Part shown: positions 1 through 64,000 of the stretch, one piece after another | Position numbering within the stretch: position 1 is the stretch's first letter | How the letters are laid out: every line of letters begins with the position of its first letter | Origin: Myxococcota bacterium | GTDB lineage: Bacteria; Myxococcota_A; UBA796; CAJQPC01 | Reading direction: 5' to 3' | DNA: 64,000 nucleotides | Assembly (NCBI GenBank): GCA_023150845.1 | Contig: JAKLKD010000007.1 | Span: forward strand, 1 to 64,000 | Notes under the pieces: generated by a model | The model's database searches: none | Told to the model about the DNA's origin: nothing | What the model saw: only the letters and a program-made list of their open reading frames with translations | Translations under genes and position numbers: made by a program

Positions 1-3000
1 GCAGCGGCCCAGGGCTGACCCACACCCGCTCTCCGGGGGCGACGCGGGCGGCGTCGACGAGGGCGAGCCAGGCGGCGCAGCGCGGCAGAGCGCCCGCGGC
101 GGCCTGCTCGGCGCTGAGCCCCGGCGGCGTAGCCAAGGCGCGGCGCGTGTCCACGACGACTTCAGCGGCGAGGGCCCCACCTTCAGGGCGCGCGGCCATG
201 ACCGTCGCGCCGATGGCGAGGCCGGTCACCCCCGGACCCAGGGCCACGACCTCCCCGACGCAGACCCCGCCCGGGGACTCCCCCTCGGCGCAGGCCGCCG
301 CGTCGTGGGCGTCGGCGGCCTTCACCCGCAGGAGCGCCTGCCCAGGCCCCGGCGTGGCCTTGGGGGTGAGCACGAGGCGCAGGGCGCCGTCGAGGCGCTC
401 CAGGCGGAAGGGCTGGCCCCCGGCGTCGACGGCGGCGGGGCTCACCGAGGGCAGGCCGCCCCGAGTGAGGCGCGCGGCGAAGATCCGGCCCTCCCGCACG
501 GCGAGGCTGTCCTCGTCGCCGTCGTCGAGCAGGCAGAGGGTCAGCGCGCCCAAGGTGTCGTCTCGGTGAAGCGCGCCGAGGTCCACCCGGGCGGGGCGCT
601 GCCGGGGCGACTCCACACGGATCGTGCCCATGGCCGCCCAGGCCATCACGCCGCCCAGGCGGATCGTCTCGTCGCCGGGCACCCCCGGCGCCGCGCCGTG
701 GGTGAGGGTGATGAGGCGGGTCGTCGTCGAGGCCCGGCTCAAAAGCTGGGCGAAGTGCACGGCCCCGGCCCAGGCCGCGCGGCCCAGGCGTGCGGGGTCG
801 TCCCCGAGGTCCTCGGGCTCCTCGGCGTCCAGCGCGAGGAGGTTCACCAGGGCCCGGGCGCCGTCGAGGTGCGGCGTCAGCGTTTGGGCCAAGGCGTCAG
901 GATCTTCGGGGGCGAGCGCGTCGAGGGTCGTCACCGTCGCCCCGGCGGCGCGGAGGCTAGGCGCCAGGCGCGCGGCGAAGGCCGCCGAGGCGCTCCCCGC
1001 CGCGCCCGCCGCGAGCACGAGGCGCCCTGGCGTGGCCGTGGGGGGCGCCTTGGGGCTGTGCTCCTCCCAGGTCACCGACAAGATCACGCCGTCGAGGGGG
1101 TCGCTGGCCCCGGTGAGAGGGCCGAGCGTCACGCCATCCAGGGCGGCGACGAGGGCCCCGGCGTCGTCCCAGGCCCAGACATCAGCCAGGGCCTCCCCCT
1201 CGGGGCTCCGCCGCCGCTGGGCCTCGACGACGAGCGCCCCCCGGGCGGGGGCCGCCCCGAGCCGCGCCCGGCGCAGGCCCGTCGGCACCATGAGCGGCGC
1301 GTCAGGATCTTTGAGCAGCGTCAGCGTCTGGAGGCAGGCGTCCAGGAGCGCGGGGTGGGCCAAGAACCCTCGGGCGCTCCCGGCGCGCTCGGGCAGGCGC
1401 ACGAGGCCAAAGGCGCGGTCGCCCTCACGGCGGGCGCCGAGCACGCCCCGGAACGCGGGCCCGTAGCTGAGCCCGGCGTCGTGGAGGGCCTCGTAGAAGG
1501 CCTCGGCGTCGTGGGGCGGCGGGGCGGCGGGGGCCGCGCGGGTCGGCGGCGCCTCGGCGGGCAGGCCCATCGCCGTCGTGAGCAGGCGCCAGCCCTCGCC
1601 GACCGCCTCGTACAAGGCCAGCCGCAGCCCTCGCCCGGCGGGGCGCACCGTCAGCGTCAGCCGCGGGGTGTCAGCGCCTAAGGGCAAGGCGTGGTGCAGC
1701 CGCAGGTCGGCGAGCGTCAGGCCCTCGCCGCCGGGGCGGGCGCGCAGCGCGGCGGTGAGCAGCTCCACATAGGCCGTCGTGGGCAAAATAGCGGCCTGCT
1801 CGACGCGGTGGTCGAGGAGCCAAGGCGCCCGGCGGGGGCTCAGGCGCACCTCAAACTGGGCGCGCTCCGGGGACTCCGGCGCCACCTGGGGCGGCCCCAG
1901 CCAGGGGTGAGGCCCCGTAACCTCGGCGTCGCCCCGGGGCCGGGGCGTGATCCAGTGGTGTTCCCGGGTGAAGGGGTAGGTCGGCGGCGACACCCGGGGC
2001 GCCGGGGGCAGGCCCTCGGCCCAGGCCACGGGGAGCCCCTGGGCCCACAAGGCGCCGAGGCCCAAGGTCACCCGCTCGGCGCCGCCGTCGTCTCGGCGGA
2101 GGGTCGGCGCCACGACGGCGGCCTGGCCTCGGGCCTTGGCGGCGCCCGACAAGGCCTGGGTGAGCACGGGGTGAGGGCTCACCTCGACGAAGACGCCGAA
2201 GCCGTCCTGCAGGAGCCGCTCCGTGGCGTCGAGGAGCCGCACCGGGGCGCGCAGGTTCTTCACCCAGTACCCGGCGTCGAGCGCCTCTCCCCGCGCCCAG
2301 CCCCCGGTCACCGTGGAGCAGATCGGGATCCGCGCCGCCTGGGGGCGCAGCCCGGCCAGGGCCGCGCTGAGCTCGTCGTGGAGCGCCTCCACCTGGGGGC
2401 CGTGGGAGGCGTAGGTCACCCGGGCGCGCCGGGCGAAGACCTGGGCCTTGCCGAGCGCCCGCACCAAGGCGTCGACGTCTTCAGGCGGCCCGGAGACCAC
2501 ACAGCTCGTCGGGCTGTTCACCGCCGCGATCACCAGCCGCCCGCCCCAGGCCTCTAACCAGCCGCCCAAGGCGGCCTCGCCCAGCTCCACGGCGGCCATC
2601 GCGCCTCTGCCCTCTAGCCGCACCAGGGCCGCGCCGCGCCGGGCCGAGATCAACAGCCCGTCCTCCAGGCGTAGCGCCCCGGCGACCACCGCCGCCGCGA
2701 CCTCCCCCTGGCTGTGCCCCATCACCGCGTCGGGCACGAGCCCCCGGGCCCGCCACATCGCCGCCAAGGCCACGTTCATGCAGAAGAGCGTGGGCTGCAC
2801 CACGTCGACGCGGTCCAAGAAGGTGTCGTCGTCGGTGGTGAGCGCCTCGCGGATCGACCAGCTCACCAGGGGGCGCAGGGCCTCGGCGCAGGCGTCGATG
2901 GTCTCGGTGAACACGGGGTCGTGGTCCAAGAGCGCCCGGCCCATGCCCGCCCACTGGCCGCCTTGGCCGGGGAAGACGAGGCAGACCCGCCCGGCGGGGG

Positions 3001-6000
3001 CGGCCTGGCCCTCCACACGGCGGGGGTGCGGCGCCCCTCGGGCGAGGTCCGCGAGGGGCTCGATGAGGCTCGGGGCGTCGTGGGCGACGATCACCGCGCG
3101 CTGGGGCAAGGCCACGCGACCTGTGGCCAAGGTCCGGGCGAGGCCGGGCAGGGGCGCCTCAGGGTTCGCCAAGAGCCAGGCGTGGAGCCGCTCGGCGACG
3201 GCGGCCAAGGCGGCGGGGGTCTGGGCGGAGAGCACGAAGGGCAGGCCGCGGTGGGCCTCGGGGCGCGGCGCCGCCGGGCGCGCCGGGGGCGCCTCCAGGA
3301 CGACGTGGGCGTTCGTGCCGCTCAAGGCGAAGGCGCTCACCCCGGCGCGGAGGGGCCCAGCACCGGCCTCAAAGTCCGTGAGCGTGGTGTTCACGACGAC
3401 GGGCAGGCGGTCCCAGGCGATGCGTGGGTTCGGCGCGCGGTGGTGCAGGCTCGGCGGGAGCTGGCCCTTGGAGACGCAGAGCGCGGCCTTGATGAGCCCG
3501 GTGATGCCCGCGGCGCACTCCCCGTGGCCCACGTTCGTCTTCACCGAGCCGATGCGCAGCGCCGCCGACCGCCCCTCACCATAGGCCGCGGCGAGGGCCT
3601 CGACCTCGATGGGGTCACCGATGGGCGTGCCCGTCCCATGACACTCGACGTAAAAGACTGACGCGGGCTCGACGGCGCCGTCGCGCAGGGCGTCGCGGAT
3701 CACCTCGGCCTGGGCGAGCCCGCTGGGCGCCATGGGCCCGTCGCTGCGGCCGTCCTGGTTCACGGCGCTGCCCCGGATCACCGCGAGCACCTCGTCGCCG
3801 TCCCGCAGGGCGTCGGAGAGCCGCTTGAGCAGCACCACGCCGCAGCCCTCGCCCCGGACGTAGCCGTCGGCGTCGTCGGAGAAGCTGTGGCAGCGGCCCG
3901 TCGGCGACAAGGCGCGGAGCTGGCTCAGCCACACCTGGGACTCCGGGGCGAGCAGCACGTTCACGCCCCCGGCGAGGGCCATCGTGCACTCTCCGGCGCG
4001 CAGGGCCCGCACGGCGAGGTGAACGGTCACGAGGCTTGAGGAGCAGGCCGTGTCGATGGCCATGTTCGGGCCGCGCAGGCCGAAGGCGTAGCTGATCCGC
4101 CCGATCATCGGCGCGTGGATCGTGCCCAGGCCCGACCAGGGGTCGATCTCGTCCACGTCAGCGATGGCCCGCCACTGGTACTCCGTGCCGCTGAGCCCCA
4201 TGTAGACGCCCACCCGGGCGCCGTCGGTCTCGGCCACGCCCGCGCGCTCGAAGGCCTCCCAGACGCACTCCAAGAGCAGGCGCTCCTGGGGATCGACGCT
4301 GCGCGCCTCCCGGGGAGAGAAGCCGAACAGCGCGTGGTCAAAGCCCGTGAGGTCGCCGAGCAGGCCCGCCCAGCGTGAGACGGTCTTCCCCGGCGCGTCG
4401 GGCCGGGGGTCGTACCAGGCCTCAATGTCGAAGCGGTCGGGGGTGATCTCCCCGATGGTGTCCGTCCCAGTGACGAGCAGCTCCCAGAGCGCCTCGGGGC
4501 TCGTGACCCCGCCGGGCAGGCGGCAGGCCGCGGCGATGATGGCGATGGGCTCCCGGTCGTCCGCCGCCGCCGGGGCCTGGGCAACGACCGCCTCCCCCGC
4601 GCCCAAGGCCGCGCAGAGCCCGGCGATGGTGGGGTGGCTATACAGCAGGCTCGCGGAGACCGGGCGGCCGAGGTGGGCCTCCAAGGCGGCGGCCAAGGCC
4701 ACCGAGGCGCTGGAGTCGAGGCCCAGCTCCGCCAGAGGCCGCCGGGGGTCCACGGCGCTCTTGGAGATCCCCGCCAGGGTGGCCACCTCGGCGACGAGCC
4801 AGTCCTCCAGGCGTTGGGCCGGGGCCGCCGCCGCCGCCGGGACCGCCCGGGGCGCCTCCCAGCGGGCCAAGACCGGGAGCTCCCCGTCGAGGAGCGCCCG
4901 CTTCGTGGCCCGGCGCATCACCTTGCCGCTGGAGGTCTTGGGCAGCTCGCCCGGCGGGAGGAGCACGATCAAGGCCGCGGCGACGCCCAGCTCGGCGCCG
5001 ATGGCCGCGCGGATCCCGTCGAGCAAACCCTCAGCGTCGAGGGGCCCCCGGCGGCTGTCCACCTCGGCGACCACAGCGACCCGCTCCTCGTCGTCCACCT
5101 CCCACACAAAGGCCGCCGCGCAGCCGCCGCGCACCTTGTCCACGGACTCCGCGGCGGCCTCGACGTCTTGGGGGTAGATGTTGCGGCCGCCCAAGAGGAT
5201 GAGGTCCTTCTCGCGCCCGGTGAGCACGAGCTCCTCGCCGACGAAGCAGCCGAGGTCGCCGGTGCGCAGAAACGGCCCCGAGCCGTCGTCCCGAATCCGC
5301 GCGCCGAAGGTCTCCGCCGAGAGCTCCGGGCGCCCCCAGTAGCCCTGGGCGACGCTCGGCGAGCGCACCCAGACCTCGCCGATCTCCCCCGGCGCGCAGC
5401 GCTCCATCGTGCTGGGCCGCACGATCTCCACCTGGGTCTCCGGCCCCGGCGCCCCGACGGCGGTGAGGCCCCGGGCGTCGGGGTCGTCAGCGGCGGTGAG
5501 GGTGAGGCGACCGGCGGCGAGCTCGGCCCGGCGCACGGAGAGTAAGGTCGGCGGTGCGGTCACCTCGGGCATGGTCACGCACAGCGTCGCCTCGGCGAGC
5601 CCATACCCGGCGAACCAGCTCTCCCAGGCGAGGCCGCAGCCCCGAAAACGCTCGTAGAACCTGCGTAAGGTGTCGGGGCGTACGGGCTCGGCGGCGTTGA
5701 CGATCACCCGCCACGACGAGAGGTCGATACGCTCCAGCTCCTCCTCGGTGACCTTCTTGGCGCAGAGGTCATAGGCGAAGTTCGGCCCGCCGCCGGTCAC
5801 CCCCCGGTAGCGGGTGATCGCGTGAAGCCAGCGCGTCGGCCGCCGCAAGAAGTCGAGCGGCGACATCAGCACGCCCAAGCTCGCGGTGTGCATCGTGTGC
5901 AGGATGTTGCCGACGAGGCCGAGGTCATGAAACACCGGCAGCCAGCCCACCACCACGCTCTCAAAGCGCTGGCCTTGGGTGCCCCAGGACTGCCCGAGCT

Positions 6001-6589
6001 GGTGCATCATGTTGCCGTGGCTCACCATCACGCCCTTGGGCTGCCCCGTGGAGCCCGAGGTGTACTGCAAGAGCGCGAGCTGCTCCGGCGTGGCCGGGGA
6101 GACGTGGTGGTCGTCGCCCAGCGCCCCGTCGGTGGTGAGCCAAGGCAAGGCGCCGAGCTCCGGGGCGTAGGCCAAGGTCAGCTCGGCGAAGGCCGCCAGG
6201 GCCTCGGTGGTGAGCAGGGCCTTGGCCCCGGCGTCGGCGGCGATGGCCCGCAGGCGGGGCACGCTGCGGTCGAGGCGGGCGGGGTCGGGCGGGTACGCCG
6301 GGACGGCGACGGCCCCGGCGTAGAGGCAGGCGAAGAACCCGGTGATGAAGTCGAGCCCCGGCGGGAACACCAGGAGCACCCGCTCCCCGGCGAGGCCCAG
6401 GGCCACGAGCCGCGCGGCCAAGGCCCCGGCCTGGCGGTCGAGCGCGGCGTAGCTCAGGCGGGGGCCCTCGGTCTCCCCGTCCTCCAAGAACAGGTAGCCC
6501 GCCTCGGCGTGGGACTGGGCGCGGGCGCGAAGGAGCGCCACGAGGTCCGAGAATCCCAAGGACGGCGTCGGGGAGGGGTTGTGGGGCAT
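1..6589 (-). CDS. Modular type I polyketide synthase with N-terminal fatty-acyl-AMP ligase (partial, runs off left edge)
   Basis: This reading frame stays open from an ATG at 6589 to the window edge (2196 residues seen, C-terminus missing). Visible domains are as follows. A fatty-acyl-AMP ligase occupies about residues 10-590, with adenylate-forming motif TSGSTGQPKGV near 175 and HDLGLVG near 220. An acyl carrier protein follows with phosphopantetheine Ser626 (GLDSS). A ketosynthase lies at about 680-1100 with DTACSSS (Cys849), HGTGT and NVGH. An acyltransferase lies at about 1195-1480 with GHSQGE (Ser1293) and YASH near 1393, the pattern of methylmalonyl-CoA selectivity. A dehydratase follows with His near 1593 and DxxxQ near 1747; the usual HxxxG glycine is Gln. 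Then come a structural ketoreductase segment and the first part of an MDR-type enoyl reductase. The logic is loading of a free fatty acid as acyl-AMP onto the ACP, then one reducing, probably methyl-branching extension. The product is unknown. Confidence 0.93.
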   Translation of the reverse strand, partial: MPHNPSPTPSLGFSDLVALLRARAQSHAEAGYLFLEDGETEGPRLSYAALDRQAGALAARLVALGLAGERVLLVFPPGLDFITGFFACLYAGAVAVPAYPPDPARLDRSVPRLRAIAADAGAKALLTTEALAAFAELTLAYAPELGALPWLTTDGALGDDHHVSPATPEQLALLQYTSGSTGQPKGVMVSHGNMMHQLGQSWGTQGQRFESVVVGWLPVFHDLGLVGNILHTMHTASLGVLMSPLDFLRRPTRWLHAITRYRGVTGGGPNFAYDLCAKKVTEEELERIDLSSWRVIVNAAEPVRPDTLRRFYERFRGCGLAWESWFAGYGLAEATLCVTMPEVTAPPTLLSVRRAELAAGRLTLTAADDPDARGLTAVGAPGPETQVEIVRPSTMERCAPGEIGEVWVRSPSVAQGYWGRPELSAETFGARIRDDGSGPFLRTGDLGCFVGEELVLTGREKDLILLGGRNIYPQDVEAAAESVDKVRGGCAAAFVWEVDDEERVAVVAEVDSRRGPLDAEGLLDGIRAAIGAELGVAAALIVLLPPGELPKTSSGKVMRRATKRALLDGELPVLARWEAPRAVPAAAAAPAQRLEDWLVAEVATLAGISKSAVDPRRPLAELGLDSSASVALAAALEAHLGRPVSASLLYSHPTIAGLCAALGAGEAVVAQAPAAADDREPIAIIAAACRLPGGVTSPEALWELLVTGTDTIGEITPDRFDIEAWYDPRPDAPGKTVSRWAGLLGDLTGFDHALFGFSPREARSVDPQERLLLECVWEAFERAGVAETDGARVGVYMGLSGTEYQWRAIADVDEIDPWSGLGTIHAPMIGRISYAFGLRGPNMAIDTACSSSLVTVHLAVRALRAGECTMALAGGVNVLLAPESQVWLSQLRALSPTGRCHSFSDDADGYVRGEGCGVVLLKRLSDALRDGDEVLAVIRGSAVNQDGRSDGPMAPSGLAQAEVIRDALRDGAVEPASVFYVECHGTGTPIGDPIEVEALAAAYGEGRSAALRIGSVKTNVGHGECAAGITGLIKAALCVSKGQLPPSLHHRAPNPRIAWDRLPVVVNTTLTDFEAGAGPLRAGVSAFALSGTNAHVVLEAPPARPAAPRPEAHRGLPFVLSAQTPAALAAVAERLHAWLLANPEAPLPGLARTLATGRVALPQRAVIVAHDAPSLIEPLADLARGAPHPRRVEGQAAPAGRVCLVFPGQGGQWAGMGRALLDHDPVFTETIDACAEALRPLVSWSIREALTTDDDTFLDRVDVVQPTLFCMNVALAAMWRARGLVPDAVMGHSQGEVAAAVVAGALRLEDGLLISARRGAALVRLEGRGAMAAVELGEAALGGWLEAWGGRLVIAAVNSPTSCVVSGPPEDVDALVRALGKAQVFARRARVTYASHGPQVEALHDELSAALAGLRPQAARIPICSTVTGGWARGEALDAGYWVKNLRAPVRLLDATERLLQDGFGVFVEVSPHPVLTQALSGAAKARGQAAVVAPTLRRDDGGAERVTLGLGALWAQGLPVAWAEGLPPAPRVSPPTYPFTREHHWITPRPRGDAEVTGPHPWLGPPQVAPESPERAQFEVRLSPRRAPWLLDHRVEQAAILPTTAYVELLTAALRARPGGEGLTLADLRLHHALPLGADTPRLTLTVRPAGRGLRLALYEAVGEGWRLLTTAMGLPAEAPPTRAAPAAPPPHDAEAFYEALHDAGLSYGPAFRGVLGARREGDRAFGLVRLPERAGSARGFLAHPALLDACLQTLTLLKDPDAPLMVPTGLRRARLGAAPARGALVVEAQRRRSPEGEALADVWAWDDAGALVAALDGVTLGPLTGASDPLDGVILSVTWEEHSPKAPPTATPGRLVLAAGAAGSASAAFAARLAPSLRAAGATVTTLDALAPEDPDALAQTLTPHLDGARALVNLLALDAEEPEDLGDDPARLGRAAWAGAVHFAQLLSRASTTTRLITLTHGAAPGVPGDETIRLGGVMAWAAMGTIRVESPRQRPARVDLGALHRDDTLGALTLCLLDDGDEDSLAVREGRIFAARLTRGGLPSVSPAAVDAGGQPFRLERLDGALRLVLTPKATPGPGQALLRVKAADAHDAAACAEGESPGGVCVGEVVALGPGVTGLAIGATVMAARPEGGALAAEVVVDTRRALATPPGLSAEQAAAGALPRCAAWLALVDAARVAPGERVWVSPGPL

Positions 6590-6633
6590 GTCGTCATCCT
6601 GGACGAGTCGGTGTCAGAGTTTCGCAGGTCGTG

Positions 6634-8397
6634 TCAGCGATCGCGGGAGGCGCCGACGGGCGCGGGCAGGGGGCCGGGGCTCCAAGGCAAAAGCAGGGCC
6701 TCGCCGGGCGCGGGCAGGCGCACGGAGCGTAATGCGCCGTCCGACCAAGCCAACGTCCGCCAGCGGGGGTCGGACAGCGGCGGGTCAAAGGTGAAGGACA
6801 AGGCCCGGGGCCCGGCGGGATCCTCGGCGACGATCGGGTCGAGGCGCCGCACGGTGAGGCCCTCGCGATCCCAGCGCGTCGGGCTCCGCCGGGCGTCGTC
6901 GGGGTGAAGGAACAGCCGCTCCAGGGGCTGATCCCAGAGCCGCCCTGAGGCCAAGGTGAGGGTCAAGGTGGCGTCGTCTACACGCTCGACCCGGTGATCC
7001 GTCGGGCTCGCCGAGAGCACGATGAGGCGCTCCGGCGCCGCGCCGCCCTCAGCGACGAGGCGCGCCGGGATCAAGGTGAGGGAGGTCCAGGCGTCGGGCA
7101 TCGTGAGCACGAGCACGAGGGCGTCGGGCGGCATCGGCGAGGGCAGCTCGGCGGCCTCGGCGGCCTGGCGCAGGTCCTCGGCTTTGTTCGCGACCACCCG
7201 GAGCTGGATCGGGACCATCAAGGCCCCCAAGGCCGCGCCCAAGGCCAGGGGGGCCAAGGGCAGGAGCCCCCGTCGGGAGGTCGGCCAACGGGCCCAGGCT
7301 TCAGCGAAGAGCGCGGCGAGGACCATCACGCTGCCGAGGGTCATCCACAGGGTCAGGCGCCCGCCGGGGGCGGCCACGGTGAAGATCGGCAGGCCGCCCA
7401 GCGCGCCCAAGACGCCGATGCGCGCGGCGTCTCGGCGTGTCGGGCTGAGCTGAGGCCAGGCCCGCCAGAGGCTCAGCCCCACCAAGGCCGCCCCGCCGAG
7501 CCCCAAGGCCAACAAGACCGGCCGGGCCGCGGGGGCGGTGAGCCAGAGGTCGGCGGGCAAGAGCGCCAAGGCGCCGGAGAGCAGGGCTGGCCCCCGGCTG
7601 AGCGCCCCCCAGGCCGCGCCGAGGGGGTCCACCCGGGGGTCGAGGTAGAGCGCGCTGCCCTCGACGCCGTAGCCGAGGGCGGTGTGCAGCGCCGTGTAGC
7701 CCAAGAACAAGGCCCCGACGCCCAGGAGCGCCCCGCGCCAGCCGGGCCGCCGCAGCACCCACTCCAAGGCCGCCGCGTAGGGCAAGACCCCCAAGGCCGT
7801 CTCCGAGCTGGCGAGGCCCAGCATCACGCCCAGGGGTGCCAACCAGAGGCCAGGGCGCCAGCCGTCCAGGCGCCCGCGGGCCCAGGCGACGAGTCCCAAG
7901 AGCGCCGGGGCCGCGCCCATCCAGGCGTGGTGGTTGCTCACGAACCAGACGAGCTGGAGGTGGGCGGGGTGCGCGGCGAACAAGGCCAGGGCCAAGAGCG
8001 CCGCCCGACCGCCGAGCAGGCGCCGGTAGAGCGGCCAGGCCGCGGCGACGAGGCCGAGGGTGCCCACGATGCCCACGGCCTGCCAGGCCCAGGACCGGGG
8101 GTCGAGGACCGGGACCAAGGCCGCGAGCAGGGCCCCGGCGAGGGGGCGGGCGAGGATCCAGCGCAGGTTTGGGGAGGTCCACCAGAAGCCGACGCCACGA
8201 TCCCGCCAGAGGTCCTCCGCGACGGCGTAGCTGAGGTGAAAAGGCGCCGCGCGCTCCTCCCCCTGCAGGCTCAGCGCCCACCAGAGATCGTCCGCGGTGA
8301 GCCCGACACCGAGCGCCGGCGCGTGCAGGAGCACGAACCCCAGCAGGATCCACGCCGCGCCCCTCGGCGCCGCTGGGCGGAGCGGCGGCGTCAGCAT
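6634..8397 (-). CDS. Polytopic membrane protein, possible GT-C-type glycosyltransferase or O-antigen-like protein
   Basis: A 587-residue protein. About ten hydrophobic segments fill the first 400 residues and a soluble domain of about 180 residues follows. It has an early Asp pair (LTADDLWW) after the first membrane segment and a SNHHAW loop, reminiscent of GT-C enzymes that use lipid-linked sugars, but no family is certain. I chose the ATG at 8397; a GTG at 8433 would add 12 polar residues and extend into the spacer shared with the divergent sulfatase gene. It lies 44 bp upstream of the polyketide synthase start on the same strand, so the two may be co-transcribed. The role is inferred only from topology. 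Confidence 0.8.
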   Translation of the reverse strand: MLTPPLRPAAPRGAAWILLGFVLLHAPALGVGLTADDLWWALSLQGEERAAPFHLSYAVAEDLWRDRGVGFWWTSPNLRWILARPLAGALLAALVPVLDPRSWAWQAVGIVGTLGLVAAAWPLYRRLLGGRAALLALALFAAHPAHLQLVWFVSNHHAWMGAAPALLGLVAWARGRLDGWRPGLWLAPLGVMLGLASSETALGVLPYAAALEWVLRRPGWRGALLGVGALFLGYTALHTALGYGVEGSALYLDPRVDPLGAAWGALSRGPALLSGALALLPADLWLTAPAARPVLLALGLGGAALVGLSLWRAWPQLSPTRRDAARIGVLGALGGLPIFTVAAPGGRLTLWMTLGSVMVLAALFAEAWARWPTSRRGLLPLAPLALGAALGALMVPIQLRVVANKAEDLRQAAEAAELPSPMPPDALVLVLTMPDAWTSLTLIPARLVAEGGAAPERLIVLSASPTDHRVERVDDATLTLTLASGRLWDQPLERLFLHPDDARRSPTRWDREGLTVRRLDPIVAEDPAGPRALSFTFDPPLSDPRWRTLAWSDGALRSVRLPAPGEALLLPWSPGPLPAPVGASRDR

Positions 8398-8447
8398 TCG
8401 TCGGCCCGTGTCATGATTCCGGCCGAACCCCACGGAGAAGGCGCGCC

Positions 8448-10301
8448 ATGACGGAACCTACGCTCGACGCCGGGTGGCCGTCTCGCCGCGCGGGCCTCGC
8501 CGCGGGCCTCTGGGCCGGGCTCGGCGTCGGCGTCGGGCAGGTCCTCGGTGCTACGGTCGTCGCCTTCTTGAGCTTGGGTCGCCTGTGGGGCCAAGGCAAC
8601 CTGCAGAAGAGCCTGTTGCCCCCGGGCCTCGTCGTCTGGACCTTGCTGGCGTCGGCCCTGGGCGGGCTGATCTTGGGCGGGCTTCTGGGGGAGCGCGCGG
8701 CCCGCCGCCCGAGCCTCGTGCTCGTGGGCTTGGGCCTGGGCTACGGCGCCGTGGCGGCGCTGGGCACCACCTTCATCCTGGTTCAGCTCAGCGTGGTGCT
8801 CCTGGGCGTGATCGTCGCCGCGTTGATCCTTCCGTTGGGCCGCCGCGCGCCTCGGCTCACCGCCGCCCTCGCCGCCGCGCCGATGGTGGCCTTGCTCCTC
8901 CCCCGGCCGATCCCCATCGCCCCGTTCGTGGCCGAGGCCCCGGCCTCCCCGGCGCCGAACGTGCTGTGGGTGGTCCTCGACACCGTGCGCGCCGACCACA
9001 CCGGCCCCGGCGGGTACGACCGCGCCACCACGCCCCGCCTCGCCGCCTTGGCCGCCGAAGGGGTGGTGTTTGAGCGCGCGTACAGCACGGCGGCCTGGAC
9101 CTTGCCCGCCCACGCCTCGATGTTCACCGGCCTGCTCCCCACCCGCCACGGCTGCCACGATCAGCGCTTGCGCCTGGGGGAGCAGATTCCTACGGTCGCC
9201 GAGCGGCTCGGCGAGGCGGGCTACATGACCGCGCTCGTGTCGTCGAACCCGTGGGTCGGCGCCGACACCGGCCTGGGCCGCGGCTTCGGGCACATCGTCG
9301 ATGCCTGGAGATGGCCGCTCAGCGCGTCGTTTTTGCCGGTCTCGGCCTTGCTGCGGCCTTGGCGCGGCGAAGACAAGGGCGCCCAGCTCGTGGCCCCGTC
9401 GGCGCGGCGTTGGCTGGACCAGCGCCCAGAGGATCGCCCGTTCTTTCTGGTCGTGAACCTGATGGAGGCCCACGACCCCTACCACGAGCTCGCCACGGAG
9501 CATCTCTGGCGCTTCACCGAAAAACCTCACGCCGTACAAAGCTCCCGGACGTACAGCCGCAAACTCAAGGCCCCGGGCTCTCTGCCCCAACCGAGCGCTG
9601 AAGAGGGCCGGGACCTGGTGGACCTCTACGACGCCGGGATCTACGCCGACGACGCCACCTTGGGCGCGCTCCTCGACGAGCTCGCCGCCCGAGGGCTCCT
9701 GGACAGCACCCTGGTGATCGTCACCGCCGACCACGGCGAGTCCCTGGGCGAGGACGGGCGCTGGGGCCACCAAGCCACCCCCGACGAGGAGGTGCTGCGG
9801 GTGCCCCTGGTGATGCGCCTGCCCGGCGCGCTCCCTGCGGGGGCCCAGGTGAGCGCGTCCGTCTCGGTGGTCGACCTGCTGCCGACCGTCCTTGATCTGC
9901 TCCCCGACGGGCTCGTCGCCCCCATCGACGACCTCGACGGCCGCTCGCTGTTGCCGCTCTTGGCCGAGGGTGAGCCGTGGCCGGTCTTCGCCCAGGTCTT
10001 CCCGCCCGGCTCGGCCCACGCCCAAGGCCACATCACGCTGTTGGGGTACGACCCGGCCACCTTCCAGTGGCGGGTGGTGATTCATGACGGCGACCGCCTC
10101 ACCCGGGGGCCCGACGGTGACGTCTTCGAGCGGCTCAGCGCCCCCGACGAGCCGCCGACCCTCGACGACGCCGCCCGGCGGGCGCGCCTTGGCGCCTTGC
10201 TCGACGCCCAGGCGGCCCAGGCGGTGACGCCGACGGGCCCCGCCGAGCCCCTCGACGCCGCCACCCGGGCGCGGCTGCGCGCCCTGGGCTACGCCGACTG
10301 A
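8448..10301 (+). CDS. Membrane-anchored sulfatase/alkaline-phosphatase superfamily hydrolase
   Basis: 617 residues. Four or five N-terminal membrane segments (about 17-150) are followed by a sulfatase-fold domain from about residue 170. Metal-ligand motifs are visible: LWVVLDTVRADH (Asp178) and VTADHGESLGE in the C-terminal half. The nucleophile position reads AYSTAAWTLPAHAS. There is no Cys/Ser-x-Pro-x-Arg formylglycine signature, so Thr218 is the probable nucleophile, as in lipid phosphoethanolamine transferases and LTA synthases of the same superfamily. It is therefore unlikely to be a classical sulfatase. Transferase or hydrolase activity on envelope phosphodiesters is a reasonable inference. 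It is divergent from the 6634-8397 membrane protein, and an RBS (ggagaagg) precedes the ATG. Confidence 0.88.
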   Translation: MTEPTLDAGWPSRRAGLAAGLWAGLGVGVGQVLGATVVAFLSLGRLWGQGNLQKSLLPPGLVVWTLLASALGGLILGGLLGERAARRPSLVLVGLGLGYGAVAALGTTFILVQLSVVLLGVIVAALILPLGRRAPRLTAALAAAPMVALLLPRPIPIAPFVAEAPASPAPNVLWVVLDTVRADHTGPGGYDRATTPRLAALAAEGVVFERAYSTAAWTLPAHASMFTGLLPTRHGCHDQRLRLGEQIPTVAERLGEAGYMTALVSSNPWVGADTGLGRGFGHIVDAWRWPLSASFLPVSALLRPWRGEDKGAQLVAPSARRWLDQRPEDRPFFLVVNLMEAHDPYHELATEHLWRFTEKPHAVQSSRTYSRKLKAPGSLPQPSAEEGRDLVDLYDAGIYADDATLGALLDELAARGLLDSTLVIVTADHGESLGEDGRWGHQATPDEEVLRVPLVMRLPGALPAGAQVSASVSVVDLLPTVLDLLPDGLVAPIDDLDGRSLLPLLAEGEPWPVFAQVFPPGSAHAQGHITLLGYDPATFQWRVVIHDGDRLTRGPDGDVFERLSAPDEPPTLDDAARRARLGALLDAQAAQAVTPTGPAEPLDAATRARLRALGYAD

Positions 10302-10318
10302 GCCGGGGAGGCCGACGT

Positions 10319-11122
10319 TCACGAGGCGTCGCCGATGGCGATGCCGAAGAAGGCGCCGCCCTTCGGGGCCGCGAAGGTCACCGACGGGAAGGCGTAGCCC
10401 TCGGCGGTGATGGTGTACTCCGCCTTCGGCGCGGCGGGGATGAGCCAGAGGCCCGGCCCCGAGGTCGCCGTGTTCCGCACGCCGCCCGTCGCGAAGAGGC
10501 CGTCGCTGGGGTCGCCGTCGGCGTAGTACACGTCGCAGCCCTGGCAGTTGATCTGGGCGCCGGGGATCGGCTGCTGGCTGGCGTCCCAGATGGCGCCGAA
10601 GGCGAAGCCCTCGACGGGGAGGTCCCCGGTGTAGCCCGCGGCGCTGAGCCCAGCCTCAAACCCGGCGAGGGTGGTGTTCGGCAGCGAGGCCGAGCGCACG
10701 TCGGTGACCGTCTGCCCGTCGGTGATGCTCTGGAACTCGAAGGGCAGCACCGGGGAGCCCGTGGGGTAGACCGTCGAGGCCGCGCCCTCACAGTCGCGCA
10801 CGACGACGACGGTGGGCAGCTCACGGACGGGCACGTCGGTGAGGGTGTAGGCGCCGCCCGCGCCGACGACCCCCTCGGCGACGACCTCCGCGGCGCCGCC
10901 GTCGAAGACCGCGGCGGGGTCTACGGCCTCGACGCAGAGGCCCTCCGGGGCGGGGGTCTGGTCGACGCCGAAGGTGATCGCGACGCCGTTGATGGTGTAG
11001 AGCGCCTCGGTCGCGCCGGAGTCGCCGCTCGCGGAGTCCGTGGCGTCGTCTTTGCCGTCGGCGCAGGCGACGCCGATGAGCGTGGTCACGACAAGAAGGG
11101 ATCGGGAGAGCTTGTCGGTCAT
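10319..11122 (-). CDS. Predicted lipoprotein with beta-sandwich-like repeats
   Basis: 267 residues from the ATG at 11122, which has GAGGACG just upstream; the frame stays open further upstream but without a sensible N-terminus. The N-terminus is a lipoprotein signal (hydrophobic stretch ending LIGVAC, Cys about residue 19), then a short acidic Ser/Asp linker. The body is rich in beta-type sequence resembling carboxypeptidase-regulatory or Ig-like folds (GAGGAYTLTDVPV and similar). No enzymatic motif is visible. It points tail-to-tail at the sulfatase gene with 17 bp between. Function is not recognised. Confidence 0.8.
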   Translation of the reverse strand: MTDKLSRSLLVVTTLIGVACADGKDDATDSASGDSGATEALYTINGVAITFGVDQTPAPEGLCVEAVDPAAVFDGGAAEVVAEGVVGAGGAYTLTDVPVRELPTVVVVRDCEGAASTVYPTGSPVLPFEFQSITDGQTVTDVRSASLPNTTLAGFEAGLSAAGYTGDLPVEGFAFGAIWDASQQPIPGAQINCQGCDVYYADGDPSDGLFATGGVRNTATSGPGLWLIPAAPKAEYTITAEGYAFPSVTFAAPKGGAFFGIAIGDAS

Positions 11123-11252
11123 GATCGTCCTCGATGATTTGAACGCCCACTTCATCGTGAGCGGGACAAAAAAACCACAGAATGAGGGCGGTCGCCACGC
11201 CGTTCGTCGGCCAAGGGCGCCTCTCACCGAGTCAATCCGCCGGTGGGGAAGC

Positions 11253-11735
11253 TCAGGCTTGCTTGGCGCGGCGGGGGTCTTGTGGCCCGTCTACGATCTG
11301 GACCCCGACGCCGTGGGCCTTGAGGTACTCCACGCCGTTCTCGCCGAGGTAGCCCCCGCCGACGACGAGCACCCGGGTGATGCCCGCGTGGTGCAGGAGC
11401 TTCGCGCAGAGCACGCAGGGCTCCCCGGTGACGATGAGCCAGGCGCCGCGGGTGGAAACGCCGTTCGCCGCGGCGTTGCAGATGACGTTCATCTCCGCGT
11501 GGTGGCAGCCCAGCTCCATCCGGGTGCCCGAGGGCACGTTGAGCTCGTCTCGCAGGCAGCGGTCGCCGCCGCAGAGCTGGCCGCCGCCCCGGGGGCCGCC
11601 GTTGTAGCCGTCCATGAGCACGACGTTCCGCTCCGGGTCGAGGAGCAAGGCGCCGAAGGTGCGGCGGGTGCAGCTGCTCGCCTTGGCCAAGGCCAGGCAT
11701 TGCTCGACGCGGATGTTGATGTGCTTCTCTTTCAT
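11253..11735 (-). CDS. Deoxycytidylate (dCMP) deaminase family protein
   Basis: 160 residues from the ATG at 11735 (MKEKHINIR). Zinc-dependent cytidine/deoxycytidylate deaminase motifs are clear: HAEMN (zinc His and the proton-shuttle Glu) and PCVLCAK (two zinc Cys). An extra Cys cluster (QLCGGDRCLRDE) matches the insertion found in dCMP deaminases and ComE operon protein 2 relatives. The family converts dCMP to dUMP and so feeds thymidylate synthesis. An alternative ATG at 11780 would add 15 residues and would overlap by ATGA the stop of a short upstream frame, but the shorter start fits the family better. The next gene downstream is the lipoprotein at 11122, 130 bp away. Confidence 0.9.
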   Translation of the reverse strand: MKEKHINIRVEQCLALAKASSCTRRTFGALLLDPERNVVLMDGYNGGPRGGGQLCGGDRCLRDELNVPSGTRMELGCHHAEMNVICNAAANGVSTRGAWLIVTGEPCVLCAKLLHHAGITRVLVVGGGYLGENGVEYLKAHGVGVQIVDGPQDPRRAKQA

Positions 11736-11998
11736 GCCCGCGCCATAACGTGACCACAGGATCTTCGCCCCGCGTGTCATGGCCCGGCGCGCGCGTCGCT
11801 CAAGATCTCTTCGCCGGAAGATGACGATGCTTTTGGTTGTAATTTCAGCTTCTTGTGAACTGCTTCAACCCAGCCCTTGATCTGCGGCCCACCAGTCGTC
11901 GCGAATGTTGTTACTTTGCGCTTATGGCCCCCAACCCTACGTCCCCAGACTCGGCGCGCTTGGACGCCGTCGTCGCTCCTTGACGGAGGCGCGCGAGA

Positions 11999-13114
11999 AT
12001 GCGCTATTCGCCTTGTTTTGGTGTCGAGCTCGGCGTCTCTACGACGGCGATCGGCCACGTCCGGAACGGTGTCCCTGAGCTGATCCAGATCGACGAAGAG
12101 GAGCTTGTCCCCTCGGCGATCTGCTTCACCCCGGATGAGGACGTCTTCATCGGCCACGCCGCCTTGTCCCAGGTCGGCACCGCGCTGGAGCATACGGTCT
12201 TGGGGCCCTGCCGCCGCTTGGGCATGGGCCGCGGCTTCGCGCTTGGCCAGCGTGAGGTGAGCGCCGAGCACCTCTGCGCGCTCCAGCTCATCCACCTCCT
12301 CGACGGCGCGGCCGCGGCCTGCGGTCGCCGCCCGGAGCGTGTTGTCATCGCCGTCCCCAGCCACCTCGGCGACGCCGGGCGCCGGGCTGTCACCCGCGCG
12401 GCGACCCTCGCGAAGGTCGAGGCCGTCGAGATCCTCGACATGGCCACGGCGGTCGCCCTCTCCTTGGGCCGCGACCGCTGGCGCCACATGCTCGTCGTCG
12501 AGCTTGGCGTCGGTGAGGTCGGCGTGAGCGCCCTCGTCCGTGAAGGCCCGGATCTCCACACCCTGGCCACCTGGGGCGCCGATCAGCTCCAAGACGAGCC
12601 GATGGAGGCCCTCTGGGCCGCCCAGCTCACCGACGCCTTGGCCCGCTCCCGCCCGGCCCTGCACAAGACCCTGCTCGCCGACCGCCGCGACCGCGTGCGC
12701 CTCGCCGTCGAGATGGCCCGGGTGCAGCTCGTCGACGCCGCCCAGGTCTCCTTCTCTTTGCCCCTGATGGTGGAGGGCGAGCACGGCGGGGAGCGCCTCG
12801 ACCTGCGCCTGCGCCAGGACGACCTCCACGAGCTGCTCCACCCCGTGCTCTCCCGCGCCTACGAGGGCATCGACGGCGTGCTGCGCCAGGCGGACCTCCG
12901 TGTTGATCAGCTCGACGGCATCGTGCTCGTCGGCAACCTCGCCCTGCTCCCGCAGGTGCGGACCTCACTTCGTGCGTCTTTTGGCCTCGAGGGCCGGCAT
13001 GTCGTCGCGCCCCAGCGAGCCGCCGCCCTCGGGGCCACAATTCGCGCCGCCGTCGCCGACCTCGGCCTCGAGCTCTTCCGCCGCCCCTTGCCCTACGCCC
13101 GCGCCCAGCTCTGA
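11999..13114 (+). CDS. Hsp70/actin-fold ATPase-like protein without substrate-binding domain
   Basis: 371 residues, about the size of the Hsp70 nucleotide-binding domain alone. The actin-fold layout is visible: phosphate-1 loop GVELGVSTTA near residue 8-17, a VVIAVPSHLGDAGRRAV segment like the DnaK VPAYF region near 115, phosphate-2 loop VVELGVGEVGVSAL near 165, and adenosine motif IVLVGNLALLPQVRTSL near 315. Both phosphate loops have Glu where DnaK has the Mg-coordinating Asp (VELG instead of DLG), and the second lacks the GGGT glycines. ATP binding may therefore be weakened or altered. There is no peptide-binding domain or J-protein gene nearby. Role unknown. Confidence 0.83.
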   Translation: MRYSPCFGVELGVSTTAIGHVRNGVPELIQIDEEELVPSAICFTPDEDVFIGHAALSQVGTALEHTVLGPCRRLGMGRGFALGQREVSAEHLCALQLIHLLDGAAAACGRRPERVVIAVPSHLGDAGRRAVTRAATLAKVEAVEILDMATAVALSLGRDRWRHMLVVELGVGEVGVSALVREGPDLHTLATWGADQLQDEPMEALWAAQLTDALARSRPALHKTLLADRRDRVRLAVEMARVQLVDAAQVSFSLPLMVEGEHGGERLDLRLRQDDLHELLHPVLSRAYEGIDGVLRQADLRVDQLDGIVLVGNLALLPQVRTSLRASFGLEGRHVVAPQRAAALGATIRAAVADLGLELFRRPLPYARAQL

Positions 13115-13141
13115 GGCGCCGGGCGAGGGTCCATAGGCGTT

Positions 13142-13161
13142 GGCCGCCGCTCGGGGCGGCC
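13142..13161 (+). terminator. GC-rich hairpin after the Hsp70-like gene
   Basis: A perfect 7-bp stem (GGCCGCC / GGCGGCC) with a 6-nt loop lies 28 bp after the stop codon at 13114. It has no T-tract, so it may slow rather than end transcription. Confidence 0.35.
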
Positions 13162-13264
13162 GCTGGCGGAGCCGCGCGTGCTTCTGGGGGTCGCCTCGAA
13201 TAGGCTCGGCGCTCGTGGCGTCGTCGGCGCGGTCCCGCTGCTTCGCCTCGCTCTGGAGGAACCC

Positions 13265-14134
13265 ATGATGACGATGAGCCTGCTCCTTCTCACGCTCTCC
13301 CCCGCCTCCGCCGCCGAGTCGGCCACCTTTGAGCCGCTCCCCACCTTGGAGCGTTGGGTGCTGAGCGAAGGGATCGCCGCCGAGGCCGCCGGGAGGACCG
13401 CCGGGGGCAACAAGAACAAGAAGACCGGCGGCAAGAACAACAGCGGCCTTGAGGTGCCCCCGGGCCCGCAGATCCCCGGCTGGCGCACCGAGTACTACAT
13501 CCAGCCCGGCGCTGGGGTGCGGCTCTACCAGAACGGCTCGGGCGAGACGAAGACCCTGGCCACCTTAGGCGGCGAGGCCGGGCTCAGCTACCGCCAGAAG
13601 GGCAAGGGCCTGCCCAAGATGGTCGGCCGCACCCGGGTCAGCGGCGAGATCATGGCCACCGGGGATCTCGACAAGGGCCTCGACCTGCGCGTCGGCAGCT
13701 TCATGGGCCCGCAGTGGGAGCGCCTCGGCCTGCAGGTCGGCCCGGACCTCTTCTACAACCAGTGGACCTTCGGCTCCCAGGTGCTCGACCCCTCCGTCGG
13801 CGTCGAGGTGCCCGCCGTCGCCACGATGAGCGGCGAGCGCCTCACGGCCTTCGCGGGGGTGTCCCCGGCCTACCTCATGAACGAGGATCGCCGCGTGGAC
13901 TGGGACAAGGAGGAGCTCCCCGGCTTCGGCCACGAGTTCACCTACATGGGCGGCCTCACCGGGCGCTTCAACGGCCTCAAGCTCAGCGCCCAGGTGCAGT
14001 ACCGCATCACCGCCGCCGGGCCGATCCCGAGCTTCTCGGTGAACGCCGGGGCCAACGGCGAGGGCATCCAGCAGATCCTGGAGATCTTCGGCGTAGGCAG
14101 CGGCGGCTCCTCCGGGGGCGGCTCCCGGCGCTGA
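13265..14134 (+). CDS. Secreted, probably outer-membrane beta-barrel protein
   Basis: 289 residues. The ATG at 13265 is chosen because it directly opens a signal peptide (MMTMSLLLLTLSPASAA) and is preceded by ctggagga. After the signal comes a Gly/Asn/Lys-rich linker (about 45-65). Then follow alternating polar/hydrophobic strands with aromatic girdle residues typical of outer-membrane barrels, and a Gly/Ser-rich tail ending GGGSRR. No enzyme motif is seen. The gene ends 86 bp before the TetR regulator at 14221, and the operator repeats lie in that gap. It is not clear whether it belongs to the exporter system. Confidence 0.75.
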   Translation: MMTMSLLLLTLSPASAAESATFEPLPTLERWVLSEGIAAEAAGRTAGGNKNKKTGGKNNSGLEVPPGPQIPGWRTEYYIQPGAGVRLYQNGSGETKTLATLGGEAGLSYRQKGKGLPKMVGRTRVSGEIMATGDLDKGLDLRVGSFMGPQWERLGLQVGPDLFYNQWTFGSQVLDPSVGVEVPAVATMSGERLTAFAGVSPAYLMNEDRRVDWDKEELPGFGHEFTYMGGLTGRFNGLKLSAQVQYRITAAGPIPSFSVNAGANGEGIQQILEIFGVGSGGSSGGGSRR

Positions 14135-14140
14135 GCATTC

Positions 14141-14182
14141 TTGACTGAAAGTTTTTGACTGGTCATTATTGACTGGTCAGAA
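14141..14182. promoter_or_regulatory. Three 14-bp direct repeats, probable TetR operator
   Basis: The sequence TTGACTg, then TTGACTGGTCA, then TTGACTGGTCA begins at 14141, 14155 and 14169, an exact 14-bp period. In the two complete copies the core TGACTGGTCA is an inverted repeat (TGAC-TG-GTCA), the form TetR dimers recognise. The first copy is half-conserved. The block lies immediately upstream of the TetR gene at 14221 and overlaps its -35 hexamer, which predicts autorepression. Confidence 0.6.
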
Positions 14183-14197
14183 ACATCGGGTCATACT
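14169..14197 (+). promoter_or_regulatory. Promoter of the tetR-ABC exporter operon
   Basis: A -35 TTGACT (14169-14174, 5/6 match) is followed by a 17-bp spacer and a -10 CATACT (14192-14197, 4/6 match). It overlaps the operator repeats and lies 24 bp before the regulator's ATG. Confidence 0.55.
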
Positions 14198-14220
14198 CAC
14201 GGTGTTCCCAAGGAGCGCCG

Positions 14221-14871
14221 ATGAGCCCACGCCGCCGTGATGACGCTGACCACCCCCCTGACGAGGGCCGCCGCGCGCGGCTCCTCCGCGCCGCGACGGA
14301 CCAGCTCCGCGCCGTCGGCGCCAGACGCCTCTCCATCGAGGAGGTCGCCGCCGAGGCCGGGGTCTCCAAAGGCGCGGTCTACCTGGAGTTCCCCAGCAAG
14401 ACCGCGCTCGTCGAGGCCGCCATCGACGCCCTGCTCGTGGAGGCTGGGTCCCGCTACGCCGCGCGGATGGCCCAGACCCCGTCCCCCCGGGAGCGCCTGA
14501 TCGACACCTTACGGTTTGTGTGGGAGGAGGCCGAGCGGGAGCCCCTCTTCGCGACCTTGCTCCGGGAGGAGCACGAGGAGGGCACCCTGCGGGCGATGGC
14601 GGCGGGGCGTGAGGCCCAGGCCGACGCGGAGATCGCGGGCCTGCGGGCCTTGGCCCAGGCGGGCATCGAGGCCGGGGAGCTGCGCCCAGACCTCGACGTC
14701 GAGGCCTTGCCCTTCGTGATCTCCCTGATGCGCTCTCTGTTCTTCAACGCCGAGCACGCCACCGGGGGCCGCATGAGCCGCGCCCGGGTGCTCGACGCCG
14801 CGCTCACCATCTTCGCCGCCGGCCTCTCCGCCGTGCCAGGTGATCCCACCCAGACGCGAGGTGCGCCATGA
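14221..14871 (+). CDS. TetR-family transcriptional regulator
   Basis: 216 residues. The N-terminal helix-turn-helix reads LSIEEVAAEAGVSKGAVYLEFPSK, about residues 38-61, a canonical TetR DNA-binding region. The C-terminal helical domain is ligand-binding and not further classifiable. The stop overlaps the start of the ABC ATPase gene (ATGA at 14868), so regulator and exporter are translated as one operon. The operator-like repeats at 14141-14182 overlap the promoter, suggesting that it represses itself and the exporter until an effector binds. An RBS (aaggagcgccg) precedes the ATG. Confidence 0.95.
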   Translation: MSPRRRDDADHPPDEGRRARLLRAATDQLRAVGARRLSIEEVAAEAGVSKGAVYLEFPSKTALVEAAIDALLVEAGSRYAARMAQTPSPRERLIDTLRFVWEEAEREPLFATLLREEHEEGTLRAMAAGREAQADAEIAGLRALAQAGIEAGELRPDLDVEALPFVISLMRSLFFNAEHATGGRMSRARVLDAALTIFAAGLSAVPGDPTQTRGAP

Positions 14872-15605
14872 CGCCGATCTTGTCCATCGAGGGGCTGAGC
14901 AAACATTATGGGGCGGTGGTGGCCCTCGACGGCGTCACGTTCTCGGTGAACCCCGGCGAGATCTTCGGGTTCATGGGGCACAACGGCGCGGGCAAGACGA
15001 CGGCCCTGCGGGTGCTGCTCGGCCTCACGCCGCCCACCTCGGGCCGGGTGACCGTGATGGGTCTCGACCCCACCCAGGACCCCCTCGGCGTGCGCTCCCA
15101 GCTCGGCTTCTTGCCCGCGAGCTACGCCTTGCCCCGGGAGATGACCGCCCGGAGCTTTCTGTGCTACGTCGGCGCGATGTTCTCGATGCCCCGGGCCGAG
15201 GCCGAGGCCCGGGCTGAGGCGCTCATCACCGAGCTTGGCCTCTCGAGCTTCGCCGATCGCCGCCTCGGCGGCCTCTCGACGGGCATGGCCCAGAAGGTCG
15301 GCTTCGCCCAGGCGCTCGTGAACCGCCCCAAGCTCCTCTTGCTCGACGAGCCCACCTCGGGCCTCGACCCCTTGGGCCGCCACGACCTCTTGGAGTCCCT
15401 GCGCCAGCTCGCCGAGACCCAAGGCACGACGACGATGTTCTCAAGCCACATCCTCTCCGACGTGCAGACCCTCTGCCGCCGCGTGGCCATCTTACACAAA
15501 GGGCGCCTGGTCGCCTTCGGTGAGGCCGAGGCGCTCAAGGCCGAGCACGGCGTCGCCGACATGGACGCGCTCTACCTCGCCTTGGCCCGCCGGGAGCGGC
15601 GATGA
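14868..15605 (+). CDS. ABC transporter ATP-binding protein (ABC-2 exporter type)
   Basis: 245 residues with all the motifs of an active ABC ATPase: Walker A GHNGAGKTTAL, signature LSTGMAQKV, Walker B LLLLDEPTSGLDP and switch-histidine SSHILSD. The signature has T-G-M in place of the usual G-G-Q, as in many drug- or antibiotic-exporter ATPases. It powers the two permeases encoded directly downstream. It is joined by ATGA overlaps to the TetR gene upstream and the first permease downstream. The substrate is unknown; family precedent suggests a toxic small molecule, lipid or nuclease maturation substrate (Nos/Gld type). Confidence 0.95.
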   Translation: MTPILSIEGLSKHYGAVVALDGVTFSVNPGEIFGFMGHNGAGKTTALRVLLGLTPPTSGRVTVMGLDPTQDPLGVRSQLGFLPASYALPREMTARSFLCYVGAMFSMPRAEAEARAEALITELGLSSFADRRLGGLSTGMAQKVGFAQALVNRPKLLLLDEPTSGLDPLGRHDLLESLRQLAETQGTTTMFSSHILSDVQTLCRRVAILHKGRLVAFGEAEALKAEHGVADMDALYLALARRERR

Positions 15606-16420
15606 GCCCCGCCGCCAGCGCCGTCACGGCCGCCGTCTCAAACGCCGTCACCAACCCCGCGCTGTGGTGGATGGAGCTCGGCCGCCGCCTGGGCGAACGA
15701 AAGTCGAAGGGCCTCGCGGCGCTCTACCTCGGCGCGCTCCTCGCCGCGCCTAAGCTCCTGGAGAAGCCGCCGCCGCACCTGCTCGCCGCCGCCCAGAGCT
15801 GGTTCGGCGGGGACGACCCCTTCGCGCTGTTTATGTACGTCTGGACCGACCTCGCGATGAACAAGCTCGCCGTGGTCACGGGGATCGCCCTGGGGGCCGG
15901 GGTGCTCGTCGAGGAGCGCGCTGACCGCTCCTTGGTGCTCTCCTTGAGCAAACCCATCACCCCGGCGGGGCTCTACGCCCTGCGGACGGGCTCGGCGGTG
16001 GCCGTCGCCGCCGGTCTGTATCTCATCACCCAGCTCGCCGGGCTCGGGCTGTTCGCCGCCCAGATCGACGGGTTCCGCCCCGGGGCGTTCTGGCTCTCGG
16101 GCATGGTGCACGTCTGGGCGCCGATCTTCGCCACGACCCTGAGCGCCTTGTGCGCCGTGGCCATCGGGCGGCAGCTCGGCGCGGCCTTGGTGAGCGTGCT
16201 CGTGCTCTTCTCCCTCGTCGGCGGGGCCTTCTTGGGGGTCTACAACCCGGCCTGGGCGGGGGCGCTCGCGTTTAACCCCTTCACCCAGGCCGTCGCAGGG
16301 GTGACCCACCTCGGCGACCAGTCCTTCGCCACGCTCGCGCCGCCGGTCGTGGGCCTGCTCGTTCTGAACCTCGTCCTCGTCGCCGTCGGCGCGCGCCTCG
16401 CCCGGAGGGTAGAGCCATGA
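15602..16420 (+). CDS. ABC-2 type permease
   Basis: 272 residues with about six hydrophobic membrane segments separated by short loops. The conserved region VEERADRSLVLSLSKPITPAGLY, about 100-122, is the cytoplasmic segment typical of ABC-2 permeases (DRxxxxxxxLSKPI). It overlaps the ATPase gene by ATGA (15602-15605) and the second permease by ATGA (16417-16420). It is expected to form the membrane half of the exporter together with the next protein. Confidence 0.92.
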   Translation: MSPAASAVTAAVSNAVTNPALWWMELGRRLGERKSKGLAALYLGALLAAPKLLEKPPPHLLAAAQSWFGGDDPFALFMYVWTDLAMNKLAVVTGIALGAGVLVEERADRSLVLSLSKPITPAGLYALRTGSAVAVAAGLYLITQLAGLGLFAAQIDGFRPGAFWLSGMVHVWAPIFATTLSALCAVAIGRQLGAALVSVLVLFSLVGGAFLGVYNPAWAGALAFNPFTQAVAGVTHLGDQSFATLAPPVVGLLVLNLVLVAVGARLARRVEP

Positions 16421-17193
16421 CCCCGATCCCCTGGACCTACGTTCGCGCCGAGCTTCGCCGCGAGCCCCTCGCCTTCATGGGCCTCAGCGCGGGCCTGTTC
16501 GGCGCCGTGTCCATCCTCGCGACCTGCTGGGCCGTCCCACGGCTGCCGGAGTCTGTGCTCACGCTCCTGAGCCTCAGCCTCGCCGTGGAGGGGCTCCCGG
16601 CCCTCGTGCTGGTGAACACCCTGCTCGCGGTGTGGTTTGTGGCGTATTTTGTCGGCGCCGTCGTCGTCATCCGCGCCATCGCCGCGCCCCGGGCCGAGAA
16701 CGGCCTCGACCTCCTGCTGGTGAAGCCCGTGCCCCCGGAGGTGTTTGTGTGGAGTCGCATCTTGCCCGCCTTCGGGCTCTGCGCGGCGGTGGGCCTCGGC
16801 CTGAGCCTCACCCAGGTCATCGGCATGTGGGGCCTGTTTGACGACCAGCTCAGCGCCGCCGGGGCGTTGGGGGCGGGGCTCACCACCGTCGCCGTCGCCA
16901 TCGCCCAGCTCGGGGCGCTCACGGCGCTCACCGCGCGCAGCACCGAGCTCGCCGGGGCCTTGGGCCTCGCCATCGCCGTGTTCATGGCGGTGCTCACCCC
17001 AACCTCTGTGTTTATTTACCGGCCCGACCTCTTCCCCGTAGACGGCCTGGGGCGCGCGCTCTTCGTCGCGCCCACGAGCCTCATCCTGCACAGCGAGCTG
17101 ATCGCCTGGGCCTGGCCCATCGTGATGCTGGTCGGCGTCGGGGTCGGGGCCTTGGGCCTCGCCTGGGCGGCGCGGCGGGTGGTGGTGGGCTGA
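16417..17193 (+). CDS. ABC-2 type permease, second subunit
   Basis: 258 residues with six predicted membrane spans and the cytoplasmic stretch RAENGLDLLLVKPVPPEVFVWSR near residue 90-113. This is the same element as in the preceding permease, so the two are distant paralogues forming a heterodimeric channel. It is the last gene of the tetR-ATPase-permease-permease operon. Its stop lies 9 bp from the converging stop of the reverse-strand gene at 17203. Confidence 0.92.
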   Translation: MTPIPWTYVRAELRREPLAFMGLSAGLFGAVSILATCWAVPRLPESVLTLLSLSLAVEGLPALVLVNTLLAVWFVAYFVGAVVVIRAIAAPRAENGLDLLLVKPVPPEVFVWSRILPAFGLCAAVGLGLSLTQVIGMWGLFDDQLSAAGALGAGLTTVAVAIAQLGALTALTARSTELAGALGLAIAVFMAVLTPTSVFIYRPDLFPVDGLGRALFVAPTSLILHSELIAWAWPIVMLVGVGVGALGLAWAARRVVVG

Positions 17194-17202
17194 GACGCTG
17201 GG

Positions 17203-17811
17203 CTAAGCGTCTGTCCACCGCGGGTCTGGGTCGGTGAGGCGCAGCTCGACCTCGTCGCCGGAGCCGACGGCGGTGAAGGCGCCCTCGGGGAGCCGCTGGC
17301 GTAGGGCGCTCCGGAGGAGGAGCACCCGGGAGGTGGTGGCGGCCTCACAGTGGATGAAGCGCACCTTGGCCCGGGGCGGGCGCAGGGTGAGGAGCAGCTC
17401 CGCGAAGCCCTCCAAGACGGCCCGGGCGCGCTCGGGGGTGAGGCCGCGCAGGCGAAGCTCCACGGGCGGGGTGGCGCCGGGGGTGAGGGCGACCTCGGCG
17501 CCGTCGCCGAGCTTGGCGTTCATCACCGCGGCCCGGGCCTGGGCGAGCCAGTCGCCGCCTTCGCCGAGGGCCTCGGCGCGGGCGGGGCGGGACCGCAGGG
17601 CGGGCGGCGTGGCCTTCTGGGGCTTGGGCATGAGCCCCCAGGCGAGCAAGATGACGCCGACGCCGAGCAGCGTCGGGCCGACGGGCACGCTGAGGCGGGT
17701 CTCTAGCTCCACGGCGAACATGGCCGGGGTGCTGAGGCGGTCAATCTGTGTCAGGTAGAGCTGGGCCCCGCCGAGGAGCGCGAGGCTGAGGCCCCAGGAG
17801 GTCGCCTTCAT
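17203..17811 (-). CDS. Membrane protein of unknown function
   Basis: 202 residues. Two membrane segments (about 5-20 and 42-60) are followed by a soluble alpha/beta region of about 130 residues with no catalytic motif I recognise. Its start overlaps the end of the lipoprotein gene at 17808 by four bases (ATGA), so the two are translated together. This suggests a joint envelope function, probably with the lipoprotein held in the same membrane. Confidence 0.75.
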   Translation of the reverse strand: MKATSWGLSLALLGGAQLYLTQIDRLSTPAMFAVELETRLSVPVGPTLLGVGVILLAWGLMPKPQKATPPALRSRPARAEALGEGGDWLAQARAAVMNAKLGDGAEVALTPGATPPVELRLRGLTPERARAVLEGFAELLLTLRPPRAKVRFIHCEAATTSRVLLLRSALRQRLPEGAFTAVGSGDEVELRLTDPDPRWTDA

Positions 17812-18860
17812 GGTGTGTCTCCGGGTGGTGTGTCTCCGGTCGCGCCGGGCTCCGGGGGCAGCTCGACCTTGAGGTGCCGCCGCTCGTTGAGGATGCCCCG
17901 CAGGGCGTCCCCGGCGGGGGTGCCTCTGCCCAGGTCACGCACCCGGCGGACGAGGCCGGTCTGTGTGGGATCACGCACCACCTCCTCCTTGATGGCGGCG
18001 GTGAGCAGCTCGACGGCGGCGAGGCGCTCGGCGCCTTGAGCGGCGGCGCGACGCCAGGCGAGGAGCACGCCGACGAGGCCCAAGGCGAGCACGGCGGCGA
18101 AGGCGGCCATGGCGCGGGCGAAGGCGTCGGCCTCCTCCTGAAAGGCGGTGAACCAGGTCTCCCGGTCCTCACGGATGGCCTCGCCGAGCTCCCCGCGCAT
18201 GGCGGTGGCGACCTCCTCCAGCATGGCGCGGGTGGAGGCGCGGGTGAGCTCGACCAAGGCGGGGTTGAGCTGCTCGGCCATCGTGAGCCGGGCGGCGGGG
18301 GCCAAGGAGTCGGTGAGCGCCCGGGCGAAGGCCGGGGCGAGCTGGGTCTCCAGGACCACGGCGGCGGCGGGGCCGAGCTCGTCTCGCAGCCCCGCGGCGG
18401 CCTGGGCGCGCAGGCGGGGGCCCAAGGTGTCGACGGTGGCGCGCTCTAAGGTCAACACAAACCCGAGGAGGTCTTGGCGGGCGGGATCTTGGGTGAGCGC
18501 CCGGGCGCCGTCGCGGATCGCCGCGGCCCACTCGGCGCGGAGCGCGGGGCCGAGGTCCGTCTTGAGCGCGTCGGCGAAGGCCGGGGCCAAGGCGTCGACC
18601 AGGGCGGCGGCGCGGGCGGTGAGCAGGGCCTCCCGCTCGGGGTCGCTGAGCCCGGCGGTGGCGGCCGTCGCGACGGCTTCAGCGAGGCGCTGCACCGCCT
18701 CCTGCACCTCGGGGCGGGCGAGCTGGGCGGCGAGGCGGGCGCCCTCGGCGTCGAGGCCCACGAGCGCGCCTTCAGCGGCGGCCTGGGCGTGGCCGCGTGT
18801 CCACGAGACGCAGCCCGGCGTGGTGAGCAGGAGGACGGCGAAGGCGACGGGGAGGCGCAT
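17808..18860 (-). CDS. Predicted lipoprotein with long helical domain and C-terminal membrane segment
   Basis: 350 residues. It has a lipoprotein-like signal peptide (hydrophobic stretch ending TTPGC, Cys about 17). An Ala/Leu-rich, largely helical region with repeating DALAPAFADAL / TQLAPAFARAL / DSLAPAARLTM motifs spans about 85-205, and one transmembrane segment lies near 250-270. A cytoplasmic or periplasmic tail with Pro/Gly repeats (GATGDTPPGDTP) completes it. The internal motif repeat suggests a bundle or rod. No family is recognised. It is translationally coupled to the 17203-17811 gene. Confidence 0.75.
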   Translation of the reverse strand: MRLPVAFAVLLLTTPGCVSWTRGHAQAAAEGALVGLDAEGARLAAQLARPEVQEAVQRLAEAVATAATAGLSDPEREALLTARAAALVDALAPAFADALKTDLGPALRAEWAAAIRDGARALTQDPARQDLLGFVLTLERATVDTLGPRLRAQAAAGLRDELGPAAAVVLETQLAPAFARALTDSLAPAARLTMAEQLNPALVELTRASTRAMLEEVATAMRGELGEAIREDRETWFTAFQEEADAFARAMAAFAAVLALGLVGVLLAWRRAAAQGAERLAAVELLTAAIKEEVVRDPTQTGLVRRVRDLGRGTPAGDALRGILNERRHLKVELPPEPGATGDTPPGDTP

Positions 18861-18885
18861 CCCCAGAGCCTACATCATCCGGCGC

Positions 18886-20376
18886 TCACTGCGGGCGGGC
18901 CTGGGTGTTCCCCGCGGCGTCGGCGGCGGGGGCGGCGGCGGCGGGGGCGGCGCGGCTAAAGAGCGAGACGTAGTTCCAGGCGCCGGACATCTGGGTGTCG
19001 GTGATGCTGTCGGACTCGCCCCGGGACTCGTTCGCCGCCGGATCCTGGGCCCGGCGCACACGCCAGTCGTCATCGACGCCGTCCGCGTCTGTGTCGTTCG
19101 CGCTCACGCGGTTGCGGTAGGCCGAGGCGCCGCGGGTGCTGCCGACGTCGGCGTAGGCGTCGCCGGTCTGATCGCGGCGGTAGGTGGCGCGCATCCCGCC
19201 GTACGGGTCATCGATCACGATCCCGTCGTTGGTGACCTGCTGCACGGTGACGATGTGGGTGCCCGACTGCCCGCGGCCCTTGTGGAAGAGGCTGAGCATC
19301 ACCGCGCCGCCGGCCTCCAGGGTGGTCTTCATGCGCTCCTTCACCACGGGCCAGGTGTTCGCCCCGCCGCGCTGCAGCGTCTCTTGGGTGGGGCGCTCGG
19401 CGGCGGTGGGCTCCACACGGTTGAGGAGCGTCCCGGCGTTGCCGGTGATCGAGGTGCGGGAGATGCCCAGGAGGCTCATCAAGAACGCGACCACGTCCTC
19501 CATCTGGGCGTCGGCCTGGAAGGTCTCGGCCATGTTCGCGCGCTGGGCGTTCGTGGTGCTGCCGCCGCGCAGGCGCTGGTAACCCGAGCCCGCGTTGTTC
19601 TCGTTGTCCAAGAAGGTGCGCACCCGGCGCTCCCACTCGCCCTCGGGGAGCTCAATCTGGGAGAGATCCTCACGCGCCGGGTCGCGGCGCTGGCTGCGCA
19701 GCCAGGCCTTCTTGAGCTCGGTCTCTACGGCGGCCACCACGTCCGCGCGGCTGTAGCCGAGGCGCTCCAGCACCATCGCGAAGGAGGTGACGTTGCAGGT
19801 GGCTTCAGGGGAGGTGAGGTTGTCGGACTGGGTGCGGTACTGGGGCACGCCGAGGCGGGAGTTCCAGTCATCGGCGCTGTGCTGGCTGCCCTCGACCTGG
19901 GTGCCTGTGCCCGCCGTGGCGTCGGCGACGCCGACCTCCAGGGTGCGGATGAGCGCGCGCACCGAGGGGATGAGCTCCGGCGGCACGAAGCCGCGCACCT
20001 GGGAGGCCGTGCCCGTGCCCTCGCTCGTCGGCGCGGTGTCCAGCGTGGTGAGGTCGGGCACCGTCCCGGCGGCGAGCTGCGAGGAGACCGTCTCGACCTG
20101 CATCAGCAGGCCCTCGACCCGGCGGGCCTTGGTGTCGCCGGTCAGCTCGGCGATCTCCGTGGTGCGCGTCTGCAAGAAGGTGCGGTACCCGGCGATGAAC
20201 TGCTGCCGGGGCGTCTGCTGGGCCTGGCCGTCCGCCGCCGGGGCGGCGCCGTTCTCGCCGCGAAGCTGGGCCTGGGCCTGGGCGTTCGACTGACCCCCCT
20301 GCTGCGGCGCCTGGGCGTCTACGCGGGTGTCGGTCTGCTGGGCGGGGGTGGCCTGACGCTGGGCTCTGCCGGACAT
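18886..20376 (-). CDS. C39-like papain-fold cysteine peptidase with low-complexity N-terminus
   Basis: 496 residues from the ATG at 20376 (GGAG eight bases upstream). The first 55 residues are Gln/Ala-rich and disordered, with no signal peptide. A helical region follows to about 165. The catalytic domain begins WNSRLGVPQYRTQSDN, with Cys194 in EATCNVTSFAM, His374 in SGTHIVTV and Asp389/390 in VIDDPYGG: the Cys-His-Asp order of Peptidase_C39-type domains. The tail carries an Asp-rich calcium-loop-like segment (NDTDADGVDDDW). The lack of a signal peptide leaves open export by a specialised route. Substrate unknown. Confidence 0.75.
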   Translation of the reverse strand: MSGRAQRQATPAQQTDTRVDAQAPQQGGQSNAQAQAQLRGENGAAPAADGQAQQTPRQQFIAGYRTFLQTRTTEIAELTGDTKARRVEGLLMQVETVSSQLAAGTVPDLTTLDTAPTSEGTGTASQVRGFVPPELIPSVRALIRTLEVGVADATAGTGTQVEGSQHSADDWNSRLGVPQYRTQSDNLTSPEATCNVTSFAMVLERLGYSRADVVAAVETELKKAWLRSQRRDPAREDLSQIELPEGEWERRVRTFLDNENNAGSGYQRLRGGSTTNAQRANMAETFQADAQMEDVVAFLMSLLGISRTSITGNAGTLLNRVEPTAAERPTQETLQRGGANTWPVVKERMKTTLEAGGAVMLSLFHKGRGQSGTHIVTVQQVTNDGIVIDDPYGGMRATYRRDQTGDAYADVGSTRGASAYRNRVSANDTDADGVDDDWRVRRAQDPAANESRGESDSITDTQMSGAWNYVSLFSRAAPAAAAPAADAAGNTQARPQ

Positions 20377-20458
20377 CGAAGCGCTCCGAGGCGTGTCTTG
20401 CGGGAGGGTGTGCACACTACGCTACCGCAAGCGCTGAGAACGTCAAGCGTTAAGTTCT

Positions 20459-20474
20459 GGGGCCCTCGGGCCCC
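20459..20474 (-). terminator. GC hairpin after the 20526-21569 lipoprotein gene
   Basis: A perfect GGGGCCC / GGGCCCC inverted repeat lies 52 bp downstream of the lipoprotein stop and 82 bp upstream of the C39 peptidase start. It has no clear T-tract. Confidence 0.35.
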
Positions 20475-20525
20475 CTCAACGCAGGGCGGTGACTTCAATA
20501 ATTCCCCAAGGGGAGGAGGCCCGCC

Positions 20526-21569
20526 TCAGGGCAGGTGAATCCGGTACACGTTGCCCTCCTCGGTGCCCACATAGAGCGCGGGCGGCTTGATGGCGGCGGC
20601 CAAGGCGCTCGCGCGCTCGCCTTGGGGCCAAGGCAGCGGCGTGGCGGGCCCACCGGCGAAGTCGCGGGACTGTAGCTCAACGCGGGTGATCTCGCCGGGG
20701 GCCTCGCCGTCGGCGACCAGGGCCCACAGGGCGGTGGGGGACGACCACGCCACGGCGCGCACAAACGCGGGCACCTCCTCACGCTCCTCCCCGTCGAGGG
20801 ACAACACACGGACGCGGCTAGGGTCGAGGCGGTCGTGGGCGGCGAGGTGCTGGCCGTCGGGCGCGGGGCGGGGCGGAAAATAGCCCTCTTCGCTGAGACG
20901 GGCCTGGTTGAGCTCGTTCACATCAGGGCCGAGGCCCTCCGACGCCGGGGGCGTCTGACCGTCCCAGGTGTAGAGCACCCCGTCGGCGACGAGGCGTAAG
21001 GTGCCCTCGCGGGGGCCGGGCAGCACGAGGCTCAGCTCGGCGTCGGGCAGGGGCGGGCCGCCAAGAGGGTCCCCCTCGGCGCTCCAGGCCCCGCCCGCGC
21101 CGCCGAACCAGCGCCCGCCGGGGGCCCAGCGGAGCTCCGGGTCGCCGCCCTCGATGAGAGAGAGCGCGCCCGAGGGCGAGAGGAGCTGGGCCGGGGCGTC
21201 GGGCCCGAAGCCCAGCAGCAGGGCCGCGCCGTCGGCGCCAAGCCGCACAGACCAGCGCGGCGGGGAGCCCGCGCAGCAGGGGTCACGGTACTCCCAGCGC
21301 GTCTCACCGTCGCGCAGATCGATGAGGGTGTAGGCCAAGGGCTCGCCGCCGCCCTCCCGCGCGACGAACAAGAAGCGCCCGTCCTCCGAGACCTCCAGGC
21401 GCCGGATGGGGTGTGGGGCCGAGGACACCGGCCGCTGCACCGGGCGCAGGGGGACAGGGCGCATCGCGCCGGGCTCATGCTCATCGAGCAGCTCGTCCAG
21501 GGCGTACTTCATCGGGGCTCCGCAGGCGGTGAGGAGGAGGAGGGCGAGGAGGGCGCGAGGCGCGTTCAT
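20526..21569 (-). CDS. Beta-propeller-like lipoprotein
   Basis: 347 residues from the ATG at 21569. The N-terminal lipoprotein signal (ALLALLLLTACGAP, Cys about residue 16) anchors it to a membrane. The body shows repeated WD40/TolB-like strands: IRRLEVSEDGRFLFVAREGG, WSVRLGADGAALLLGF, LRWAPGGRWF, VRAVAWSSPTALWALVADG, LYVGTEEGNVYRIHLP. It is therefore probably a propeller used for binding rather than catalysis. It is divergent from the lipoprotein array that starts at 21854. No further assignment is possible. Confidence 0.82.
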   Translation of the reverse strand: MNAPRALLALLLLTACGAPMKYALDELLDEHEPGAMRPVPLRPVQRPVSSAPHPIRRLEVSEDGRFLFVAREGGGEPLAYTLIDLRDGETRWEYRDPCCAGSPPRWSVRLGADGAALLLGFGPDAPAQLLSPSGALSLIEGGDPELRWAPGGRWFGGAGGAWSAEGDPLGGPPLPDAELSLVLPGPREGTLRLVADGVLYTWDGQTPPASEGLGPDVNELNQARLSEEGYFPPRPAPDGQHLAAHDRLDPSRVRVLSLDGEEREEVPAFVRAVAWSSPTALWALVADGEAPGEITRVELQSRDFAGGPATPLPWPQGERASALAAAIKPPALYVGTEEGNVYRIHLP

Positions 21570-21708
21570 CCCCCAAGGGTACACCCGGGCGGGGGTGGAG
21601 GGGAGGGGGGAGGCTCAACTCCGCGCCCAAACGAGGTCTCGGCGCCCGTGGGGGCCCCCTCACGCCCCCAAAGCGCCGCGACGAGCGCGCGCCCGCCGAG
21701 AGGTCCGG

Positions 21709-21736
21709 CTATAAATGACATATTTGTCATTTATAG
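21709..21736. promoter_or_regulatory. 28-bp AT-rich palindrome upstream of the lipoprotein array
   Basis: The left arm CTATAAATGACA (21709-21720) and right arm TGTCATTTATAG (21725-21736) are perfect reverse complements around the loop TATT. It lies 117 bp before the first array gene, in DNA that is otherwise very GC-rich. Its size and symmetry suit a dimeric regulator site. TATAAA within it could also serve as a -10 element. Confidence 0.55.
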
Positions 21737-21853
21737 AGAGTGCCTCGGGACGGGATCGCCGAGACGAGCTCCATCTCTTGCCCCTCGCGCCAATTCTTAT
21801 GCTACGCTGCCCAGAACCCTTTGCTGAGCGTGTCCGCCGATGGAGAGTCTCCG

Positions 21854-22300
21854 ATGAGCCGCCGATTCGAGCCGAGCCAGCGCCCCACGAGCGGTGACCG
21901 CCGAGGGTGGGTCGCCCTGGGCTTGCTCTCGGCGGCGGCCTGCGCGCCCACTCCAGAGCTTGGCGAGGGCTTCGTGCCCGCGATGAGCTTCGCGGCAGCC
22001 GCTCAGAACTGCGCGGCGCTGCAGGCGGTGAGCGAGCCGCTCTGCGGAGAGGAGACGTTCCCGGTTCACTGTTGGTGGGCGTCGTCTTACGAAGATGCTG
22101 CGGCCTTTCGGTCAGTCACGGAACGGCCTGCCTTCACCTGCGACGCCGGGATTGGGGTCGCGTTACGGAGTGCATTGGAGCAACGAGTGAGTTGTGAAAT
22201 TGACGAGGATCTCATCATCGCGTCAATTCAATGCAGCCCATTAGACACAGGAGGTGAGTCCACCTGTGCGCCAACATTTTCCTGCTTCGGTGTGCGATGA
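21854..22300 (+). CDS. Array lipoprotein A1 (8-Cys family A)
   Basis: 148 residues; first gene of the alternating array. I chose the ATG at 21854, behind ggagagtctccg, because it opens a signal peptide that ends LLSAAACAP (lipobox Cys). The mature part has eight further cysteines in the pattern NC, PLC, VHC, FTC, SC, QC, TC, SC, with the conserved core CGEETFPVHCWW near residue 70-80. No catalytic motif is present, so a small disulfide-stabilised envelope protein is most likely. Its stop overlaps the start of B1 (ATGA, 22297-22300). About 100 bp of its 5' mature region is nearly identical to A2, which indicates duplication. Function unknown. Confidence 0.88.
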   Translation: MSRRFEPSQRPTSGDRRGWVALGLLSAAACAPTPELGEGFVPAMSFAAAAQNCAALQAVSEPLCGEETFPVHCWWASSYEDAAAFRSVTERPAFTCDAGIGVALRSALEQRVSCEIDEDLIIASIQCSPLDTGGESTCAPTFSCFGVR

Positions 22301-22722
22301 GGCAAAAGAACACGTCTCAGGGGCTGATCTCAGACACAAAACATTCGGCTATCCTCTTGCTCACGATGCTCGGCTCGGTGTTGGGCGGATGTCAGGAGTA
22401 CAACATCCCCCACATTGAGCTCTCAGAGGACGCAGAGCACGCAGCTTACAACTGCGACGTGCTGGCGCTAGCCTCGGACTGGGATTGTTCACCGGAGGAT
22501 CGTGTGATCCCGCTGAGCTGTAGCTGGGGAGACAAAGACCGCTCAGGAGCCGTGACCATAGAAGGCAGCACAGGCTGCGTCACGATGACTTGCGCGGAGG
22601 TGCTCTATCGGGCGGAGAACGAGTGCACCTACGACCAAAACGGAGAGACCGTCCTCCACGACAACACCACCGCCGAGTGCTGCACCGCCGACGATTGCGG
22701 CGTGGAGTTCGGATGTTACTGA
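22297..22722 (+). CDS. Array lipoprotein B1 (10-Cys family B)
   Basis: 141 residues. A lipoprotein signal ends LGSVLGGC. The mature region carries ten more cysteines: YNC, DC, LSC, TGC, TC, EC, the adjacent pair ECC, DDC and the terminal FGCY. The C-terminal motif ECCTADDCGVEFGCY is identical in all four family B proteins here, so it is under strong constraint or gene conversion. The core EDRVIPLSCSWGDKD corresponds in position to EETFPVHCWW of family A. It overlaps A1 by four bases and A2 by ten (22713-22722). Confidence 0.88.
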   Translation: MRQKNTSQGLISDTKHSAILLLTMLGSVLGGCQEYNIPHIELSEDAEHAAYNCDVLALASDWDCSPEDRVIPLSCSWGDKDRSGAVTIEGSTGCVTMTCAEVLYRAENECTYDQNGETVLHDNTTAECCTADDCGVEFGCY

Positions 22723-22762
22723 ACCACCCTCTGCCCTTGGCGCTTTTCGGTGGCCTGCTCTC
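22667..22762 (+). repeat. 96-bp perfect direct repeat, copy 1 (pairs with 24340-24435)
   Basis: It spans the conserved B1 C-terminus, the B1/A2 overlap and the A2 signal peptide. It is identical base for base to 24340-24435 at the B3/truncated-A4 junction. Confidence 0.9.
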
Positions 22763-23135
22763 AGCGTTGGGCTGCGCGCCCACTCCAGAGCTTGGCGAGG
22801 GCTTCGTCCCAGCGTTCAGCTTCGCGGCGGCGGCTCAGAACTGCGCGGCGCTGCAGGCCGTGAGCGAGCCAATCTGCGGGGAGGAGACGTTCCCGGTTCA
22901 CTGCTGGTGGTCGGACTCATCTGACGAATACACTCTGGCTCGCGGGTATACGGAAAAACCAGCCCACACCTGCGACGAAGGGATTGACGCAGCCTTAGAG
23001 ATCGCGAGCTCGCAGGAGGTACGGTGTGAGCTCGATTACGATGCCCTGACCAACTCCTCAACCCAGTGCAGCTACGGTGACACGGGAGGAGATGTCTACT
23101 GTGCCCCAACACTCCTCTGTTTTGGTGTACGATGA
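22713..23135 (+). CDS. Array lipoprotein A2 (family A)
   Basis: 140 residues. The ATG at 22713 sits inside the last codons of B1 (the GGATGTTACTGA context), a ten-base overlap repeated at every B-to-A junction except the last. The signal peptide MLLNHPLPLALFGGLLSALGC ends in a lipobox. The mature part keeps all eight family A cysteines (NC, PIC, VHC, HTC, RC, QC, YC, LC) and the motif CGEETFPVHCWW. It shares PTPELGEGFVPA and NCAALQAVSEP with A1 and diverges in the second half. It overlaps B2 by ATGA. Confidence 0.88.
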   Translation: MLLNHPLPLALFGGLLSALGCAPTPELGEGFVPAFSFAAAAQNCAALQAVSEPICGEETFPVHCWWSDSSDEYTLARGYTEKPAHTCDEGIDAALEIASSQEVRCELDYDALTNSSTQCSYGDTGGDVYCAPTLLCFGVR

Positions 23136-23557
23136 GGCCCGTTCGCACGTTTTCTGCTCCAGTGGAAGTCAAGCCCAAGTCGGCAGGCGCACTGCTCCTC
23201 GTCTTCTGCTGTGTGCTCAGCGGATGCCAGACGTACAACGTCCCTCATATCCAGCGATCCAGGGATGCAGAGCACGCGGCCTACAACTGTGAGGTGATAG
23301 CGTTGGCGTCGGAGTGGAGCTGCCTGCCTGAAGAGCGAGTGATCCCGATAAGCTGTAGCTGGGGTGACGCAGACGTCTTCGGCGCGGTGACCATCGAGGG
23401 CAGCACGGGCTGCGTCACGGTGACCTGTGAGGATGTGCTCACGCGGGCTGAGATTGATTGCTTGAACGACGATGACGGCGAGCCAGTCCTCCGCGACAAC
23501 CCCGCCGATGAGTGCTGCACCGCCGACGACTGCGGCGTGGAGTTCGGATGTTACTGA
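23132..23557 (+). CDS. Array lipoprotein B2 (family B)
   Basis: 141 residues. The lipoprotein signal ends CCVLSGC. The mature sequence is closest to B1 (QTYNVPHI against QEYNIPHI, DAEHAAYNC, TIEGSTGCVT) and keeps the ten-Cys pattern and the invariant ECCTADDCGVEFGCY tail. Substitutions concentrate between about residues 95 and 125. It is coupled to A2 (ATGA at 23132) and to A3 (ten-base overlap, 23548-23557). Confidence 0.88.
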   Translation: MRPVRTFSAPVEVKPKSAGALLLVFCCVLSGCQTYNVPHIQRSRDAEHAAYNCEVIALASEWSCLPEERVIPISCSWGDADVFGAVTIEGSTGCVTVTCEDVLTRAEIDCLNDDDGEPVLRDNPADECCTADDCGVEFGCY

Positions 23558-23973
23558 ACCAACCTCTGCGCTTAGCGCTTCTGGTGGGCCTGCTCTCAGC
23601 GTTGGGCTGCGCGCCCAAGGATACCGACGTTGGCTTTGTCGCCTCAAGCAGCCTCTTCTCAGGCGCCCAGAACTGCATTATGCTTGAGACTATAAGCGTC
23701 GATGTCTGCGCTGGTGAGACCTTCCCGATCCACTGCATCTGGGGAGAGAGCTTCGGCAGATTCGATGGCGCAGGAGGGATCAGCGCGACCTCAGCGCAGA
23801 CCTGTGACGCTGCGTTGGCGCGTGCGGTGCAATTGGCCGCCGAAGAAGGCCTTCTATGTGAGGTCGTGGAGGGCCGTGTCATTGTGTATGAGATTCAATG
23901 TACAGATGAAGACACGGGTGACTCAGGCGCGATGGACAACTGTAGCCCCCTTTGGGTCTGTTCGAACTTATGA
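23548..23973 (+). CDS. Array lipoprotein A3 (family A)
   Basis: 141 residues. The signal peptide (MLLNQPLRLALLVGLLSALGC) is close to that of A2, while the mature part is more divergent (PKDTDVGFVASSSLFSGAQNC). All eight cysteines are retained (NC, VC, IHC, TC, LC, QC, NC, VC), with CAGETFPIHCIW in place of CGEETFPVHCWW. This combination of a conserved signal with a diverged mature domain fits diversifying duplication. It overlaps B3 by ATGA (23970-23973). Confidence 0.88.
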   Translation: MLLNQPLRLALLVGLLSALGCAPKDTDVGFVASSSLFSGAQNCIMLETISVDVCAGETFPIHCIWGESFGRFDGAGGISATSAQTCDAALARAVQLAAEEGLLCEVVEGRVIVYEIQCTDEDTGDSGAMDNCSPLWVCSNL

Positions 23974-24395
23974 ACACCTCCTTCATTCATCTGACCGGGA
24001 CAGTCCGTCCTCATAAGCTCTCGTCTGGTGGCGTCTTGCTGCTGGTGATCACAAGCGTAGCCTGTGCCCCTGAGGATGAGCTTGAGCTCACGCGCTCCCG
24101 CAACGCCGAGGACGCCGCCTACAACTGCGAGCTGCTGGCGATGGCCTCGGACTGGTACTGCCTGCCTGAAGACCGGGTGATCCCGCTGAGCTGTGGCTGG
24201 GGGCAAAAGGATCTTGGCGGCAGCGTGACCATTGAAGGCAACACGGGCTGCGTCACGACGACCTGTGAAGTTGTGCTAGATTTGGTAGAGCGGGACTGCT
24301 TCTACAACCAGAATGGCGAATTCATCCTTCGTGGCGATCCCACCGCCGAGTGCTGCACCGCCGACGATTGCGGCGTGGAGTTCGGATGTTACTGA
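23970..24395 (+). CDS. Array lipoprotein B3 (family B)
   Basis: 141 residues from the ATG at 23970; an upstream GTG at 23952 in the same frame is less likely because the ATGA overlap fits the array pattern. The signal peptide ends ITSVAC. The mature part reads RNAEDAAYNCELLAMASDWYC, closer to B4 than to B1, then the common GCVTTTC and ECCTADDCGVEFGCY. All ten cysteines are present. It ends in the 96-bp repeat shared with B1/A2. Confidence 0.88.
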   Translation: MNTSFIHLTGTVRPHKLSSGGVLLLVITSVACAPEDELELTRSRNAEDAAYNCELLAMASDWYCLPEDRVIPLSCGWGQKDLGGSVTIEGNTGCVTTTCEVVLDLVERDCFYNQNGEFILRGDPTAECCTADDCGVEFGCY

Positions 24396-24435
24396 ACCAC
24401 CCTCTGCCCTTGGCGCTTTTCGGTGGCCTGCTCTC
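24340..24435 (+). repeat. 96-bp perfect direct repeat, copy 2 (pairs with 22667-22762)
   Basis: Identical to 22667-22762; it ends inside the signal peptide of the deleted A copy, just where A2 continues into its mature domain. Confidence 0.9.
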
Positions 24436-24520
24436 GGCGCAGCCCGCACACTGTGAGGAGGGCGACACAGCTCAGGGCCCAGAGTGTGATCTGCAATTTT
24501 ACTGTGGCCGAACCTGGTGA
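24386..24520 (+). pseudogene. Internally deleted family A gene (A4 remnant, 44 codons)
   Basis: An open frame too short for usual gene callers. It starts like A2 (MLLNHPLPLALFGGLLSA), then jumps to QPAHCEEGDTAQGPECDLQFYCGRTW. The second part matches the last three-Cys segment of family A proteins (QC-SYGDTGGDVYC-APTLLC in A2), so about 95 central residues have been lost. The lipobox cysteine is gone. Reading frame and the overlap architecture are kept: a ten-base overlap with B3 and a GTGA overlap with the next gene. It may still be translated and keep downstream coupling intact. Confidence 0.7.
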
Positions 24521-24957
24521 GACCTCTAATGCTGAACAGCGCGAGAGCACCTACCTCATCGGACCGCTCACGATGCGGGTTGACCAAACTGGGTCTGCTC
24601 CTGCTCGCGAGTTGTGTGCCCGAGGACGCAACACCTCGCCTCGTCGCGGCAGACAGTTTTCTGGACGCCGCGCACAACTGTGAGGTGTTGGAGACCCTCA
24701 GCGAATCGATGTGTGGTGACGAGACATACACGGTCTACTGCGAGTGGGTGTATGATGGTCTTGGTGGCGGTGCTGGGGTTACGACCCAACATCCTGCGAC
24801 CACCTGCAACGAGGCGCTCTCTGCCGCCCGTGAGCAAGCCGATCACCTTCGGTGCAGAGTCCGCAACTCCGACGGTGACTTTCCGCCGTTGTGTGAGGAC
24901 CAAGACACAGGCATCTCCTACTATTGTGAACGAATACTTTACTGCCAAAAGCGGTAA
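24517..24957 (+). CDS. Array lipoprotein A5 (family A, divergent)
   Basis: 146 residues from the GTG at 24517, which overlaps the stop of the A4 remnant (GTGA); an ATG four codons later is also possible. The lipoprotein signal ends LLLASC. The mature region VPEDATPRLVAADSFLDAAHNC resembles A3 in layout, and eight cysteines are kept (NC, MC, YC, TC, RC, LC, YC, YC). The core is CGDETYTVYCEW. It is the most divergent family A member and the only one not overlapping the next gene (14 bp gap to B4). Confidence 0.85.
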   Translation: MRPLMLNSARAPTSSDRSRCGLTKLGLLLLASCVPEDATPRLVAADSFLDAAHNCEVLETLSESMCGDETYTVYCEWVYDGLGGGAGVTTQHPATTCNEALSAAREQADHLRCRVRNSDGDFPPLCEDQDTGISYYCERILYCQKR

Positions 24958-24971
24958 GGAGCTCCAAGACG

Positions 24972-25352
24972 ATGTCGATGAACCCAGCTCCCCTCCTGCT
25001 CACGCTGCTCGGCCTGCTCAGCGCGTGCGACGATGGCCCCGAGGTGGTGCGCGCCCACAACGCTGAAGACGCCGCGCTCAACTGCGAGCTGCTGGCGATG
25101 GCCTCAGACTGGTACTGTCTGCCTGAAGAACGAACGATCCCGCTGAGCTGTAGCTGGGGCGACACGAATTTTAACGGCTCGGCGACTATCGAGGGCCGGA
25201 CGGGATGCGTCACGATGACCTGTGATATCGTGATTCGGTGGGCTGAGGAGGAGTGCCTCTACGAGCAGAACGGTAGGACGGCGCTTCTAGATAACGCCAC
25301 GGAAGAATGCTGCACCGCCGACGATTGCGGCGTAGAGTTCGGCTGCTACTGA
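24972..25352 (+). CDS. Array lipoprotein B4 (family B, last gene)
   Basis: 126 residues. The ATG at 24972 follows an RBS (aaggag), the only array gene after A1 with its own clear site; an ATG two codons on is possible. The signal is short (LLLTLLGLLSAC). The mature sequence AHNAEDAALNCELLAMASDWYCLPEERTIPLSC is very close to B3, and the ten-Cys pattern and ECCTADDCGVEFGCY tail are intact. Its stop lies within the last codons of the converging iadA-like gene (7-bp overlap). Confidence 0.88.
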   Translation: MSMNPAPLLLTLLGLLSACDDGPEVVRAHNAEDAALNCELLAMASDWYCLPEERTIPLSCSWGDTNFNGSATIEGRTGCVTMTCDIVIRWAEEECLYEQNGRTALLDNATEECCTADDCGVEFGCY

Positions 25353-26515
25353 CCCCCACCCCTCCCAAACAGATCCCCCACGACCGCCCGCCCCTCACGC
25401 ACCAGCCAGCGCCCCCCGGCGATCACGCCCCAAACGGTGAGCTCCGGGGTGAGCAGGGTGACGTCGGCGTCGAGTCCTGGGGCGAGCTGGCCTTTTTGAC
25501 GTAGGCGGAACAGCGCGGCGGGGTTGGCGGTGCAGGTGGCCAAGGCGCGCTGAAAGGGCACGCCCAGGGCGGTGGCCTCTCGCAGGGCGTCGAGGAGCCC
25601 CCTGGCGTCGCCGACGCCCATGCCGAGGAGCTCACCGTCGGGGGAGAAGCGGGGCAGGCAGCCGCCGCCGTCGCTGGACATCGTGAGCCGGGCCGGGGGC
25701 AGGCCGCCGAGGAGCCACTCCGCCAGGGCCTCCCCGGCGCTGGGCTCGTCGCCTTCTTTGGGGAAGGCGGTGACGTCGATGGTGAGGCCTAACGGCGCGC
25801 AGTCTTTGGCCTCCTCCCACAGGCGCCGGTTGCGGTTGCAATGGGTGGGGTGGAAGACGCGCGGCGGCAGCTCGGAGACGGCGAGGGCCTCGCGCACGAG
25901 GCTGAGCCCCCGGGGGCCGTCGCCGAGGTGCAGATGAACGAGCCCGGCCTTGCCGGTCATCAAACCGGAGACGTGGGCGTCGGCGGCGACGCGCAGGAGC
26001 TCGTGCAGGGTGGGCTGGGCGCTTCTGTGGTCGGAGATCGCCAGCTCCCCGACGGCGACCATTCGATCGACGTGCACGAGATCGCCGCGCACCGAGCCGG
26101 TCAAGGTCGGCGGTGGCACCTCGTAGCCGCCGGTGTAGGTGAGCGCGGTGAGGCCGTAGTGGGCGAGGCCCCGGGCGCTGGCGAGCAGCTCGGCCAAGGA
26201 GCGTGTGGTGCCGTCGGTGCCCAAGAGCCCGATGGCGGTGGTGACCCCGGCGCGGGTGAGCTGCTCCACAAACAAGGGCGGCACCCGGGTGTGCGCCCCG
26301 CCCTCGCCGCCGCCGCCGGTCATGTGCGTGTGGGTGTCCACGAGGCCGGGCACCACGAGGAGGCCCTGCACGTCCACCTCCTCGACGGGCCAGCCCGAAG
26401 GCGCGTCGCTGAGGCCGTCGCCGAGGGCGGCGATGTGTCCCCCCGCGAGCAAGAGGTCGCCGCGCCCCCGAGGCTCAGGGTCGTAGAGGTCGCCGCCGCG
26501 CAGGAGGGTGATCAT
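25346..26515 (-). CDS. iadA: Isoaspartyl dipeptidase (beta-aspartyl peptidase)
   Basis: 389 residues from the ATG at 26515 (MITLLRGGDLYDPEPRG), matching the 390-residue E. coli enzyme. It is an amidohydrolase with the metal motif VDTHTHMTGGGGEGG, the substrate loop YTGGYEVPPPTLTGSVRGDL, the ISDHRSAQP block, HPTHCNRN and the catalytic Asp in TMSSDGGG. The family cleaves isoaspartyl dipeptides left by protein damage. One oddity: the carboxylated bridging Lys of the E. coli protein (VKCAISDHRS) aligns with Glu here (GELAISDHRS). It stands alone between the lipoprotein array and the ATPase operon. Confidence 0.92.
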   Translation of the reverse strand: MITLLRGGDLYDPEPRGRGDLLLAGGHIAALGDGLSDAPSGWPVEEVDVQGLLVVPGLVDTHTHMTGGGGEGGAHTRVPPLFVEQLTRAGVTTAIGLLGTDGTTRSLAELLASARGLAHYGLTALTYTGGYEVPPPTLTGSVRGDLVHVDRMVAVGELAISDHRSAQPTLHELLRVAADAHVSGLMTGKAGLVHLHLGDGPRGLSLVREALAVSELPPRVFHPTHCNRNRRLWEEAKDCAPLGLTIDVTAFPKEGDEPSAGEALAEWLLGGLPPARLTMSSDGGGCLPRFSPDGELLGMGVGDARGLLDALREATALGVPFQRALATCTANPAALFRLRQKGQLAPGLDADVTLLTPELTVWGVIAGGRWLVREGRAVVGDLFGRGGGQ

Positions 26516-26648
26516 CGGGAGGTCCGGGGTGAGGGGCGCGCTGAAGGTAATGGGCGGCGGGCTCGGGGGCGAGGGTGCGCAGCGCGGGAGGGGGTGATAA
26601 AACCGCAGGAGCAGCCCGCGCCTCCGCGCGGCGAACCCCGGTGAGAGC

Positions 26649-27749
26649 ATGATCACGCGCCTCTACGTCGACAACGTCGGTCCCCTGGTCAACTTCGAGT
26701 GGCGGCCTGGGCGGCTGAACCTGTTGTTGGGGGAGAATGGGAGTGGGAAGTCGTTTGTGTTGCGCGTGATGGGCGCCGCTCGGTTTCTGTTGGGTGGGGT
26801 GGATTATGAGAGCAAGGCGCCCCCTGACAACCGGACCCGGTGGGACAGCAGAAGAGAGCAGACTCGTGAGCTTGATGTCGTCATCGAGGGGCAACAGTAT
26901 TCGTATTCGGTGATGTTTGATCACGCCGAGGACGATGGGCGGTGGAGACGATGGGTGGTCAAGGAGCGCCTGAGCGTGGATGGCATGCCGCTCTCACAGA
27001 TGGAGGGTGACAAGCTGACCATCTTCGCGGACGATGGAGGTGCGGCTACCACGCTCCCCGTGAGCGTCACACGGTCTGGTGTAGGAATTATTCCGCCCAG
27101 CCACGAATACAAACGTCTCACGCGCTTCAAGACCTGGATGCGTAAAGGATTGCACTCTTTCGCGCCGATCCCCCAGATGATGGCCGCGGAGGTTAAGGGC
27201 TCGCCCGAACATCCAGACCACATCCTGAGTGACTTCGCCTCATGGTACGCCTCCTGGTTGCCAAGAAACATCGGTCCTGCGATGCGCGCCCAGAAGGCCA
27301 TCGCTGAGATCATCCCTGGCTTTGAGTCCCTCCAGGTGAGCCCCAACGGCGTGAAGCTTCAGGCCACCTTTCATGCACACAAAGGAACGCCCGCGCACAG
27401 CATCGACTTCAATCATCTCTCCGACGGCCAACGCCAGCTCTGCGCCCTCTACGTCCTGCGCCACGCCTACATCCAGCCGGGGCACACCTTCCTCATCGAC
27501 GAGCCCACCAACTTCGTCTCTCTCCGCGAGATTCAGCCCTGGCTGAACGAGGTCATCGACGCCACCGACGTGCCGAACGGCCCCCAAGTCTTCATCGTGA
27601 GCCATCACCCGGAGATCATCGACCAGCTCGCGCCGCAGCACGGCGTGCAGTTCTTCCGCGACGGCGGCCCCACACGCATCGCCCCGTTCAAGGGCGCTCC
27701 GGCGCTCACGGCCTCGGAGACCGTCGCCCGTGGGTGGGGCGATGAGTGA
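26649..27749 (+). CDS. AAA/ABC-type ATPase (AAA15/21-like), first paralogue of a putative defence operon
   Basis: 366 residues. SMC/OLD-like ATPase core: Walker A LGENGSGKS (Lys34), ABC signature LSDGQRQ (257-263), Walker B FLIDEPTNF (Asp284, Glu285) and switch region IVSHHPE (His319-320). The insertion between the Walker motifs (about 50-230) is specific and contains no nuclease motif. No TOPRIM domain is fused to it; the next gene supplies one. It overlaps that gene by eight bases. The first half has clearly lower G+C and different codon use from the surrounding genes, suggesting horizontal transfer. Related ATPases act as phage sensors or regulators in defence systems; that role here is inference. 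Confidence 0.85.
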   Translation: MITRLYVDNVGPLVNFEWRPGRLNLLLGENGSGKSFVLRVMGAARFLLGGVDYESKAPPDNRTRWDSRREQTRELDVVIEGQQYSYSVMFDHAEDDGRWRRWVVKERLSVDGMPLSQMEGDKLTIFADDGGAATTLPVSVTRSGVGIIPPSHEYKRLTRFKTWMRKGLHSFAPIPQMMAAEVKGSPEHPDHILSDFASWYASWLPRNIGPAMRAQKAIAEIIPGFESLQVSPNGVKLQATFHAHKGTPAHSIDFNHLSDGQRQLCALYVLRHAYIQPGHTFLIDEPTNFVSLREIQPWLNEVIDATDVPNGPQVFIVSHHPEIIDQLAPQHGVQFFRDGGPTRIAPFKGAPALTASETVARGWGDE

Positions 27750-28329
27750 TGGGGTTCAGTGGATCCTCTTGGGCGAAGACAAACAGGCGGTCACGTTCTT
27801 GCGGCGCCTTGTCGTCGCCATGGGCGCGAACGCCCGGCGGGTGATCGAGCTCCCCGTCGCGGCGACCACTACGGGCGCCTGCGGCTCTCAGTACGTCGTA
27901 GCCCGCTACGCCAGGGAGCTCCCCGCGTTTCGGGCCAACGCGGCGCGAATGAGCACGAAGCTCCTGGTCCACATCGACGCTGACGATCGCACAGTCCTCC
28001 AGCGCCAGCGAGAGCTCGCCCAGGCCTGCGCTGACGCGGGCCTGCCTCCACGCGGGCCCAACGAGGCCATCGCGCTCCTCATCCCCAAACGAAACTTGGA
28101 GACCTGGATCGCCTCCTTGGACCCCAGCCAGCATGACGCCCAGCGCGGCGCCGACCCCACCCAACCTCTGGAGGAGCGAGTGTTTAGGCACCTCACGGAG
28201 GAGAGCGGCTGCTCCGGCGCCGTCGAGGCCCTGGCCCGCCACCTCAGATCCCGCGCCCCCGCCCCGCTCATCCCCGACCTGCCCTCCTTAGACGAGGCCG
28301 TCGTCGAGCTCCGCCGGGTCTGGCCCTGA
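27742..28329 (+). CDS. Small TOPRIM-like protein, putative nuclease effector
   Basis: 195 residues from the ATG at 27742, inside the end of the first ATPase gene. The N-terminus WILLGEDKQAVTFL has the conserved Glu12 of a TOPRIM fold, and KLLVHIDADD gives the Asp79-x-Asp81 metal pair. A later IPKRNLETWI resembles the segment found after the DxD in DUF4276/DUF4435-type TOPRIM proteins, but I cannot fix the family. TOPRIM domains cut nucleic acids in OLD/Gabija-type and PARIS-type defence. The overlap with the upstream ATPase and a 3-bp gap to the second ATPase imply fixed stoichiometry or a complex. Confidence 0.65.
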   Translation: MSDGVQWILLGEDKQAVTFLRRLVVAMGANARRVIELPVAATTTGACGSQYVVARYARELPAFRANAARMSTKLLVHIDADDRTVLQRQRELAQACADAGLPPRGPNEAIALLIPKRNLETWIASLDPSQHDAQRGADPTQPLEERVFRHLTEESGCSGAVEALARHLRSRAPAPLIPDLPSLDEAVVELRRVWP

Positions 28330-28332
28330 GCC

Positions 28333-29322
28333 ATGCTCACCCGCGTCCTCCAGCAGAACATCGGCCCCTTCTTGCACAACGAGCGCCGTCTCGGCCCCCT
28401 CACGCTCATCCACGGCGAGGCCGGCAGCGGCAAGACCTCCATCGTCGGCGTGGCGAACACGCTGTGGGCCTTCTGTTTTCGCCCCTCCGACCTCACGGCC
28501 AAGGTGCCCCTGGACTCGGTGACCCGGTGGAGCGGCCTCACCGCCCAGCGCCGAGAGATCGACGTGTCGCTCAACGGGGCGACCTTCACCCACGTCTGCG
28601 TCACCGAGAACGACGAGACGACGGGGCGCCGCCGCCGCTGGTTCGCGGAGGAGACGCTGAGCGTTGACGGCGTGCCCCTGCTCCGCCGCGAGGGTGACAC
28701 CCTGCATGTCCTCGCCGACGACGACGGCCCGGCCTCGCGCCTCCCCGCCCACCCCGGCCTCTCCGCCTTGACCCTCACCCCGCCCGAGCACCGCCGCGCC
28801 TGGACCTACCTCACCTGGCTGCGGGACCGGCTCTTCGTCTTCGCGCCGCTGCCCCACGTCATCGGCGCGAGCGTTCCACTCGACACAGTCCGACCGGCCC
28901 GGCCCAAGGAGGAGTGTGAAGACTTCGCGCCCTGGTTCGCCGGGTGGAGCGCCGCAAACCCCGCCGAGGCCCAGGCCCTGAACCTGGCCCTGCCGGGGAT
29001 CTTGCCCGGCGCCGTGGCCCTTGAGGTGGCGGGGGAGCGGCTCGTGGTGCGGTTTGGGGCCCGCGGGGAGCGCCCGGGCTTTGTGCTGGGCTTCGACCGC
29101 CTCTCCGACGGGGAGCGGCAGCGGGTCGTGCTGGAGGCCCTGGCGCTGGCGTTCTTGCGCCCCGGCGTGACGACGCTCTGGGACGAGCCCGAGCGCTTCT
29201 TGTCGGCCCGGGACGTGGGCCCCTGGATTGACCGGGCGCTCGCGGCGGCGGCGGCGCCGGGGGGGCCCCAGGTCGTGTGGGCGAGCCAACACCCCGAGGT
29301 GGCGCGGCGGCTCCCTCGCTGA
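28333..29322 (+). CDS. AAA/ABC-type ATPase, second paralogue of the putative defence operon
   Basis: 329 residues, collinear with the 26649-27749 protein over its whole length: Walker A HGEAGSGKT again has Lys34, the signature LSDGERQ again starts at 257, and Walker B TTLWDEPERF again has Asp284 and Glu285. Shared blocks outside the ATPase motifs include TRW near 64, LSVDG near 110 and PLPHVIG/PIPQMMA near 173. The switch region is WASQHPE: the first His of the paralogue's SHH is Gln here, so its ATPase cycle may be impaired. G+C is higher than in the first paralogue. A heterodimer with the first ATPase is the simplest reading. Confidence 0.83.
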   Translation: MLTRVLQQNIGPFLHNERRLGPLTLIHGEAGSGKTSIVGVANTLWAFCFRPSDLTAKVPLDSVTRWSGLTAQRREIDVSLNGATFTHVCVTENDETTGRRRRWFAEETLSVDGVPLLRREGDTLHVLADDDGPASRLPAHPGLSALTLTPPEHRRAWTYLTWLRDRLFVFAPLPHVIGASVPLDTVRPARPKEECEDFAPWFAGWSAANPAEAQALNLALPGILPGAVALEVAGERLVVRFGARGERPGFVLGFDRLSDGERQRVVLEALALAFLRPGVTTLWDEPERFLSARDVGPWIDRALAAAAAPGGPQVVWASQHPEVARRLPR

Positions 29323-29412
29323 TCACGGTCGCTGATTGGGCGACGGGGGTCGCGGCGGGGGAGGCTTGGGGCTACACTTCAGGGGCACCCCCTCTCTCCA
29401 GGATGAGACCCC

Positions 29413-32412
29413 ATGCTCCTGCTCTCGCTGCTGGCGCCCACGGCGCTCGCGCAGTCCCTGCACTACCAAGGCAACATCCAAGGCGGTATGGCCATCGACG
29501 GCTCCGGCGTGTCGACGGCGTACTCCGGCACGACGACGCTCTACACCGGCGACACGCTGGACATCACCATCCCCTCCACCGCGACGGTGAAGGAGGTCTG
29601 GGCCGTCGTCACCGCGAAGTCTTCGGGCTTTAACGGCGACCCGGCCACCACCACGGTCATCAACGGCGTGTACCTCAGCTCGGCCACCTACGTCTCGGCC
29701 AGCGGCCAGCACCGCGTCTACAAGCTCGACCCGACCACCTTCGGCATCACGAAGGCCGGCAGCTACTCCTACCAAGAGCAGGACAAGGCCGACTCGGGCT
29801 ACAACAGCGGCGCGGGCACCGTCGGCACCACCCTGGCCGTCATCTACGAGGACAAGACGCTCTCGGGTTACCGCCACGTCGTCTTCGGCAGCTACTACAC
29901 GCTCAACGGCTCGTGGACGATCACCGGCCTGCCCACGACCACCTCGGGCGACAAGGTGCTGTTCTCGCAGACCATCGGCTGGGAGTGCTCGGACGAGCAA
30001 GACGGCACGATGACCATCGGCAGCACGGTCACCACGAGCTACGCCGGGGGCCGCGACGACGGAAAAAACTTCACGACGAGCTGCGGCAGCCAGGACTGGA
30101 ACTCGCTGTTCACCGCGGGCAGCTTCGGGATCAACGACAGCGACGAGCTCATTGGCGTCGACGGCGATGAGCCCGACAGCGAGCCCTCCACGGGCACCTC
30201 CAACAACTCCTACCGCTCCGATGAGCTCTGGCGGGTGACCTACAGCGAGTCGGGCTCCTTGGCTGTGAAGTACGGCAAGAGCGACAGCGACGGCTACACC
30301 AGCGCCTTCGGCCTCGTCATCGACCTGGAGACCGACGGCGACGGCGTCAACAACGACGACGACAACTGCCCAGACGTGTCCAACGCCGACCAGGCCGACG
30401 CGGATGGTGACGGTGACGGCGACGCCTGCGACACCTGCACCGACGTTGACGGCGACGGCTACGGCGACGGCAGCTACAGCGCGTCCACCTGCACCGACGA
30501 CTGTGACGACGACGACGCGACGGTCTACCCCGGCGCCTCCGACGCCTGGTATGACGGCGTAGACGCCAACTGTGACGGGGCCAACGACTACGACCGCGAC
30601 GGCGACGGCACCACCTCGTCGAGCTACGGCGGCACGGACTGCAACGACAACAACGCCTCGATCAACACCTCGGCGACGGAGACCTACTACGACGGCGTCG
30701 ATGGCAACTGTGACGGGAAGTCGGATTACGACAAGGACGGCGACGGCACAGACTCGTCGAGCTACGGCGGCACGGACTGCAACGACAACAACGCCTCGAT
30801 CAACACCTCGGCGACGGAGACCTACTACGACGGCGTCGACGCCAACTGTGACGGCGAGTCGGACTACGACCGAGACGGCGACGGCACGGACTCGTCGAGC
30901 TACGGCGGCTCGGACTGTGACGACAACAACGCGACGATCAACACCTCGGCGACGGAGACCTACTACGACGGCGTCGATGGCGACTGTGACGGCGGGTCGG
31001 ACTACGACGCCGACGGTGACGGCCAAGACAGCGACGGCTACGGCGGCCTCGACTGTGACGACGCCGACGGCGGCGTGTACGACGGCGCCGGGGAGACCTG
31101 GTACAACGGCGTAGACGACAACTGCGACGGCGGCTCGGACTACGACCAGGACGGCGACTCCTACGACAGCAGCGACTACGGCGGCGACGACTGTGACGAC
31201 TCCTTGGACTCGGTCTACCCCGGCGCCACGGAGCTGTCCGACGGCCTCGACAACGACTGTGACGGCGTGAACGAGGTCACCGACAGCGACGGCGACGGCG
31301 TGACCGATGAGGCCGAGCAGGACCTCGGCACCGACCCCGCCCTCGCCGACACAGACGGCGACGGCCTCGACGACGGTGACGAGCTCGACCTGAGCACCGA
31401 CCCCCTCGATGAGGACACCGACGAGGACGGCGTCAACGACGGCGACGAGGTGGTCGGCGGCACGGACCCCCTCGATGAGGACAGCGACGATGACGGCGCC
31501 ACGGACGGCGTCGAGGTGGACGTCGGCACCGACCCGCTCGACGCCGACAGCGACGACGACGGCCTGAGCGACGGCGACGAGCTCAACACCCACGGCACCG
31601 ACCCCTTGGATGAGGACAGCGACAGCGACGGCCTCACCGACGCCGAGGAGCTCAACACCTACGGCACGGATCCCAACGACTCCGACACCGACGACGGCGG
31701 CGTGATCGACGGCGTGGAGATCCTGCTCGACGGGACCGACCCGCTCAACGGCGAGGACGACATCTACGACACCCGCGACACCGACGCCGACGGCCTCACC
31801 GACAAGGAAGAGTTTGTGCTCGGCACGGACCCCGAGGACGCCGACAGCGACGACGACGGGCTCAGCGACGGCGACGAGGTGCTCGTCCACGACACCGACC
31901 CGCTCGACGCCGACCAGGACGACGACGGGCTGAGCGACGGTGATGAGGTGGCGCTCAGCACGGATCCGAAGGACGCCGACAGCGACGACGACGGCCTGGG
32001 CGACGGCGAGGAGGTCAACGACCTCGGCACGGACCCCGTGGTCGCGGACACCGACGGCGACGGCCTGAGCGACGGCGACGAGGTGAACACCACCCAGACC
32101 GACCCGCTGCTCTCCGACAGCGACAGCGACGGCCTGAGCGACGGCGACGAGCTCAACACCCACGGCACCGACCCGCTTGACGCCGACAGCGACGACGGCG
32201 GCGTGACCGACGGTGAGGAGCTGGAGAACGGCACCGACCCCCTCGACGGCGCCGATGATGTGCCCGTCGAGGACACCGACGACCCCGTTGACACCGGCAT
32301 GATCAAGGGCGGCGGCGGCTGTGAGTGCTCCACGAGCTCCGCCCCGGCCCCTGTGGGCCTCGCCGGGCTCTTGGGCCTCCTCGGCGCGATGTGGGCGCGC
32401 CGCCGCCGCTAA
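29413..32412 (+). CDS. Secreted calcium-binding repeat protein with MYXO-CTERM anchor
   Basis: 999 residues. A signal peptide (LLLSLLAPTALA) is followed by a globular N-terminal domain to about 310. Then come MopE-like units of the type DCxDxxxxxxxxAxExxYDGVDxNCDG (about 340-620), including three 46-residue copies that are nearly identical. About fourteen thrombospondin type 3-like repeats (SDDDGLSDGDELNTHGTDPLD) run to about 950. The end is GGGGCECSTSSAP, a hydrophobic helix and RRRR, the MYXO-CTERM arrangement for lipid or protease-dependent surface anchoring in Myxococcota. The extreme Asp content predicts folding only in Ca2+. It is likely a surface or adhesion protein. Confidence 0.92.
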   Translation: MLLLSLLAPTALAQSLHYQGNIQGGMAIDGSGVSTAYSGTTTLYTGDTLDITIPSTATVKEVWAVVTAKSSGFNGDPATTTVINGVYLSSATYVSASGQHRVYKLDPTTFGITKAGSYSYQEQDKADSGYNSGAGTVGTTLAVIYEDKTLSGYRHVVFGSYYTLNGSWTITGLPTTTSGDKVLFSQTIGWECSDEQDGTMTIGSTVTTSYAGGRDDGKNFTTSCGSQDWNSLFTAGSFGINDSDELIGVDGDEPDSEPSTGTSNNSYRSDELWRVTYSESGSLAVKYGKSDSDGYTSAFGLVIDLETDGDGVNNDDDNCPDVSNADQADADGDGDGDACDTCTDVDGDGYGDGSYSASTCTDDCDDDDATVYPGASDAWYDGVDANCDGANDYDRDGDGTTSSSYGGTDCNDNNASINTSATETYYDGVDGNCDGKSDYDKDGDGTDSSSYGGTDCNDNNASINTSATETYYDGVDANCDGESDYDRDGDGTDSSSYGGSDCDDNNATINTSATETYYDGVDGDCDGGSDYDADGDGQDSDGYGGLDCDDADGGVYDGAGETWYNGVDDNCDGGSDYDQDGDSYDSSDYGGDDCDDSLDSVYPGATELSDGLDNDCDGVNEVTDSDGDGVTDEAEQDLGTDPALADTDGDGLDDGDELDLSTDPLDEDTDEDGVNDGDEVVGGTDPLDEDSDDDGATDGVEVDVGTDPLDADSDDDGLSDGDELNTHGTDPLDEDSDSDGLTDAEELNTYGTDPNDSDTDDGGVIDGVEILLDGTDPLNGEDDIYDTRDTDADGLTDKEEFVLGTDPEDADSDDDGLSDGDEVLVHDTDPLDADQDDDGLSDGDEVALSTDPKDADSDDDGLGDGEEVNDLGTDPVVADTDGDGLSDGDEVNTTQTDPLLSDSDSDGLSDGDELNTHGTDPLDADSDDGGVTDGEELENGTDPLDGADDVPVEDTDDPVDTGMIKGGGGCECSTSSAPAPVGLAGLLGLLGAMWARRRR
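30592..31005 (+). repeat. Three 138-bp in-frame tandem repeats
   Basis: Units start at 30592, 30730 and 30868, each encoding 46 residues with the core SSSYGGTDCNDNNASINTSATETYYDGVD. Near-identity at the DNA level marks recent expansion within the calcium-binding protein gene. Confidence 0.85.
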
Positions 32413-32423
32413 ACGATCCCCCT

Positions 32424-32455
32424 CGGGCGTCGGGCCTGCTTGTGCCCGGCGCCCG
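32424..32455 (+). terminator. Strong hairpin after the calcium-binding protein gene
   Basis: A 12-bp stem, CGGGCGTCGGGC / GCCCGGCGCCCG (one G-T wobble), has an 8-nt loop and starts 12 bp after the stop codon. A T-tract is lacking. Confidence 0.5.
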
Positions 32456-32488
32456 CAGGGCTGGACAGAATTTGGGTGATCCTCACCC

Positions 32489-32518
32489 TTGACAACTGAA
32501 TGGCTGTACAGGTATCAC
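32489..32518 (+). promoter_or_regulatory. recN promoter with a LexA-like SOS box
   Basis: The -35 TTGACA (32489-32494) is a perfect match, and TATCAC (32513-32518) is a possible -10 at 18 bp. Between them, 32496-32511 reads CTG-N10-CAG (CTGAATGGCTGTACAG), the form of the E. coli SOS box, and is also close to the consensus I recall for Myxococcus xanthus LexA. LexA bound here would block the promoter, as expected for a DNA-damage-inducible recN. Confidence 0.6.
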
Positions 32519-32565
32519 GAAGAGCAGACCTGAACGTGTGTTCGGGGATCTCGTGGAGCCTGTGT

Positions 32566-34290
32566 ATGCTGAGCGCGCTGTCCATCCGAAACGTCGCCAT
32601 CATTGACTCCCTCGACCTTGCCCTGAGCGCGGGCCTCAACGCGCTGTCCGGGGAGACCGGCGCGGGCAAGTCCATCGTCTTCGCCGCGCTGTCCCTGGTG
32701 CTCGGGGCCAAAGGTGGGGCGGAGCTGGTGCGCACCGGGGCGCCGTCCGCCGAGGTCACCGCACGTTTTGTCCTGCCGCCGTCGAGCCTCGCCTGGGCGA
32801 CGCTGCGCCAGGAGGGCCTCTTGGGCGAGGGCCCGCCGCCCTCAGAGCTCGTGCTGCGCCGGGTCTTGCCCGCGTCGGGGCCCAGCCGGGCCTGGGTGAT
32901 GGACCAGCCGGTGAAGCTCGGCCTGCTGCGCCAGCTCGCCCCGGCGCTCGTGGACCTCGCCGGTCAGCACGCCCAGCAGGCCCTCCGGGATCCCGACCAC
33001 CACCTGCTCCTCCTCGACCGCTTCGCGGGCTTCGGCCCCCTCGCCGAGCGCCTCGCCGCCGCCGTGCGGGGCCTCGCCGAGCGCCGCCGGGCCCTGGAGC
33101 GCCTGGAGGACAACCAGCGCCACCGTGAGGAGCGCGCGGAGTTTCTGCGGTTTCAGCTCCGGGAGCTCGACGCGCTCCAGCCCAAGGCCGGGGAGCGGGA
33201 TGAGCTGCTCGCCGAGCGGGATCTCCAGCGCCACGCCGTCGAGCTGCAGAGCCACGCCCGCCGGGCTGAGGCGCTCTTGTACTCCGGGGACGGCGCCGTG
33301 GTCGAGAAGCTCGGCCTCGCCGAGACGGCGCTCCAGGGCATCGCCACGGTGGACCCCACGGCCCAGCCCCTCGTCACCCAGCTCGCGGAGCTGCTCGTCG
33401 GCGCCGAGGAGCTCGCCCGGGAGCTCAGCCGCCGGGCCCGGTCTCTGCGCCACGACCCCGCCCGCCTGGAGGAGATCGAGGGCCGCCTCGCTGAGCTGGA
33501 GCGCCTCAGCCGCAAACACCGCTGCGACGCCGATGGCCTCGTCGCTTTACACAAGCGGCTGATGGGCGAGCTGGCCGACCTGGACCACGCCGACGAGCGC
33601 CGGGAGGAGCTCAGCCAGGCCGTGAGCGCCGCGGAGGCCGAGGCCCTTGAGCTCGCCCGGCTCGTGCGGCGGGAGCGGATCCGCGCCTCGTCGGGGCTTG
33701 AGGAGGCCGTCGCCACCCAGCTCCGGGGCCTCGCGATGCCCCACGCCTGCTTCCGGGTGGTGCTCTTGCCCAACGTCGAGGGGGAGCCCACCTCGGGCGG
33801 CCTGCTCAACGAGCGGGGCCTCGACCGGGTGGAGCTGCACCTCAGCGCGAACCCCGGCGAGGAGCCCCGCTGCCTCGCCCGGGTGGCGTCCGGCGGCGAG
33901 CTGAGCCGGGTGCTCCTCGCCCTGCGCGTGGCGCTCCAGGCCGCCCAGCCCGCCCAGACCTTCATCTTCGACGAGGTGGACGCGGGCCTCGGCGGGGCCG
34001 CGGCGGAGGTCGTCGGCGCGCGGCTGCGGGAGCTCGCCGACCGCGCCCAGGTGCTCTGCATCACCCACCTGCCCCAGATCGCCTCCTTGGCCGACCTGCA
34101 TGTGCTCGTCGAGAAGCGGGTGGTGAGCGGGCGCACCTGCTCGGCGGCGACGGCGCTGGGCCACGAGGGTCGGGTGAAGGAGCTCGCGCGGATGGTCGGC
34201 GGCGGCTCGCTCACCGAGGCGTCTGAAGGCTGGGCGCGTGCGCTCCTGGCGGGCCAGGCGCGGCCCCTTCGCTCAGAACGTGCCGCGTAG
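32566..34290 (+). CDS. recN: DNA repair protein RecN
   Basis: 574 residues from the ATG at 32566, with GGAG seven bases upstream; an earlier in-frame ATG at 32500 lies within the putative SOS box and is unlikely. It is an SMC-like ATPase: Walker A LSGETGAGKSIV near residue 32, a long coiled-coil middle rich in Glu/Arg/Leu (about 165-370), signature VASGGELSRVLLAL and Walker B TFIFDEVDAGLGG, then ITHLPQIASLAD. RecN assists double-strand break repair by holding DNA ends together. The preceding SOS-type box predicts induction by DNA damage. Its 3' end overlaps the converging gene at 34273 by 18 bp. Confidence 0.96.
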   Translation: MLSALSIRNVAIIDSLDLALSAGLNALSGETGAGKSIVFAALSLVLGAKGGAELVRTGAPSAEVTARFVLPPSSLAWATLRQEGLLGEGPPPSELVLRRVLPASGPSRAWVMDQPVKLGLLRQLAPALVDLAGQHAQQALRDPDHHLLLLDRFAGFGPLAERLAAAVRGLAERRRALERLEDNQRHREERAEFLRFQLRELDALQPKAGERDELLAERDLQRHAVELQSHARRAEALLYSGDGAVVEKLGLAETALQGIATVDPTAQPLVTQLAELLVGAEELARELSRRARSLRHDPARLEEIEGRLAELERLSRKHRCDADGLVALHKRLMGELADLDHADERREELSQAVSAAEAEALELARLVRRERIRASSGLEEAVATQLRGLAMPHACFRVVLLPNVEGEPTSGGLLNERGLDRVELHLSANPGEEPRCLARVASGGELSRVLLALRVALQAAQPAQTFIFDEVDAGLGGAAAEVVGARLRELADRAQVLCITHLPQIASLADLHVLVEKRVVSGRTCSAATALGHEGRVKELARMVGGGSLTEASEGWARALLAGQARPLRSERAA

Positions 34291-35295
34291 GCCCAACATC
34301 CCGGGGCCTAGGAAGAGCTGGGCCTTGGGCAAGGGCCCGCCCTTGGGCAGGGGCTCGCCGGGCTCGCTGGGAGCTACGTCACCGGGTGTGGCCTCGCCGG
34401 GAGCGGCCTTAAAGGTGCTCGGGTCGAGGGCGTCGGGGTCGGCGGGGTCGGGCTCGGCGGGCGGCGCGCTGGGCACCTCGTCTTGCGCCTCGTCGGGGGC
34501 CCAGCCCTCGGCGGCGTCCCCTTGCACCAGCTCAACCCGCACGTTGAGCTTGTAGCGCAGGGACTCATTGTAGAGCTCGATGCGGCGCTCGACCTCCTCC
34601 CGGCTCCAGGTCTGGGAGGGGGCGCTCTCACGCTGCATGACGTAGTCGTAGCGGAAGGGGCCCATCGCGGCGATCATCGCGCCAGAGATGCCGAAGAAGG
34701 TCGCCTTCCAGCGGCGCTCCTCGTTGCGGCCCGTGGCCGTGTTCGTCGCGAGCAGGGCGAGCTGGTAGCGGGCGTCGGCGTCCTCCTGGGCGATCTGGTA
34801 GCTGCGATCGTCGGGGAAGTCGCTCGGGGACAACACGTAGTCGTCCTCATCGGGGACACGCACGTCCTCGATGGCCAGGAGCGGCAAGAAGGCCGAGGCG
34901 GAGAGCACGAGGCCCCCGGCGGTCATGCCGTAGAGCCAGTAGCGGGCCTCGTTCGTGCGGGCCGTGAGATCGGCCTCGGCGGCCTCGTCTTGGGTGAGCC
35001 GGGCCAAGGTCCAGGCGTCCAGGGCGTTGCCGAGGCCGTCCTCGACGCGCCAGGCGCGGGTCTTGGCGTTCACGACGACCCGCAGGCGGAGGCGCTCGTA
35101 ACGGGCGATGTCCGCGGGGGTGCCGACGAGCACGGGGGTGGGCGGGGCGAACACCACGCGGGTGGGCGGCGCGAGGTCGATGGCCTCGGGGGCGGGCGCG
35201 GCGGGAGCGGCGGGCGCAACGTCGTCAACGACGACCTCCTGAGCCCAGGAGGGCGCCGCAGCGAGCAAGATCCAGAGCGTCAGAGAGGAGGACAT
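34273..35295 (-). CDS. Predicted secreted or membrane protein of unknown function
   Basis: 340 residues. It has an N-terminal signal peptide (SLTLWILLAAAPSWAQ), an Ala/Pro-rich linker (about 25-50) and a YERLRLRVVVNAKTRAWRVEDG segment near 67-88. Two membrane-like segments follow (about 120-140 and 200-212), then a charged region and an Asp/Pro/Gly-rich tail ending LFLGPGMLGLRGTF. No domain is recognised. It is a single gene between recN (converging) and infA (same strand, upstream). Confidence 0.7.
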   Translation of the reverse strand: MSSSLTLWILLAAAPSWAQEVVVDDVAPAAPAAPAPEAIDLAPPTRVVFAPPTPVLVGTPADIARYERLRLRVVVNAKTRAWRVEDGLGNALDAWTLARLTQDEAAEADLTARTNEARYWLYGMTAGGLVLSASAFLPLLAIEDVRVPDEDDYVLSPSDFPDDRSYQIAQEDADARYQLALLATNTATGRNEERRWKATFFGISGAMIAAMGPFRYDYVMQRESAPSQTWSREEVERRIELYNESLRYKLNVRVELVQGDAAEGWAPDEAQDEVPSAPPAEPDPADPDALDPSTFKAAPGEATPGDVAPSEPGEPLPKGGPLPKAQLFLGPGMLGLRGTF

Positions 35296-35338
35296 GCTCT
35301 CTCTTGTAGCGTGGTCGAGCCGGGGATCGCGACGAACC

Positions 35339-35557
35339 CTACTTGTGGCGGAAGACGATCCGGCCCTTCGTGAGATCGTAAGGGGAGACGGCCACGGTCA
35401 CGCGGTCGCCGAGCACGACGCGGATGCGGAAGCGCCGGAGCTTCCCGGCCAGGTGCGCTTGCACCTCGGTTCCGGCGTCGGTCTTCACGAGGAAGCTCCC
35501 GCCAGGGTAAACATCGACGACAGAACCCTCGATGTCGATCAGATCATCACTCGCCAA
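35339..35557 (-). CDS. infA: Translation initiation factor IF-1 (TTG start)
   Basis: 72 residues, exactly the length of E. coli IF-1. The sequence (ASDDLIDIEGSVVDVYPGG ... AHLAGKLRRFRIRVVLGDRVTV ... SPYDLTKGRIVFRHK) follows the single OB-fold of the family throughout. The start is TTG at 35557: it gives M-A-S-D-D, aligned with the usual M-A-K-E-D, and GGAGG lies five bases upstream. The nearby GTG two codons earlier would leave no room for that site. IF-1 binds the 30S A site during initiation and is essential. It is not in a ribosomal protein operon here and is divergent from the amidohydrolase gene at 35648. Confidence 0.95.
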   Translation of the reverse strand: MASDDLIDIEGSVVDVYPGGSFLVKTDAGTEVQAHLAGKLRRFRIRVVLGDRVTVAVSPYDLTKGRIVFRHK

Positions 35558-35647
35558 GCACACCTCCACGCGCGCCGTTGATTCCAGGCAGGCTAACCTA
35601 TAGGTCGCCCAGGCGCACAGCGAGAGGCGCCAAGGAGCAGGATCTTT

Positions 35648-37459
35648 GTGAATCGACGCCTCGCCGCCGCCTGCGCCCTCGGGATGGCCTGCGCCGGTCG
35701 GGACACCGCCGAGCCCACCTGGCCCGCGAGGGCCGTCGCCGTCACCGGGATCACCCTCATCGGGCCGGAGGGGGCGCGGCCTGACGTGCGCCTTGTGCTC
35801 GCGGAGGGCCGGGTGCTCGCGGCGCTGGGGCCCGAGGAGCCGGCCTTGCCCGGCTGGATGCCCCAGGAGGCCCGCCCCGGGCGCTTCGTGATCCCCGGCC
35901 TCATCGACCGCCACGTTCACATCAGCCACAGCGGCGCGACGGTCTGGGTCGGCGACACCTTGGCTGACAACCTCCGGGCGACGCTCTCCTGGGGGGTGGT
36001 CGGCGTGGCGGACCTCGGCGGGCCGCTCTGGCTCACGGACCTGAGGGACGCCATCGACGCCGGGGCGCTGTTGGGCCCACGCCTCGCCGTGAGCGGGCCG
36101 ATGCTCACCGCCGAGGGCTCCCACCCCTGCGAGACCACCTACGATCGTTCGCTCTGCGTGTTTGTGGACGGCGACGGCGCGGCGCAGGCCGATGCGCTCC
36201 TCGACGCCGGGGTGGACCAGGTCAAGGTGGCGCTCCAGGACGCGGACTTCTCCCCCTGGCCGACCCCTCGCCTCGACCTCGGCGACCTCGCCGCCATCTG
36301 CGCGGCGGGCCCCGCCGTGGTGCACATCGGCGACGGTGAGGACGCCGCGGACGCCTTGGCCGCGGGCTGCGGCGCCTTGGCGCATACCCCCTTCGGCGGC
36401 CCCTTGAGCGCGGCTGAGGCGGCCTTGCCCTTCGCTGAGCTGCACAGCACGGTCTCGGCCCTCGCCGGGGTGCCCCGGATCGTGCTCGACGGTGACGACC
36501 TCAGCGGGCCCCGCTACGCCGCCGTGCCCGAGGCCGTGCTCCAGAATTGGCGGGCGCTCCAAGAGGAGCCTCACTTGCTCTTGGACGGCTTCGCGGAGGA
36601 GAGCGCGGGCTGGGCGGCGCAGGCCCAGGCGAACCTCGGGGCCTTGGTCGCCGCCGACGCCCCGGTCCTCGCGGGCTCCGACGCTGGGTATTACCTCGTG
36701 CCCCACGGCGCCGCGCTCCACGACGAGCTCCTGGCCTTGGTCTCCGCCGGGATGAGCCCCCACGAGGCCCTGATGGCCGCCACCCGAGACGCGGCCCTGG
36801 CCTTGGGCTGGACGGACCTCGGCGTGCTCGCCCCCGGCGCCCGGGCGAGCTTCTTGGTCTTGGGCTGTGACCCCCTGGCCGACCTCGGCTGCGCCCAAGA
36901 CATCGAGGAGCTCTGGCTCGACGGTGTGGCCTGGACCCCAGCCGCGCTCCGGGAGGCGCCGCTGGTGCTCGATCCCGGCGGCCTCGGCGGGCTTTGCCTC
37001 ACCACGGCGGACTGCGGCGAAGGGGAGGCCTGCGATCGGGTGCAGCACGCCTGCGTCGCCGCCTGTGGCACCCCCTACGACGACCCGCGGGCCTGCGACA
37101 TGTCGAGCTTCTGCGCGCCGTCCGATGGCCTCGCCAGCACCGAGGAGGGCGCCTGCCTGCCCGCGGACGCCTGCGACTGGCGGGCCCAGGACTGCGGCCC
37201 CTCGACCTACGCCCAGACCTGCCTGCCGATGGACCTCGACACCAGCACCTGCTGGCCGGCCGGGCTCCGGGGCCAAGGGGAGACCTGCTCGGCGTCGGAC
37301 CCCTCGGCGCGCTGCGAGGAGGGCCACTACTGCTCGCCGGTCTCTGGGGTCTGCCTCCAGCTCTGCGACCCCGACGGGAGCGGCGACCCCTGCGCCGTGG
37401 GGCGCTGCCGTCAGGTCTACGCCTCGGAGGGCTCGCCCTGGTTCGGGCTGTGCTGGTGA
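35648..37459 (+). CDS. Amidohydrolase-family lipoprotein with Cys-rich C-terminus
   Basis: 603 residues from a GTG at 35648, behind aaggag. A short lipoprotein signal ends CALGMACAG. Residues about 30-440 form an amidohydrolase (TIM-barrel) domain: FVIPGLIDRHVHISHSG (metal HxH), a VDQVKVALQD strand with a candidate bridging Lys, VVHIGDG, and LAGSDAGYYLVPHG with the catalytic Asp. The final about 150 residues contain 20 or so cysteines in CxxxxC-type repeats, typical of secreted myxobacterial proteins. Substrate not predictable. Its end overlaps the converging acyl-CoA dehydrogenase-like gene by 43 bp. Confidence 0.85.
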   Translation: MNRRLAAACALGMACAGRDTAEPTWPARAVAVTGITLIGPEGARPDVRLVLAEGRVLAALGPEEPALPGWMPQEARPGRFVIPGLIDRHVHISHSGATVWVGDTLADNLRATLSWGVVGVADLGGPLWLTDLRDAIDAGALLGPRLAVSGPMLTAEGSHPCETTYDRSLCVFVDGDGAAQADALLDAGVDQVKVALQDADFSPWPTPRLDLGDLAAICAAGPAVVHIGDGEDAADALAAGCGALAHTPFGGPLSAAEAALPFAELHSTVSALAGVPRIVLDGDDLSGPRYAAVPEAVLQNWRALQEEPHLLLDGFAEESAGWAAQAQANLGALVAADAPVLAGSDAGYYLVPHGAALHDELLALVSAGMSPHEALMAATRDAALALGWTDLGVLAPGARASFLVLGCDPLADLGCAQDIEELWLDGVAWTPAALREAPLVLDPGGLGGLCLTTADCGEGEACDRVQHACVAACGTPYDDPRACDMSSFCAPSDGLASTEEGACLPADACDWRAQDCGPSTYAQTCLPMDLDTSTCWPAGLRGQGETCSASDPSARCEEGHYCSPVSGVCLQLCDPDGSGDPCAVGRCRQVYASEGSPWFGLCW

Positions 37460-38367
37460 ACGCCGACGGCGGTCCAGGCCTGATCCAGGCGAGCGGCCCG
37501 GGCGCGGCTGGCGAGGGTGAGGAGCGGGCGGTCGCGGTCAAAACGTTCGGCGGCCTCCGGGTCGCGGGCGGCGCGGGTGAGGTTCGCCTGGTCGGCGGCG
37601 TCCTCCACGGCGGAGAGCAGGCCGCCTAAGGTGACGTGTAAGGCGGGGTCCGAGGGGTTCGAGCCGCAGAGGTCACGGGTGGCGACGGCGAGGATGAGGA
37701 GCTGCTGCAGGCGGCCGCTCTGCTCGGAGAGCCGGGCCTCACGGATCAAGAAGCCCAAGGTCGCCGCCAAGACGTGGAGGTCCTCGACGGTGCGGAAGGG
37801 GCGCACCAGGCCCTCGTAGGCGTCGCCGGGGAGCAGCTCGTCCTCGAAGACCTCGACGTCTGAGAGGGTGAGGGCGCCGTGGGGCAGCTCCGGGGCGAAG
37901 GGCAAGGGCTCCCCGGCGCTGACCTCCACGCCGGGCCGATCCGCGGGGATGACGACGGCGCGCAGGGCGGGGCGGCCGTTCGGCTGCTGGCCCTCGCGGA
38001 GCACGACGACGAGGCTCCGGGCGAGGGGGCCGAGCGTGACGTAGGTCTTCTGGCCCGAGGCGAAGAGGCGGCCGTCCTCGGCGCGGCGCAGGGTCGCCGC
38101 GATGGCGCGGGGGTGGCCGCCCCGGGCCTCGGTGACGCACAAGCACGCGGGCTCCCCGGCGGGCAGGCGGGGCACGGCGGCGCGCAGGGCGGCCTGGTAG
38201 CCCGAGGCGAAGGCCCAGGCGAGGCGCTCGGACTTGAGGCCGCCGACCAAGGCGAGGTCCGCGGGGCGGGGAAGCTCAGCGGCCAGGGCCGCGTGGGCCG
38301 CCCACCAGGCCTCGGCGGACTCGCCGTAGCCCTCCCCCAAGGTCCGCAGCAGGAGGTTCGCGGGCAT
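37417..38367 (-). CDS. Acyl-CoA dehydrogenase-like flavoprotein
   Basis: 316 residues, shorter than the usual 380. The middle beta domain is recognisable (CLCVTEARGGHPRAIAATLRR and LFASGQKTYVTLGPLARSLVVVLRE), as is the DVEVFEDELLPGDAYEGLVRPFRTVEDLHVLAATLGF segment that opens the C-terminal helical domain. The catalytic Glu cannot be assigned. It may act on acyl-CoA or acyl-ACP, or be a redox-inactive relative. Its start is 2 bp from the stop of the Tim44-like gene (38370), so the two are co-transcribed. Confidence 0.75.
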   Translation of the reverse strand: MPANLLLRTLGEGYGESAEAWWAAHAALAAELPRPADLALVGGLKSERLAWAFASGYQAALRAAVPRLPAGEPACLCVTEARGGHPRAIAATLRRAEDGRLFASGQKTYVTLGPLARSLVVVLREGQQPNGRPALRAVVIPADRPGVEVSAGEPLPFAPELPHGALTLSDVEVFEDELLPGDAYEGLVRPFRTVEDLHVLAATLGFLIREARLSEQSGRLQQLLILAVATRDLCGSNPSDPALHVTLGGLLSAVEDAADQANLTRAARDPEAAERFDRDRPLLTLASRARAARLDQAWTAVGVHQHSPNQGEPSEA

Positions 38368-38369
38368 CG

Positions 38370-39623
38370 TCAGGACTCGTCGTCGGGGGACTCGACCCAG
38401 CGCAGGTCCATGATCAGCCAGCCGCCCTTTCGTTCCCGTTTGGAGCGGGCGAGGGTGACCTCACATTGGCGCTGCACGGGCTCCGGGGGCTGGGTGGTGT
38501 TGCTCACGAAGAAGGCCTGCACCGACAGGTTGAGGCGCAGGTCGACGAAGATGTGCCCGGCGTCCTCGGAGAGCGCGAGCACCGTCTCAACCTTGGGCTC
38601 GCCGAGCACGAGGCGGCGCTCGACGCGGCGGCGCTGGGTGAGCAGGCGCTCGTACCGCAGGCGGCGGCCCATGGGGCCCTCCATCCCGGCGGGGTCGTTG
38701 GTCAGGAGGCTGATGACCTCCTCGGTGACGAAGCCGTAGAGGGCGTCCCAAGAGAAGTTTCGGAAGCGCTTCTCGAAGGCCTCCATCTGGTCCTTGAGGT
38801 TCGGGGCGAGGGGGCGCGGGTGGCCCGTCGGCGACAGGGGCAAGGCGTGCACCCGAGGCGCCTGGGGGTTTCGCTCCGAGGCGATGCCCGCGATCTCCCA
38901 GGCCACGTCGGGGCCGCTGCGGACCTTGCCGCACTCGGTGCAGAGGCTGTTCGGCCCGATGATCGCCGTGGAGCCGCAGTGGGGGCAGCCCAAGGAGATC
39001 AGGCGGTCGGGCTCCGGGGAGCGCACCTCGGCGCGGCGGCGAAAGCGCCAGCTCTCGGTGCGGAAGACCTCCAGGGTCGTCTCGCCGAGCTGCTCCGTCT
39101 GCACCCCGCGCAGCTCCAGCTCGACGCTCGCCCAGCGCTCGTCGGCGTAGACCGAGAGCGTGCGCACCTGGCCCACCCGCACGTCGGTCACGGCCTTGAG
39201 CTCGGCGCTCCCGGCCATGAAGGTCTCTAAGGCGGCGTTGGAGAAGAAGGTTCCGAGGGCGTGGCGGTCGTGGCGGCCCCGGGCCTCGTGGGCCCACTGG
39301 TAGAGCGCGACGGCGAACTCCAAGAAGGCCAGCTCGGAGAAGTCCTCGTCGGTCTTACACAAGGCGCCCAGGCGGGGCGAGCGCGACATGCCCTCAGTGG
39401 CCGAGAGCGTGCCGCCGACCGGGGGCAGGGTGACCAGGGAGAGGGACGCGCTCATGCTCTGGCGGCTGAGGCTCTTGTCGGGGTTGACGTACTTCGGCGC
39501 GACTCGCTCGGCGAGGGCCTTCACGTCGGCCTCGCGGCGTCGATCCGCGAACATCGCGCGCAGGATCAACACCCCGACGACGGAGACGAAGATCAGCAGC
39601 AAGAAGACGGCTTGGATGGGCAT
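38370..39623 (-). CDS. Membrane-anchored Tim44-like protein with zinc ribbon
   Basis: 417 residues from the ATG at 39623; the frame stays open upstream, but this start opens an N-terminal membrane helix (AVFLLLIFVSVVGVLILRAMF). Two Tim44-like domains are suggested: one around FSELAFLEFAVALYQWAHEARG (about 95-190) and one around MEAFEKRFRNFSWDALYGFV onward (about 275-415). Between them is a zinc ribbon, CPHCG-x10-CTECG, near 213-232. Tim44-like domains bind membranes or unfolded protein. The gene lies just upstream of the acyl-CoA dehydrogenase-like gene. Function unassigned. Confidence 0.75.
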   Translation of the reverse strand: MPIQAVFLLLIFVSVVGVLILRAMFADRRREADVKALAERVAPKYVNPDKSLSRQSMSASLSLVTLPPVGGTLSATEGMSRSPRLGALCKTDEDFSELAFLEFAVALYQWAHEARGRHDRHALGTFFSNAALETFMAGSAELKAVTDVRVGQVRTLSVYADERWASVELELRGVQTEQLGETTLEVFRTESWRFRRRAEVRSPEPDRLISLGCPHCGSTAIIGPNSLCTECGKVRSGPDVAWEIAGIASERNPQAPRVHALPLSPTGHPRPLAPNLKDQMEAFEKRFRNFSWDALYGFVTEEVISLLTNDPAGMEGPMGRRLRYERLLTQRRRVERRLVLGEPKVETVLALSEDAGHIFVDLRLNLSVQAFFVSNTTQPPEPVQRQCEVTLARSKRERKGGWLIMDLRWVESPDDES

Positions 39624-39852
39624 CGGGCTCGGGCCTAGGCAGGGGTGCGTCAAGGCTACACCAGCGCGGCGCCCTTGATCCAATCGGCGCGCCGGGTCGG
39701 GCGCGGAGGGCGCGTCTAAGGGGCCAATCCTCGGCGGGATACCGCGCGGTCGGCAGGGCGCCACGGCGCGGCGTCGGGCCCCTCGGGCGCCTCGACGACG
39801 AAGGCCGCGAGGACGTGATCGCCGCGCGCTCCCGCCGCGGTATGCTTGGCGG

Positions 39853-41388
39853 ATGGAGATCCTGAGGAGCCCCTGGATCCTTCCGCTCTGGCCGCTCTTG
39901 TTGGGCCTGGCGCTGCCGAGGATGACGCTGGACGCGCCGCCTCGCCGGGGGCTCGATCTGTGCCTGGGCTTGCTCTGCGCCCTGCTCTTGCCGACGGTCG
40001 GGGCCGCTTGGCTCGCGCGCTTTATGCTGCGGGACCGCTTCATCGGCTCGGACCTTGGGGAGTACTGCGGGATCGTCGCGAGCTTCGGCCAGCCGCCCCC
40101 TGAAGGCGCCCAGCGCTCGGAGCTCGCCGCGGCGGTGCCCGGGCTGCTCGCGGACCAGGTCGGGATCATCGACGGCCTGGCCGGGGGCGCGCTCTTGAGC
40201 GCCGGTGCGGCGGGGCTGGGGCTCTACCTCTGGGGGCGGAGCGTGGCGGGGCCGGTCGCCGGGGTGCTGAGCGTGCTCTTCGCCTTGACCTGGGAGCCCA
40301 CCGTCGGCATGACCCGCACCCTGAGCCTGTACCCGGAGCTCGCCGGGGGCTTCACCTTGGCCGGGGGGCTCGTCGCCTACGCCCTGCGGGATCGGGGCGG
40401 GCTCACGGCGCTTCTCGCCGGGGCGGGCGCGGCGCTCTGTTTTGTCGTGGACCTGCGGGGGCTGATGTGGGGCCTGCCGCTCCTCGGCCTCGCCTTGCTC
40501 GTCGCGGCCCTCGCCCCGGCGGGGCCCTGGCGGCTGCCGCGTGCCCTGGCCCGGGTCGCCGTCGTCGTCGCGCTGATGTGGGGCTCCTACGCCTTGGGCG
40601 GCCGGGTCTACGCCGAGAAGAGCGTGTCCTTGGAGCGCCTGACCCTGCACCACGGGCGCCTCGCGGAGATGCACATCGACGCCGACCGGCTGATCACGAG
40701 CCGCTACGTCTGGGGCCACACCGACCCCCTGAAGATCCCGGAGACGCTCTCCGTGCTCGCCAAGGGCACCCCGGCCATGCGCCGCGCCGTGGGCGGCAAG
40801 AATCATGAGGCGCTGTCCATCGAGCAGCGGGCGCTGTGGGTGACCCCTTGGCTCGGGCTGTGGGCGGGGGCGGCGGCGCTGACCCTCGTGGGCCTCGGCC
40901 TGGGGGCGGATCGCCGCTGGCGGGCCCTCGCGCTCCTTGGGGTGGGGCTGCCCTTCGCCCTGGCCTTGGAGGGGGCGGTGACCATCCAGTTCAGCTTCGC
41001 CCGGCAGCTCGCCTTGGGCTTCGCCTTGCCCGCGCTCTGCTTCGGGGCGGCCTTCGTGAGCCTGCAGGCCCTCGCCGGGCGGCTGCCGGTCCCGCGCCTG
41101 CCCTTCCCGGCCTGGGCGGCCTCGGTCTTGCCTGGGTTGGGGGCGGTGCTCGTCGCCGTCGGCCTCGTGCTCGGCGGCCTGCCGAGCTGGCTCGGGCCCA
41201 ACGCCCCCTGGCGGAGCCCGATGGGGGGCTCCGACGCCCGGGTCGAGGAGCTGGTCACGGCGACGGAGGAGGCCGCGGCGGGGCGCACGCCGACGATGTG
41301 GCTCGACGAGCGGGGCTGGGCCTGCGTGAACGCCCTGGTGGCTGAGGCCAAGGCCGGGGGTGAGGTCGGCGGGCGGCTCTGGCGCTGA
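39853..41388 (+). CDS. Polytopic membrane protein, GT-C-like
   Basis: 511 residues with about eleven membrane segments and a large loop near 235-300. The first external loop holds IGSDLGEYCGIVASF (about 64-78), an acidic motif in the position where GT-C glycosyltransferases keep their catalytic Asp/Glu. A C-terminal soluble stretch (about 455-511) follows the last membrane helix. It is therefore probably a lipid-linked sugar transferase or an O-antigen-polymerase-like protein, but family assignment is tentative. It has no close neighbours on the same strand. Confidence 0.75.
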   Translation: MEILRSPWILPLWPLLLGLALPRMTLDAPPRRGLDLCLGLLCALLLPTVGAAWLARFMLRDRFIGSDLGEYCGIVASFGQPPPEGAQRSELAAAVPGLLADQVGIIDGLAGGALLSAGAAGLGLYLWGRSVAGPVAGVLSVLFALTWEPTVGMTRTLSLYPELAGGFTLAGGLVAYALRDRGGLTALLAGAGAALCFVVDLRGLMWGLPLLGLALLVAALAPAGPWRLPRALARVAVVVALMWGSYALGGRVYAEKSVSLERLTLHHGRLAEMHIDADRLITSRYVWGHTDPLKIPETLSVLAKGTPAMRRAVGGKNHEALSIEQRALWVTPWLGLWAGAAALTLVGLGLGADRRWRALALLGVGLPFALALEGAVTIQFSFARQLALGFALPALCFGAAFVSLQALAGRLPVPRLPFPAWAASVLPGLGAVLVAVGLVLGGLPSWLGPNAPWRSPMGGSDARVEELVTATEEAAAGRTPTMWLDERGWACVNALVAEAKAGGEVGGRLWR

Positions 41389-41409
41389 GCCGGGGCGCCT
41401 CCGCGCCGC

Positions 41410-41865
41410 TCAGCGGGCCCGGAGCAGCCGGGTCAACAAGGCGTCGAGCTTGTTGGCGAAGGCCTGGCGGTCGGCGAGGCCCAAGGCGGGCGGCCCGCCG
41501 GTCTCGACGCCGCTGGCCCGGAGCCCCTCCATGAAGTCCCGGACGCTGAGGCGATCGCGGATGTTGTCCGTCGTAAACAGCTCCCCGCGGGGGCTGAGCG
41601 GATGGCCGCCCTTCTGAATGACCTCGGCGGCGAGGGGGATGTCTTGGGTGATGACGACGTCGCCGGGGCTCAGGCGCCGCACGATCTCGTTGTCGGCGAC
41701 GTCGAGGCCCGCGCCCACCTGCACCATCGACACCAGCCGCGACCGAGGCAGGTGCAGGGCCCGGTTCGCCACGAGCACCAGGGGGAGCTGGGTGCGCTCC
41801 GAGGCCCGGTAGAGGATCTCCTTGATGACCACGGGGCAAGCGTCCGCGTCAACCCAGATGGTCAT
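41410..41865 (-). CDS. yaiI: YaiI/YqxD-family protein (PIN-like fold)
   Basis: 151 residues from the second ATG (41865), matching the E. coli YaiI length. Family motifs are complete: [17 protein letters not shown] at the N-terminus, [34 protein letters not shown] and [10 protein letters not shown]. The conserved Asp residues form a PIN/NYN-like acidic cluster, so a nuclease or metal-dependent role has been suggested for the family but not proven. It stands alone, 21 bp from the converging membrane protein gene. Confidence 0.93.
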
Positions 41866-42058
41866 CACGCCTCACGAAGAGAAGAGGTCGGCCCCCTTAG
41901 CACGGCGGCGGCGCGGTCGGGCGCCAAGACGCCGAAGCCGCATAAAGAGAGGCCCTGGCGCGACAATTTGCCCGCGCCGCGCCGCTTCGCTGGGGACACG
42001 CTATATTGCCAAGCTCTGCCCCCCTCGCCCCCACGCTCGGCCCTCGGAGGCCCCTCCT

Positions 42059-43978
42059 ATGCTCCGCACCCCATCGTTCTCCCCCGCGCTCCTCGCCGTC
42101 GTCCTCGGCCTTGGCTGCTCCGACTACAAGCTGTTCCCAGACAAGGACGACGAGAACGGCGGTCGTGACGACACCGGCAGCTCCGGCGGCGGGGACTCCG
42201 GCGGGGTGGTCACCATCGGCGACTGCTCCGTAGAGGCCGATCCAGGCGCCTTCCAGGGCGTCGGCGACACCTGCGAGGCGCCCCCGGAGGTCGGCTTCAC
42301 CCCCGTCGTCGAGTGGAAGTACGCCACGAACTCGGGGTGCACCTCTCAGCCGATCGTCGCCGACATCAACGGGGACGGCGCGCCTGAGGTTCTGGTCAAC
42401 ATCACCCCCTTCATCGGCAACGGTCAGCTCCACGCCTTCAAGGGCGACGGCTCCGGGGTGCTGTGGAAGGAGTCCACCTCGGGCAAGCTCGCGTATGGCT
42501 CGCCCCCAGCCGTGGCGGACCTCGACGGCGACGGCGACGTCGAGATTGTCGGTGTGCGGGAGTACGCCTCGTCGCTCTTCGCCGTCGGCGACTACCGCGC
42601 CGTGGCCTGGGACCACACCGGCAAGCAGCTCTGGGAGACGGCGGCCTTTGAGGGCCGGGACTTCGACTGGGCCACCGCCCCGGTCATCTCCGACATGGAC
42701 CACGACGGCTCCCCGGAGATCATCATGGGCCGGGTGATCCTCAACGCCGACGGCACCACCCGCGGAATCGGTGAGCACGGCCGCGGCTCCTACGGCCTCG
42801 TCGATCTCGGCACCTTCGCCATCTCCGAGTCCAGCGTGCCCGCGGTCATGGACATCGACCTCGACGGAGTGGAGGAGGTCATCGTCGGCGACGCCATGTA
42901 CTCCCCGGACGGCGTGACCCTCTGGCACGACGCCGACCAAGAGGACGCCATGATCAGCCCGGCGAACCTCGATGACGACGAGCTCGGCGAGTGGATCGCC
43001 ATCTCCTACAACACCATCCGCGCCGTAGACACCGACGGCTCGGTCATGTGGGGGCCGATCACGCTGACGACGGCGAACATCCTCGCCCCGGCGGGCATCG
43101 CTGATCTCGACAACGACGGCAAGCCGGAGATTGTCACCGCGGGTGGCAACGAGCTCGTCGTCTTCCACCACGACGGGACGGTCTTCTGGCGCGCGCCGGT
43201 CACCGACGAGTCCGGCGCCACGGCGGCGAGCTTCTTCGACTTTGAGGGCGACGGCTCGATGGAGGTCGTCTACATCGACGAGATCCAGATGTTCGTCTTC
43301 GACGGGCCCACGGGCGCGGTGAAGTTTTACTCGACGGACCACGCCTCGGCGACGATGTTCGACTACCCGACCATCGCCGACGTCGATGAGGACGGCCAGG
43401 CCGAGATCATCGTCTGCCACCAGTCCGCGGACGGCGCGGTGTCCGCCTATGGCGACATCGACGGCACATGGCGCCCGGCCCGTGAGGTCTGGAACCAGCA
43501 CGCCTACTACATCAACAACATCAACGACGACCTCTCCGTGCCGATCAAGGCCGAGCCCAACTTCACCACCCACAACTCCTGGCACGCGGGCACCGAAGGC
43601 GACGTCTTCAACATGGCCTCGGACCTCACCGCGGAGTTCGTGGACGTCTGCCTCGACGCCTGTGAGCTCGGCTCGGTCATCGTCGAGGTGCGCGCGTGGA
43701 ACCTCGGCGACGAGCCCACGGACAAGACGGTCACCTTGGCGCTCTACGCCCAGGACGCCTCGGGCAACAACACCCTGCTGCGCACCCGCGAGGTGCCCGG
43801 CGCCATCGAGTCCGGCTGGGTGAGCGAGGGTGAGCTCTTTGAGCTCGACGCCGCCGAGGTCGCGGGCGCGGCGGGCCTCTGGCTCGCCGTAGACGACGAC
43901 GGCACGGGCTTGGGCGTCATCAACGAGTGCTCCGAGGCGAACAACGGCGTGCTGTTTAAGGGGCCCTTCTGCGATTGA
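42059..43978 (+). CDS. FG-GAP/VCBS repeat lipoprotein
   Basis: 639 residues from the ATG at 42059. The lipoprotein signal ends VLGLGCSDY and is followed by an Asp/Gly/Ser linker. Integrin-like FG-GAP units fill about 90-500, each with a calcium-loop motif: PIVADINGDGAPEVLV, PAVADLDGDGDVEIV, PVISDMDHDGSPEII, PAVMDIDLDGVEEVI, AGIADLDNDGKPEIV, PTIADVDEDGQAEII. They predict a beta-propeller. A C-terminal CARDB-like domain (VIVEVRAWNLGDEPTDKTVTLALY) completes it. It is a surface or periplasmic binding protein of a type common in Myxococcota. It is followed by the methyltransferase gene after 88 bp. Confidence 0.9.
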   Translation: MLRTPSFSPALLAVVLGLGCSDYKLFPDKDDENGGRDDTGSSGGGDSGGVVTIGDCSVEADPGAFQGVGDTCEAPPEVGFTPVVEWKYATNSGCTSQPIVADINGDGAPEVLVNITPFIGNGQLHAFKGDGSGVLWKESTSGKLAYGSPPAVADLDGDGDVEIVGVREYASSLFAVGDYRAVAWDHTGKQLWETAAFEGRDFDWATAPVISDMDHDGSPEIIMGRVILNADGTTRGIGEHGRGSYGLVDLGTFAISESSVPAVMDIDLDGVEEVIVGDAMYSPDGVTLWHDADQEDAMISPANLDDDELGEWIAISYNTIRAVDTDGSVMWGPITLTTANILAPAGIADLDNDGKPEIVTAGGNELVVFHHDGTVFWRAPVTDESGATAASFFDFEGDGSMEVVYIDEIQMFVFDGPTGAVKFYSTDHASATMFDYPTIADVDEDGQAEIIVCHQSADGAVSAYGDIDGTWRPAREVWNQHAYYINNINDDLSVPIKAEPNFTTHNSWHAGTEGDVFNMASDLTAEFVDVCLDACELGSVIVEVRAWNLGDEPTDKTVTLALYAQDASGNNTLLRTREVPGAIESGWVSEGELFELDAAEVAGAAGLWLAVDDDGTGLGVINECSEANNGVLFKGPFCD

Positions 43979-44066
43979 CATGAACAAGCCCGGCTGGGCG
44001 GATACCCTCACCCGGAGGATGGTGAGGCGCTCGGCGAGGAGCAATCCACAAGAGGTCGGAGGTTCT

Positions 44067-44726
44067 ATGGATCGTGAGTTCTGGCTCAAGCGGTGGCGTG
44101 AGAAGCAGATCGGCTTTCATCAGAACGGTGTTCACGCCGACCTGCAGCGGCACGCCGGGCAATGGATCCGCAGCCCGGGCCACCAGATCCTCGTGCCGCT
44201 CTGCGGCAAGTCCCACGACCTCTCTTGGCTCGTGCGCCGAGGCCACCACGTCGTCGGCGTTGAGCTCTCGGAGCTCGCCGTCGAGGCCTTCCACGAGGAG
44301 CACAAGATCGAGGCGTCCGTCACCGAGGAGGCGCCCTACACCGTCTGGCGCTCGGTGAGCCTCACCGTCTTGCAGGGCGACTTCTTCGACCTCGACCCCG
44401 CCACCCACGGCATCTTTGATCGTGCTTGGGACCGCGCCTCCCTCGTCGCTCTGCCCGCCAACCTCCGCCCGACCTATGTGCAGAAGCTCAAGCACATGCT
44501 CTCCCCCAACGCGAAGATCCTGCTGAACGCCTTCGCGTATGACCAGTCGAAGATCGAGGGCCCGCCGTTCTCCGTCCCCGAGGACGAGGTGCGCGCCTTG
44601 TTCAACGACTGCCGGGTGACCATCCTCAACGAGGTCGAGGAGGCCCCCTCCCCGCGTATGGCCGAGGTGGGCGTCCCGACGATCCTCACGACGACGTACC
44701 TCATCGAGATGCCGCCGCCGTCCTGA
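44067..44726 (+). CDS. tpm: Thiopurine S-methyltransferase family protein
   Basis: 219 residues from the ATG at 44067, behind gtcggaggttct. It has the N-terminal signature FWLKRWREKQIGFHQNGVH, the SAM-binding LVPLCGKSHDLSWLVRRGHHVVGVELSE, then GDFFDLDPATHGIFDRAWDRASLVALP. This matches the bacterial TPMT family, which S-methylates thiols and tellurite- or selenite-derived substrates and can detoxify them. The match is strong along the whole length. The biological substrate here is not predictable. Confidence 0.92.
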   Translation: MDREFWLKRWREKQIGFHQNGVHADLQRHAGQWIRSPGHQILVPLCGKSHDLSWLVRRGHHVVGVELSELAVEAFHEEHKIEASVTEEAPYTVWRSVSLTVLQGDFFDLDPATHGIFDRAWDRASLVALPANLRPTYVQKLKHMLSPNAKILLNAFAYDQSKIEGPPFSVPEDEVRALFNDCRVTILNEVEEAPSPRMAEVGVPTILTTTYLIEMPPPS

Positions 44727-44844
44727 GCGCCGTCTCCGCGGGTTGGGTGATGCGCGGCGCGGTCTGCGTCGCGGGAGGGTTGTCCAGAGCTCCGGTTTCG
44801 GGATAACTCTTGCTGCTCTCCCCCATACACGACGAGGCACCCCC

Positions 44845-45915
44845 ATGCGCCTGACCCCCCTCCTCCTCCTCCTGACGGCGGCCTGCGGCGGCAACATCGC
44901 GGACTCCAGCTACGACAAGACCGTTGACGACACCGACGTGAGCGGCGACACCGCCGGGGGTGACGACAGCACGTCCACCGACGACAGCACGTCTACGGAC
45001 GACAGCACGTCTACCGACGACAGCACGTCCACCGACGACAGCACGTCCACCGACGACAGCAGCGCCACCGACGACTCCGAGGACCCCGGCGACGACACCT
45101 CGGACCCGGGCGGCGACGAGCCCGACTCCACGGACTACCGCCAGACGGGCCCTTGGGCCGTGGCGGTCACCACGGGTAGCGAGGTGATGGACGCCGACTG
45201 CACGCTCAGCTACTCGGTCTACGCCCCGACGGACGGCACGGACAACGGCCACGTCATGCTCGCCCACGGCTTCTCCCGCACCGCGGCGAACGTCGCGGAC
45301 TGGGCGAACCACCTCGCGTCTTGGGGCTACGTCGTCGTCACCCCGGAGCTCTGCTTCTCGTCGCTCTTTGACGCCGACCACCCCCGCAACGCCGACAACA
45401 TGGTCACCCTCGCCGGGGCGGTCTGGGGCGTCGATGAGGTCACCTACATCGGGCACAGCGCGGGCGGCCTCAGCGCCGTGCTCGCCGCGAGCCTCGACCC
45501 CCGCGCCTTGGGCGCCGTCGGCCTCGACCCCGTAGACAGCAGCGAGACCGACGGTCTGCTCGCCGCGCCGTCCATCACCGTCCCGCTCTACGGCCTCTTC
45601 GCTGAGTCTGGGCTCTGCAACTCCAACAACAACGGCGTCACCATGCTCGACGCCGCGCCGAACAGCCGCGACCTGCGCATCTCCGGCGGCGACCACTGCG
45701 ACTTCGAGAGCCCCTCGGACGACATCTGCCGGTTCTTGTGCAACGGCTCGGGCAGCTCCTACTCCGAGGAGGAGATCAACCTCACCGTGCGCGGCATGAC
45801 CGCGGCGTTCGTGGCCTGGCAGAACGGCGACGACGCGGGCGGCGAGGGCTGGTGGGAGCTCGGCGGCGACTGGTACAGCTACCTGAACGCCTACGGCATC
45901 GTTCAGGAGATCTGA
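44845..45915 (+). CDS. Alpha/beta-hydrolase lipoprotein
   Basis: 356 residues from the ATG at 44845. The lipoprotein signal ends LLLTAACGG. A low-complexity Asp/Ser/Thr linker (about 25-95) carries the 18-bp DNA repeats. The hydrolase domain shows the oxyanion region VMLAHGFSRT, nucleophile elbow GHSAGG, an acid candidate in GLDPVDSSE, and catalytic His in GGDHCDF. It resembles chlorophyllase/PET-hydrolase-like esterases. A Cys-rich region precedes the C-terminus (ICRFLCNG). It is a surface-tethered esterase of unknown substrate. Confidence 0.87.
   Translation: MRLTPLLLLLTAACGGNIADSSYDKTVDDTDVSGDTAGGDDSTSTDDSTSTDDSTSTDDSTSTDDSTSTDDSSATDDSEDPGDDTSDPGGDEPDSTDYRQTGPWAVAVTTGSEVMDADCTLSYSVYAPTDGTDNGHVMLAHGFSRTAANVADWANHLASWGYVVVTPELCFSSLFDADHPRNADNMVTLAGAVWGVDEVTYIGHSAGGLSAVLAASLDPRALGAVGLDPVDSSETDGLLAAPSITVPLYGLFAESGLCNSNNNGVTMLDAAPNSRDLRISGGDHCDFESPSDDICRFLCNGSGSSYSEEEINLTVRGMTAAFVAWQNGDDAGGEGWWELGGDWYSYLNAYGIVQEI
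44962..45069 (+). repeat. Six 18-bp tandem repeats encoding (DDSTST)n
   Basis: Units of gacgacagcacgtccacc start every 18 bp from 44962. The first five differ only at synonymous positions; the sixth is diverged to DDSSAT. The unit length is a multiple of three, so copy-number changes would lengthen or shorten the linker without shifting the frame. Confidence 0.9.
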
Positions 45916-47585
45916 GCCGTCGCCGCGCCTTGGCCGCCGCGCCCGCCGCGCCAGCGGGCGGTGAGGGTGCCTTCGCCCTCCACCCACCACTCAAAGACCG
46001 CGCGGTGACCCCGGGCGGGCAAGGAGGGGTAGATGGGGTGGGCGGCGCCGAAGCCCCGGGCCCCGCCCCAGCCGTCGAGGTGGTGGCCCGCCTGCTCCGG
46101 GGCGCCGTGCACGAGGCGGAGCCCCGGCCCGAGGCTGAGGCTCGTCGAGACCGGCGGCGCGGCGCCGACCTCCTCAGCGCGGGCGAGGCCAGCGCTGCCC
46201 AAGCAGCCGAGGTTCTCAAGCTGCAGGCGGACGAGGCGCGGGCCGCCGCCCTCCCCTGGGGTGCTGAGCTGGGCCTGCACCCGCGGCAAAGCGAGGCGCA
46301 GGCGGTCGGCGACCAAGAAGCCCCGGTGGCACTCCGCGGCCAGCTCCGCCAGGGGCGGGTTCCGGACCGTGCGCATGTAGTCGATGCCCCCGAGCTCAAC
46401 GGGGCCGAGCTGGGGGTGGTCAAAGGCCCGCCAGGGGCTCGTCGCGCCGGGCTGGGCCGAGAAGCGGCTCACCATCGCCCGGAGCACCGCCGGGTCGGGG
46501 TTCGCGAAGAACTCCGCCGGGCGCGGCACCTCGACGCCGCAGTAAGCGTAGGGGTTCCACAGCTCCAGGGTGTAGCCCGGCACGCCGAACACCGACGACA
46601 TCGTGTCGGCCCAGACCCCGACGATGGCCCGCTTGGGGTCGTACATGAAGTCGGGGCAGACGCGGATCACCCGGTAGCCCGTGCCTTCGCAAGCCTCCTT
46701 CGCCAGGGCCTCCATGAGCCGCACGTCGCCGTCCTTCATCGGCGAGTCCTGGCGGTAGGGCTGGGTGAGCAGGGCCCCGGTGTAGGTGTGGTTCGTGAGC
46801 CCGGCGCTGAGCATGGGCCGCGCGGCGAAGGCGTCGATCACCGCCCGGCTCTCGATCTCCGAGAGCGGATAACGCCCGCCGTCTTGGCCAAACATCGAGA
46901 AGGGCGCCCAGTGGGCGGGGAAGTTGCGGTTGAGGTCGAGGCCGTAGCGGGTGGGCGCGCTCGTCCAGCGGGCGCCGTCCCAGTTGAGGAGCTCCCCCTC
47001 AAACGACATGAAGAAGGCGTCGTGGGGGGAGTCGGAGAGGCGCCGGGGGCGCATGAACAGCGGCGTCTCTTCGTCTTGCACGAAGGGGCCCGCCGGGTGT
47101 CGCCAGCGCATCCAGCGGGTGGCGCCGTCGCCGTCGAGGTCGCAGGGGTCGAGCCCCGACCGGGCCGCGCCCTCGGGCGGCGGGCGCAGGGTCGAGCGCA
47201 GGTAAGGCGCGCCCTGGATGAGCGCCTCGTAGCCGTCCGGGGAGACGTTGGGCAGCACGGTGATGGTGTGTTGGCTCAGCCAGCGGGTGAAGGCGCCGTC
47301 GCCCTCGTCAATGCGCTGAATCCACTGGGAGACGGCGTAGAGCGCGGCCATCACGCCGGTCCACTCCGCGGCGTGGGTGCCGCCGTCGAGCCAGAAGCCC
47401 GGGCGCTCGTCCTGCCGCCCGTCGTTCTTGCCTAAGGTCAAGAGGAGGATGGGCCGCCCCTCCCGGGTGGGGCCGAGCTCGGTCAGGGTCACCCAGCCCG
47501 GGCGGGCCTCGGCCAGGGCCCGGCACCAGGCCTGGATCTCGGCGTCGTTGAGGTAGGCGTCGCCGAGGTAACGCTGGTAGGCCAT
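45903..47585 (-). CDS. M14-family zinc carboxypeptidase
   Basis: 560 residues. The zinc ligands are visible in order: His71 and Glu74 (GTHAAEW) and His265 (TNHTYTG). Substrate-binding Arg219 is in DLNRNFP, and the general base Glu340 is in GYTLELWNP. There is no signal peptide, so it acts in the cytoplasm unless exported otherwise. About 170 C-terminal residues form an additional beta-type domain. Family members remove C-terminal residues from peptides or cell-wall fragments. Its end overlaps the converging hydrolase gene by 13 bp. Confidence 0.92.
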   Translation of the reverse strand: MAYQRYLGDAYLNDAEIQAWCRALAEARPGWVTLTELGPTREGRPILLLTLGKNDGRQDERPGFWLDGGTHAAEWTGVMAALYAVSQWIQRIDEGDGAFTRWLSQHTITVLPNVSPDGYEALIQGAPYLRSTLRPPPEGAARSGLDPCDLDGDGATRWMRWRHPAGPFVQDEETPLFMRPRRLSDSPHDAFFMSFEGELLNWDGARWTSAPTRYGLDLNRNFPAHWAPFSMFGQDGGRYPLSEIESRAVIDAFAARPMLSAGLTNHTYTGALLTQPYRQDSPMKDGDVRLMEALAKEACEGTGYRVIRVCPDFMYDPKRAIVGVWADTMSSVFGVPGYTLELWNPYAYCGVEVPRPAEFFANPDPAVLRAMVSRFSAQPGATSPWRAFDHPQLGPVELGGIDYMRTVRNPPLAELAAECHRGFLVADRLRLALPRVQAQLSTPGEGGGPRLVRLQLENLGCLGSAGLARAEEVGAAPPVSTSLSLGPGLRLVHGAPEQAGHHLDGWGGARGFGAAHPIYPSLPARGHRAVFEWWVEGEGTLTARWRGGRGGQGAATAQIS

Positions 47586-47616
47586 TCGTCTCGCTCCAGG
47601 GGCAAAGGGAGGCGGC

Positions 47617-48300
47617 TCAGTCCCAGCCCAGGAGACCCTTGAGCGCGCCCTTGAGCTTGTCCCGGCGGCGGCCGCCGCTGTTAACGGGGTCGGCGGCCTC
47701 GGCGGGCGGCGGCGCGGCGGGCCGGGGCGGCGTCACGCTGACCGGAGCGGCGGCGGCGGCCTGGATGATCGCCGCGAGGTCGTCGTCGGTGCGCACGCCG
47801 GGGCCGAACAGCGCGCTCGTCCCGGCCTCGACGGCCTCGGCGATGTGGGGCCAGACCCAGTCGGAGGGGTCCACGTTGGCCAGGGGCTCCTCGGCCCCGA
47901 GGCCCCGGCGCACGGGGCGGTCCAGGCGGCCGTCGATCACCGCGCGGCTCACGAGGCGGCCGTCCCGGAAGAGCGCGTGGCCCCCGGCGCCGCGCTCGTC
48001 GTCGTAGTGGGCGTAGAGCGCGAGGCCGTAGGCCCGGGAGAGGCGCTCGCCGAGCCACATCTCCAGCTCCTCAGGCCCCGGCGGGCGCTCCTGCTCCATG
48101 AGCGCGAGGCCGCCCACCTCAAAGAGCCGCAGGGCGAGGTGGGTGTAGGGCCGCCCCTCTCGGGCGCCGTGGCCGACCCGCGGGGCCTCCTCGCCGCTGA
48201 GGTCGGCGGGCTGCACCCCCGGGGCCTGGGCCAAGAGCGCCGCGAGGGCGTGGGCGGGGACATGCCCCGGCAAGAACAGGCCGGTCGAGCGCTCCGACAT
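47617..48300 (-). CDS. Conserved-looking protein of unknown function
   Basis: 227 residues. Residues about 1-170 form a mixed alpha/beta domain with no recognised motif (SERSTGLFLPGHVPAHALAALL, then YTHLALRLFEVGGLALMEQE). A Pro/Ala linker and a basic, amphipathic tail (RRRDKLKGALKGLLGWD) follow; the tail might contact membranes. Its ATG shares one base with the stop of the DUF924 gene (TGATG at 48300), so the two are translationally coupled. Confidence 0.7.
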   Translation of the reverse strand: MSERSTGLFLPGHVPAHALAALLAQAPGVQPADLSGEEAPRVGHGAREGRPYTHLALRLFEVGGLALMEQERPPGPEELEMWLGERLSRAYGLALYAHYDDERGAGGHALFRDGRLVSRAVIDGRLDRPVRRGLGAEEPLANVDPSDWVWPHIAEAVEAGTSALFGPGVRTDDDLAAIIQAAAAAPVSVTPPRPAAPPPAEAADPVNSGGRRRDKLKGALKGLLGWD

Positions 48301-48932
48301 CAGGTCGTCTCCTTCTTGGGGGGGGCTCCTTGGCCGAAGGTCTCGCCGCCGCCCTCCAAGTACGCCGCCTCTTCGGGGGTGGGCTCGCGGCCCAAGACGG
48401 CGTTGCGGTGGGGGAAACGCCCGAAGCGGCGCACGAGCTCGACGTGCCGCAGGGCGAACTGCACCCAGCCTTGGGCGTCCTTCTGCAGGGCCGGGGGCGC
48501 GTCGGCGGCCAGGGCCTCGGTGAGCGCCAGGGCCCGCTCTTGGGAGGCCATGTCCTCGTGGTGCTCCAGCGGCAAGATGAAGAACAGGCGGTAGAGGGGC
48601 GGCACGGCGAGGTGCTCCCCGGCGTCGATGGCCTCCACGGCGAGGGCGCGGGCGAGCTCGTCCCCGGCGAAGGCCTCGGCGCGGCCCCGGTGGATGTTCC
48701 GGCTGAGCTGGTCGAGGATGAGGATGAGCGCGAGGCGGCCCCAGGGCCCCGACTCGGCCCAGGCGCTCAGGCGACCGGCGACGGCGTCGTCCCAGGCGGC
48801 GCCGAAGCGCGCGCGGACCTCGACGTCGAGCTCGGGGTTGGCGCCGAACCACAGCGCCATGCGGTGCGGGGGCGGCGGGGCGTCGCCGTCTACCCCGGCG
48901 AACCAGAACTCCAGCACGTCATCAGGGCGCAC
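48300..48932 (-). CDS. DUF924 family protein
   Basis: 210 residues that match the DUF924 pattern from end to end: DDVLEFWFAG at the start, LILILDQLSRNIHRG, DELARALAVEAIDAG, LYRLFFILPLEHHEDMASQERAL, and FGRFPHRNAVLGREPTPEEAAYLEGG at the end. It is an all-helical, TPR-like fold with unknown biochemical role. It is the first gene of a two-gene unit with the coupled 47617-48300 gene. The tail GAPPKKETT is unconserved. Confidence 0.9.
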   Translation of the reverse strand: MRPDDVLEFWFAGVDGDAPPPPHRMALWFGANPELDVEVRARFGAAWDDAVAGRLSAWAESGPWGRLALILILDQLSRNIHRGRAEAFAGDELARALAVEAIDAGEHLAVPPLYRLFFILPLEHHEDMASQERALALTEALAADAPPALQKDAQGWVQFALRHVELVRRFGRFPHRNAVLGREPTPEEAAYLEGGGETFGQGAPPKKETT

Positions 48933-49014
48933 GGGCGGCTCCGTGAGGGGGGGGAGGGAGGATCGTACACCCGCGCCACGTCGCGCCGGACGATCGTCGA
49001 CGATCCTTGGGTGA

Positions 49015-49227
49015 TCACGTCGGGCCGGTGGGGCGCGTCTTGTACATCACGTCGAGCAGCGCCTCATAGAGCTGGTCCTCGGTGCGCACGGACTCCGCGT
49101 GGCCAAGATCGTGTAGCAGACGCAAAACCTCAGCGATCTCAACACGCTTGAGGGTCCAGAGAGAGGAGTCCTCCTCGATGAACTGCTGGATGTAAGTGGG
49201 GGTGAGCTGGTCGGGAGAGAGGGGCAT
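49015..49227 (-). CDS. Small acidic helical protein
   Basis: 70 residues from the ATG at 49227, which has GGAG eight bases upstream; the 37 upstream in-frame residues lack protein-like composition. It is predicted to be mostly helical (SPDQLTPTYIQQFIEEDSSLWTLKRVEIAEVLRLLHDLGHAESVRTEDQLYEALLDVMY), with no Cys or membrane segment. Divergent from the YceI lipoprotein gene. Not recognised. Confidence 0.65.
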   Translation of the reverse strand: MPLSPDQLTPTYIQQFIEEDSSLWTLKRVEIAEVLRLLHDLGHAESVRTEDQLYEALLDVMYKTRPTGPT

Positions 49228-49341
49228 CGTGGCTCCGGGAGACGTGGCGCGACACGCGCAGAGATAGCATGCGCTGCGATCCGGCTTGCGCGCTGACGCC
49301 AGCGCGATATTTCGCGAGGCCGAATCCACAAGGAGCATCCC

Positions 49342-50196
49342 ATGCGTCTACTGCTCGCCTCAAGCCTGATCGTCCTGTCTCTCACCGCCTGCAGCGGCAA
49401 CGAGATGAAGGACAAGCCCACCGCCGAGGTCACCGAGCCCGCCCCGACCCCGCCCGTCGAGGAGCCCAAGGCCGAGGTGACGGGCACCGCGTACCAGGCC
49501 GATCTCGCCGCCTCGAAGATCGAGTGGGTCGGCGCGAAGGTCACGAAGGAGCACCCCGGCGCCTTCGGCAAGTTTGAGGGCAGCGCCCTCATCAACGAGG
49601 GCAAGGTCGTCGGCGCGGACTTCTCCGTCGAGACCGCCTCCCTCACCTCGGATGACCCCAAGCTCACCGAGCACCTGCAGTCCCCCGACTTCTTCGACGT
49701 GGCCCAGTTCCCCAAGGCCTCCTTCACCTCTCGCAACATCGTCGAGAAGCCCACCCCCGAGGGCGCGACCCACGAGGTCACCGGCGAGCTCGAGCTGCAC
49801 GGCGTGAAGAAGACCATCACCTTCCCCGCCACGATCGCCGTCGCCGCGGACAAGGCCACCACCAAGGCCGAGTTCAAGATCAACCGCAAGGACTTCGGCA
49901 TCGTCTACCCCGGCAAGCCCGATGACCTGATCAAGGACGACGTCCTGATCAAGCTCGACCTGGCCTTCCCCCTCGCCGCCGCCCCCGCCGCGGACCCGGC
50001 CGCCCCCGCGGGCGCCCCGGCCAACGACAAGCCCGACCTGAACATCAAGCCCGGCGTCGTGGCGCCCGGCGGCAAGATGCCCCCGAACCTCCAGGGCGGC
50101 CCTGGCGGCCCCGGCCCCGGCCCCGGCGGCAAGGGCCCCGGCATGGAGAAGAAGGAAGAGGGCGCCAAGGCCACCCAGGGCGGTGAGCGTCGCTGA
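49342..50196 (+). CDS. YceI-family lipoprotein
   Basis: 284 residues. A lipoprotein signal (LLASSLIVLSLTAC) is followed by a Pro/Glu-rich linker (about 20-48). The YceI lipocalin-like barrel spans about 50-210: SKIEWVGAKVTKEHPGAFGKFEG at its start, DDPKLTEHLQSPDFFDVAQFPKASF in the middle, and VTGELELHGVKKTITFPATI. YceI proteins bind isoprenoid or amide lipids in the periplasm. The C-terminal 75 residues are a Gly/Pro/Lys-rich disordered extension not found in typical YceI. The next gene starts 12 bp downstream. Confidence 0.92.
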   Translation: MRLLLASSLIVLSLTACSGNEMKDKPTAEVTEPAPTPPVEEPKAEVTGTAYQADLAASKIEWVGAKVTKEHPGAFGKFEGSALINEGKVVGADFSVETASLTSDDPKLTEHLQSPDFFDVAQFPKASFTSRNIVEKPTPEGATHEVTGELELHGVKKTITFPATIAVAADKATTKAEFKINRKDFGIVYPGKPDDLIKDDVLIKLDLAFPLAAAPAADPAAPAGAPANDKPDLNIKPGVVAPGGKMPPNLQGGPGGPGPGPGGKGPGMEKKEEGAKATQGGERR

Positions 50197-50208
50197 TCGG
50201 CTCGCGCC

Positions 50209-50961
50209 GTGACGACTGACCGCCTCTTCGCCAGCGTCGAGCGTTTTCAAGGGACGACCCCTTGGGGACAGGTTCTTGACGCTGGCACAGGCGAGCACAG
50301 CCTGCGCTGGCTCTCCGAGCTCCGCACCGAGGCCTTGGCTGCGGTGACGGCCTCGGAGGGCATGGCGCGTGGCCTGCGTGAGAAGGTGAGCCTGCGGCCG
50401 CAGGACCGCCTGCTCGTCGGGAACTGGACCGACCCGACCCTGCTCGCCCAGGAGTCCTTCGACACGGTCCTCGCGGACTACCTGCTCGGGGCCGTGGACG
50501 GCTTCGCGCCGTACTTCCAGGACCAGCTCTTCCCTCGGCTGCGGCCCCTGGTGCGCCACCGGCTCTACGCCATCGGCCTCGCGCCCTACCCGGACGCCGC
50601 CGAGGACGAGGGCGGCGCGCTCATCCTGGAGCTCGCCCGGCTGCGGGACGCCTGCATCTTGTTGGCGAAGCACCGCTGTTATCGGGAGTACCCCCTCGAC
50701 TGGACCTGCCGTCACCTGGAGCGCGCGGGCTTCGTCGTCGAGGACGCCTGGTCTACGCCCATCGTCTACCGTGAGCGGTTCATCCAGGGCCAGCTCCGGG
50801 TGTGTGAAGCCAAGCTCGGCTACCTCAACGACAAGGCCCTCATCGCCGCTCTGCGCGGGCAGATCGAGTCGCTGCGCAGCCGGGCCATGGACCACCTGCG
50901 CCGCCACCCCGAGGGGGTGCGCCTCGGCGCGGACTGGGTCGTCGTCGCCCGGGCGGCCTGA
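50209..50961 (+). CDS. SAM-dependent methyltransferase-like protein
   Basis: 250 residues from a GTG at 50209, 12 bp after the YceI gene, so probably one transcript. Motif I of class I methyltransferases is visible as WGQVLDAGTGEHSLRWL near residue 20-35, then LLVGNWTDPTLLAQESFDTVLADYLLG, which fits motifs II-IV. The C-terminal half is helical (LRGQIESLRSRAMDHLRRHPEG). Substrate unknown. Confidence 0.8.
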   Translation: MTTDRLFASVERFQGTTPWGQVLDAGTGEHSLRWLSELRTEALAAVTASEGMARGLREKVSLRPQDRLLVGNWTDPTLLAQESFDTVLADYLLGAVDGFAPYFQDQLFPRLRPLVRHRLYAIGLAPYPDAAEDEGGALILELARLRDACILLAKHRCYREYPLDWTCRHLERAGFVVEDAWSTPIVYRERFIQGQLRVCEAKLGYLNDKALIAALRGQIESLRSRAMDHLRRHPEGVRLGADWVVVARAA

Positions 50962-51044
50962 GCGCGATAACATCGCACGATTCGTCTAATTTATGAGGAC
51001 GGATCGCCCTTTCCTTTGCGGCGTTCGGCGCTTACCTCGGTCGG

Positions 51045-52508
51045 ATGCAGAGCCCTCCTCCCCTGCGGCGCGCCCTCCGCTACTCGGGCGCCCTGCGCGC
51101 CCTGGTGTTTGACGCGTTGAGCGTGGCGCTCTTGTCGCTCTACGGCGGGGAGGTCTGCCCGCTCATCGAGCAGCTCGGCCCGCTGCATCTCGGCCAGCTC
51201 CTCATCGGGGTGTACGCGCTCAGCCAGGCCATCGCCTTGCCCCTCGGCGCCCGGCTTGAGGCGGGGCTCGCCCCGGAGGGCTGGCCCGAGGCCCTGGCGC
51301 GGCTCACGTTCTACCGCACCTTCGCCATCGGCGTCTTGGTGACCTTCGGCTTCACCTGGGGCCTCGGCTTCCCCGTCGAGAGCGGGCTCAAGATGCTCAT
51401 CGGCGCGGTCACCTTGGGCCTGATCTCGGCCTTGGACGGTCGGTTCTACGCCGAGGGCAAGCTCATCGACGCCGCCGAGCGCGGGGAGCTGCAGATTCAG
51501 GACATCGGCGAGCCCTCGTCCCGGGTGCACGAGCTCATGGTGCTCGGGGCGACGGGGCTCATCTTCTCGACCCTCGTGCTCGTGCTCGTGGTGCGGAAGG
51601 ACCTCGCCGACCTCGCCTTCGTCTCCCAGATCGACCTGCCGGGCGCGCTCCGCGACGTGACCATCGAGTTCAGCTTCGTCGGCGCCGTGCTCGTCGGGGG
51701 GCTCTTGCACCTCCTGCGCCTCGTCGGCGGCAACCTCAAGCGCCTCGTGGACGCCGAGGCCAAGGCCCTGGGCCGCCTCACCGCCGGGGAGCTCGACGTC
51801 TGGGTGCCCATCTCCTCCCGGGACGAGCTCGGCCACATCGCCGTACACACGAACCGCCTCGTCGACGCCATGCGGGAGCGGAAGCGTGTGTTTGAGACCT
51901 TCGGCAAGGCCGTGAGCCCCCAGGTCGCCGCCCGCCTGCTCCAGGGCGGCGCGGCGCTCGGCGGCGAACGTAAGCGGGTCGTCGTGATGTTTGTGGACAT
52001 CCGCGACTTCACGCCTTGGGTCGAGCGCACCTCCCCCGAGGCCCTGGTCCGTGACCTCAACCGCTTCTTCACCGAGGCCGTGCGGGTGATTCACCGCCGG
52101 GGCGGCCTCGTGGACAAGTTCATCGGCGACGGCCTGATGGCGGTGTTTGGCCTCGATGAGCCCGAGGGCGCCGAGTCCGCGGCGGCGCTGGCGGCGCTGG
52201 AGCTTCAGGCGGCGTTCCAGGCCTTGGGGGCGGGGCTGGAGCACCCGCTGCGGGCGGGGGTCGGCGTACACGTCGGCGAGGTCGTGGCCGGGGTGATCGG
52301 CTCGCCGGATCGCCTGGAGTTCACCGTGGTCGGGGACGCGGTGAACACGGCGGCGCGGGTCGAGGGCCTGACGCGGACCTTAGGCGTAGACGTGCTGCTG
52401 ACGGGCTCGGTGATCGCGGGCCTCCCCGAGCCCGGCGCGTGGCGCAGCCTCGGGGAGCACGGCGTGAAGGGCCGCGCGGCGCAGATCGAGGTCTTCACCC
52501 CGGCCTGA
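51045..52508 (+). CDS. Membrane-bound class III adenylate/guanylate cyclase
   Basis: 487 residues. The N-terminal half has about six membrane segments, a HAMP-like linker (LKRLVDAEAKALGRLTAGELD ... RDELGHIAVHTNRLVDAM, about 230-280), and then the cyclase domain from about 300. Catalytic features are present: metal Asp in VVMFVDIRDFT, the second Asp in VDKFIGDGLMAVFG, and the transition-state Asn/Arg in VVGDAVNTAARVEG. The presence of both metal Asp and the NxxxR pair predicts an active enzyme. The Lys of DKFIGDG is present, consistent with ATP use, but purine specificity is not certain. It probably converts a membrane signal into cAMP. Confidence 0.93.
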   Translation: MQSPPPLRRALRYSGALRALVFDALSVALLSLYGGEVCPLIEQLGPLHLGQLLIGVYALSQAIALPLGARLEAGLAPEGWPEALARLTFYRTFAIGVLVTFGFTWGLGFPVESGLKMLIGAVTLGLISALDGRFYAEGKLIDAAERGELQIQDIGEPSSRVHELMVLGATGLIFSTLVLVLVVRKDLADLAFVSQIDLPGALRDVTIEFSFVGAVLVGGLLHLLRLVGGNLKRLVDAEAKALGRLTAGELDVWVPISSRDELGHIAVHTNRLVDAMRERKRVFETFGKAVSPQVAARLLQGGAALGGERKRVVVMFVDIRDFTPWVERTSPEALVRDLNRFFTEAVRVIHRRGGLVDKFIGDGLMAVFGLDEPEGAESAAALAALELQAAFQALGAGLEHPLRAGVGVHVGEVVAGVIGSPDRLEFTVVGDAVNTAARVEGLTRTLGVDVLLTGSVIAGLPEPGAWRSLGEHGVKGRAAQIEVFTPA

Positions 52509-52511
52509 GGC

Positions 52512-52715
52512 TCAGCCCTTGTAGAACTCGACGTAGCAGCGTCGATCGGGGCTGCAGCGCTCCGGGCAGGCGAGGCCGCCGTCGGGCCCCCAGCTCTCGA
52601 CGCTCTGTGCGCAGGAGTAGGGGACCTCGTTGAGCGCGAAGACGTCGAGCACGCGGCGTGGATCCTCCCGGTGCTCACGGTGGCCCTTCCAGCGGAGATG
52701 CTTACAGAGCTTCAT
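52512..52715 (-). CDS. 67-residue Cys-rich protein of the molybdenum hydroxylase operon
   Basis: Starts at the ATG at 52715, which overlaps the stop of the FAD-subunit gene (ATGA). Cysteines are at CKH near the N-terminus and then SC, AC, RC and RC in the last 35 residues (YSCAQSVES, LACPERCSPDRRCY), suggesting a small metal or Fe-S site. It may help cofactor insertion or electron transfer for the neighbouring enzyme; that is inference from position. Not in the length range of usual gene callers. Confidence 0.7.
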   Translation of the reverse strand: MKLCKHLRWKGHREHREDPRRVLDVFALNEVPYSCAQSVESWGPDGGLACPERCSPDRRCYVEFYKG

Positions 52716-53662
52716 GGGGCCTCCAGGGTGATCAGGTTCCGCAGGGTGTCTTGAACGCAGGCGACGACGACGGGGAGCTTCCAGCGGGTCATGGGCAGGG
52801 GGCTGGCGTCCTTGACGCTCAGCTCCCCGGCGGCCATGAGGCGGGCCTCGGTGAGCGGGCCGCCGAGCAGGGCGTCCTCGGCGGCGCGGGCGCGGATGGG
52901 GGTGTTGGCCACGCCGCCGAGCGCGATGCGGGCCGAGGTGATCTGCCCGTCGGCGTCGAGGACCACCCGCACGATGGCCTCGACGATGGGCCACTCGGCG
53001 TTGTTGCGGTGGGCGATCCGGCGCCAGGCCGAGCGCTCGCCGAGGGTCGGGGCGGGCAGGCGCAGGGCGACGATGAGCTGGCCCTCGGTGAGCCGGTGGG
53101 TGGCCCGGGGGTTCGTGCCGTCGCCGTAGAGCCCGGCGGCGTCGAGGCGCGCGCCGTCGGCGAGCTCCACCTGAGCGTCCCAGGCCAAGAGGCCCAAGGC
53201 CAAGGTGGAGGGGTGGGGCGCGGCGCAGGCGCCTTGGTCAAAGCAGGAGTGTAAGAAGTGGTCGCCGCCCCGGGCGAGGCAGGCGTCGCCGCCCTTCTTG
53301 AGGCAGACGAGGTGGGGGTTGCGGTAGTAGGCGCAGCGCACCTCTTGGGTGAGGTTGCCGCCGACCGTGGCGACCTCCCGGATGCCCGGGGTCGCGAGGC
53401 CCGCCGCCGCCGCCGCGAGGCCGGGGTAGTCCCGGCGCACGGCGGGGTCACGGGCGAAGGTGGCGATCTTCGTGAGCGCCCCGACGGTGAGGCCCCCGGT
53501 CGGCTCGGCGGTGATCGTGCTGAGCGCGGCCATGTCGCGCAGCTCCACCACGTCGCCGTGGTGAAGGCCGCGGGCGCGGCGGGCCTGGAGGTCGGTGCCC
53601 CCAGCGCGGAAGCTGCCGGGGGTGGCGGCGGCGGTGAGGGCGTCTTTGGGGAAAGAGATCAT
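52712..53662 (-). CDS. FAD-binding subunit of a molybdenum hydroxylase (xanthine dehydrogenase family)
   Basis: 316 residues of the CO dehydrogenase-M/XDH FAD domain. It shows RAGGTDLQARRARG near the N-terminus, IREVATVGGNLTQEVRC (the GGN FAD motif), and a Cys-containing stretch CAYYRNPHLVCLKKGGDACLARGG. The C-terminal domain starts near 190 (HRLTEGQLIVALRLPAP). It overlaps the large subunit gene by ATGA (53659-53662) and the small Cys-rich gene by ATGA. The extra Cys cluster near 110-130 might hold an Fe-S centre, as in 4-hydroxybenzoyl-CoA reductase relatives. Confidence 0.9.
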   Translation of the reverse strand: MISFPKDALTAAATPGSFRAGGTDLQARRARGLHHGDVVELRDMAALSTITAEPTGGLTVGALTKIATFARDPAVRRDYPGLAAAAAGLATPGIREVATVGGNLTQEVRCAYYRNPHLVCLKKGGDACLARGGDHFLHSCFDQGACAAPHPSTLALGLLAWDAQVELADGARLDAAGLYGDGTNPRATHRLTEGQLIVALRLPAPTLGERSAWRRIAHRNNAEWPIVEAIVRVVLDADGQITSARIALGGVANTPIRARAAEDALLGGPLTEARLMAAGELSVKDASPLPMTRWKLPVVVACVQDTLRNLITLEAP

Positions 53663-56448
53663 GCGCGGAGCGCCTCCAGCACGCGGTCAGGGCGAAGGGG
53701 GAGGGCGCGCAGGCGCACCCCGGTGGCGTGGGCGAAGGCGTTGCCGACGGCCCCGGCGACGCCGATGGTGGACAGCTCGGCGAGGCCCGCGCCGCCGCCG
53801 CGCACGCCGTCGAGGGGCGTCTCGTCAAAGACCACCTCCAGCGCCGGGGTGTCGCCGACCCCGATGATGCGGTAGTCCTCAAGGTTCGTCGTGAGCTGCA
53901 GGCCGGTCTTGGGGTCGAGGCGGCGCTCCTCGTAGAGCGCGTAAGAGAGGCCCTGGATGAAGCCGCCGAGGCCCTGGCTGCGGGCGACCGGCGGCGCCAT
54001 GATGCGGCCCGCGGCGAGGCCCATCCAGCCCTCGGTGGCGCGGGTGCGGCCCGTGACGGTGTCCACCTCCAAGGCCACGGCGATGACGGCGCCCGGCCAG
54101 GCCTTGCCCCAGCCGAACTCGTCGGTGGCGAAGTAGTAGCCGTCGTCGTCCCGGCGGCGGCGGCCCAAGGCCCGGCGCTCCCCGGCCCGGGCGAGGATCT
54201 CCGCCCAGGTGAGGCGCCCACCGTCGTGATCGACGCCGCCGTGGCCCATGACCGCGTTCTTGACGTCGAAGAGGTCCTCAGCGAGCTCAACGAGCTCCTC
54301 GGTGAGCTGCTTCGCGGCGTCTTCAGCGGCGGGCACGATGGAGGGGGTGGTGCGGCTGCCCGCCGAGGCCGGGCCCCGGGGCGCGTCGGAGTCGCCGAGC
54401 TGCACCTCGATCTGCGACCGGGGCACACCCAAGGCCTCGGCCAAGGTCCAGCTCAGGGCCGAGCGGCTGCCTTGGCCCATGTCTTGGCAGGCGCAGCGGG
54501 CGACGAAGGTGCCGTCGGGGCGGCCGATCAGCTCGACCCGGGTGCCCTTGGACAAGAAGTAGGGCCAGGCGGCGGCGGCGACGCCGACCCCGCGGCGGAT
54601 GCGGCCCTCACCGCGCTGGGCGTCGCGGTCCCGCCACAGCGGCGAGGCCGAGACGAGGTCGTAGAGCCGCTGGCGGCCCGGGTTCGGGTCCCACCGTTTA
54701 CGCAGGGCGATGGGGTCCTCGCCGCGCTTGAGCGCCAGCTCATCGACGGCCTGCTCCAAGGCGTAGAGCCCCGCCGGGCCGCCGGGGCCGCGGAAGGGTT
54801 TGCCCGGGGCGGTGGTCGTGACCACGTCGTAGTCGCGCACGTCTTTGTTTTTGCTGCGGTACAGCAAGCGCAAGACGAGGCCCGTCGAGCCCCCGACGGC
54901 GGCGCCGTTGAGGTTGTAGGCCTCGGCGTCGAGTCCGCCGAAGCCACCCTCGGCGTCCGAGGCGAGGCTGAGGTTCACGCTGGCCTCGGGGCGGTTGCCG
55001 CCGACGAGGAGCTCCTCCCAGCGCTCGAAGGCGAGGCGAACCGGGGCCCCGGCGAGCTTGGCGAGATCGACGGCGGTGATGAGCTCCTTGTCTACGCCGG
55101 CCTTGCTGCCGAAGCCGCCGCCGACGTGATCCGCGCGCACCCGCACGTTGGCGCGCTCCAGCTCGTAGCGCTCACAGAGGGCGTCCGCCATGTCGTCTAC
55201 GGACTGGGTGGAGAGCCAGACCTCAAGCTTCGTGTCGCCGTCCCAGCGGGCGACGGCGGCGTGGGGCTCCATGCAGGTGTGGGCCTGGTTGTGGGCGGTG
55301 TAGCGGCCCTCGATGAGCTGGCCCTCCCCGGCCCGGGCCGCGGCGATGGCGGCCGCGGCACGTTTGGGCTTGGCGAGGATGTTCGTCTCCGTCGGCCCGC
55401 GCAGGTTGCCCTTCCACGGCGCCTTGAGCACCGGGGCCTCCGAGGCGCTGGCGATGCCGGCGCCGCCGGGGAAGATGATGGTCGCGCCCTCGGCCAAGGC
55501 GGACTCGGCGGAGATCACCGGGGCGCGGAGGTTCAGCTCCAGCTTGATGGCGGCCAAGGCCGCGAGTGCGGTCGCCTCATCGACGGCGGCGACGGCGACG
55601 AGCTCTTGGCCCTCGTAGCGGATCGCCGCCCCGGCCATGACGAAGGACTTCACGGCCTTGACGCCGGGCATGGCCTCGGCGGCGCTCAGGTCGATGGCGC
55701 TGACCTCGGCGTGGGGCACCGAGGCGCGCAGGACCTTGGCGATGAGCATGCCCGGGAGCTGCACATCGACGGTGTACTTCGCCGCCCCGGTGACCTTCGC
55801 CCGGGCGTCGTAACGAGGGGCCTCCTTCTCCGGGCCGTCGAAGCGCCCGGCGCAGGCGTCGCGGATCGCCGCGCGGATGCCGACCTGGGCGCCGCAGCGG
55901 CAGACGTGCCCGGCGAGGGCCTCGGCGAGCTCCTCATCGCTGGGCTCCGTCGCGCCGTGCTCCGCGCGCCAGCGGTCCATAAAGGCCGCGCCCTCCATGA
56001 CGAAGCCTGGGGTGCAGAAGCCGCACTGCATGGCGTCGTGGGCCAAGAACGCCCGCTGCACCGGGTGCAGGTCGGCGCTGAGGCCCTCGACGGTGGTGAC
56101 CTCCCGGCCCTCCAAGGCGACGGCGGGGAGCAGGCAGGCGCAGGCCGGGGCCTTGTCCACCATCACGGTGCACGCGCCGCAGGCGCCTTGGCCGCAGCCG
56201 AGCTTCGCCCCGGTGAGGCCTAGACGCTCACGCACCAAACGCAGCGCCGACTCATCGGCGCCGACGGTCTCGCTGCGGGCGACGCCGTTGACGGTCGTGC
56301 GCACGACCACGGAGTCCACCCCGGCTGGGGCGGAGGGGGCCTCACCGGCCTTGGCGACGGACTCCGCGTCGGCCCGGAGCGGCAAGCTCGCGGCGCCGCT
56401 CAGGGCGATCACGCCGCCGAGAAACCCACGTCTGGAGGGGATGTTCAT
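53659..56448 (-). CDS. Periplasmic molybdenum hydroxylase, fused 2Fe-2S and molybdopterin subunit
   Basis: 929 residues from the ATG at 56448. It begins with a twin-arginine signal (SRRGFLGGVIALSGAASLPLRADA). Residues about 45-200 are the 2Fe-2S module (CGQGACGACTV; CGFCTPGFV; HVCRCG), and about 210-929 the molybdopterin-binding domain (FAHNQAH-like TAHNQAHTCMEPHAAVARW, VRADHVGGGFGSKAGVDKE). Near the C-terminus GLAELSTIGVAGAVGNAF aligns with the GVGEPxTPPVAPALANA block, so the catalytic Glu is kept. Fusion of the two modules in one chain with a Tat signal resembles membrane- or periplasm-located aldehyde or isoquinoline oxidoreductases. The operon's promoter lies just upstream. Confidence 0.92.
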   Translation of the reverse strand: MNIPSRRGFLGGVIALSGAASLPLRADAESVAKAGEAPSAPAGVDSVVVRTTVNGVARSETVGADESALRLVRERLGLTGAKLGCGQGACGACTVMVDKAPACACLLPAVALEGREVTTVEGLSADLHPVQRAFLAHDAMQCGFCTPGFVMEGAAFMDRWRAEHGATEPSDEELAEALAGHVCRCGAQVGIRAAIRDACAGRFDGPEKEAPRYDARAKVTGAAKYTVDVQLPGMLIAKVLRASVPHAEVSAIDLSAAEAMPGVKAVKSFVMAGAAIRYEGQELVAVAAVDEATALAALAAIKLELNLRAPVISAESALAEGATIIFPGGAGIASASEAPVLKAPWKGNLRGPTETNILAKPKRAAAAIAAARAGEGQLIEGRYTAHNQAHTCMEPHAAVARWDGDTKLEVWLSTQSVDDMADALCERYELERANVRVRADHVGGGFGSKAGVDKELITAVDLAKLAGAPVRLAFERWEELLVGGNRPEASVNLSLASDAEGGFGGLDAEAYNLNGAAVGGSTGLVLRLLYRSKNKDVRDYDVVTTTAPGKPFRGPGGPAGLYALEQAVDELALKRGEDPIALRKRWDPNPGRQRLYDLVSASPLWRDRDAQRGEGRIRRGVGVAAAAWPYFLSKGTRVELIGRPDGTFVARCACQDMGQGSRSALSWTLAEALGVPRSQIEVQLGDSDAPRGPASAGSRTTPSIVPAAEDAAKQLTEELVELAEDLFDVKNAVMGHGGVDHDGGRLTWAEILARAGERRALGRRRRDDDGYYFATDEFGWGKAWPGAVIAVALEVDTVTGRTRATEGWMGLAAGRIMAPPVARSQGLGGFIQGLSYALYEERRLDPKTGLQLTTNLEDYRIIGVGDTPALEVVFDETPLDGVRGGGAGLAELSTIGVAGAVGNAFAHATGVRLRALPLRPDRVLEALRA

Positions 56449-56476
56449 CTGGGCACTCCGTAACTGAACGTCGGTC

Positions 56477-56504
56477 ATTATACCGATTCGCCCAAACCTG
56501 ACAA
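56477..56504 (-). promoter_or_regulatory. Sigma-70-type promoter of the molybdenum hydroxylase operon
   Basis: On the reverse strand, -35 TTGTCA (56504-56499, 5/6) is separated by 16 bp from a perfect -10 TATAAT (56482-56477). The ATG at 56448 is 29 bases further and has GGAG seven bases upstream. CGGT/ACCG arms flank the -10. Confidence 0.65.
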
Positions 56505-56599
56505 GACACCCCTCAAAAAGTTGGCGGACCCCCCGGGCCCCGCCGCGGCGGGCCAGAGGATAGAGTTGCGCGGCGCGCTGTCGCGCAGCTGGAGCGAAG

Positions 56600-56929
56600 A
56601 TGAACGACCCCCTCAAGATCGACGACATCAAGGTCGGCGCTGGCGCCGAGGCCGTCGCTGGCAAGAACGTCACCGTGCACTACGTCGGCACCCTCACCAA
56701 CGGCTCGAAGTTCGACTCCTCCCGGGATCGTGGCGAGGGCTTCACCTTCCGCCTCGGCGCGGGCATGGTCATCAAGGGCTGGGACCAAGGCGTCGCCGGG
56801 ATGAAGGTCGGCGGCGTGCGCAAGCTCACCATCCCGCCGAACCTCGGCTACGGCGTGCGCGGCTACCCGCCGGTCATCCCCGGCAACTCGACCCTCGTCT
56901 TTGAGGTCGAGCTGCTCTCCGTCGGCTGA
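56600..56929 (+). CDS. FKBP-type peptidyl-prolyl cis-trans isomerase
   Basis: 109 residues, the size of a single FKBP domain with no signal peptide, so cytoplasmic. All hallmark segments are present: [56 protein letters not shown] and [10 protein letters not shown]. Active-site aromatic residues (Tyr, Phe, Asp of FDSS, Trp of GWDQG) are kept, predicting an active prolyl isomerase. Divergent from the molybdenum hydroxylase operon, with 151 bp between them. Confidence 0.96.
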
Positions 56930-56940
56930 GCGGCCTCCGC

Positions 56941-57693
56941 TCAGGCGTGCAGCAGCTTCTTGATGAGGGTGGAGGTGGGGTCGTGCCCGGCGAGCCACGC
57001 GAGGCGCACCGGGCGCTGGCCCCCCAGCACCGTGATCCGCGCCGCGGCGCCTAAGTCGCGGCCGTCACACACCACCCGCGCCGGGCGGCGGTGGGCGTCG
57101 AGCACCTCCACGTCCACCCGGGCGCCCAAGGGCAGCGCGACGGGCCGCAGGCGCGGGATGTGGGGGTTGATCGCCACGAGCTGCAAGAGCGGCAGGCTCG
57201 GGTGGCAGGCCACGCCCCCGGCCGCGGTGGCGTAGGCCGTCGAGCCGAGGGCCGTCGCGGCGATGAGGCCGTCACAGACGAGGCGCTTGACGACGACCTG
57301 GCCGTCGAGGCTCACCCGCAGGTGGGCCGTCTGACCCGAGGCGCGCTCGACGTAGAGGTCGTTCAGCGCGAGGTCGGCGACCACCTCGCCGCTCGGGGCC
57401 GTGACCTCAGCGGCGAGGCGCGGCGCCTGGATGACGTGCCAGCGCGACAGATCCCGCATCCGGAGCAGCAAGGAGTCGGTCTCGTCTAAGGCGTTGAGCA
57501 AGAAGCCCAATCGACCGCAGTTCACGCCGAGGTAGGTGTGCGCGTCGCCGAGCTCGTGGATGGTGCGCAGCATGAAGCCGTCGCCGCCGAGCACGAGGCA
57601 GAGATCGGCGGGGAGGTCGTGGCCCAAGAGCGGCGCGAGCTCCTCACGCTTCTGGCAGGCGAGCTCGTTGTGCGGGTCGTGGCGGATGAGCAC
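56941..57693 (-). CDS. nadK: NAD kinase
   Basis: 250 residues from a GTG at 57693. It carries LCLVLGGDGFMLRTIHELG (the GGDG catalytic motif), LGVNCGRLGFL (NxGxLGF), LALNDLYVERASGQTAHLRV and the GLIAATALGSTAYATAAGG block that binds NAD. The N-terminus is about 35 residues shorter than in typical enzymes, lacking part of the first strand, but all catalytic elements are present. It converts NAD to NADP. Divergent from the dapF-like gene. Confidence 0.93.
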   Translation of the reverse strand: MLIRHDPHNELACQKREELAPLLGHDLPADLCLVLGGDGFMLRTIHELGDAHTYLGVNCGRLGFLLNALDETDSLLLRMRDLSRWHVIQAPRLAAEVTAPSGEVVADLALNDLYVERASGQTAHLRVSLDGQVVVKRLVCDGLIAATALGSTAYATAAGGVACHPSLPLLQLVAINPHIPRLRPVALPLGARVDVEVLDAHRRPARVVCDGRDLGAAARITVLGGQRPVRLAWLAGHDPTSTLIKKLLHA

Positions 57694-57754
57694 AGGCCCA
57701 GCTTATCACGGCGTCCGGCTGGGGCCGCCCCGTCGCCCGCGTTAGAGCCGCCCC

Positions 57755-58591
57755 ATGCGCCTCTTCAAGTCTCACGCCTTGGGCAACGACTACCTCATCC
57801 AAGAGTCCGGCCCGCCGCCCACCCCGGCCTTCGTGCGCGCCCTCTGCCACCGCCACGAGGGCGTCGGCAGCGACGGCCTGCTCTGGCCCCAGCCCTCCGC
57901 CGTCGCCGACTGCGGCGTGCGCATCTTCAACCCCGACGGCTCCGAGGCCGAGAAGTCCGGCAACGGCCTGCGCATCTTCGCCCGCTGGCGGGTGGACCGG
58001 CTCTACACCCGCCGGGACTTCACCGTCGAGACCCTCGGCGGCGTCGTGCGCTGTGAGGTGCTCGACGACGGCGTGCGTGTGGAGATGGGCCGGGCGCGGT
58101 TTGAGCCCGAGGCCCTGCCCGCCACCTTCGCCGGGCCCTTGATCGACGACGCCTTCCCCCTCGGCGACGAGGCGCTCACGGCGACGGCGCTCTCCGTAGG
58201 CAACCCCCACTGCGTGATCTTCGTCGAGCACGACCCCGAGCTGGCCCCCTGGCGCCGCTGGGGTGAGGCCATCGAGCGGGATCCGCGCTTCCCCAAGCGG
58301 GTGAACGTGCAGGTCGCCCAGGTGCTCGGCCCCGATCACCTCAACATCCGCATCTGGGAGCGCGGCGCCGGGGAGACCTCAGCCTCGGGCTCCTCATCCT
58401 GCGCCGTGGCCGCCGCCGCCGTGCGCACCGGCCGCCTTCGCCCAGGCCGGATCCGCCTCGTCATGCCCGGCGGCGAGCTGTTCGTCACCGTCTCGCCGAG
58501 CTTCGACCTCACCCTGGAGGGCGCGGTGACCCCCATCGGTGAGCTGGTCCTGGAGCCGAGCTGGCTCGCCGCCGCGCGGGCGTTGCCTTAG
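57755..58591 (+). CDS. dapF: Diaminopimelate epimerase-like protein with both catalytic Cys replaced by Ser
   Basis: 278 residues, full DapF length, with the family landmarks: LFKSHALGNDYL at the N-terminus, FNPDGSEAEKSGNGLRIFARW, SVGNPHCVIFV and WERGAGETSASGSSSCAVAAA. In classical DapF the two catalytic cysteines lie in CGNG and ACGTG. Here the aligned residues are Ser68 (KSGNG) and Ser211 (ASGSS), while the nearby non-catalytic Cys216 is kept. Either this is a Ser-type subfamily, which I cannot check, or its activity differs from meso-DAP formation. It overlaps the converging glycosyltransferase gene by 4 bp. Confidence 0.85.
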   Translation: MRLFKSHALGNDYLIQESGPPPTPAFVRALCHRHEGVGSDGLLWPQPSAVADCGVRIFNPDGSEAEKSGNGLRIFARWRVDRLYTRRDFTVETLGGVVRCEVLDDGVRVEMGRARFEPEALPATFAGPLIDDAFPLGDEALTATALSVGNPHCVIFVEHDPELAPWRRWGEAIERDPRFPKRVNVQVAQVLGPDHLNIRIWERGAGETSASGSSSCAVAAAAVRTGRLRPGRIRLVMPGGELFVTVSPSFDLTLEGAVTPIGELVLEPSWLAAARALP

Positions 58592-59673
58592 CCAAAGAGC
58601 CCGTCGAGGCCCTCGTCCACCACGTCGTCCCAGGCGCGTTGGCGCGGCGTCACCCGTCGCCCAACCCAGCGCCGGGCGGCCTCGACCCAGGCGTCGTCGT
58701 CGCCGGGGGGCAGCACCTCGCCGCCCTCGCCGACGAGGGCCCGCGCGTCGCCGAGGTCTGAGGCCAAGGCCGGGGTGCCTTGGGCCCGGTAGGCCAGGAG
58801 CTTGAGGGGGCAGAACCAGGGCGGGGCGTCGGGGCCATACGGCGCGAGGCCGAGGTCCATGGCGGCGACGAGGTCGGCGGCCTTCGCCTCGTCCACCTGC
58901 CCGGTGAGGATGACCCGCACCCCGTCCGGCGGCGGCGGCGGGTTCGCCCCGACCATCAAGGCGACGGCGCCCAAGGCCTTGGCGAGGGTGTAGGTGCGCT
59001 CGGCGCCGTGCCAAGGCTTCATGCTGCCCAAGAAGCCGACCACGGGCTCATCGCCGAGGCCCAGCGCCGCCCGGGTGGCCGCACGATCCCCGACCTGGGC
59101 CTCGACCCCGTTGGGCACGACCCGCACCCGCTCCGGGGCCACGCCGCGCTCCGTCACCACCCAGCGGGCGAGCCACGAGGAGACCACGAGCACCCGGTCG
59201 GCTCCGGTGAGCGCCCGGCGCTCCCAGGCCTCGGCGTAAGGGGGGTCGTAGACCGTCTCAAACCGGGCGCGCTCCAAGGCCAAAGGCGCGTTCACCTCCA
59301 GCACCCAGGGGGCGCCGGTCTTGGCCCGCACCCGGGCGCCGAGGTCGGAGAACAGGCTCCAGCGCTCCCAGGTGAAGGACGGCGCGGGGCCTCGCAGCGC
59401 CACGTCGGCGAGGCGGGCGGTGAGCCAGGCCTCCCGGCGCTCCCGATACCGGCCGAGCCAGGACGGCCAGCCGGGGATCGACGCCGTCTCGACGGCCACG
59501 GGCAAAGCTCCCCAGGCGCCGCGGTGGTCGGCCTCCCGCGCCGCGACGACCCGCAGGGGGTGGCCGCGCCGATGGAGCGCCCAGGCCACGCCGCGCAGGT
59601 GCGCTGAGGCCCCCGAGGGCCCCAACGCGGGCACACCCAAGGCCGCGCAGGCCAGGAGCGCCGAGGGCTTCAC
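58588..59673 (-). CDS. GT4-like glycosyltransferase
   Basis: 361 residues with the GT-B layout. The N-terminal acceptor domain starts with a Gly-rich stretch (ALGPSGASAHLRGVAWALHRRGH). VLVVSSWLARWVV and RVRVVPNGVEAQV mark the interdomain region. The donor domain shows GFLGSMKPWHG, VILTGQV, MDLGLAPYGPDAPPWFCPLKLLAYRAQGTPALASDLGDARALVG, corresponding to the E-x7-E region of GT4 with Pro-Leu-Lys in the usual position. It transfers an unknown sugar, probably in envelope glycoconjugate synthesis. It lies 9 bp downstream of the cystathionine lyase gene on the same strand. Confidence 0.87.
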   Translation of the reverse strand: MKPSALLACAALGVPALGPSGASAHLRGVAWALHRRGHPLRVVAAREADHRGAWGALPVAVETASIPGWPSWLGRYRERREAWLTARLADVALRGPAPSFTWERWSLFSDLGARVRAKTGAPWVLEVNAPLALERARFETVYDPPYAEAWERRALTGADRVLVVSSWLARWVVTERGVAPERVRVVPNGVEAQVGDRAATRAALGLGDEPVVGFLGSMKPWHGAERTYTLAKALGAVALMVGANPPPPPDGVRVILTGQVDEAKAADLVAAMDLGLAPYGPDAPPWFCPLKLLAYRAQGTPALASDLGDARALVGEGGEVLPPGDDDAWVEAARRWVGRRVTPRQRAWDDVVDEGLDGLFG

Positions 59674-59682
59674 GAGGGCCGA

Positions 59683-60861
59683 TCAGCCCGGGAAGGCCGC
59701 GCGAAGCGCCCGCTCCAGGTCGGCGATGAGGTCATCGACGTGCTCGATGCCTACCGACGCCCGCACGAGGCCATCGGCGATGCCGATCTCTTGGCGCACC
59801 TGGGGCGGGATCGAGGCGTGGGTCATGGCCGCGGGCAGCTCGATGAGGCTCTCGACGCCGCCGAGGCTCTCGGCGAGGGTGAAGACCTCACAGGCCGCGC
59901 AGAAGCGCTCGGCCGCGGCGAGGTCCCCCTTGAGCTCAAAGCTGATCATGCCGCCGAAGCCGCTCATCTGGCGCTGGGCGAGGGCGTGCTGGGGGTGGGT
60001 CTCGTCGAGGGGGTACCACACCCGGGCCACCTCGGGCCGGGACTTGAGCCAGGCGACGACGGCCCGGGCGTTCTCTTGGTGCCGGGCCATACGCACGGCC
60101 AAGGTCTTGATGCCGCGCAGGGTGAGCCAGCAGTCCCAGATGCCGGGCACCGCGCCGATGGCGTTCTGCAAGAACTTGATGCGCTCGTACAAGGCGGGGT
60201 TCGCCGTGACCACGACGCCGCCGACCACGTCGCTGTGGCCGTTGAGGTACTTCGTCGTGGAGTGCACCACGAGGTCGGCGCCCAGGGCCAGCGGGCGCTG
60301 GTAGATCGGCGTGGCGAAGGTGTTGTCGACGGCGACGATGGCGCCGACGGCGTGGGCCCGGGCGGCCAAGGCGGCGATGTCGCTCACCTTGAGCAGGGGG
60401 TTCGTCGGCGACTCCAGCCACACGAGCTTCGTGCCCTCGGGGATGGCCTCCTCAGCGGAGATCCGCGAGAAGTCCACGAAGCGGTACCGCAGCCCAAGCT
60501 GGGTGAAGACCCTCGTGAACTGGCGGTAACTGCCACCGTAGATGTCGTCGCCGGAGACGACGAGGTCCCCGGCCTTGAGTAAATGCTGCACCGCAGCAGT
60601 CGCCGCGCTGCCCGAGCCGAAGGCGCAGCAGAAGGTGGGCACGCCCAGGCCCGCGCCCTCCAAAGACGCGATGGCGGCCTCGAGCTTCTCGCGGGTGGGG
60701 TTCTGGGTGCGGGAGTACTCGTAGCCCTTGTGCTGGCCTACGGCCTCTTGGGCGTAGGTGCTCGTCTGGAACACCGGGGGCATCACCGCGCCCGTGGTGG
60801 GCTCCGGGGACTGGCCGCCGTGAATCGCCAGGGTCTCGGGGTGCTGGGTGGGGTGCTTCAC
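59683..60861 (-). CDS. Cystathionine gamma-lyase/gamma-synthase family PLP enzyme
   Basis: 392 residues, typical of the Cys/Met metabolism PLP family. It shows YEYSRTQNPTREKLEAAIASLEG, a GSAATAAV PLP-phosphate site, VWLESPTNPLLKVSDI, VDNTFATP, and the lysine-containing STTKYLNGHSDVVGG (Schiff-base Lys). The C-terminal SLGGVESLIELPAAMTHASIP with the substrate Arg further on (LVRASVGIEHVDDL) is complete. The ATGA overlap with the cystathionine beta-synthase gene upstream favours a gamma-lyase role: cystathionine to cysteine, 2-oxobutyrate and ammonia. Gamma-synthase activity cannot be excluded by sequence alone. Confidence 0.93.
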   Translation of the reverse strand: MKHPTQHPETLAIHGGQSPEPTTGAVMPPVFQTSTYAQEAVGQHKGYEYSRTQNPTREKLEAAIASLEGAGLGVPTFCCAFGSGSAATAAVQHLLKAGDLVVSGDDIYGGSYRQFTRVFTQLGLRYRFVDFSRISAEEAIPEGTKLVWLESPTNPLLKVSDIAALAARAHAVGAIVAVDNTFATPIYQRPLALGADLVVHSTTKYLNGHSDVVGGVVVTANPALYERIKFLQNAIGAVPGIWDCWLTLRGIKTLAVRMARHQENARAVVAWLKSRPEVARVWYPLDETHPQHALAQRQMSGFGGMISFELKGDLAAAERFCAACEVFTLAESLGGVESLIELPAAMTHASIPPQVRQEIGIADGLVRASVGIEHVDDLIADLERALRAAFPG

Positions 60862-62240
60862 TTGGACTCCCCGGCCGCCATGGAGGCGATGTAGTCGATG
60901 AGGTCGATCTTGGTGATCGCGCCGCGGATCGCCGGGCCCCCCACGACAAAGATCACCTTGAAGCGCTTGAACAGCTCGGAGAGCACGGTGATCTCCGTGG
61001 TGTCGTCCACGGTGGTGTAGTTCGCCTGCACCAGCTCCCGCACCCGGGTCTTGCCCGGCGTGCCCTGGAGCGCCTGCTCCAGGAGGCGGTTCTCCGAGAG
61101 GATGCCGATGAGCTTGCCCTCCTCCAAGACCGGCACCTGGGAGATGCCGTGCACCTTCATCGTGCCGATCACCTCACTCACCGTGGCCTCGGGGGACACG
61201 CTGATGAGCTCACGCTCGCCGCGGTGGTGGAGAAGCTCGGCGACGGTGCCGAAGCCGCTCTCGGCCTCGGTGAAGCCCATCTCCTTCATCCAGTTGTCGT
61301 TGAAGATCTTGGAGAGGTAGCGGCTGCCCGAGTCGGGCAGGATCACGAGCACCTTGAGGTTCGCCGCGTCGTGCTGGCGCACCCACTTCACCGCCCCGGC
61401 CACGGCCGCGCCGCAGGAGCCGCCGCAGAGGATGCCCTCCTCGCGGACCACCCGGCGGGTCATGTGCATACACTCGCGGTCGTTCACGCGGACGACGTCG
61501 TCGATGTACTGCCAGTCGATGGTCGAGGGCATGAAGTCCTCGCCGATGCCCTCGACGACGTAGGGGAAGGCCGGGGTGAGCTGGCCGGTGTGGAAGTAGT
61601 CGTAGTAGAGCGACCCCACGGGATCGACGCCGACCACCTTGATGTTGGGGTTCTTCTCTTTGAGGTACTTCGCGATGCCGGAGACCGTGCCGCCGGTGCC
61701 CAGGCCGCAGATCAGCACGTCGAGCTGGCCGTCGAGCTGCTCCCAGATCTCCGGGCCGGTCATGTTGTAGTGCGCCGCCGGGTTCGACGGGTTGTGGTAC
61801 TGGTTGGCGAAGAACGCGCCGGGCTCGTGGCCCAGGCGGCGGCTCACGCTGTAGTAGCTGCGGGGATCGTCGGCCTCGACGGCGGTGGGGGTGATCACCA
61901 CCCGGGCGCCATACGCCCGAAGCGCCGCGCGCTTCTCTTCAGACTGCTTGTCGGGCATCACGAAGGTGCACTTGTAGCCCTTCACGGCGCCGACCATGGC
62001 CAGGCCCGCGCCGGTGTTGCCCGAGGTGCCCTCGACGATGGTGCTGCCGGGGCCGATCGCCCCGCTCGCCTCGGCGTCGGCGATGATCTGCAGGGCGATG
62101 CGATCCTTGATGGAGCCGCCGGGGTTCAGCATCTCCAGCTTTGCGTAGACCGTGGCCTGTAGGCCCTCGGTGACGCTGTTGAGGCGGACGATGGGCGTGT
62201 TGCCCACGCAGGACAGGACGTTGTCATGAACGTTACGCAC
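60858..62240 (-). CDS. Cystathionine beta-synthase with C-terminal CBS pair
   Basis: 460 residues from a GTG at 62240. The PLP domain (about 1-330) has the Schiff-base Lys in NPGGSIKDRIAL, the SGNTGAGLAMVG loop and GTGGTVSGIAKYLKEKNP for the PLP phosphate. Two CBS domains follow (about 345-455, LLHHRGERELISVSPEATVSEVIGTMKVHGISQVPVL and IRGAITKIDLIDYI), as in eukaryote-like enzymes regulated by S-adenosylmethionine. It condenses homocysteine with serine. The ATGA overlap with the next gene completes a two-gene reverse transsulfuration operon. Confidence 0.95.
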   Translation of the reverse strand: MRNVHDNVLSCVGNTPIVRLNSVTEGLQATVYAKLEMLNPGGSIKDRIALQIIADAEASGAIGPGSTIVEGTSGNTGAGLAMVGAVKGYKCTFVMPDKQSEEKRAALRAYGARVVITPTAVEADDPRSYYSVSRRLGHEPGAFFANQYHNPSNPAAHYNMTGPEIWEQLDGQLDVLICGLGTGGTVSGIAKYLKEKNPNIKVVGVDPVGSLYYDYFHTGQLTPAFPYVVEGIGEDFMPSTIDWQYIDDVVRVNDRECMHMTRRVVREEGILCGGSCGAAVAGAVKWVRQHDAANLKVLVILPDSGSRYLSKIFNDNWMKEMGFTEAESGFGTVAELLHHRGERELISVSPEATVSEVIGTMKVHGISQVPVLEEGKLIGILSENRLLEQALQGTPGKTRVRELVQANYTTVDDTTEITVLSELFKRFKVIFVVGGPAIRGAITKIDLIDYIASMAAGESK

Positions 62241-62269
62241 GGCGGCTCTCTCCCGGGCTTCGGCATGGC

Positions 62270-62275
62270 TATAAT
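62270..62275 (+). promoter_or_regulatory. -10 element of the 62303 gene
   Basis: A perfect TATAAT at 62270-62275 lies 27 bp before the GTG start; no good -35 is visible at the right distance, so an activator may be needed. Confidence 0.4.
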
Positions 62276-62302
62276 CCGACCCTCGCCTCTACGGGAGTCA
62301 GC

Positions 62303-63901
62303 GTGGACGATTCCAGGGATCGCCTGGTACGCAAGGGCAGCTACATCGACGGCTCGTTCATCCGCCCGGAGCGGGTCGATGGCTACATCAACGGCGTCAA
62401 CCCCGGCGACCGCGCCGACATCTTAGGGCGCTTCGCGTTCTCTGAAGACGCCGTCGATGACGCCGTTGAGCACGCCACCATCGCCTCGCGCATCTGGCGT
62501 CATGTACCCCTCGCCGAGCGCGTCGCCGCGGTGCGGCGCTTCCGGCAGACCATCGCCAAGGCCGGCGAGAAGCTGATCGTGCTCAGCACCCGGGAGACCG
62601 GGCGGCCCTCTTGGGAGACCCGGCAAGAGCTCGGGCAGACGCTCCTGGCCTTAGAGCAGCTCATCGAGGAGGGCCCCACCCGCCTGGCGCCGAAGGTGCT
62701 GGAGCAGACCTTGGGCCGCGCCGACCGCTTCCCCCGGGGCGTGGTGGGGATGCTCCTGCCCTTCGCCCAGCCGCTCTACTACATCTGCGTGTGGACGGCG
62801 GCGGCGATGTTGGCGGGCAACACGCTCGTCTTTAAGCCCTCGAAGTTCACCCCGGGCCTCGGCCAGCACCTCGCCGAGATGTGGGACCAGTGCAAGCTGC
62901 CGCGCGGCGTGATCAACATGGTCCAGGGCTCGGGCTCCGGCGTCGGCCGCCGCCTGCTCGGCCACCCGCGCCTGGGCGCGCTCATGGTCGCGGGCAGCCA
63001 CGAGACCGTGAGTGAGGTGCGCCGCCTGCTCCTCGACCGCTCGGAGCTCCCCCTGATCACCCAGTCCGCGGGCAAAGGCGCGGCGGTGGTGCTCGACGGC
63101 TGCGAGTTAGACCGGGCGGTCTACGACACCATGGTCGGGGCGTTTCTGGGCTCGGGCCAGCGCCCGTTCAACACCGGCCGGGTGATCGTGCAGGCCGGGG
63201 TGTACGACGAGTTCATCGACGCCTTGCTGCGCCGCACGGCGAACCTCACCGTAGGCTACGGCTTCGACAAGAGCGTGTTCATGGGCCCGCTCATCTCGGA
63301 GAACCTGCGCAGCCGCTTCCGTAAGTACGGCCGCGCGCTCACCCAAGGCGGGGCGGGGCCGCTCTTGGAGGGCAGCTTCAACAACCGCACCGAGCGCCGT
63401 GGCTTCTACGTCACCCCGGCGATTCACCTCGTCGATTGGCAGTCGGGCCAGGCCTTCTTAGACGCCGAGCCCGTGGGCCCCACCCTGCTCGTCTACCGCG
63501 TCGGCACCGTCGATGAGGCCGTGGCCCTGCACAACCAGCTCGCCCACCGCCCCGTCGCCAGCCTCTACCCCTCCACCCAGGAGGCCGACCTCCAGGGCCT
63601 CGTCGACCGCCTGCGCGCGGGCGTGGTGCACATCAACCTGCCCACGACGACCTCCACCCTGCCCCTGCCCGCCGTGGGCATGGGCCGCAGCGGCGGCGTG
63701 GGCACCGGGGTCGAGCTCCTGGATGCCTTGACCACCCCGCGCACCCTGCTCAGCGCCGACCGCCCCTTCAACCCGGCCCAGGCCTTGCCGGGCACGAACT
63801 GGGAGGCGGATCTGACGCACACCTTGGTCGAGGTGGATGACCTCGATGAGGACACCCTGGTGGACGACGACCTGTCGAATGTGTTGGAGCCGGAGGTTTA
63901 G
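62303..63901 (+). CDS. Aldehyde dehydrogenase fold protein lacking catalytic residues (AstD-like pseudoenzyme)
   Basis: 532 residues from a GTG at 62303, behind gggagtcagc. The ALDH fold runs along the whole length: VGMLLPFAQPLYYICVWTAAAMLAGNTLVFKPSKFTP with the NAD-binding KPS, GSGSGVGRRLLGHPRLGALMVAGSHETV, and VYRVGTVDEAVALHNQL. Catalytic positions are changed: the Asn of PWNFP is Ala155 (PFAQP), the Glu of LELGG is Gln254 (ITQSAGKG), and the Cys of GQRC is Pro288 (GQRPFNTG). It should not oxidise aldehydes by the normal mechanism. The acidic C-terminal tail (DDLDEDTLVDDDLSNV) is an addition. Divergent from the transsulfuration operon. Confidence 0.9.
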   Translation: MDDSRDRLVRKGSYIDGSFIRPERVDGYINGVNPGDRADILGRFAFSEDAVDDAVEHATIASRIWRHVPLAERVAAVRRFRQTIAKAGEKLIVLSTRETGRPSWETRQELGQTLLALEQLIEEGPTRLAPKVLEQTLGRADRFPRGVVGMLLPFAQPLYYICVWTAAAMLAGNTLVFKPSKFTPGLGQHLAEMWDQCKLPRGVINMVQGSGSGVGRRLLGHPRLGALMVAGSHETVSEVRRLLLDRSELPLITQSAGKGAAVVLDGCELDRAVYDTMVGAFLGSGQRPFNTGRVIVQAGVYDEFIDALLRRTANLTVGYGFDKSVFMGPLISENLRSRFRKYGRALTQGGAGPLLEGSFNNRTERRGFYVTPAIHLVDWQSGQAFLDAEPVGPTLLVYRVGTVDEAVALHNQLAHRPVASLYPSTQEADLQGLVDRLRAGVVHINLPTTTSTLPLPAVGMGRSGGVGTGVELLDALTTPRTLLSADRPFNPAQALPGTNWEADLTHTLVEVDDLDEDTLVDDDLSNVLEPEV

Positions 63902-63973
63902 GGGGAGGGCTCGGCGACTCCGCGCGTTCGGGGATATCCTGGGGTGGCGACCTCGTGGATAGGCTCCGCGACG

Positions 63974-64000
63974 ATGTTGGAGGTGTTTCTTGCGCGCTGG
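63974..64000 (+). CDS. Possible start of a gene cut by the right window edge
   Basis: An ATG at 63974 opens an unbroken frame (MLEVFLARW) to the edge, 72 bp after the preceding stop. Nine codons are too few for any assignment, and the RBS is unclear. Confidence 0.2.

Follow-up and report, generated by a model that had tools for sequence, protein, structure and literature searches.

An accessory tandem array of alternating, homologous lipoprotein genes in a Myxococcota bacterium

In the lpl cluster of the nuSa-alpha island of Staphylococcus aureus, each gene carries variable and conserved stretches, an organization thought to favour shuffling, duplication and diversification (PMC4470592). Within the Myxococcota, the SitA protein of Myxococcus xanthus is an outer-membrane lipoprotein; the small accessory cassettes that encode it contain genes that overlap. 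The C-terminal toxin domains of SitA are unrelated between alleles, immunity comes from a separate protein, SitI, and SitB bears a type I signal (PMC5562445). Here we describe an array of lipoprotein genes on contig JAKLKD010000007.1 of assembly GCA_023150845.1; the stretch analysed, hereafter the window, comprises 64,000 nucleotides. We tentatively read the array as a lineage-specific accessory operon of variable cell-envelope lipoproteins that grew by unit duplication and recombination.

Like lpl, the locus consists of tandem paralogous lipoprotein genes on an accessory island. Unlike lpl, which belongs to a Gram-positive host and has no sequence relation to the array by Pfam and NCBIfam profile scans, it alternates between two disulfide-rich subfamilies (A and B), neither of which features is described for lpl in PMC4470592. 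The array resembles M. xanthus SitBAI in its phylum, its lipoprotein products, its small overlapping accessory operon and its presence or absence between strains. It differs from SitBAI in that both partners are small Cys-rich lipoproteins homologous to each other, with no C-terminal toxin (nuclease) domain, and in that no separate immunity protein (e.g. of the SUKH family) lies directly downstream, B being homologous to A. By analogy, the lpl tandem arrays appear to be the closest of the known systems in behaviour, and the general characters of a tandem paralogous lipoprotein array were all found (head-to-tail paralogues, an accessory locus and signs of recombination). The features of the locus are as follows.

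21709-21736, no strand: perfect 12-bp inverted repeat, CTATAAATGACA-TATT-TGTCATTTATAG, AT-rich, upstream of A1; candidate operator
21854-22300, plus strand: A1, 8-Cys lipoprotein, 148 aa
22297-22722, plus strand: B1, 10-Cys lipoprotein, 141 aa; 4-base overlap with A1
22713-23135, plus strand: A2, 8-Cys lipoprotein, 140 aa; 10-base overlap with B1
23132-23557, plus strand: B2, 10-Cys lipoprotein, 141 aa
23548-23973, plus strand: A3, 8-Cys lipoprotein, 141 aa
23970-24395, plus strand: B3, 10-Cys lipoprotein, 141 aa
24386-24520, plus strand: A remnant, 44 aa; A-type signal peptide joined to the C-terminal Cys stretch of the A domain
24529-24957, plus strand: A5, 8-Cys lipoprotein-like, 142 aa; alternative GTG start at 24517
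24972-25352, plus strand: B4, 10-Cys lipoprotein, 126 aa; own AAGGAG site, no overlap, stops at the insert boundary

The initial annotation had described nine consecutive genes of about 141 residues each, joined by constant overlaps. The array is real, but the open reading frames of the window resolve it into eight intact genes, in the order A1-B1-A2-B2-A3-B3-A5-B4, plus one A remnant whose middle and lipobox are gone. The length holds for six of the eight intact proteins, the exceptions being A1 and B4, and the cysteine counts (eight in A, ten in B) hold in the mature part of every intact copy. Three A-to-B junctions (A1/B1, A2/B2 and A3/B3) share a 4-base ATGA overlap, and three B-to-A junctions (B1/A2, B2/A3 and B3/A remnant) share a 10-base overlap (ATGTTACTGA). 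The overlaps are constant at these six junctions, but the last pair breaks the rule, with A5 and B4 separated by 14 bases. The A5 leader resembles that of A1 rather than those of A2 and A3 (z 4.2 for the A1 type); a B-type leader left after a deletion was rejected, z being at most 2.0 for any B.

A GGAG Shine-Dalgarno-like stretch lies in the last codons of B, as in B1 before A2, five bases ahead of the A start. In B4, which has no A downstream, the overlapping ATG is gone, and its last codons show four silent and zero amino-acid changes. This silent loss fits an A start codon that is kept only where it is used. Taken together, the placement of GGAG and the change in B4 suggest that the 10-base B-A overlap is also used.

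The prediction that the array proteins are lipoproteins is well supported. They carry a type II signal by sequence pattern (a hydrophobic leader followed by a lipobox Cys), and a PS51257-like lipoprotein pattern was matched by seven of the eight intact proteins. A lipoprotein signal in every intact member, as originally claimed, is accordingly borne out for seven, with A5 borderline: it has a LASC lipobox, but its hydrophobic stretch is short, with a Lys inside the pattern. A2 and B4 have no Lys or Arg in their first 20 residues. In enterobacteria, Asp at position +2 causes inner-membrane retention. This residue is found in B4 and in the related protein C (see below), and most array members are without it.

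Along the array, direct repeats (300 and 127 bases) return in register at spacings of 835, 838 and 957, a regularity beyond chance that supports repeated duplication of an A-B unit. The B1|A2 and B3|A remnant junctions have 96 identical bases in common, a length of tract that could mislead assembly within the array (the assembly has 444 contigs). A 162-base tract is 90% identical between A1 and A2, which diverge beyond it. Such patchiness would be expected if units had recombined or undergone conversion near the B-A junctions, which form the most homogenised part of the array. The overlaps had been taken as evidence of selection for stoichiometry. They are copies of one ancestral junction, inherited with the unit and lying in a homogenised stretch; because they were copied, their identity is not independent evidence, and this argument is not supported. 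On the sequence evidence, an A and a B gene came together as a unit that was then copied in tandem; the copies diversified, were homogenised in patches and underwent at least one internal deletion.

A and B had been regarded as two separate families. Our comparisons showed instead a single homologous family with a common cysteine framework: hhalign of the four A against the four B proteins gave an E-value of 2.3e-7, and in six-frame genome searches the B profile picked up A5 at 5e-5 and the A profile picked up B4 at 1.8e-7. Their alignment has in common an NC motif, S, C, E, C-x-W, TC and later cysteines, and B has two extra cysteines. A third subfamily, C, is present in one copy in the same genome (G000:C396 31791-32207, in L015/L046) and once in the nearest relative (G069:C822, in L010), at syntenic loci. 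C is a predicted lipoprotein with 23-29% identity to A and B, and its eight mature cysteines align with those of A. A, B and C were separate in a tree, with modest support for A and B. These analyses establish an orphan family of predicted disulfide-rich domains that exists as three subfamilies, A, B and C.

The family was convincingly present in 2 of 379 genomes of the phylum. Weak hits in the phylum outside the genus (E 7.6e-5 to 0.04) were taken as chance; they were short, two ran across stop codons, and the others lay in larger frames. The annotation had proposed that A and B partner each other. In the profile search of Myxococcota genomes, array A and B are together in one genome, and a lone C is present in two. 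A mostly solitary occurrence of homologues, which would speak against pairing, was likewise half observed, in that the only homologue outside the array is the single, unpaired C.

These results bear on whether A and B form an obligate heterodimer, with one variant per unit and a ratio fixed by the overlaps. The strict A/B alternation, the homology of A and B and the overlaps, which permit translational coupling, are consistent with such a structural pair, as is the loss of the overlapping ATG from B4, where no A follows. However, C stands alone, so the domain needs no partner gene beside it, and the overlaps were inherited by copying. We consider the heterodimer possible but doubtful. It seems improbable that obligate A-B pairs on the outer membrane serve as a recognition system in which each unit is one specificity and array content is strain identity.

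In both genomes, C is the last of three same-strand genes, the first for a metalloprotease predicted to be secreted (motif HEVGHYLGLFH) and the second for a small lipoprotein.

L046 6792-9180, minus strand: run of metalloprotease, small lipoprotein and C
L010 1267-3149, minus strand: the corresponding run in the nearest relative

Between the two genomes, C has 67% amino-acid identity, versus 86-87% for its neighbours, and a dS of 1.05, versus 0.4-0.6. The divergence is mostly in the second half of C, where synonymous sites are near saturation, a split into halves like that between the array copies. GC3 is low in all three subfamilies (0.65-0.78, against about 0.9 in neighbouring genes).

The location of C behind the protease in both genomes, together with the small, acidic, disulfide-rich nature of the domains, would suit extracellular enzyme inhibitors or ligand binders, that is, disulfide-braced lipoproteins diversified over several targets such as proteases. 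This role is unlikely, as no such protease adjoins the A/B array, and in two other families of the order three genomes carry a homologue of the protease with no C-like gene seen beside it. The latter observation also speaks against C as a conserved partner of the metalloprotease.

The array is part of an insert (21615-25355, 3741 bp) that contains the whole array plus its upstream region, and 71 unrelated bases occupy the same site in the nearest relative, 'Myxococcota bacterium MAG.430' (G069), a metagenome-assembled genome of the same genus that agrees with the Myxococcota host presumed earlier. In a blastn comparison of the window with G069:C222, the matches at 20525-21614 (95%) and 25356-31076 (90%) were 71 bp apart in the relative. 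The genes on either side of the array have 97-98% protein identity to their counterparts, which have the same order and orientation and lie 100 bases apart there. Profile searches of the G069 genome found no A or B anywhere. A chimeric contig was ruled out, since synteny resumes on both sides of the insert. The empty site between flanks of 90-95% DNA identity upholds the view of a variable accessory locus. The two-genome comparison is compatible with gain here as well as with loss in the relative, and in this genus sample of two genomes copy-number variation is visible only as presence or absence.

The GC content of the insert is 61% (0.609), versus about 72-75% in the flanks. The syntenic C gene also has 61% GC, so low GC characterises the family and does not by itself prove transfer; as evidence of recent transfer it was thereby weakened. 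The 12-bp palindrome upstream of A1 is the only perfect one of its size in the window, is unique in its own genome and is absent from G069; it may be an operator. Searches for terminators, sigma-70 promoters, tRNAs and Rfam elements in and beside the array yielded none of note.

Scans of the array proteins against Pfam, NCBIfam, PHROGs and PADLOC gave nothing above chance, and searches of the PDB by sequence and by fold, and of viral structures, gave no match, in keeping with the initial statement that no known domain is visible. No relative was detected in viral contigs and plasmids (A and B queries) or in genome contigs (B query), in pattern-based scans that reach only fairly close relatives. 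In the A2 model (helix-sheet-helix-strand), a core at residues 31-60 and 81-100 is predicted with confidence (pLDDT above 90), and no solved structure in the PDB resembled it. The B model was too poor to serve as a query (mean pLDDT 49). No paper on the A/B/C family was found in the library searched.

A toxin-immunity function had been among the roles first suggested. In a SitA-like polymorphic system, A or B would be a toxin delivered via TraA/TraB outer-membrane exchange, and its partner would provide the immunity; the Myxococcota host, the paired overlapping lipoprotein genes and the patchy, low-GC accessory locus are compatible with this. However, A and B are homologous, share their Cys framework and both carry lipoprotein signals, and Pfam, NCBIfam and PADLOC gave no toxin or immunity profile hits. 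Moreover, the mature domains have only about 100 residues, and their variation comes from point changes and mosaicism rather than from the exchange of whole domains. These scans revealed no toxin domain or separate immunity protein, and B is a homologue of A with a lipoprotein signal of its own; membership in SitA-type cassettes is not supported, and we give this reading little credence.

Between copies, dS is about 0.7 at its lowest and reaches saturation, and dN/dS lies at about 0.2-0.45, with one A pair unscorable because its dS is saturated. The dN/dS check along the copies, suggested at the outset, thus points to purifying selection on old copies that are real coding genes, and the average, below 1, gives no sign of positive selection. 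Non-adaptive expansion, meaning a tandem duplication that is neutral or decaying within its accessory insert and has no lasting function, would account for the remnant copy and the array missing from the relative, but it is very improbable because about half or more of the synonymous sites differ and yet open frames, all cysteines and dN/dS of about 0.2-0.45 are kept, which needs long selection.

The reading that we tentatively prefer remains an accessory operon, specific to the lineage, that encodes variable envelope lipoproteins. Transcription of the operon would start from one promoter ahead of A1, which the palindrome may control, and most downstream genes would be translated by coupling via the overlaps. 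The products would be exported and lipidated, and most are predicted to be sorted to the outer membrane because they are without Asp at +2, although the lipoproteins may face the periplasm rather than the surface. A and B would display related disulfide-braced domains with a variable second half. Their role would most likely be that of a diversified envelope set used when the cell meets other cells, competitors or phages, and a role in cell-cell recognition is possible. The array would be kept as an accessory trait with quick turnover.

The locus adds to the Myxococcota an orphan disulfide-rich lipoprotein family without a recognised fold. It is also a clean case in which two subfamilies alternate along a tandem array, the corresponding site is empty in a relative, and a cousin gene is single-copy and diverges fast. 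Should A and B turn out to form a recognition unit, array content would allow strain identity to be tested directly; if not, the locus still documents how tandem lipoprotein arrays of Gram-negative bacteria grow, recombine, come and go.

Several other features of the neighbourhood were observed. Before the insert, a 509-aa protein with a Peptidase_C39-like stretch is encoded on the minus strand (18886-20415). Past the insert, just beyond an amidohydrolase, an AAA_21 ATPase (PADLOC best match AriA, E 5e-17; also HEC-01A) is overlapped by a 199-aa weak HEC-01B match (26649-28329, plus strand), making a candidate PARIS/HEC-01-like defence pair. A second AAA protein follows it at 28333-29322, and this region is also present in G069. 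A further amidohydrolase-like frame, followed by a Cys-rich tail, lies at 35648-37459 (plus strand). Long D-x-D-x-D-G repeat proteins are encoded in the window (29413-32412, plus strand) and in L046 (11462-14338, minus strand). They carry Gly-Gly-Cys plus a hydrophobic, Arg-rich end that resembles MYXO-CTERM, and their repeats cross-matched many times in blastn.

Follow-up and report, generated by a model that had tools for sequence, protein, structure and literature searches.

Several described systems pair an ABC ATPase with a TOPRIM protein. In PARIS (AriA and AriB; OLD class 4), the ATPase and the TOPRIM nuclease are separate proteins: three AriB are kept sequestered by a hexamer of AriA, a ratio reported as 6:3, until they are released in response to a phage protein; as dimers, they then cut tRNA (PMC12409363). 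RloA/RloB and AbiL likewise consist of an ABC ATPase gene followed by a TOPRIM gene (PF13707), and an RloB-type TOPRIM toxin with an AAA ATPase has been validated as a toxin-neutraliser pair (PMC10440598). ABC ATPase and TOPRIM also cooperate in Gabija and in OLD classes 1 to 3, but they are fused there in one protein. HEC-01, an Hma-embedded candidate in PADLOC, combines an ATPase with a DUF4276 protein (PF14103). Hma-embedded candidates have been named by the operon-embedding logic that we also use below (PMC12988326), and TOPRIM-linked OLD-ABC modules in BREX operons have been found by embedding as well (PMC12839542).

Here we describe a three-gene operon, A1-T-A2, in a 64,000-nucleotide stretch of Myxococcota DNA (the window), which resembles these pairs and carries a second ATPase gene. 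We consider it probable that the operon encodes an abortive-infection-type phage-defence module, in which A1 would restrain the TOPRIM toxin T and A2 would act as a specialised partner.

Genes of the operon and asymmetry of the two ATPases

All three genes lie on the plus strand, and their frames, lengths and coordinates were correct when re-derived (Table 1). The ATG of T is located at 27742 and the stop codon of A1 ends at 27749, giving an 8-bp overlap. The stop codon of T, with its last base at 28329, is separated by 3 bp from the start of A2 at 28333. The preliminary description had given the span of the operon, the overlap and the gap, together with Lys34, a signature at 257 and Asp284-Glu285 in the ATPases and Glu12 and a DxD at 79 to 81 in T, and every one of them was found in the sequence. 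A1 is separated by an intergenic stretch from a divergent amidohydrolase gene on the minus strand, whose start we took to be at about 26515; a consensus scan of this stretch found no plus-strand promoter. On the other side, the operon is followed by a gene for a large MYXO-CTERM-like surface protein, and no recognisable defence island was seen around this copy of A1-T-A2.

Table 1. Features of the A1-T-A2 locus (positions in the window)
Feature	Coordinates	Strand	Length	Motifs or basis
A1, OLD/Rad50/PtuA-like ABC ATPase	26649..27749	+	366 aa	Intact Walker A, signature LSDGQ, Walker B, H-loop SHHP (318-321), C-terminal tail (~328-366)
T, RloB/DUF4276-like TOPRIM-type protein, probable nuclease toxin	27742..28329	+	195 aa	Glu12, Asp79-Ala-Asp81, E120-T-W122
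A2, diverged paralogue of A1	28333..29322	+	329 aa	Walker A and Walker B kept, signature LSDGE, SQHP (318-321), C-terminal tail absent
Intergenic stretch, presumed promoter region of the operon	26516..26648	.		Gene layout

A1 matched PF13304 (3.8e-14) and, among the PADLOC models, AriA, mad3, AbiLi and HEC-01A (5e-17 to 1e-10), with AriA as the best (5e-17); the mad3 model matched all 16 of the 16 members of the ATPase family. A Foldseek search placed the AlphaFold2 model of A1 (pLDDT 90.3) nearest to Rad50 and to the Septu and retron protein PtuA (E of about 1e-13 to 1e-10). With its Walker A, signature and Walker B motifs, its Rad50/PtuA fold and its PF13304 match, A1 has the features of an ABC ATPase.

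An alignment of 331 residues showed 38% identity between A1 and A2 (E = 2e-73), and both have Lys34, the LSDG signature at 257 and Asp284-Glu285. Their equal motif spacing is explained by this homology, that is, by duplication, which rules out an independent coincidence. The two ATPases are nevertheless not equivalent. The residue that follows Ser318 is a histidine in A1 and in 12/12 relatives from outside the genus (SHHP), which is the H-loop histidine of ABC proteins, whereas both known copies of A2 have a glutamine (SQHP). In addition, the alignment showed a C-terminal tail in A1 and the same 12 relatives that is missing from A2 in both genomes carrying it, and no frameshifted remnant of the tail was found downstream of A2. 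This asymmetry had been missed in the preliminary description. A1 and A2 grouped as a single clade (support 100/100) in a tree that also contained 12 ATPases of other genomes; the stem of A2 was four times longer than that of A1 (1.18 versus 0.29 changes per site). By these comparisons, A2 is a rapidly evolving paralogue that arose in this genus when the ATPase gene was duplicated downstream of T.

The TOPRIM-type protein

Across 14 aligned members of the T family, E12, D13, D79, D81, R88, P115, T121 and W122 are kept. In the AlphaFold2 model of T (pLDDT 87), Glu12 stands directly after strand 1 and the DxD motif after strand 3, which is the TOPRIM order. Pfam, NCBIfam and PHROGs yielded no family for T, and no significant match was obtained when solved structures were searched by sequence with either T or its alignment as the query. 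When profiles were compared directly with hhalign, T aligned with RloB (probability 91%, E = 1e-6) and with HEC-01B/DUF4276 (86%, E = 5e-6), both being single-comparison E-values, and the Glu, DxD and ExW motifs were in register in the two alignments. RloB and DUF4276 scored 88% against each other, and the negative control, T against the ATPases, scored 0.15%. Furthermore, the HEC-01B model gave weak but recurring matches over the T members, the best at 4e-5 and T itself at 1.4e-4, and among viral models Foldseek ranked an RloB-like protein first for the T model (probability 0.96, E = 0.011).

Taken together, sequence profiles and the predicted model give good, if not final, confidence that T is of the TOPRIM type and distantly related to RloB and DUF4276; on its profile matches, it belongs to an uncurated Myxococcota family linked to these two. 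The arrangement first proposed, two ABC ATPases flanking a TOPRIM-type protein, is thus backed by PF13304, by the motifs, and by the topology of the T model and the profile comparisons. Motifs, topology and profiles also speak for the TOPRIM fold itself, but the Foldseek search of the PDB produced only generic Rossmann-like folds and no significant match, so that the fold is less than certain.

Conservation of A2 and genomic context of the relatives

A second species of the genus, represented by a Myxococcota MAG (G004, loci L002/L037), keeps all three genes, with identities to the window of about 92% for A1, 88% for T and 86% for A2. An assembly artefact is ruled out by this second occurrence. 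A contig scan of the genomes revealed no three-gene carrier besides this sister species. Between the two species, dN/dS for A1, T and A2 was 0.12, 0.25 and 0.33, respectively, by NG86 and 0.09, 0.10 and 0.06 by YN00, the YN00 estimate for A2 involving a dS of 1.4 that is out of line with the others. On these codon comparisons, all three genes are under purifying selection. The operon diverges faster than the adjacent amidohydrolase gene (NG86 dS of 0.32 to 0.36 versus 0.10); identity is 94 to 99% in the upstream flank, 75 to 94% in the operon and 86 to 95% in the downstream surface-protein gene. A1 and the family's ATPase genes at the 11 loci measured have a lower GC content than the DNA around them, whereas that of A2 is host-like.

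Two further differences were seen between the species. The sister species carries another pair, an AAA_21 ATPase with a DUF4276-like protein (L002, 2271-4376, minus strand), about 2.3 kb from the operon, where the window has none. Conversely, positions 22297-25352 of the window (plus strand) hold tandem small genes for Cys-rich, lipoprotein-like proteins of two alternating families, of about 126 to 153 aa each. As the sister species has only about 70 bp between the conserved flanks at this site, we interpret the array as a strain-variable insertion.

These data bear on the function of A2. One alternative is that A1 and T form the working module and that A2 stands apart from A1 as a homomeric sensor or decoy, also restraining T but responding to other triggers, with no mixed complex. 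The retained Walker A, signature and Walker B motifs and the purifying selection are in line with such a role, and the fast stem would fit a sensor surface that shifts its specificity; however, an autonomous T-restraining ATPase with neither the C-terminal tail nor the H-loop histidine would be odd, and we regard this explanation as unlikely. Still weaker is the idea that A2 is a decaying, functionless duplicate, as its shortening, lost H-loop and long branch might suggest: its frame is open in two species at about 86% identity, its motifs are conserved and its dN/dS is low, the change from His to Gln is common to both copies and hence not random, and its GC content is host-like, which together make decay improbable. 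We prefer to see A2 as a partner of A1.

The T family was then searched with a profile built from three members in 379 Myxococcota genomes, the search being confined to this phylum. Matches were obtained in 15 genomes. Setting aside the two genomes of the genus itself and one marginal match (G016, E = 6e-4 in a 1225-aa frame) left 12 loci outside the genus and a patchy distribution over about 14 of the 379 genomes. In all 12 loci, exactly one ATPase gene lies directly upstream of T, mostly overlapping it, in G223 by 8 bp as in the window. Among the genomes searched, the three-gene form was thus found only in this genus (n = 2). A plasmid search yielded no convincing relative of T, and with A1 as the query only a few distant ATPases were obtained; no TOPRIM-like gene is annotated after one of these, the A1 relative on a Dolichospermum plasmid.

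Three of the 12 relatives are located inside defence operons, in the orders HmaA-HmaB-ATPase-T-HmaC (G332), BrxC/PglY-ATPase-T-PglX (G021, L035) and DpdE-like helicase-ATPase-T-DrmMI/IIG-type methylase-GmrSD-like enzyme (G059); the other nine were not seen in any recognised defence operon. This embedding of three relatives makes a role in defence likely and sustains the function first suggested for the locus.

A non-defence function, in which an OLD-like ATPase-nuclease pair would serve DNA repair or cell-cycle control, also has points in its favour. Such a role has been reported for Cran1, an archaeal ATPase of the OLD family (PMC12796447). In addition, the A1 model is similar to Rad50, most relatives were not seen in recognised defence operons, and the genes next to the operon in the window encode metabolic or surface proteins. 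Nevertheless, the patchy distribution, the insertion within three different defence operons and the divergence of the operon, faster than that of its upstream flank, argue against it, and we hold it to be very unlikely.

Some further features of the surroundings come from gene names given by inspection. In G332, ParB-like and serine-recombinase-like genes (L067, 5729-8115) stand upstream of its Hma operon and suggest a mobile island. In G340 (L030, 4069-6896) and G305 (L031, 1551-6594), the ATPase-T pair stands beside genes likely involved in cyanophycin metabolism, and in G340 a truncated copy of an isoaspartyl-peptidase-like gene after the pair suggests insertion by duplication. The amidohydrolase adjoining the operon of the window is isoaspartyl-dipeptidase-like, and its relatives also neighbour cyanophycin-type genes.

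Possible mechanism and comparison with known systems

In the phage-defence module that we propose, T would be a metal-dependent TOPRIM nuclease whose target, by analogy with AriB and the RloB-type toxins, would more likely be tRNA or another RNA than DNA. The ABC ATPase A1 would bind T and keep it silent, and would also sense infection, again by analogy. A phage trigger or a change of ATP state would open the ATPase assembly and free T, which would probably dimerise and cut nucleic acid, so that growth stops before the phage spreads.

The two-gene module is well supported; a heteromer of the two ATPases is what we infer from their paralogy and asymmetry, which make it plausible. It is well known that ABC proteins can form asymmetric dimers in which one ATP site is degenerate, for example, with TAP1. 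An A1:A2 head dimer would similarly have one canonical ATP site and one without the H-loop histidine. More tentatively, and with somewhat less than even confidence, we suggest that this heterodimer is obligate, that its one catalytic and one degenerate site gate the toxin, and that holding the toxin would thereby be separated from reading the trigger. Since the tail of the toxin-paired ATPases is present only on A1, each heterodimer may hold one T, which would fit the 6:3 ratio of PARIS (PMC12409363).

What such an operon could offer follows from PARIS, where three toxins are bound by one homohexamer of the ATPase and subunits that are chemically identical must therefore act differently. The diverged A1 and A2 would let mutagenesis assign toxin binding, ATP hydrolysis and the reading of the phage to individual subunits, and the duplicated, degenerate A2 could show how an ATPase sensor divides its labour.

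Profile searches, including those with PADLOC and Pfam, gave no confident match of the operon to any named system, in agreement with the preliminary description. PARIS differs in having a single ATPase gene; T had no match to AriB/DUF4435, and PF14491 had none in the genome of the window (G000). The UvrD-like helicase GajB of Gabija and a retron partner are both absent, and no helicase gene is found in the A1-T-A2 operon. One relative of the module is Hma-embedded like HEC-01, but T has no PF14103 match and HEC-01A is not the best model for A1; moreover, the HEC-01 pair seen at L058 is without a second ATPase, unlike the operon of the window. The BREX-embedded modules correspond to the embedding seen in G021, and the accessible part of their report describes no duplicated ATPase (PMC12839542). 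With RloAB and AbiL, the gene order is shared, and T aligns with RloB over the Glu, DxD and ExW motifs and has an RloB-like protein as its top structural match; however, T falls below the curated cut-off of PF13707, and two paralogous ATPases flank the toxin here. The same genome holds a true RloA/RloB pair, a 444-aa ATPase followed by a 257-aa RloB (G000:C152:73606-74130, L079), which was the only PF13707 match in that genome, the A1-T-A2 locus giving none.

No ATPase-TOPRIM-ATPase operon was found in the literature, although coverage was incomplete and a prior description is possible. The novelty first claimed for the arrangement stands for the three-gene form, in one genus, but not for its core, which is of the known two-gene kind. 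Indeed, as all 12 relatives have one ATPase with T, the two-gene core represents a new family of the PARIS/AbiL/RloAB/HEC-01 kind. What is new is thus an uncurated Myxococcota family of TOPRIM-type proteins found in Hma, BREX and Dpd/DISARM-like operons: the ATPase-TOPRIM pair is already known in kind, and the form with a duplicated ATPase is new and seen in one genus.

Follow-up and report, generated by a model that had tools for sequence, protein, structure and literature searches.

The gene at positions 57755-58591 (+) of the window, the 64,000-nucleotide stretch of Myxococcota DNA analysed here, probably encodes a working epimerase that converts LL- to meso-diaminopimelate (DAP) and belongs to the Ser/Ser group of DapF, a thiol-free subclass that arose once and spread widely. 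In textbooks DapF exemplifies how a thiolate/thiol pair abstracts a proton, and as a drug target it has covalent inhibitors that attack its cysteines. The functional likeness of the Ser/Ser protein to DapF is predicted from its context and is strongly supported by it.

The open reading frame starts with ATG and encodes 278 amino acids, which score 214.2 bits against the DapF equivalog model TIGR00652 (cut-off 114.65) and 164.8 bits against PF01678 (cut-off 34.7), with two DAP_epimerase half-domains and no other Pfam family at E-values up to 0.001. The only other matching model, NF038284 for the bifunctional DapF/glutamate racemase, gave 70.9 bits, below its cut-off of 350. Just as the original prediction had it, serine stands in both halves of the active site and the surrounding motifs are intact: Ser68 (codon TCC, 57956-57958, +), within NPDGSEAEK[S]GNGLR, replaces the catalytic cysteine of the N-terminal half, and Ser211 (codon TCG, 58385-58387, +), within ERGAGETSA[S]GSSSCA, replaces that of the C-terminal half. 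An AlphaFold2 model built from 21 Ser/Ser sequences (mean pLDDT 96.1) adopts the two-domain DapF fold, in which helices 69-83 and 212-224 begin immediately after Ser68 and Ser211. The closest solved structures are DAP epimerases, those of Anabaena (Z 38.5, 265 residues, rmsd 1.6) and Arabidopsis (Z 37.5). Because the PROSITE signature of DapF, as quoted in PMC8225329, demands cysteine and the catalytic cysteine pair is missing here, with Ser68 and Ser211 in its place, the protein is filed as a Ser/Ser variant rather than as a classical two-cysteine DapF.

Every DAP-contacting side chain compared is kept in the substrate pocket. According to PMC12039745, Anabaena DapF holds both ends of DAP via Asn13, Asn66, Asn164, Asn197, Glu215 and Arg216, which correspond, with numbering matched by motif, to N11, N59, N150, N184, E202 and R203 here, and each of these six residues is present in all 126 Ser/Ser proteins of our comparison set. 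In the same source, the catalytic sulphurs are hydrogen-bonded by backbone groups of Gly76 and Gly227. Gly227 of Anabaena corresponds to Ser214 here, so a hydroxyl has been gained by the very residue that holds the second catalytic atom.

Homologues were found by protein search in 52 of the 58 genomes of the order, the window's own genome included; all 52 carry serine at both catalytic positions, and none of these genomes has a second homologue (in G030 two pieces of one gene were found). A PF01678 search likewise matched 23 order genomes, with a single gene in each of them. The own genome (7.13 Mb in 444 contigs, 95.7% complete) yielded only one PF01678 gene, seen as two half-domains, and no second dapF by either the PF01678 or the protein search, so that the earlier supposition of a sole DapF holds within this assembly. 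No homologue was found in six order genomes (G006, G012, G016, G020, G046 and G056), which tells against the reading as a working DAP epimerase. Two of them, G006 (97% complete) and G046, are near-complete and contain MurE, dapA, dapB and lysA, with dapF and the DapD N-terminal domain not detected; for the lack of dapF in G006, assembly gaps may be the explanation.

The suggestion that the coordinated change marks an adapted rather than a decayed enzyme gains from the single origin, the conserved companion residues and the purifying selection seen in a comparison with the copy of the same genus (dN 0.091 and dS 0.380 by NG86). A sequencing error or a decaying gene was ruled out on the grounds of this selection, the Ser/Ser state of 52/52 order homologues and its occurrence in many phyla. 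Selenocysteine was also rejected: several homologues had one TGA inside, yet the catalytic positions were serine in all of them. The sole stop within an order-homologue alignment was C-terminal (L037).

The switch between the two forms is clean. The comparison set consisted of 210 distinct proteins, from which duplicates of order proteins (L127, L133, L138 and L152) had been dropped and outside which the second copies L207 and L218 were kept; the truncated L223, with one cysteine and a gap, was not counted as Cys/Cys. The 209 proteins readable at both sites divide into 126 Ser/Ser and 83 Cys/Cys, with none mixed. In an 87-row tree a single branch (SH-aLRT 98) separated the Ser/Ser proteins from the rest, and after removal of 11 active-site columns (85 rows, without L223 and L226) they again formed one clade (SH-aLRT 99), both trees being quick, unrooted and computed without bootstrap. 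The phylogeny that had been proposed as a check on the original prediction thus returned a single clade of Ser/Ser forms. A single origin followed by wide spread is the best explanation of this sequence pattern.

Several other columns change together with the serines. Tyr13 (57791-57793, +), which adjoins the substrate-contacting Asn11, is present in 126/126 Ser/Ser proteins vs 8/83 Cys/Cys proteins, which mostly have Phe. Lys67 (57953-57955, +), directly preceding Ser68, occurs in 120/126 Ser/Ser proteins, and Met takes its place in 79/83 of the Cys/Cys ones. Ile74, Gln186 and Ser214 (58394-58396, +; at +3 from Ser211) are each found in 125 of the 126 and in none of the 83, Gly or Ala occupying position 214 in all Cys/Cys forms, and Met237 in 114/126, with Leu in 80/83 Cys/Cys proteins. 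Pro60 and Ala205 are also constant in the Ser/Ser set, an invariance partly imposed by the scan patterns described below, which favour both columns. The lone Ser/Ser protein with Gly214, L206 from a Nitrospiria bacterium, sits basally in the Ser/Ser clade, and on its sequence could possibly be an intermediate. Because L206 keeps Gly214 and position 67 varies, neither Ser214 nor Lys67 is strictly required. Two candidates for a substitute catalytic residue were rejected: Cys31 is present in every one of the 126 Ser/Ser proteins but also in 52/83 Cys/Cys proteins and so is no obvious replacement, and Lys67, as an essential new base, is absent from 6/126 Ser/Ser proteins.

The impression that Ser/Ser forms exist elsewhere was also correct. 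PF01678 was found in 136 of 141 genomes of the phylum, and 70 further phylum loci were read, second copies of G062, G105, G110 and G154 being left out of the reading: 65 are Cys/Cys and five are Ser/Ser. L087 and L088, two neighbours from the class but not from the order, are Cys/Cys. Four of the five Ser/Ser genomes outside the order (G079, G098, G133 and G162) also hold a Cys/Cys gene, and G114 has the Ser/Ser gene alone. Beyond the phylum, 84,980 species genomes were scanned with the patterns [IV]WERGAGxT and IxNPDGSxAE, neither of which includes a catalytic residue. By motif, 73 of the best 80 of 588 loci are Ser/Ser and seven Cys/Cys; because only these best 80 were kept, the spread among phyla is a minimum and the frequencies are not representative. 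By record title, the Ser/Ser loci belong to at least Verrucomicrobiota, Bacteroidota, Chloroflexota, Nitrospirota, Aquificota, Cyanobacteriota, Bacillota, Pseudomonadota, Armatimonadota, Planctomycetota, Methylomirabilota, Dadabacteria and others.

From the 73 named Ser/Ser loci, 50 were chosen for a count of copies, and 49 genomes were searched (without L136). No other PF01678 gene above cut-off was present in 36 of the 49; the extra copies in the other 13 have cysteine in the N-terminal half in 13/13 cases, with both cysteines read in 11/13, and in these genomes the Ser/Ser copy could have another role. In Lacrimispora xylanisolvens (L194), genes for D-Ala-D-Ala ligase and the Ser/Ser DapF abut (4973-5992 and 5995-6852), and a second dapF, of Cys/Cys type, lies about 19 kb from the Ser/Ser copy. 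Pseudomonas sp. 21 likewise carries both forms.

Pathway genes were searched in 30 chosen genomes (including lysA, murE and dapB), with Ddh searched in 27 and dapA and the DapD N-terminal domain in 19. In the own genome, dapA and dapB are adjacent (G000:C289), and a DapC-type aminotransferase (438.7 bits, slightly below the cut-off of 453.6) adjoins the DapD N-terminal domain (G000:C335). Its MurE scores above the cut-off of the 2,6-diaminopimelate ligase model and carries DNPR, which we take to be the mark of a DAP-adding MurE and which was seen in each of the 15 MurE proteins read from the order (L239 and L241-L254) and in 8/8 named ones. A bypass through meso-DAP dehydrogenase (Ddh, PF16654) was considered and rejected: none was found in the own genome, and PF16654 matched 1/27 genomes (G189) and 0/13 of the own order, the control genomes of Bacteroides and Corynebacterium giving matches. 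With dapA and dapB, DapC- and DapD-type genes, a DAP-type MurE and no Ddh, the route of this genome stops at LL-DAP unless the Ser/Ser DapF works.

It had further been supposed that both lysine and peptidoglycan precursor synthesis would depend on this enzyme. The peptidoglycan part is supported, given the DAP-type MurE and the lack of Ddh, but for lysine the dependence is not supported in the own genome, because no lysA above cut-off was found there and the top match of the lysA profile is an arginine decarboxylase. The same-genus G001 also lacks a lysA above cut-off, with the rest of the DAP route seemingly present, so that lysine auxotrophy or an assembly gap is possible in both. Across the order, lysA exceeded its cut-off in 6 of 16 genomes examined. 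The lysA-profile matches of G002, G006, G026, G029 and G046 sit in frames of about 880-1110 amino acids with one or two in-frame TGA/TAG codons, and these long frames are perhaps aspartate kinase-LysA fusions.

Outside the order, metagenome-assembled genomes of Nitrospira (G201), Sulfurihydrogenibium (G182) and Methylacidimicrobium (G217) have a single Ser/Ser gene as their only DapF, and in all three lysA and dapA were above cut-off and Ddh was not found; G201 and G217 also have dapB, which was not found in G182, and murE was above cut-off in G201 and G182, not in G217. Organisms of these types probably grow without supplied lysine. The growth substrates of M. fagopyrum include methane and methanol, according to a review (PMC8498564).

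Gene neighbourhoods add to the DAP-pathway context, which in relatives comes from the neighbours of dapF and in the own genome from pathway genes elsewhere. At the 73 Ser/Ser loci, read with flanks of up to 6 kb, a LysA-like ORF was found at seven and dapA plus dapB at two (L154 and L147); in L154, dapA and dapB come after dapF and each scores above its cut-off. The order in Tangfeifania (L139) is dapL (637 bits, cut-off 365), dapF and lysA (298.7, cut-off 297.9), and in Opitutales (L164) dapL (642, cut-off 585) terminates a few bases upstream of dapF. Furthermore, in the Chloroflexi bacterium ADurb.Bin325 (L183:2-1498, +) the C-terminal half of LysA is fused in frame to a Ser/Ser DapF, the contig beginning within LysA.

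In the window itself, the divergent neighbour of dapF is a NAD kinase gene (56941-57693, -) conserved across the order: a homologue lies within 0.6-1.5 kb of dapF in 38/51 order loci, despite short flanks. Further away are a xanthine dehydrogenase-type pair (52712-56673, -), consisting of a FAD subunit and a large protein with 2Fe-2S and molybdopterin domains, and an adenylate/guanylate cyclase with a MASE10 sensor (51045-52508, +).

Taken as a two-base enzyme, the protein would use Ser68 and Ser211, each at the N-terminal end of one of two facing helices, in place of the thiolate/thiol pair, and the two serines may shuttle the alpha-proton from one face of DAP to the other. The helix dipoles, together with Ser214, Tyr13, Gln186 and Lys67, would compensate for the high pKa of serine. 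On sequence grounds, the alkoxide could be stabilised by Ser214 and the helix ends, and one face might be assisted by Tyr13, which is aligned to His152 in the opposite half. This half-to-half alignment follows the GN motif, at a low hhalign probability (0.66%). The product in the own genome most likely goes to MurE and peptidoglycan. Activity is below 0.1% in single Cys-to-Ser mutants of PddB (PMC8225329) and greatly reduced in those of HisR (PMC11602996), and because such engineered mutants are nearly dead, the native Ser/Ser enzyme must compensate. The wider proposal is that a large and ancient DapF subclass, the only DapF of its carriers in many phyla, performs cofactor-free two-base alpha-epimerisation with serines activated by helix dipoles and the co-evolved Tyr13 and Ser214 and with no thiol; as a whole, we regard this proposal as evenly poised.

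The serines might instead only shape the site of a DAP epimerase whose base is Tyr13, His152, Lys67 or an activated water, a reading that we consider unlikely yet worth attention. The presence of Tyr13 in every Ser/Ser protein and in 8/83 Cys/Cys ones and its low-probability alignment with the invariant His152 speak for it, as does the very poor performance of engineered serine as a base (PMC8225329); on the other hand, His152 is just as invariant in Cys/Cys proteins, Lys67 varies, the serines are invariant, and natural serines were assigned catalytic roles in the related 4HypE and t3HypD (PMC4113996). A substrate other than DAP for the Ser/Ser subclass, such as a different diamino acid, is improbable. 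DapF-like HisR, PddB and O-ureidoserine racemase do have substrates other than DAP, and 13 of the 49 named genomes contain a Cys-bearing PF01678 gene besides; nevertheless, every DAP-contacting residue is kept, the Ser/Ser gene is the sole copy in the other 36 and in the own genome with its DAP pathway, and the gene pairs and the one fusion of relatives join it to genes of that pathway.

Still more improbable is a catalytically dead relative with a structural or regulatory role: both textbook catalytic residues are lost, and E. coli DapF also binds RppH (the DapF-RppH complex has been solved, 6d13 and 6vck), but the own genome, in which no other DapF and no Ddh were found, has a DAP-type MurE, the pocket is invariant, and the operon and fusion partners are metabolic. 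Neither a second canonical dapF nor a different amino acid substrate, the two outcomes that would have spoken against the original prediction, turned up. A working Ser/Ser DAP epimerase is our preferred reading.

If this reading is true, a two-serine enzyme would change what is thought necessary for DapF chemistry, and the Ser/Ser and Cys/Cys enzymes would form a ready comparison set. Thiol-directed inhibitors and redox control would be ineffective in bacteria with only a Ser/Ser DapF, and meso-DAP would be supplied across many phyla by a sole DapF insensitive to an active-site disulphide. For C. glutamicum DapF, PMC5296763 proposes a disulphide between its two cysteines as the off-switch, and because both cysteines are replaced, such a disulphide is impossible in the Ser/Ser enzyme.

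Among known systems, canonical DapF (TIGR00652; H. influenzae, E. coli and Anabaena) is alike in length, fold, DAP pocket and pathway partners, and likewise places its two catalytic residues at helix N-termini; the differences are the Ser/Ser pair and the linked Tyr13, Pro60, Lys67, Ile74, Gln186, Ser214 and Met237. No description of a natural Ser/Ser DapF was found in the open-access literature, as far as its texts were available. A profile search of the PDB returned 17 sequences, and the motifs read in five alignments were all CGNG and ACG[ST]G; two further matches are, by title, laboratory Cys-to-Ser mutants. The engineered H. influenzae DapF variants C73S and C217S (PDB 2q9h and 2q9j) share the fold and have serine at one catalytic position, but they are single laboratory mutants in a cysteine background without the companion residues. 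HisR/CntK, the 2,4-diaminobutyrate racemase PddB and O-ureidoserine racemase have a DapF-like fold or homology and other substrates, and HisR and PddB have been shown to use two catalytic cysteines (PMC11602996 and PMC8225329, respectively).

The proline racemase superfamily has a related fold (Z about 24-28) and natural serine at the first catalytic position. PMC4113996 describes an active 4-hydroxyproline epimerase with Ser93/Cys236 and a dehydratase with Ser90/Thr256, in which the serine is held by Asn at +3. PMC4364671 lists four types (Cys-Cys, Cys-Thr, Ser-Cys and Ser-Thr), and Ser-Ser is not one of them. The Ser-Cys 4-hydroxyproline 2-epimerase and the Ser-Thr trans-3-hydroxyproline dehydratase differ from the protein studied here in having one serine with Cys or Thr opposite, other substrates and only 12-16% identity; where that description of the dehydratase has Asn at +3 of its serine, our protein has Ser at +3 of Ser211. 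By analogy, the natural Ser/Cys epimerases of this superfamily offer the nearest precedent for a Ser/Ser DapF.
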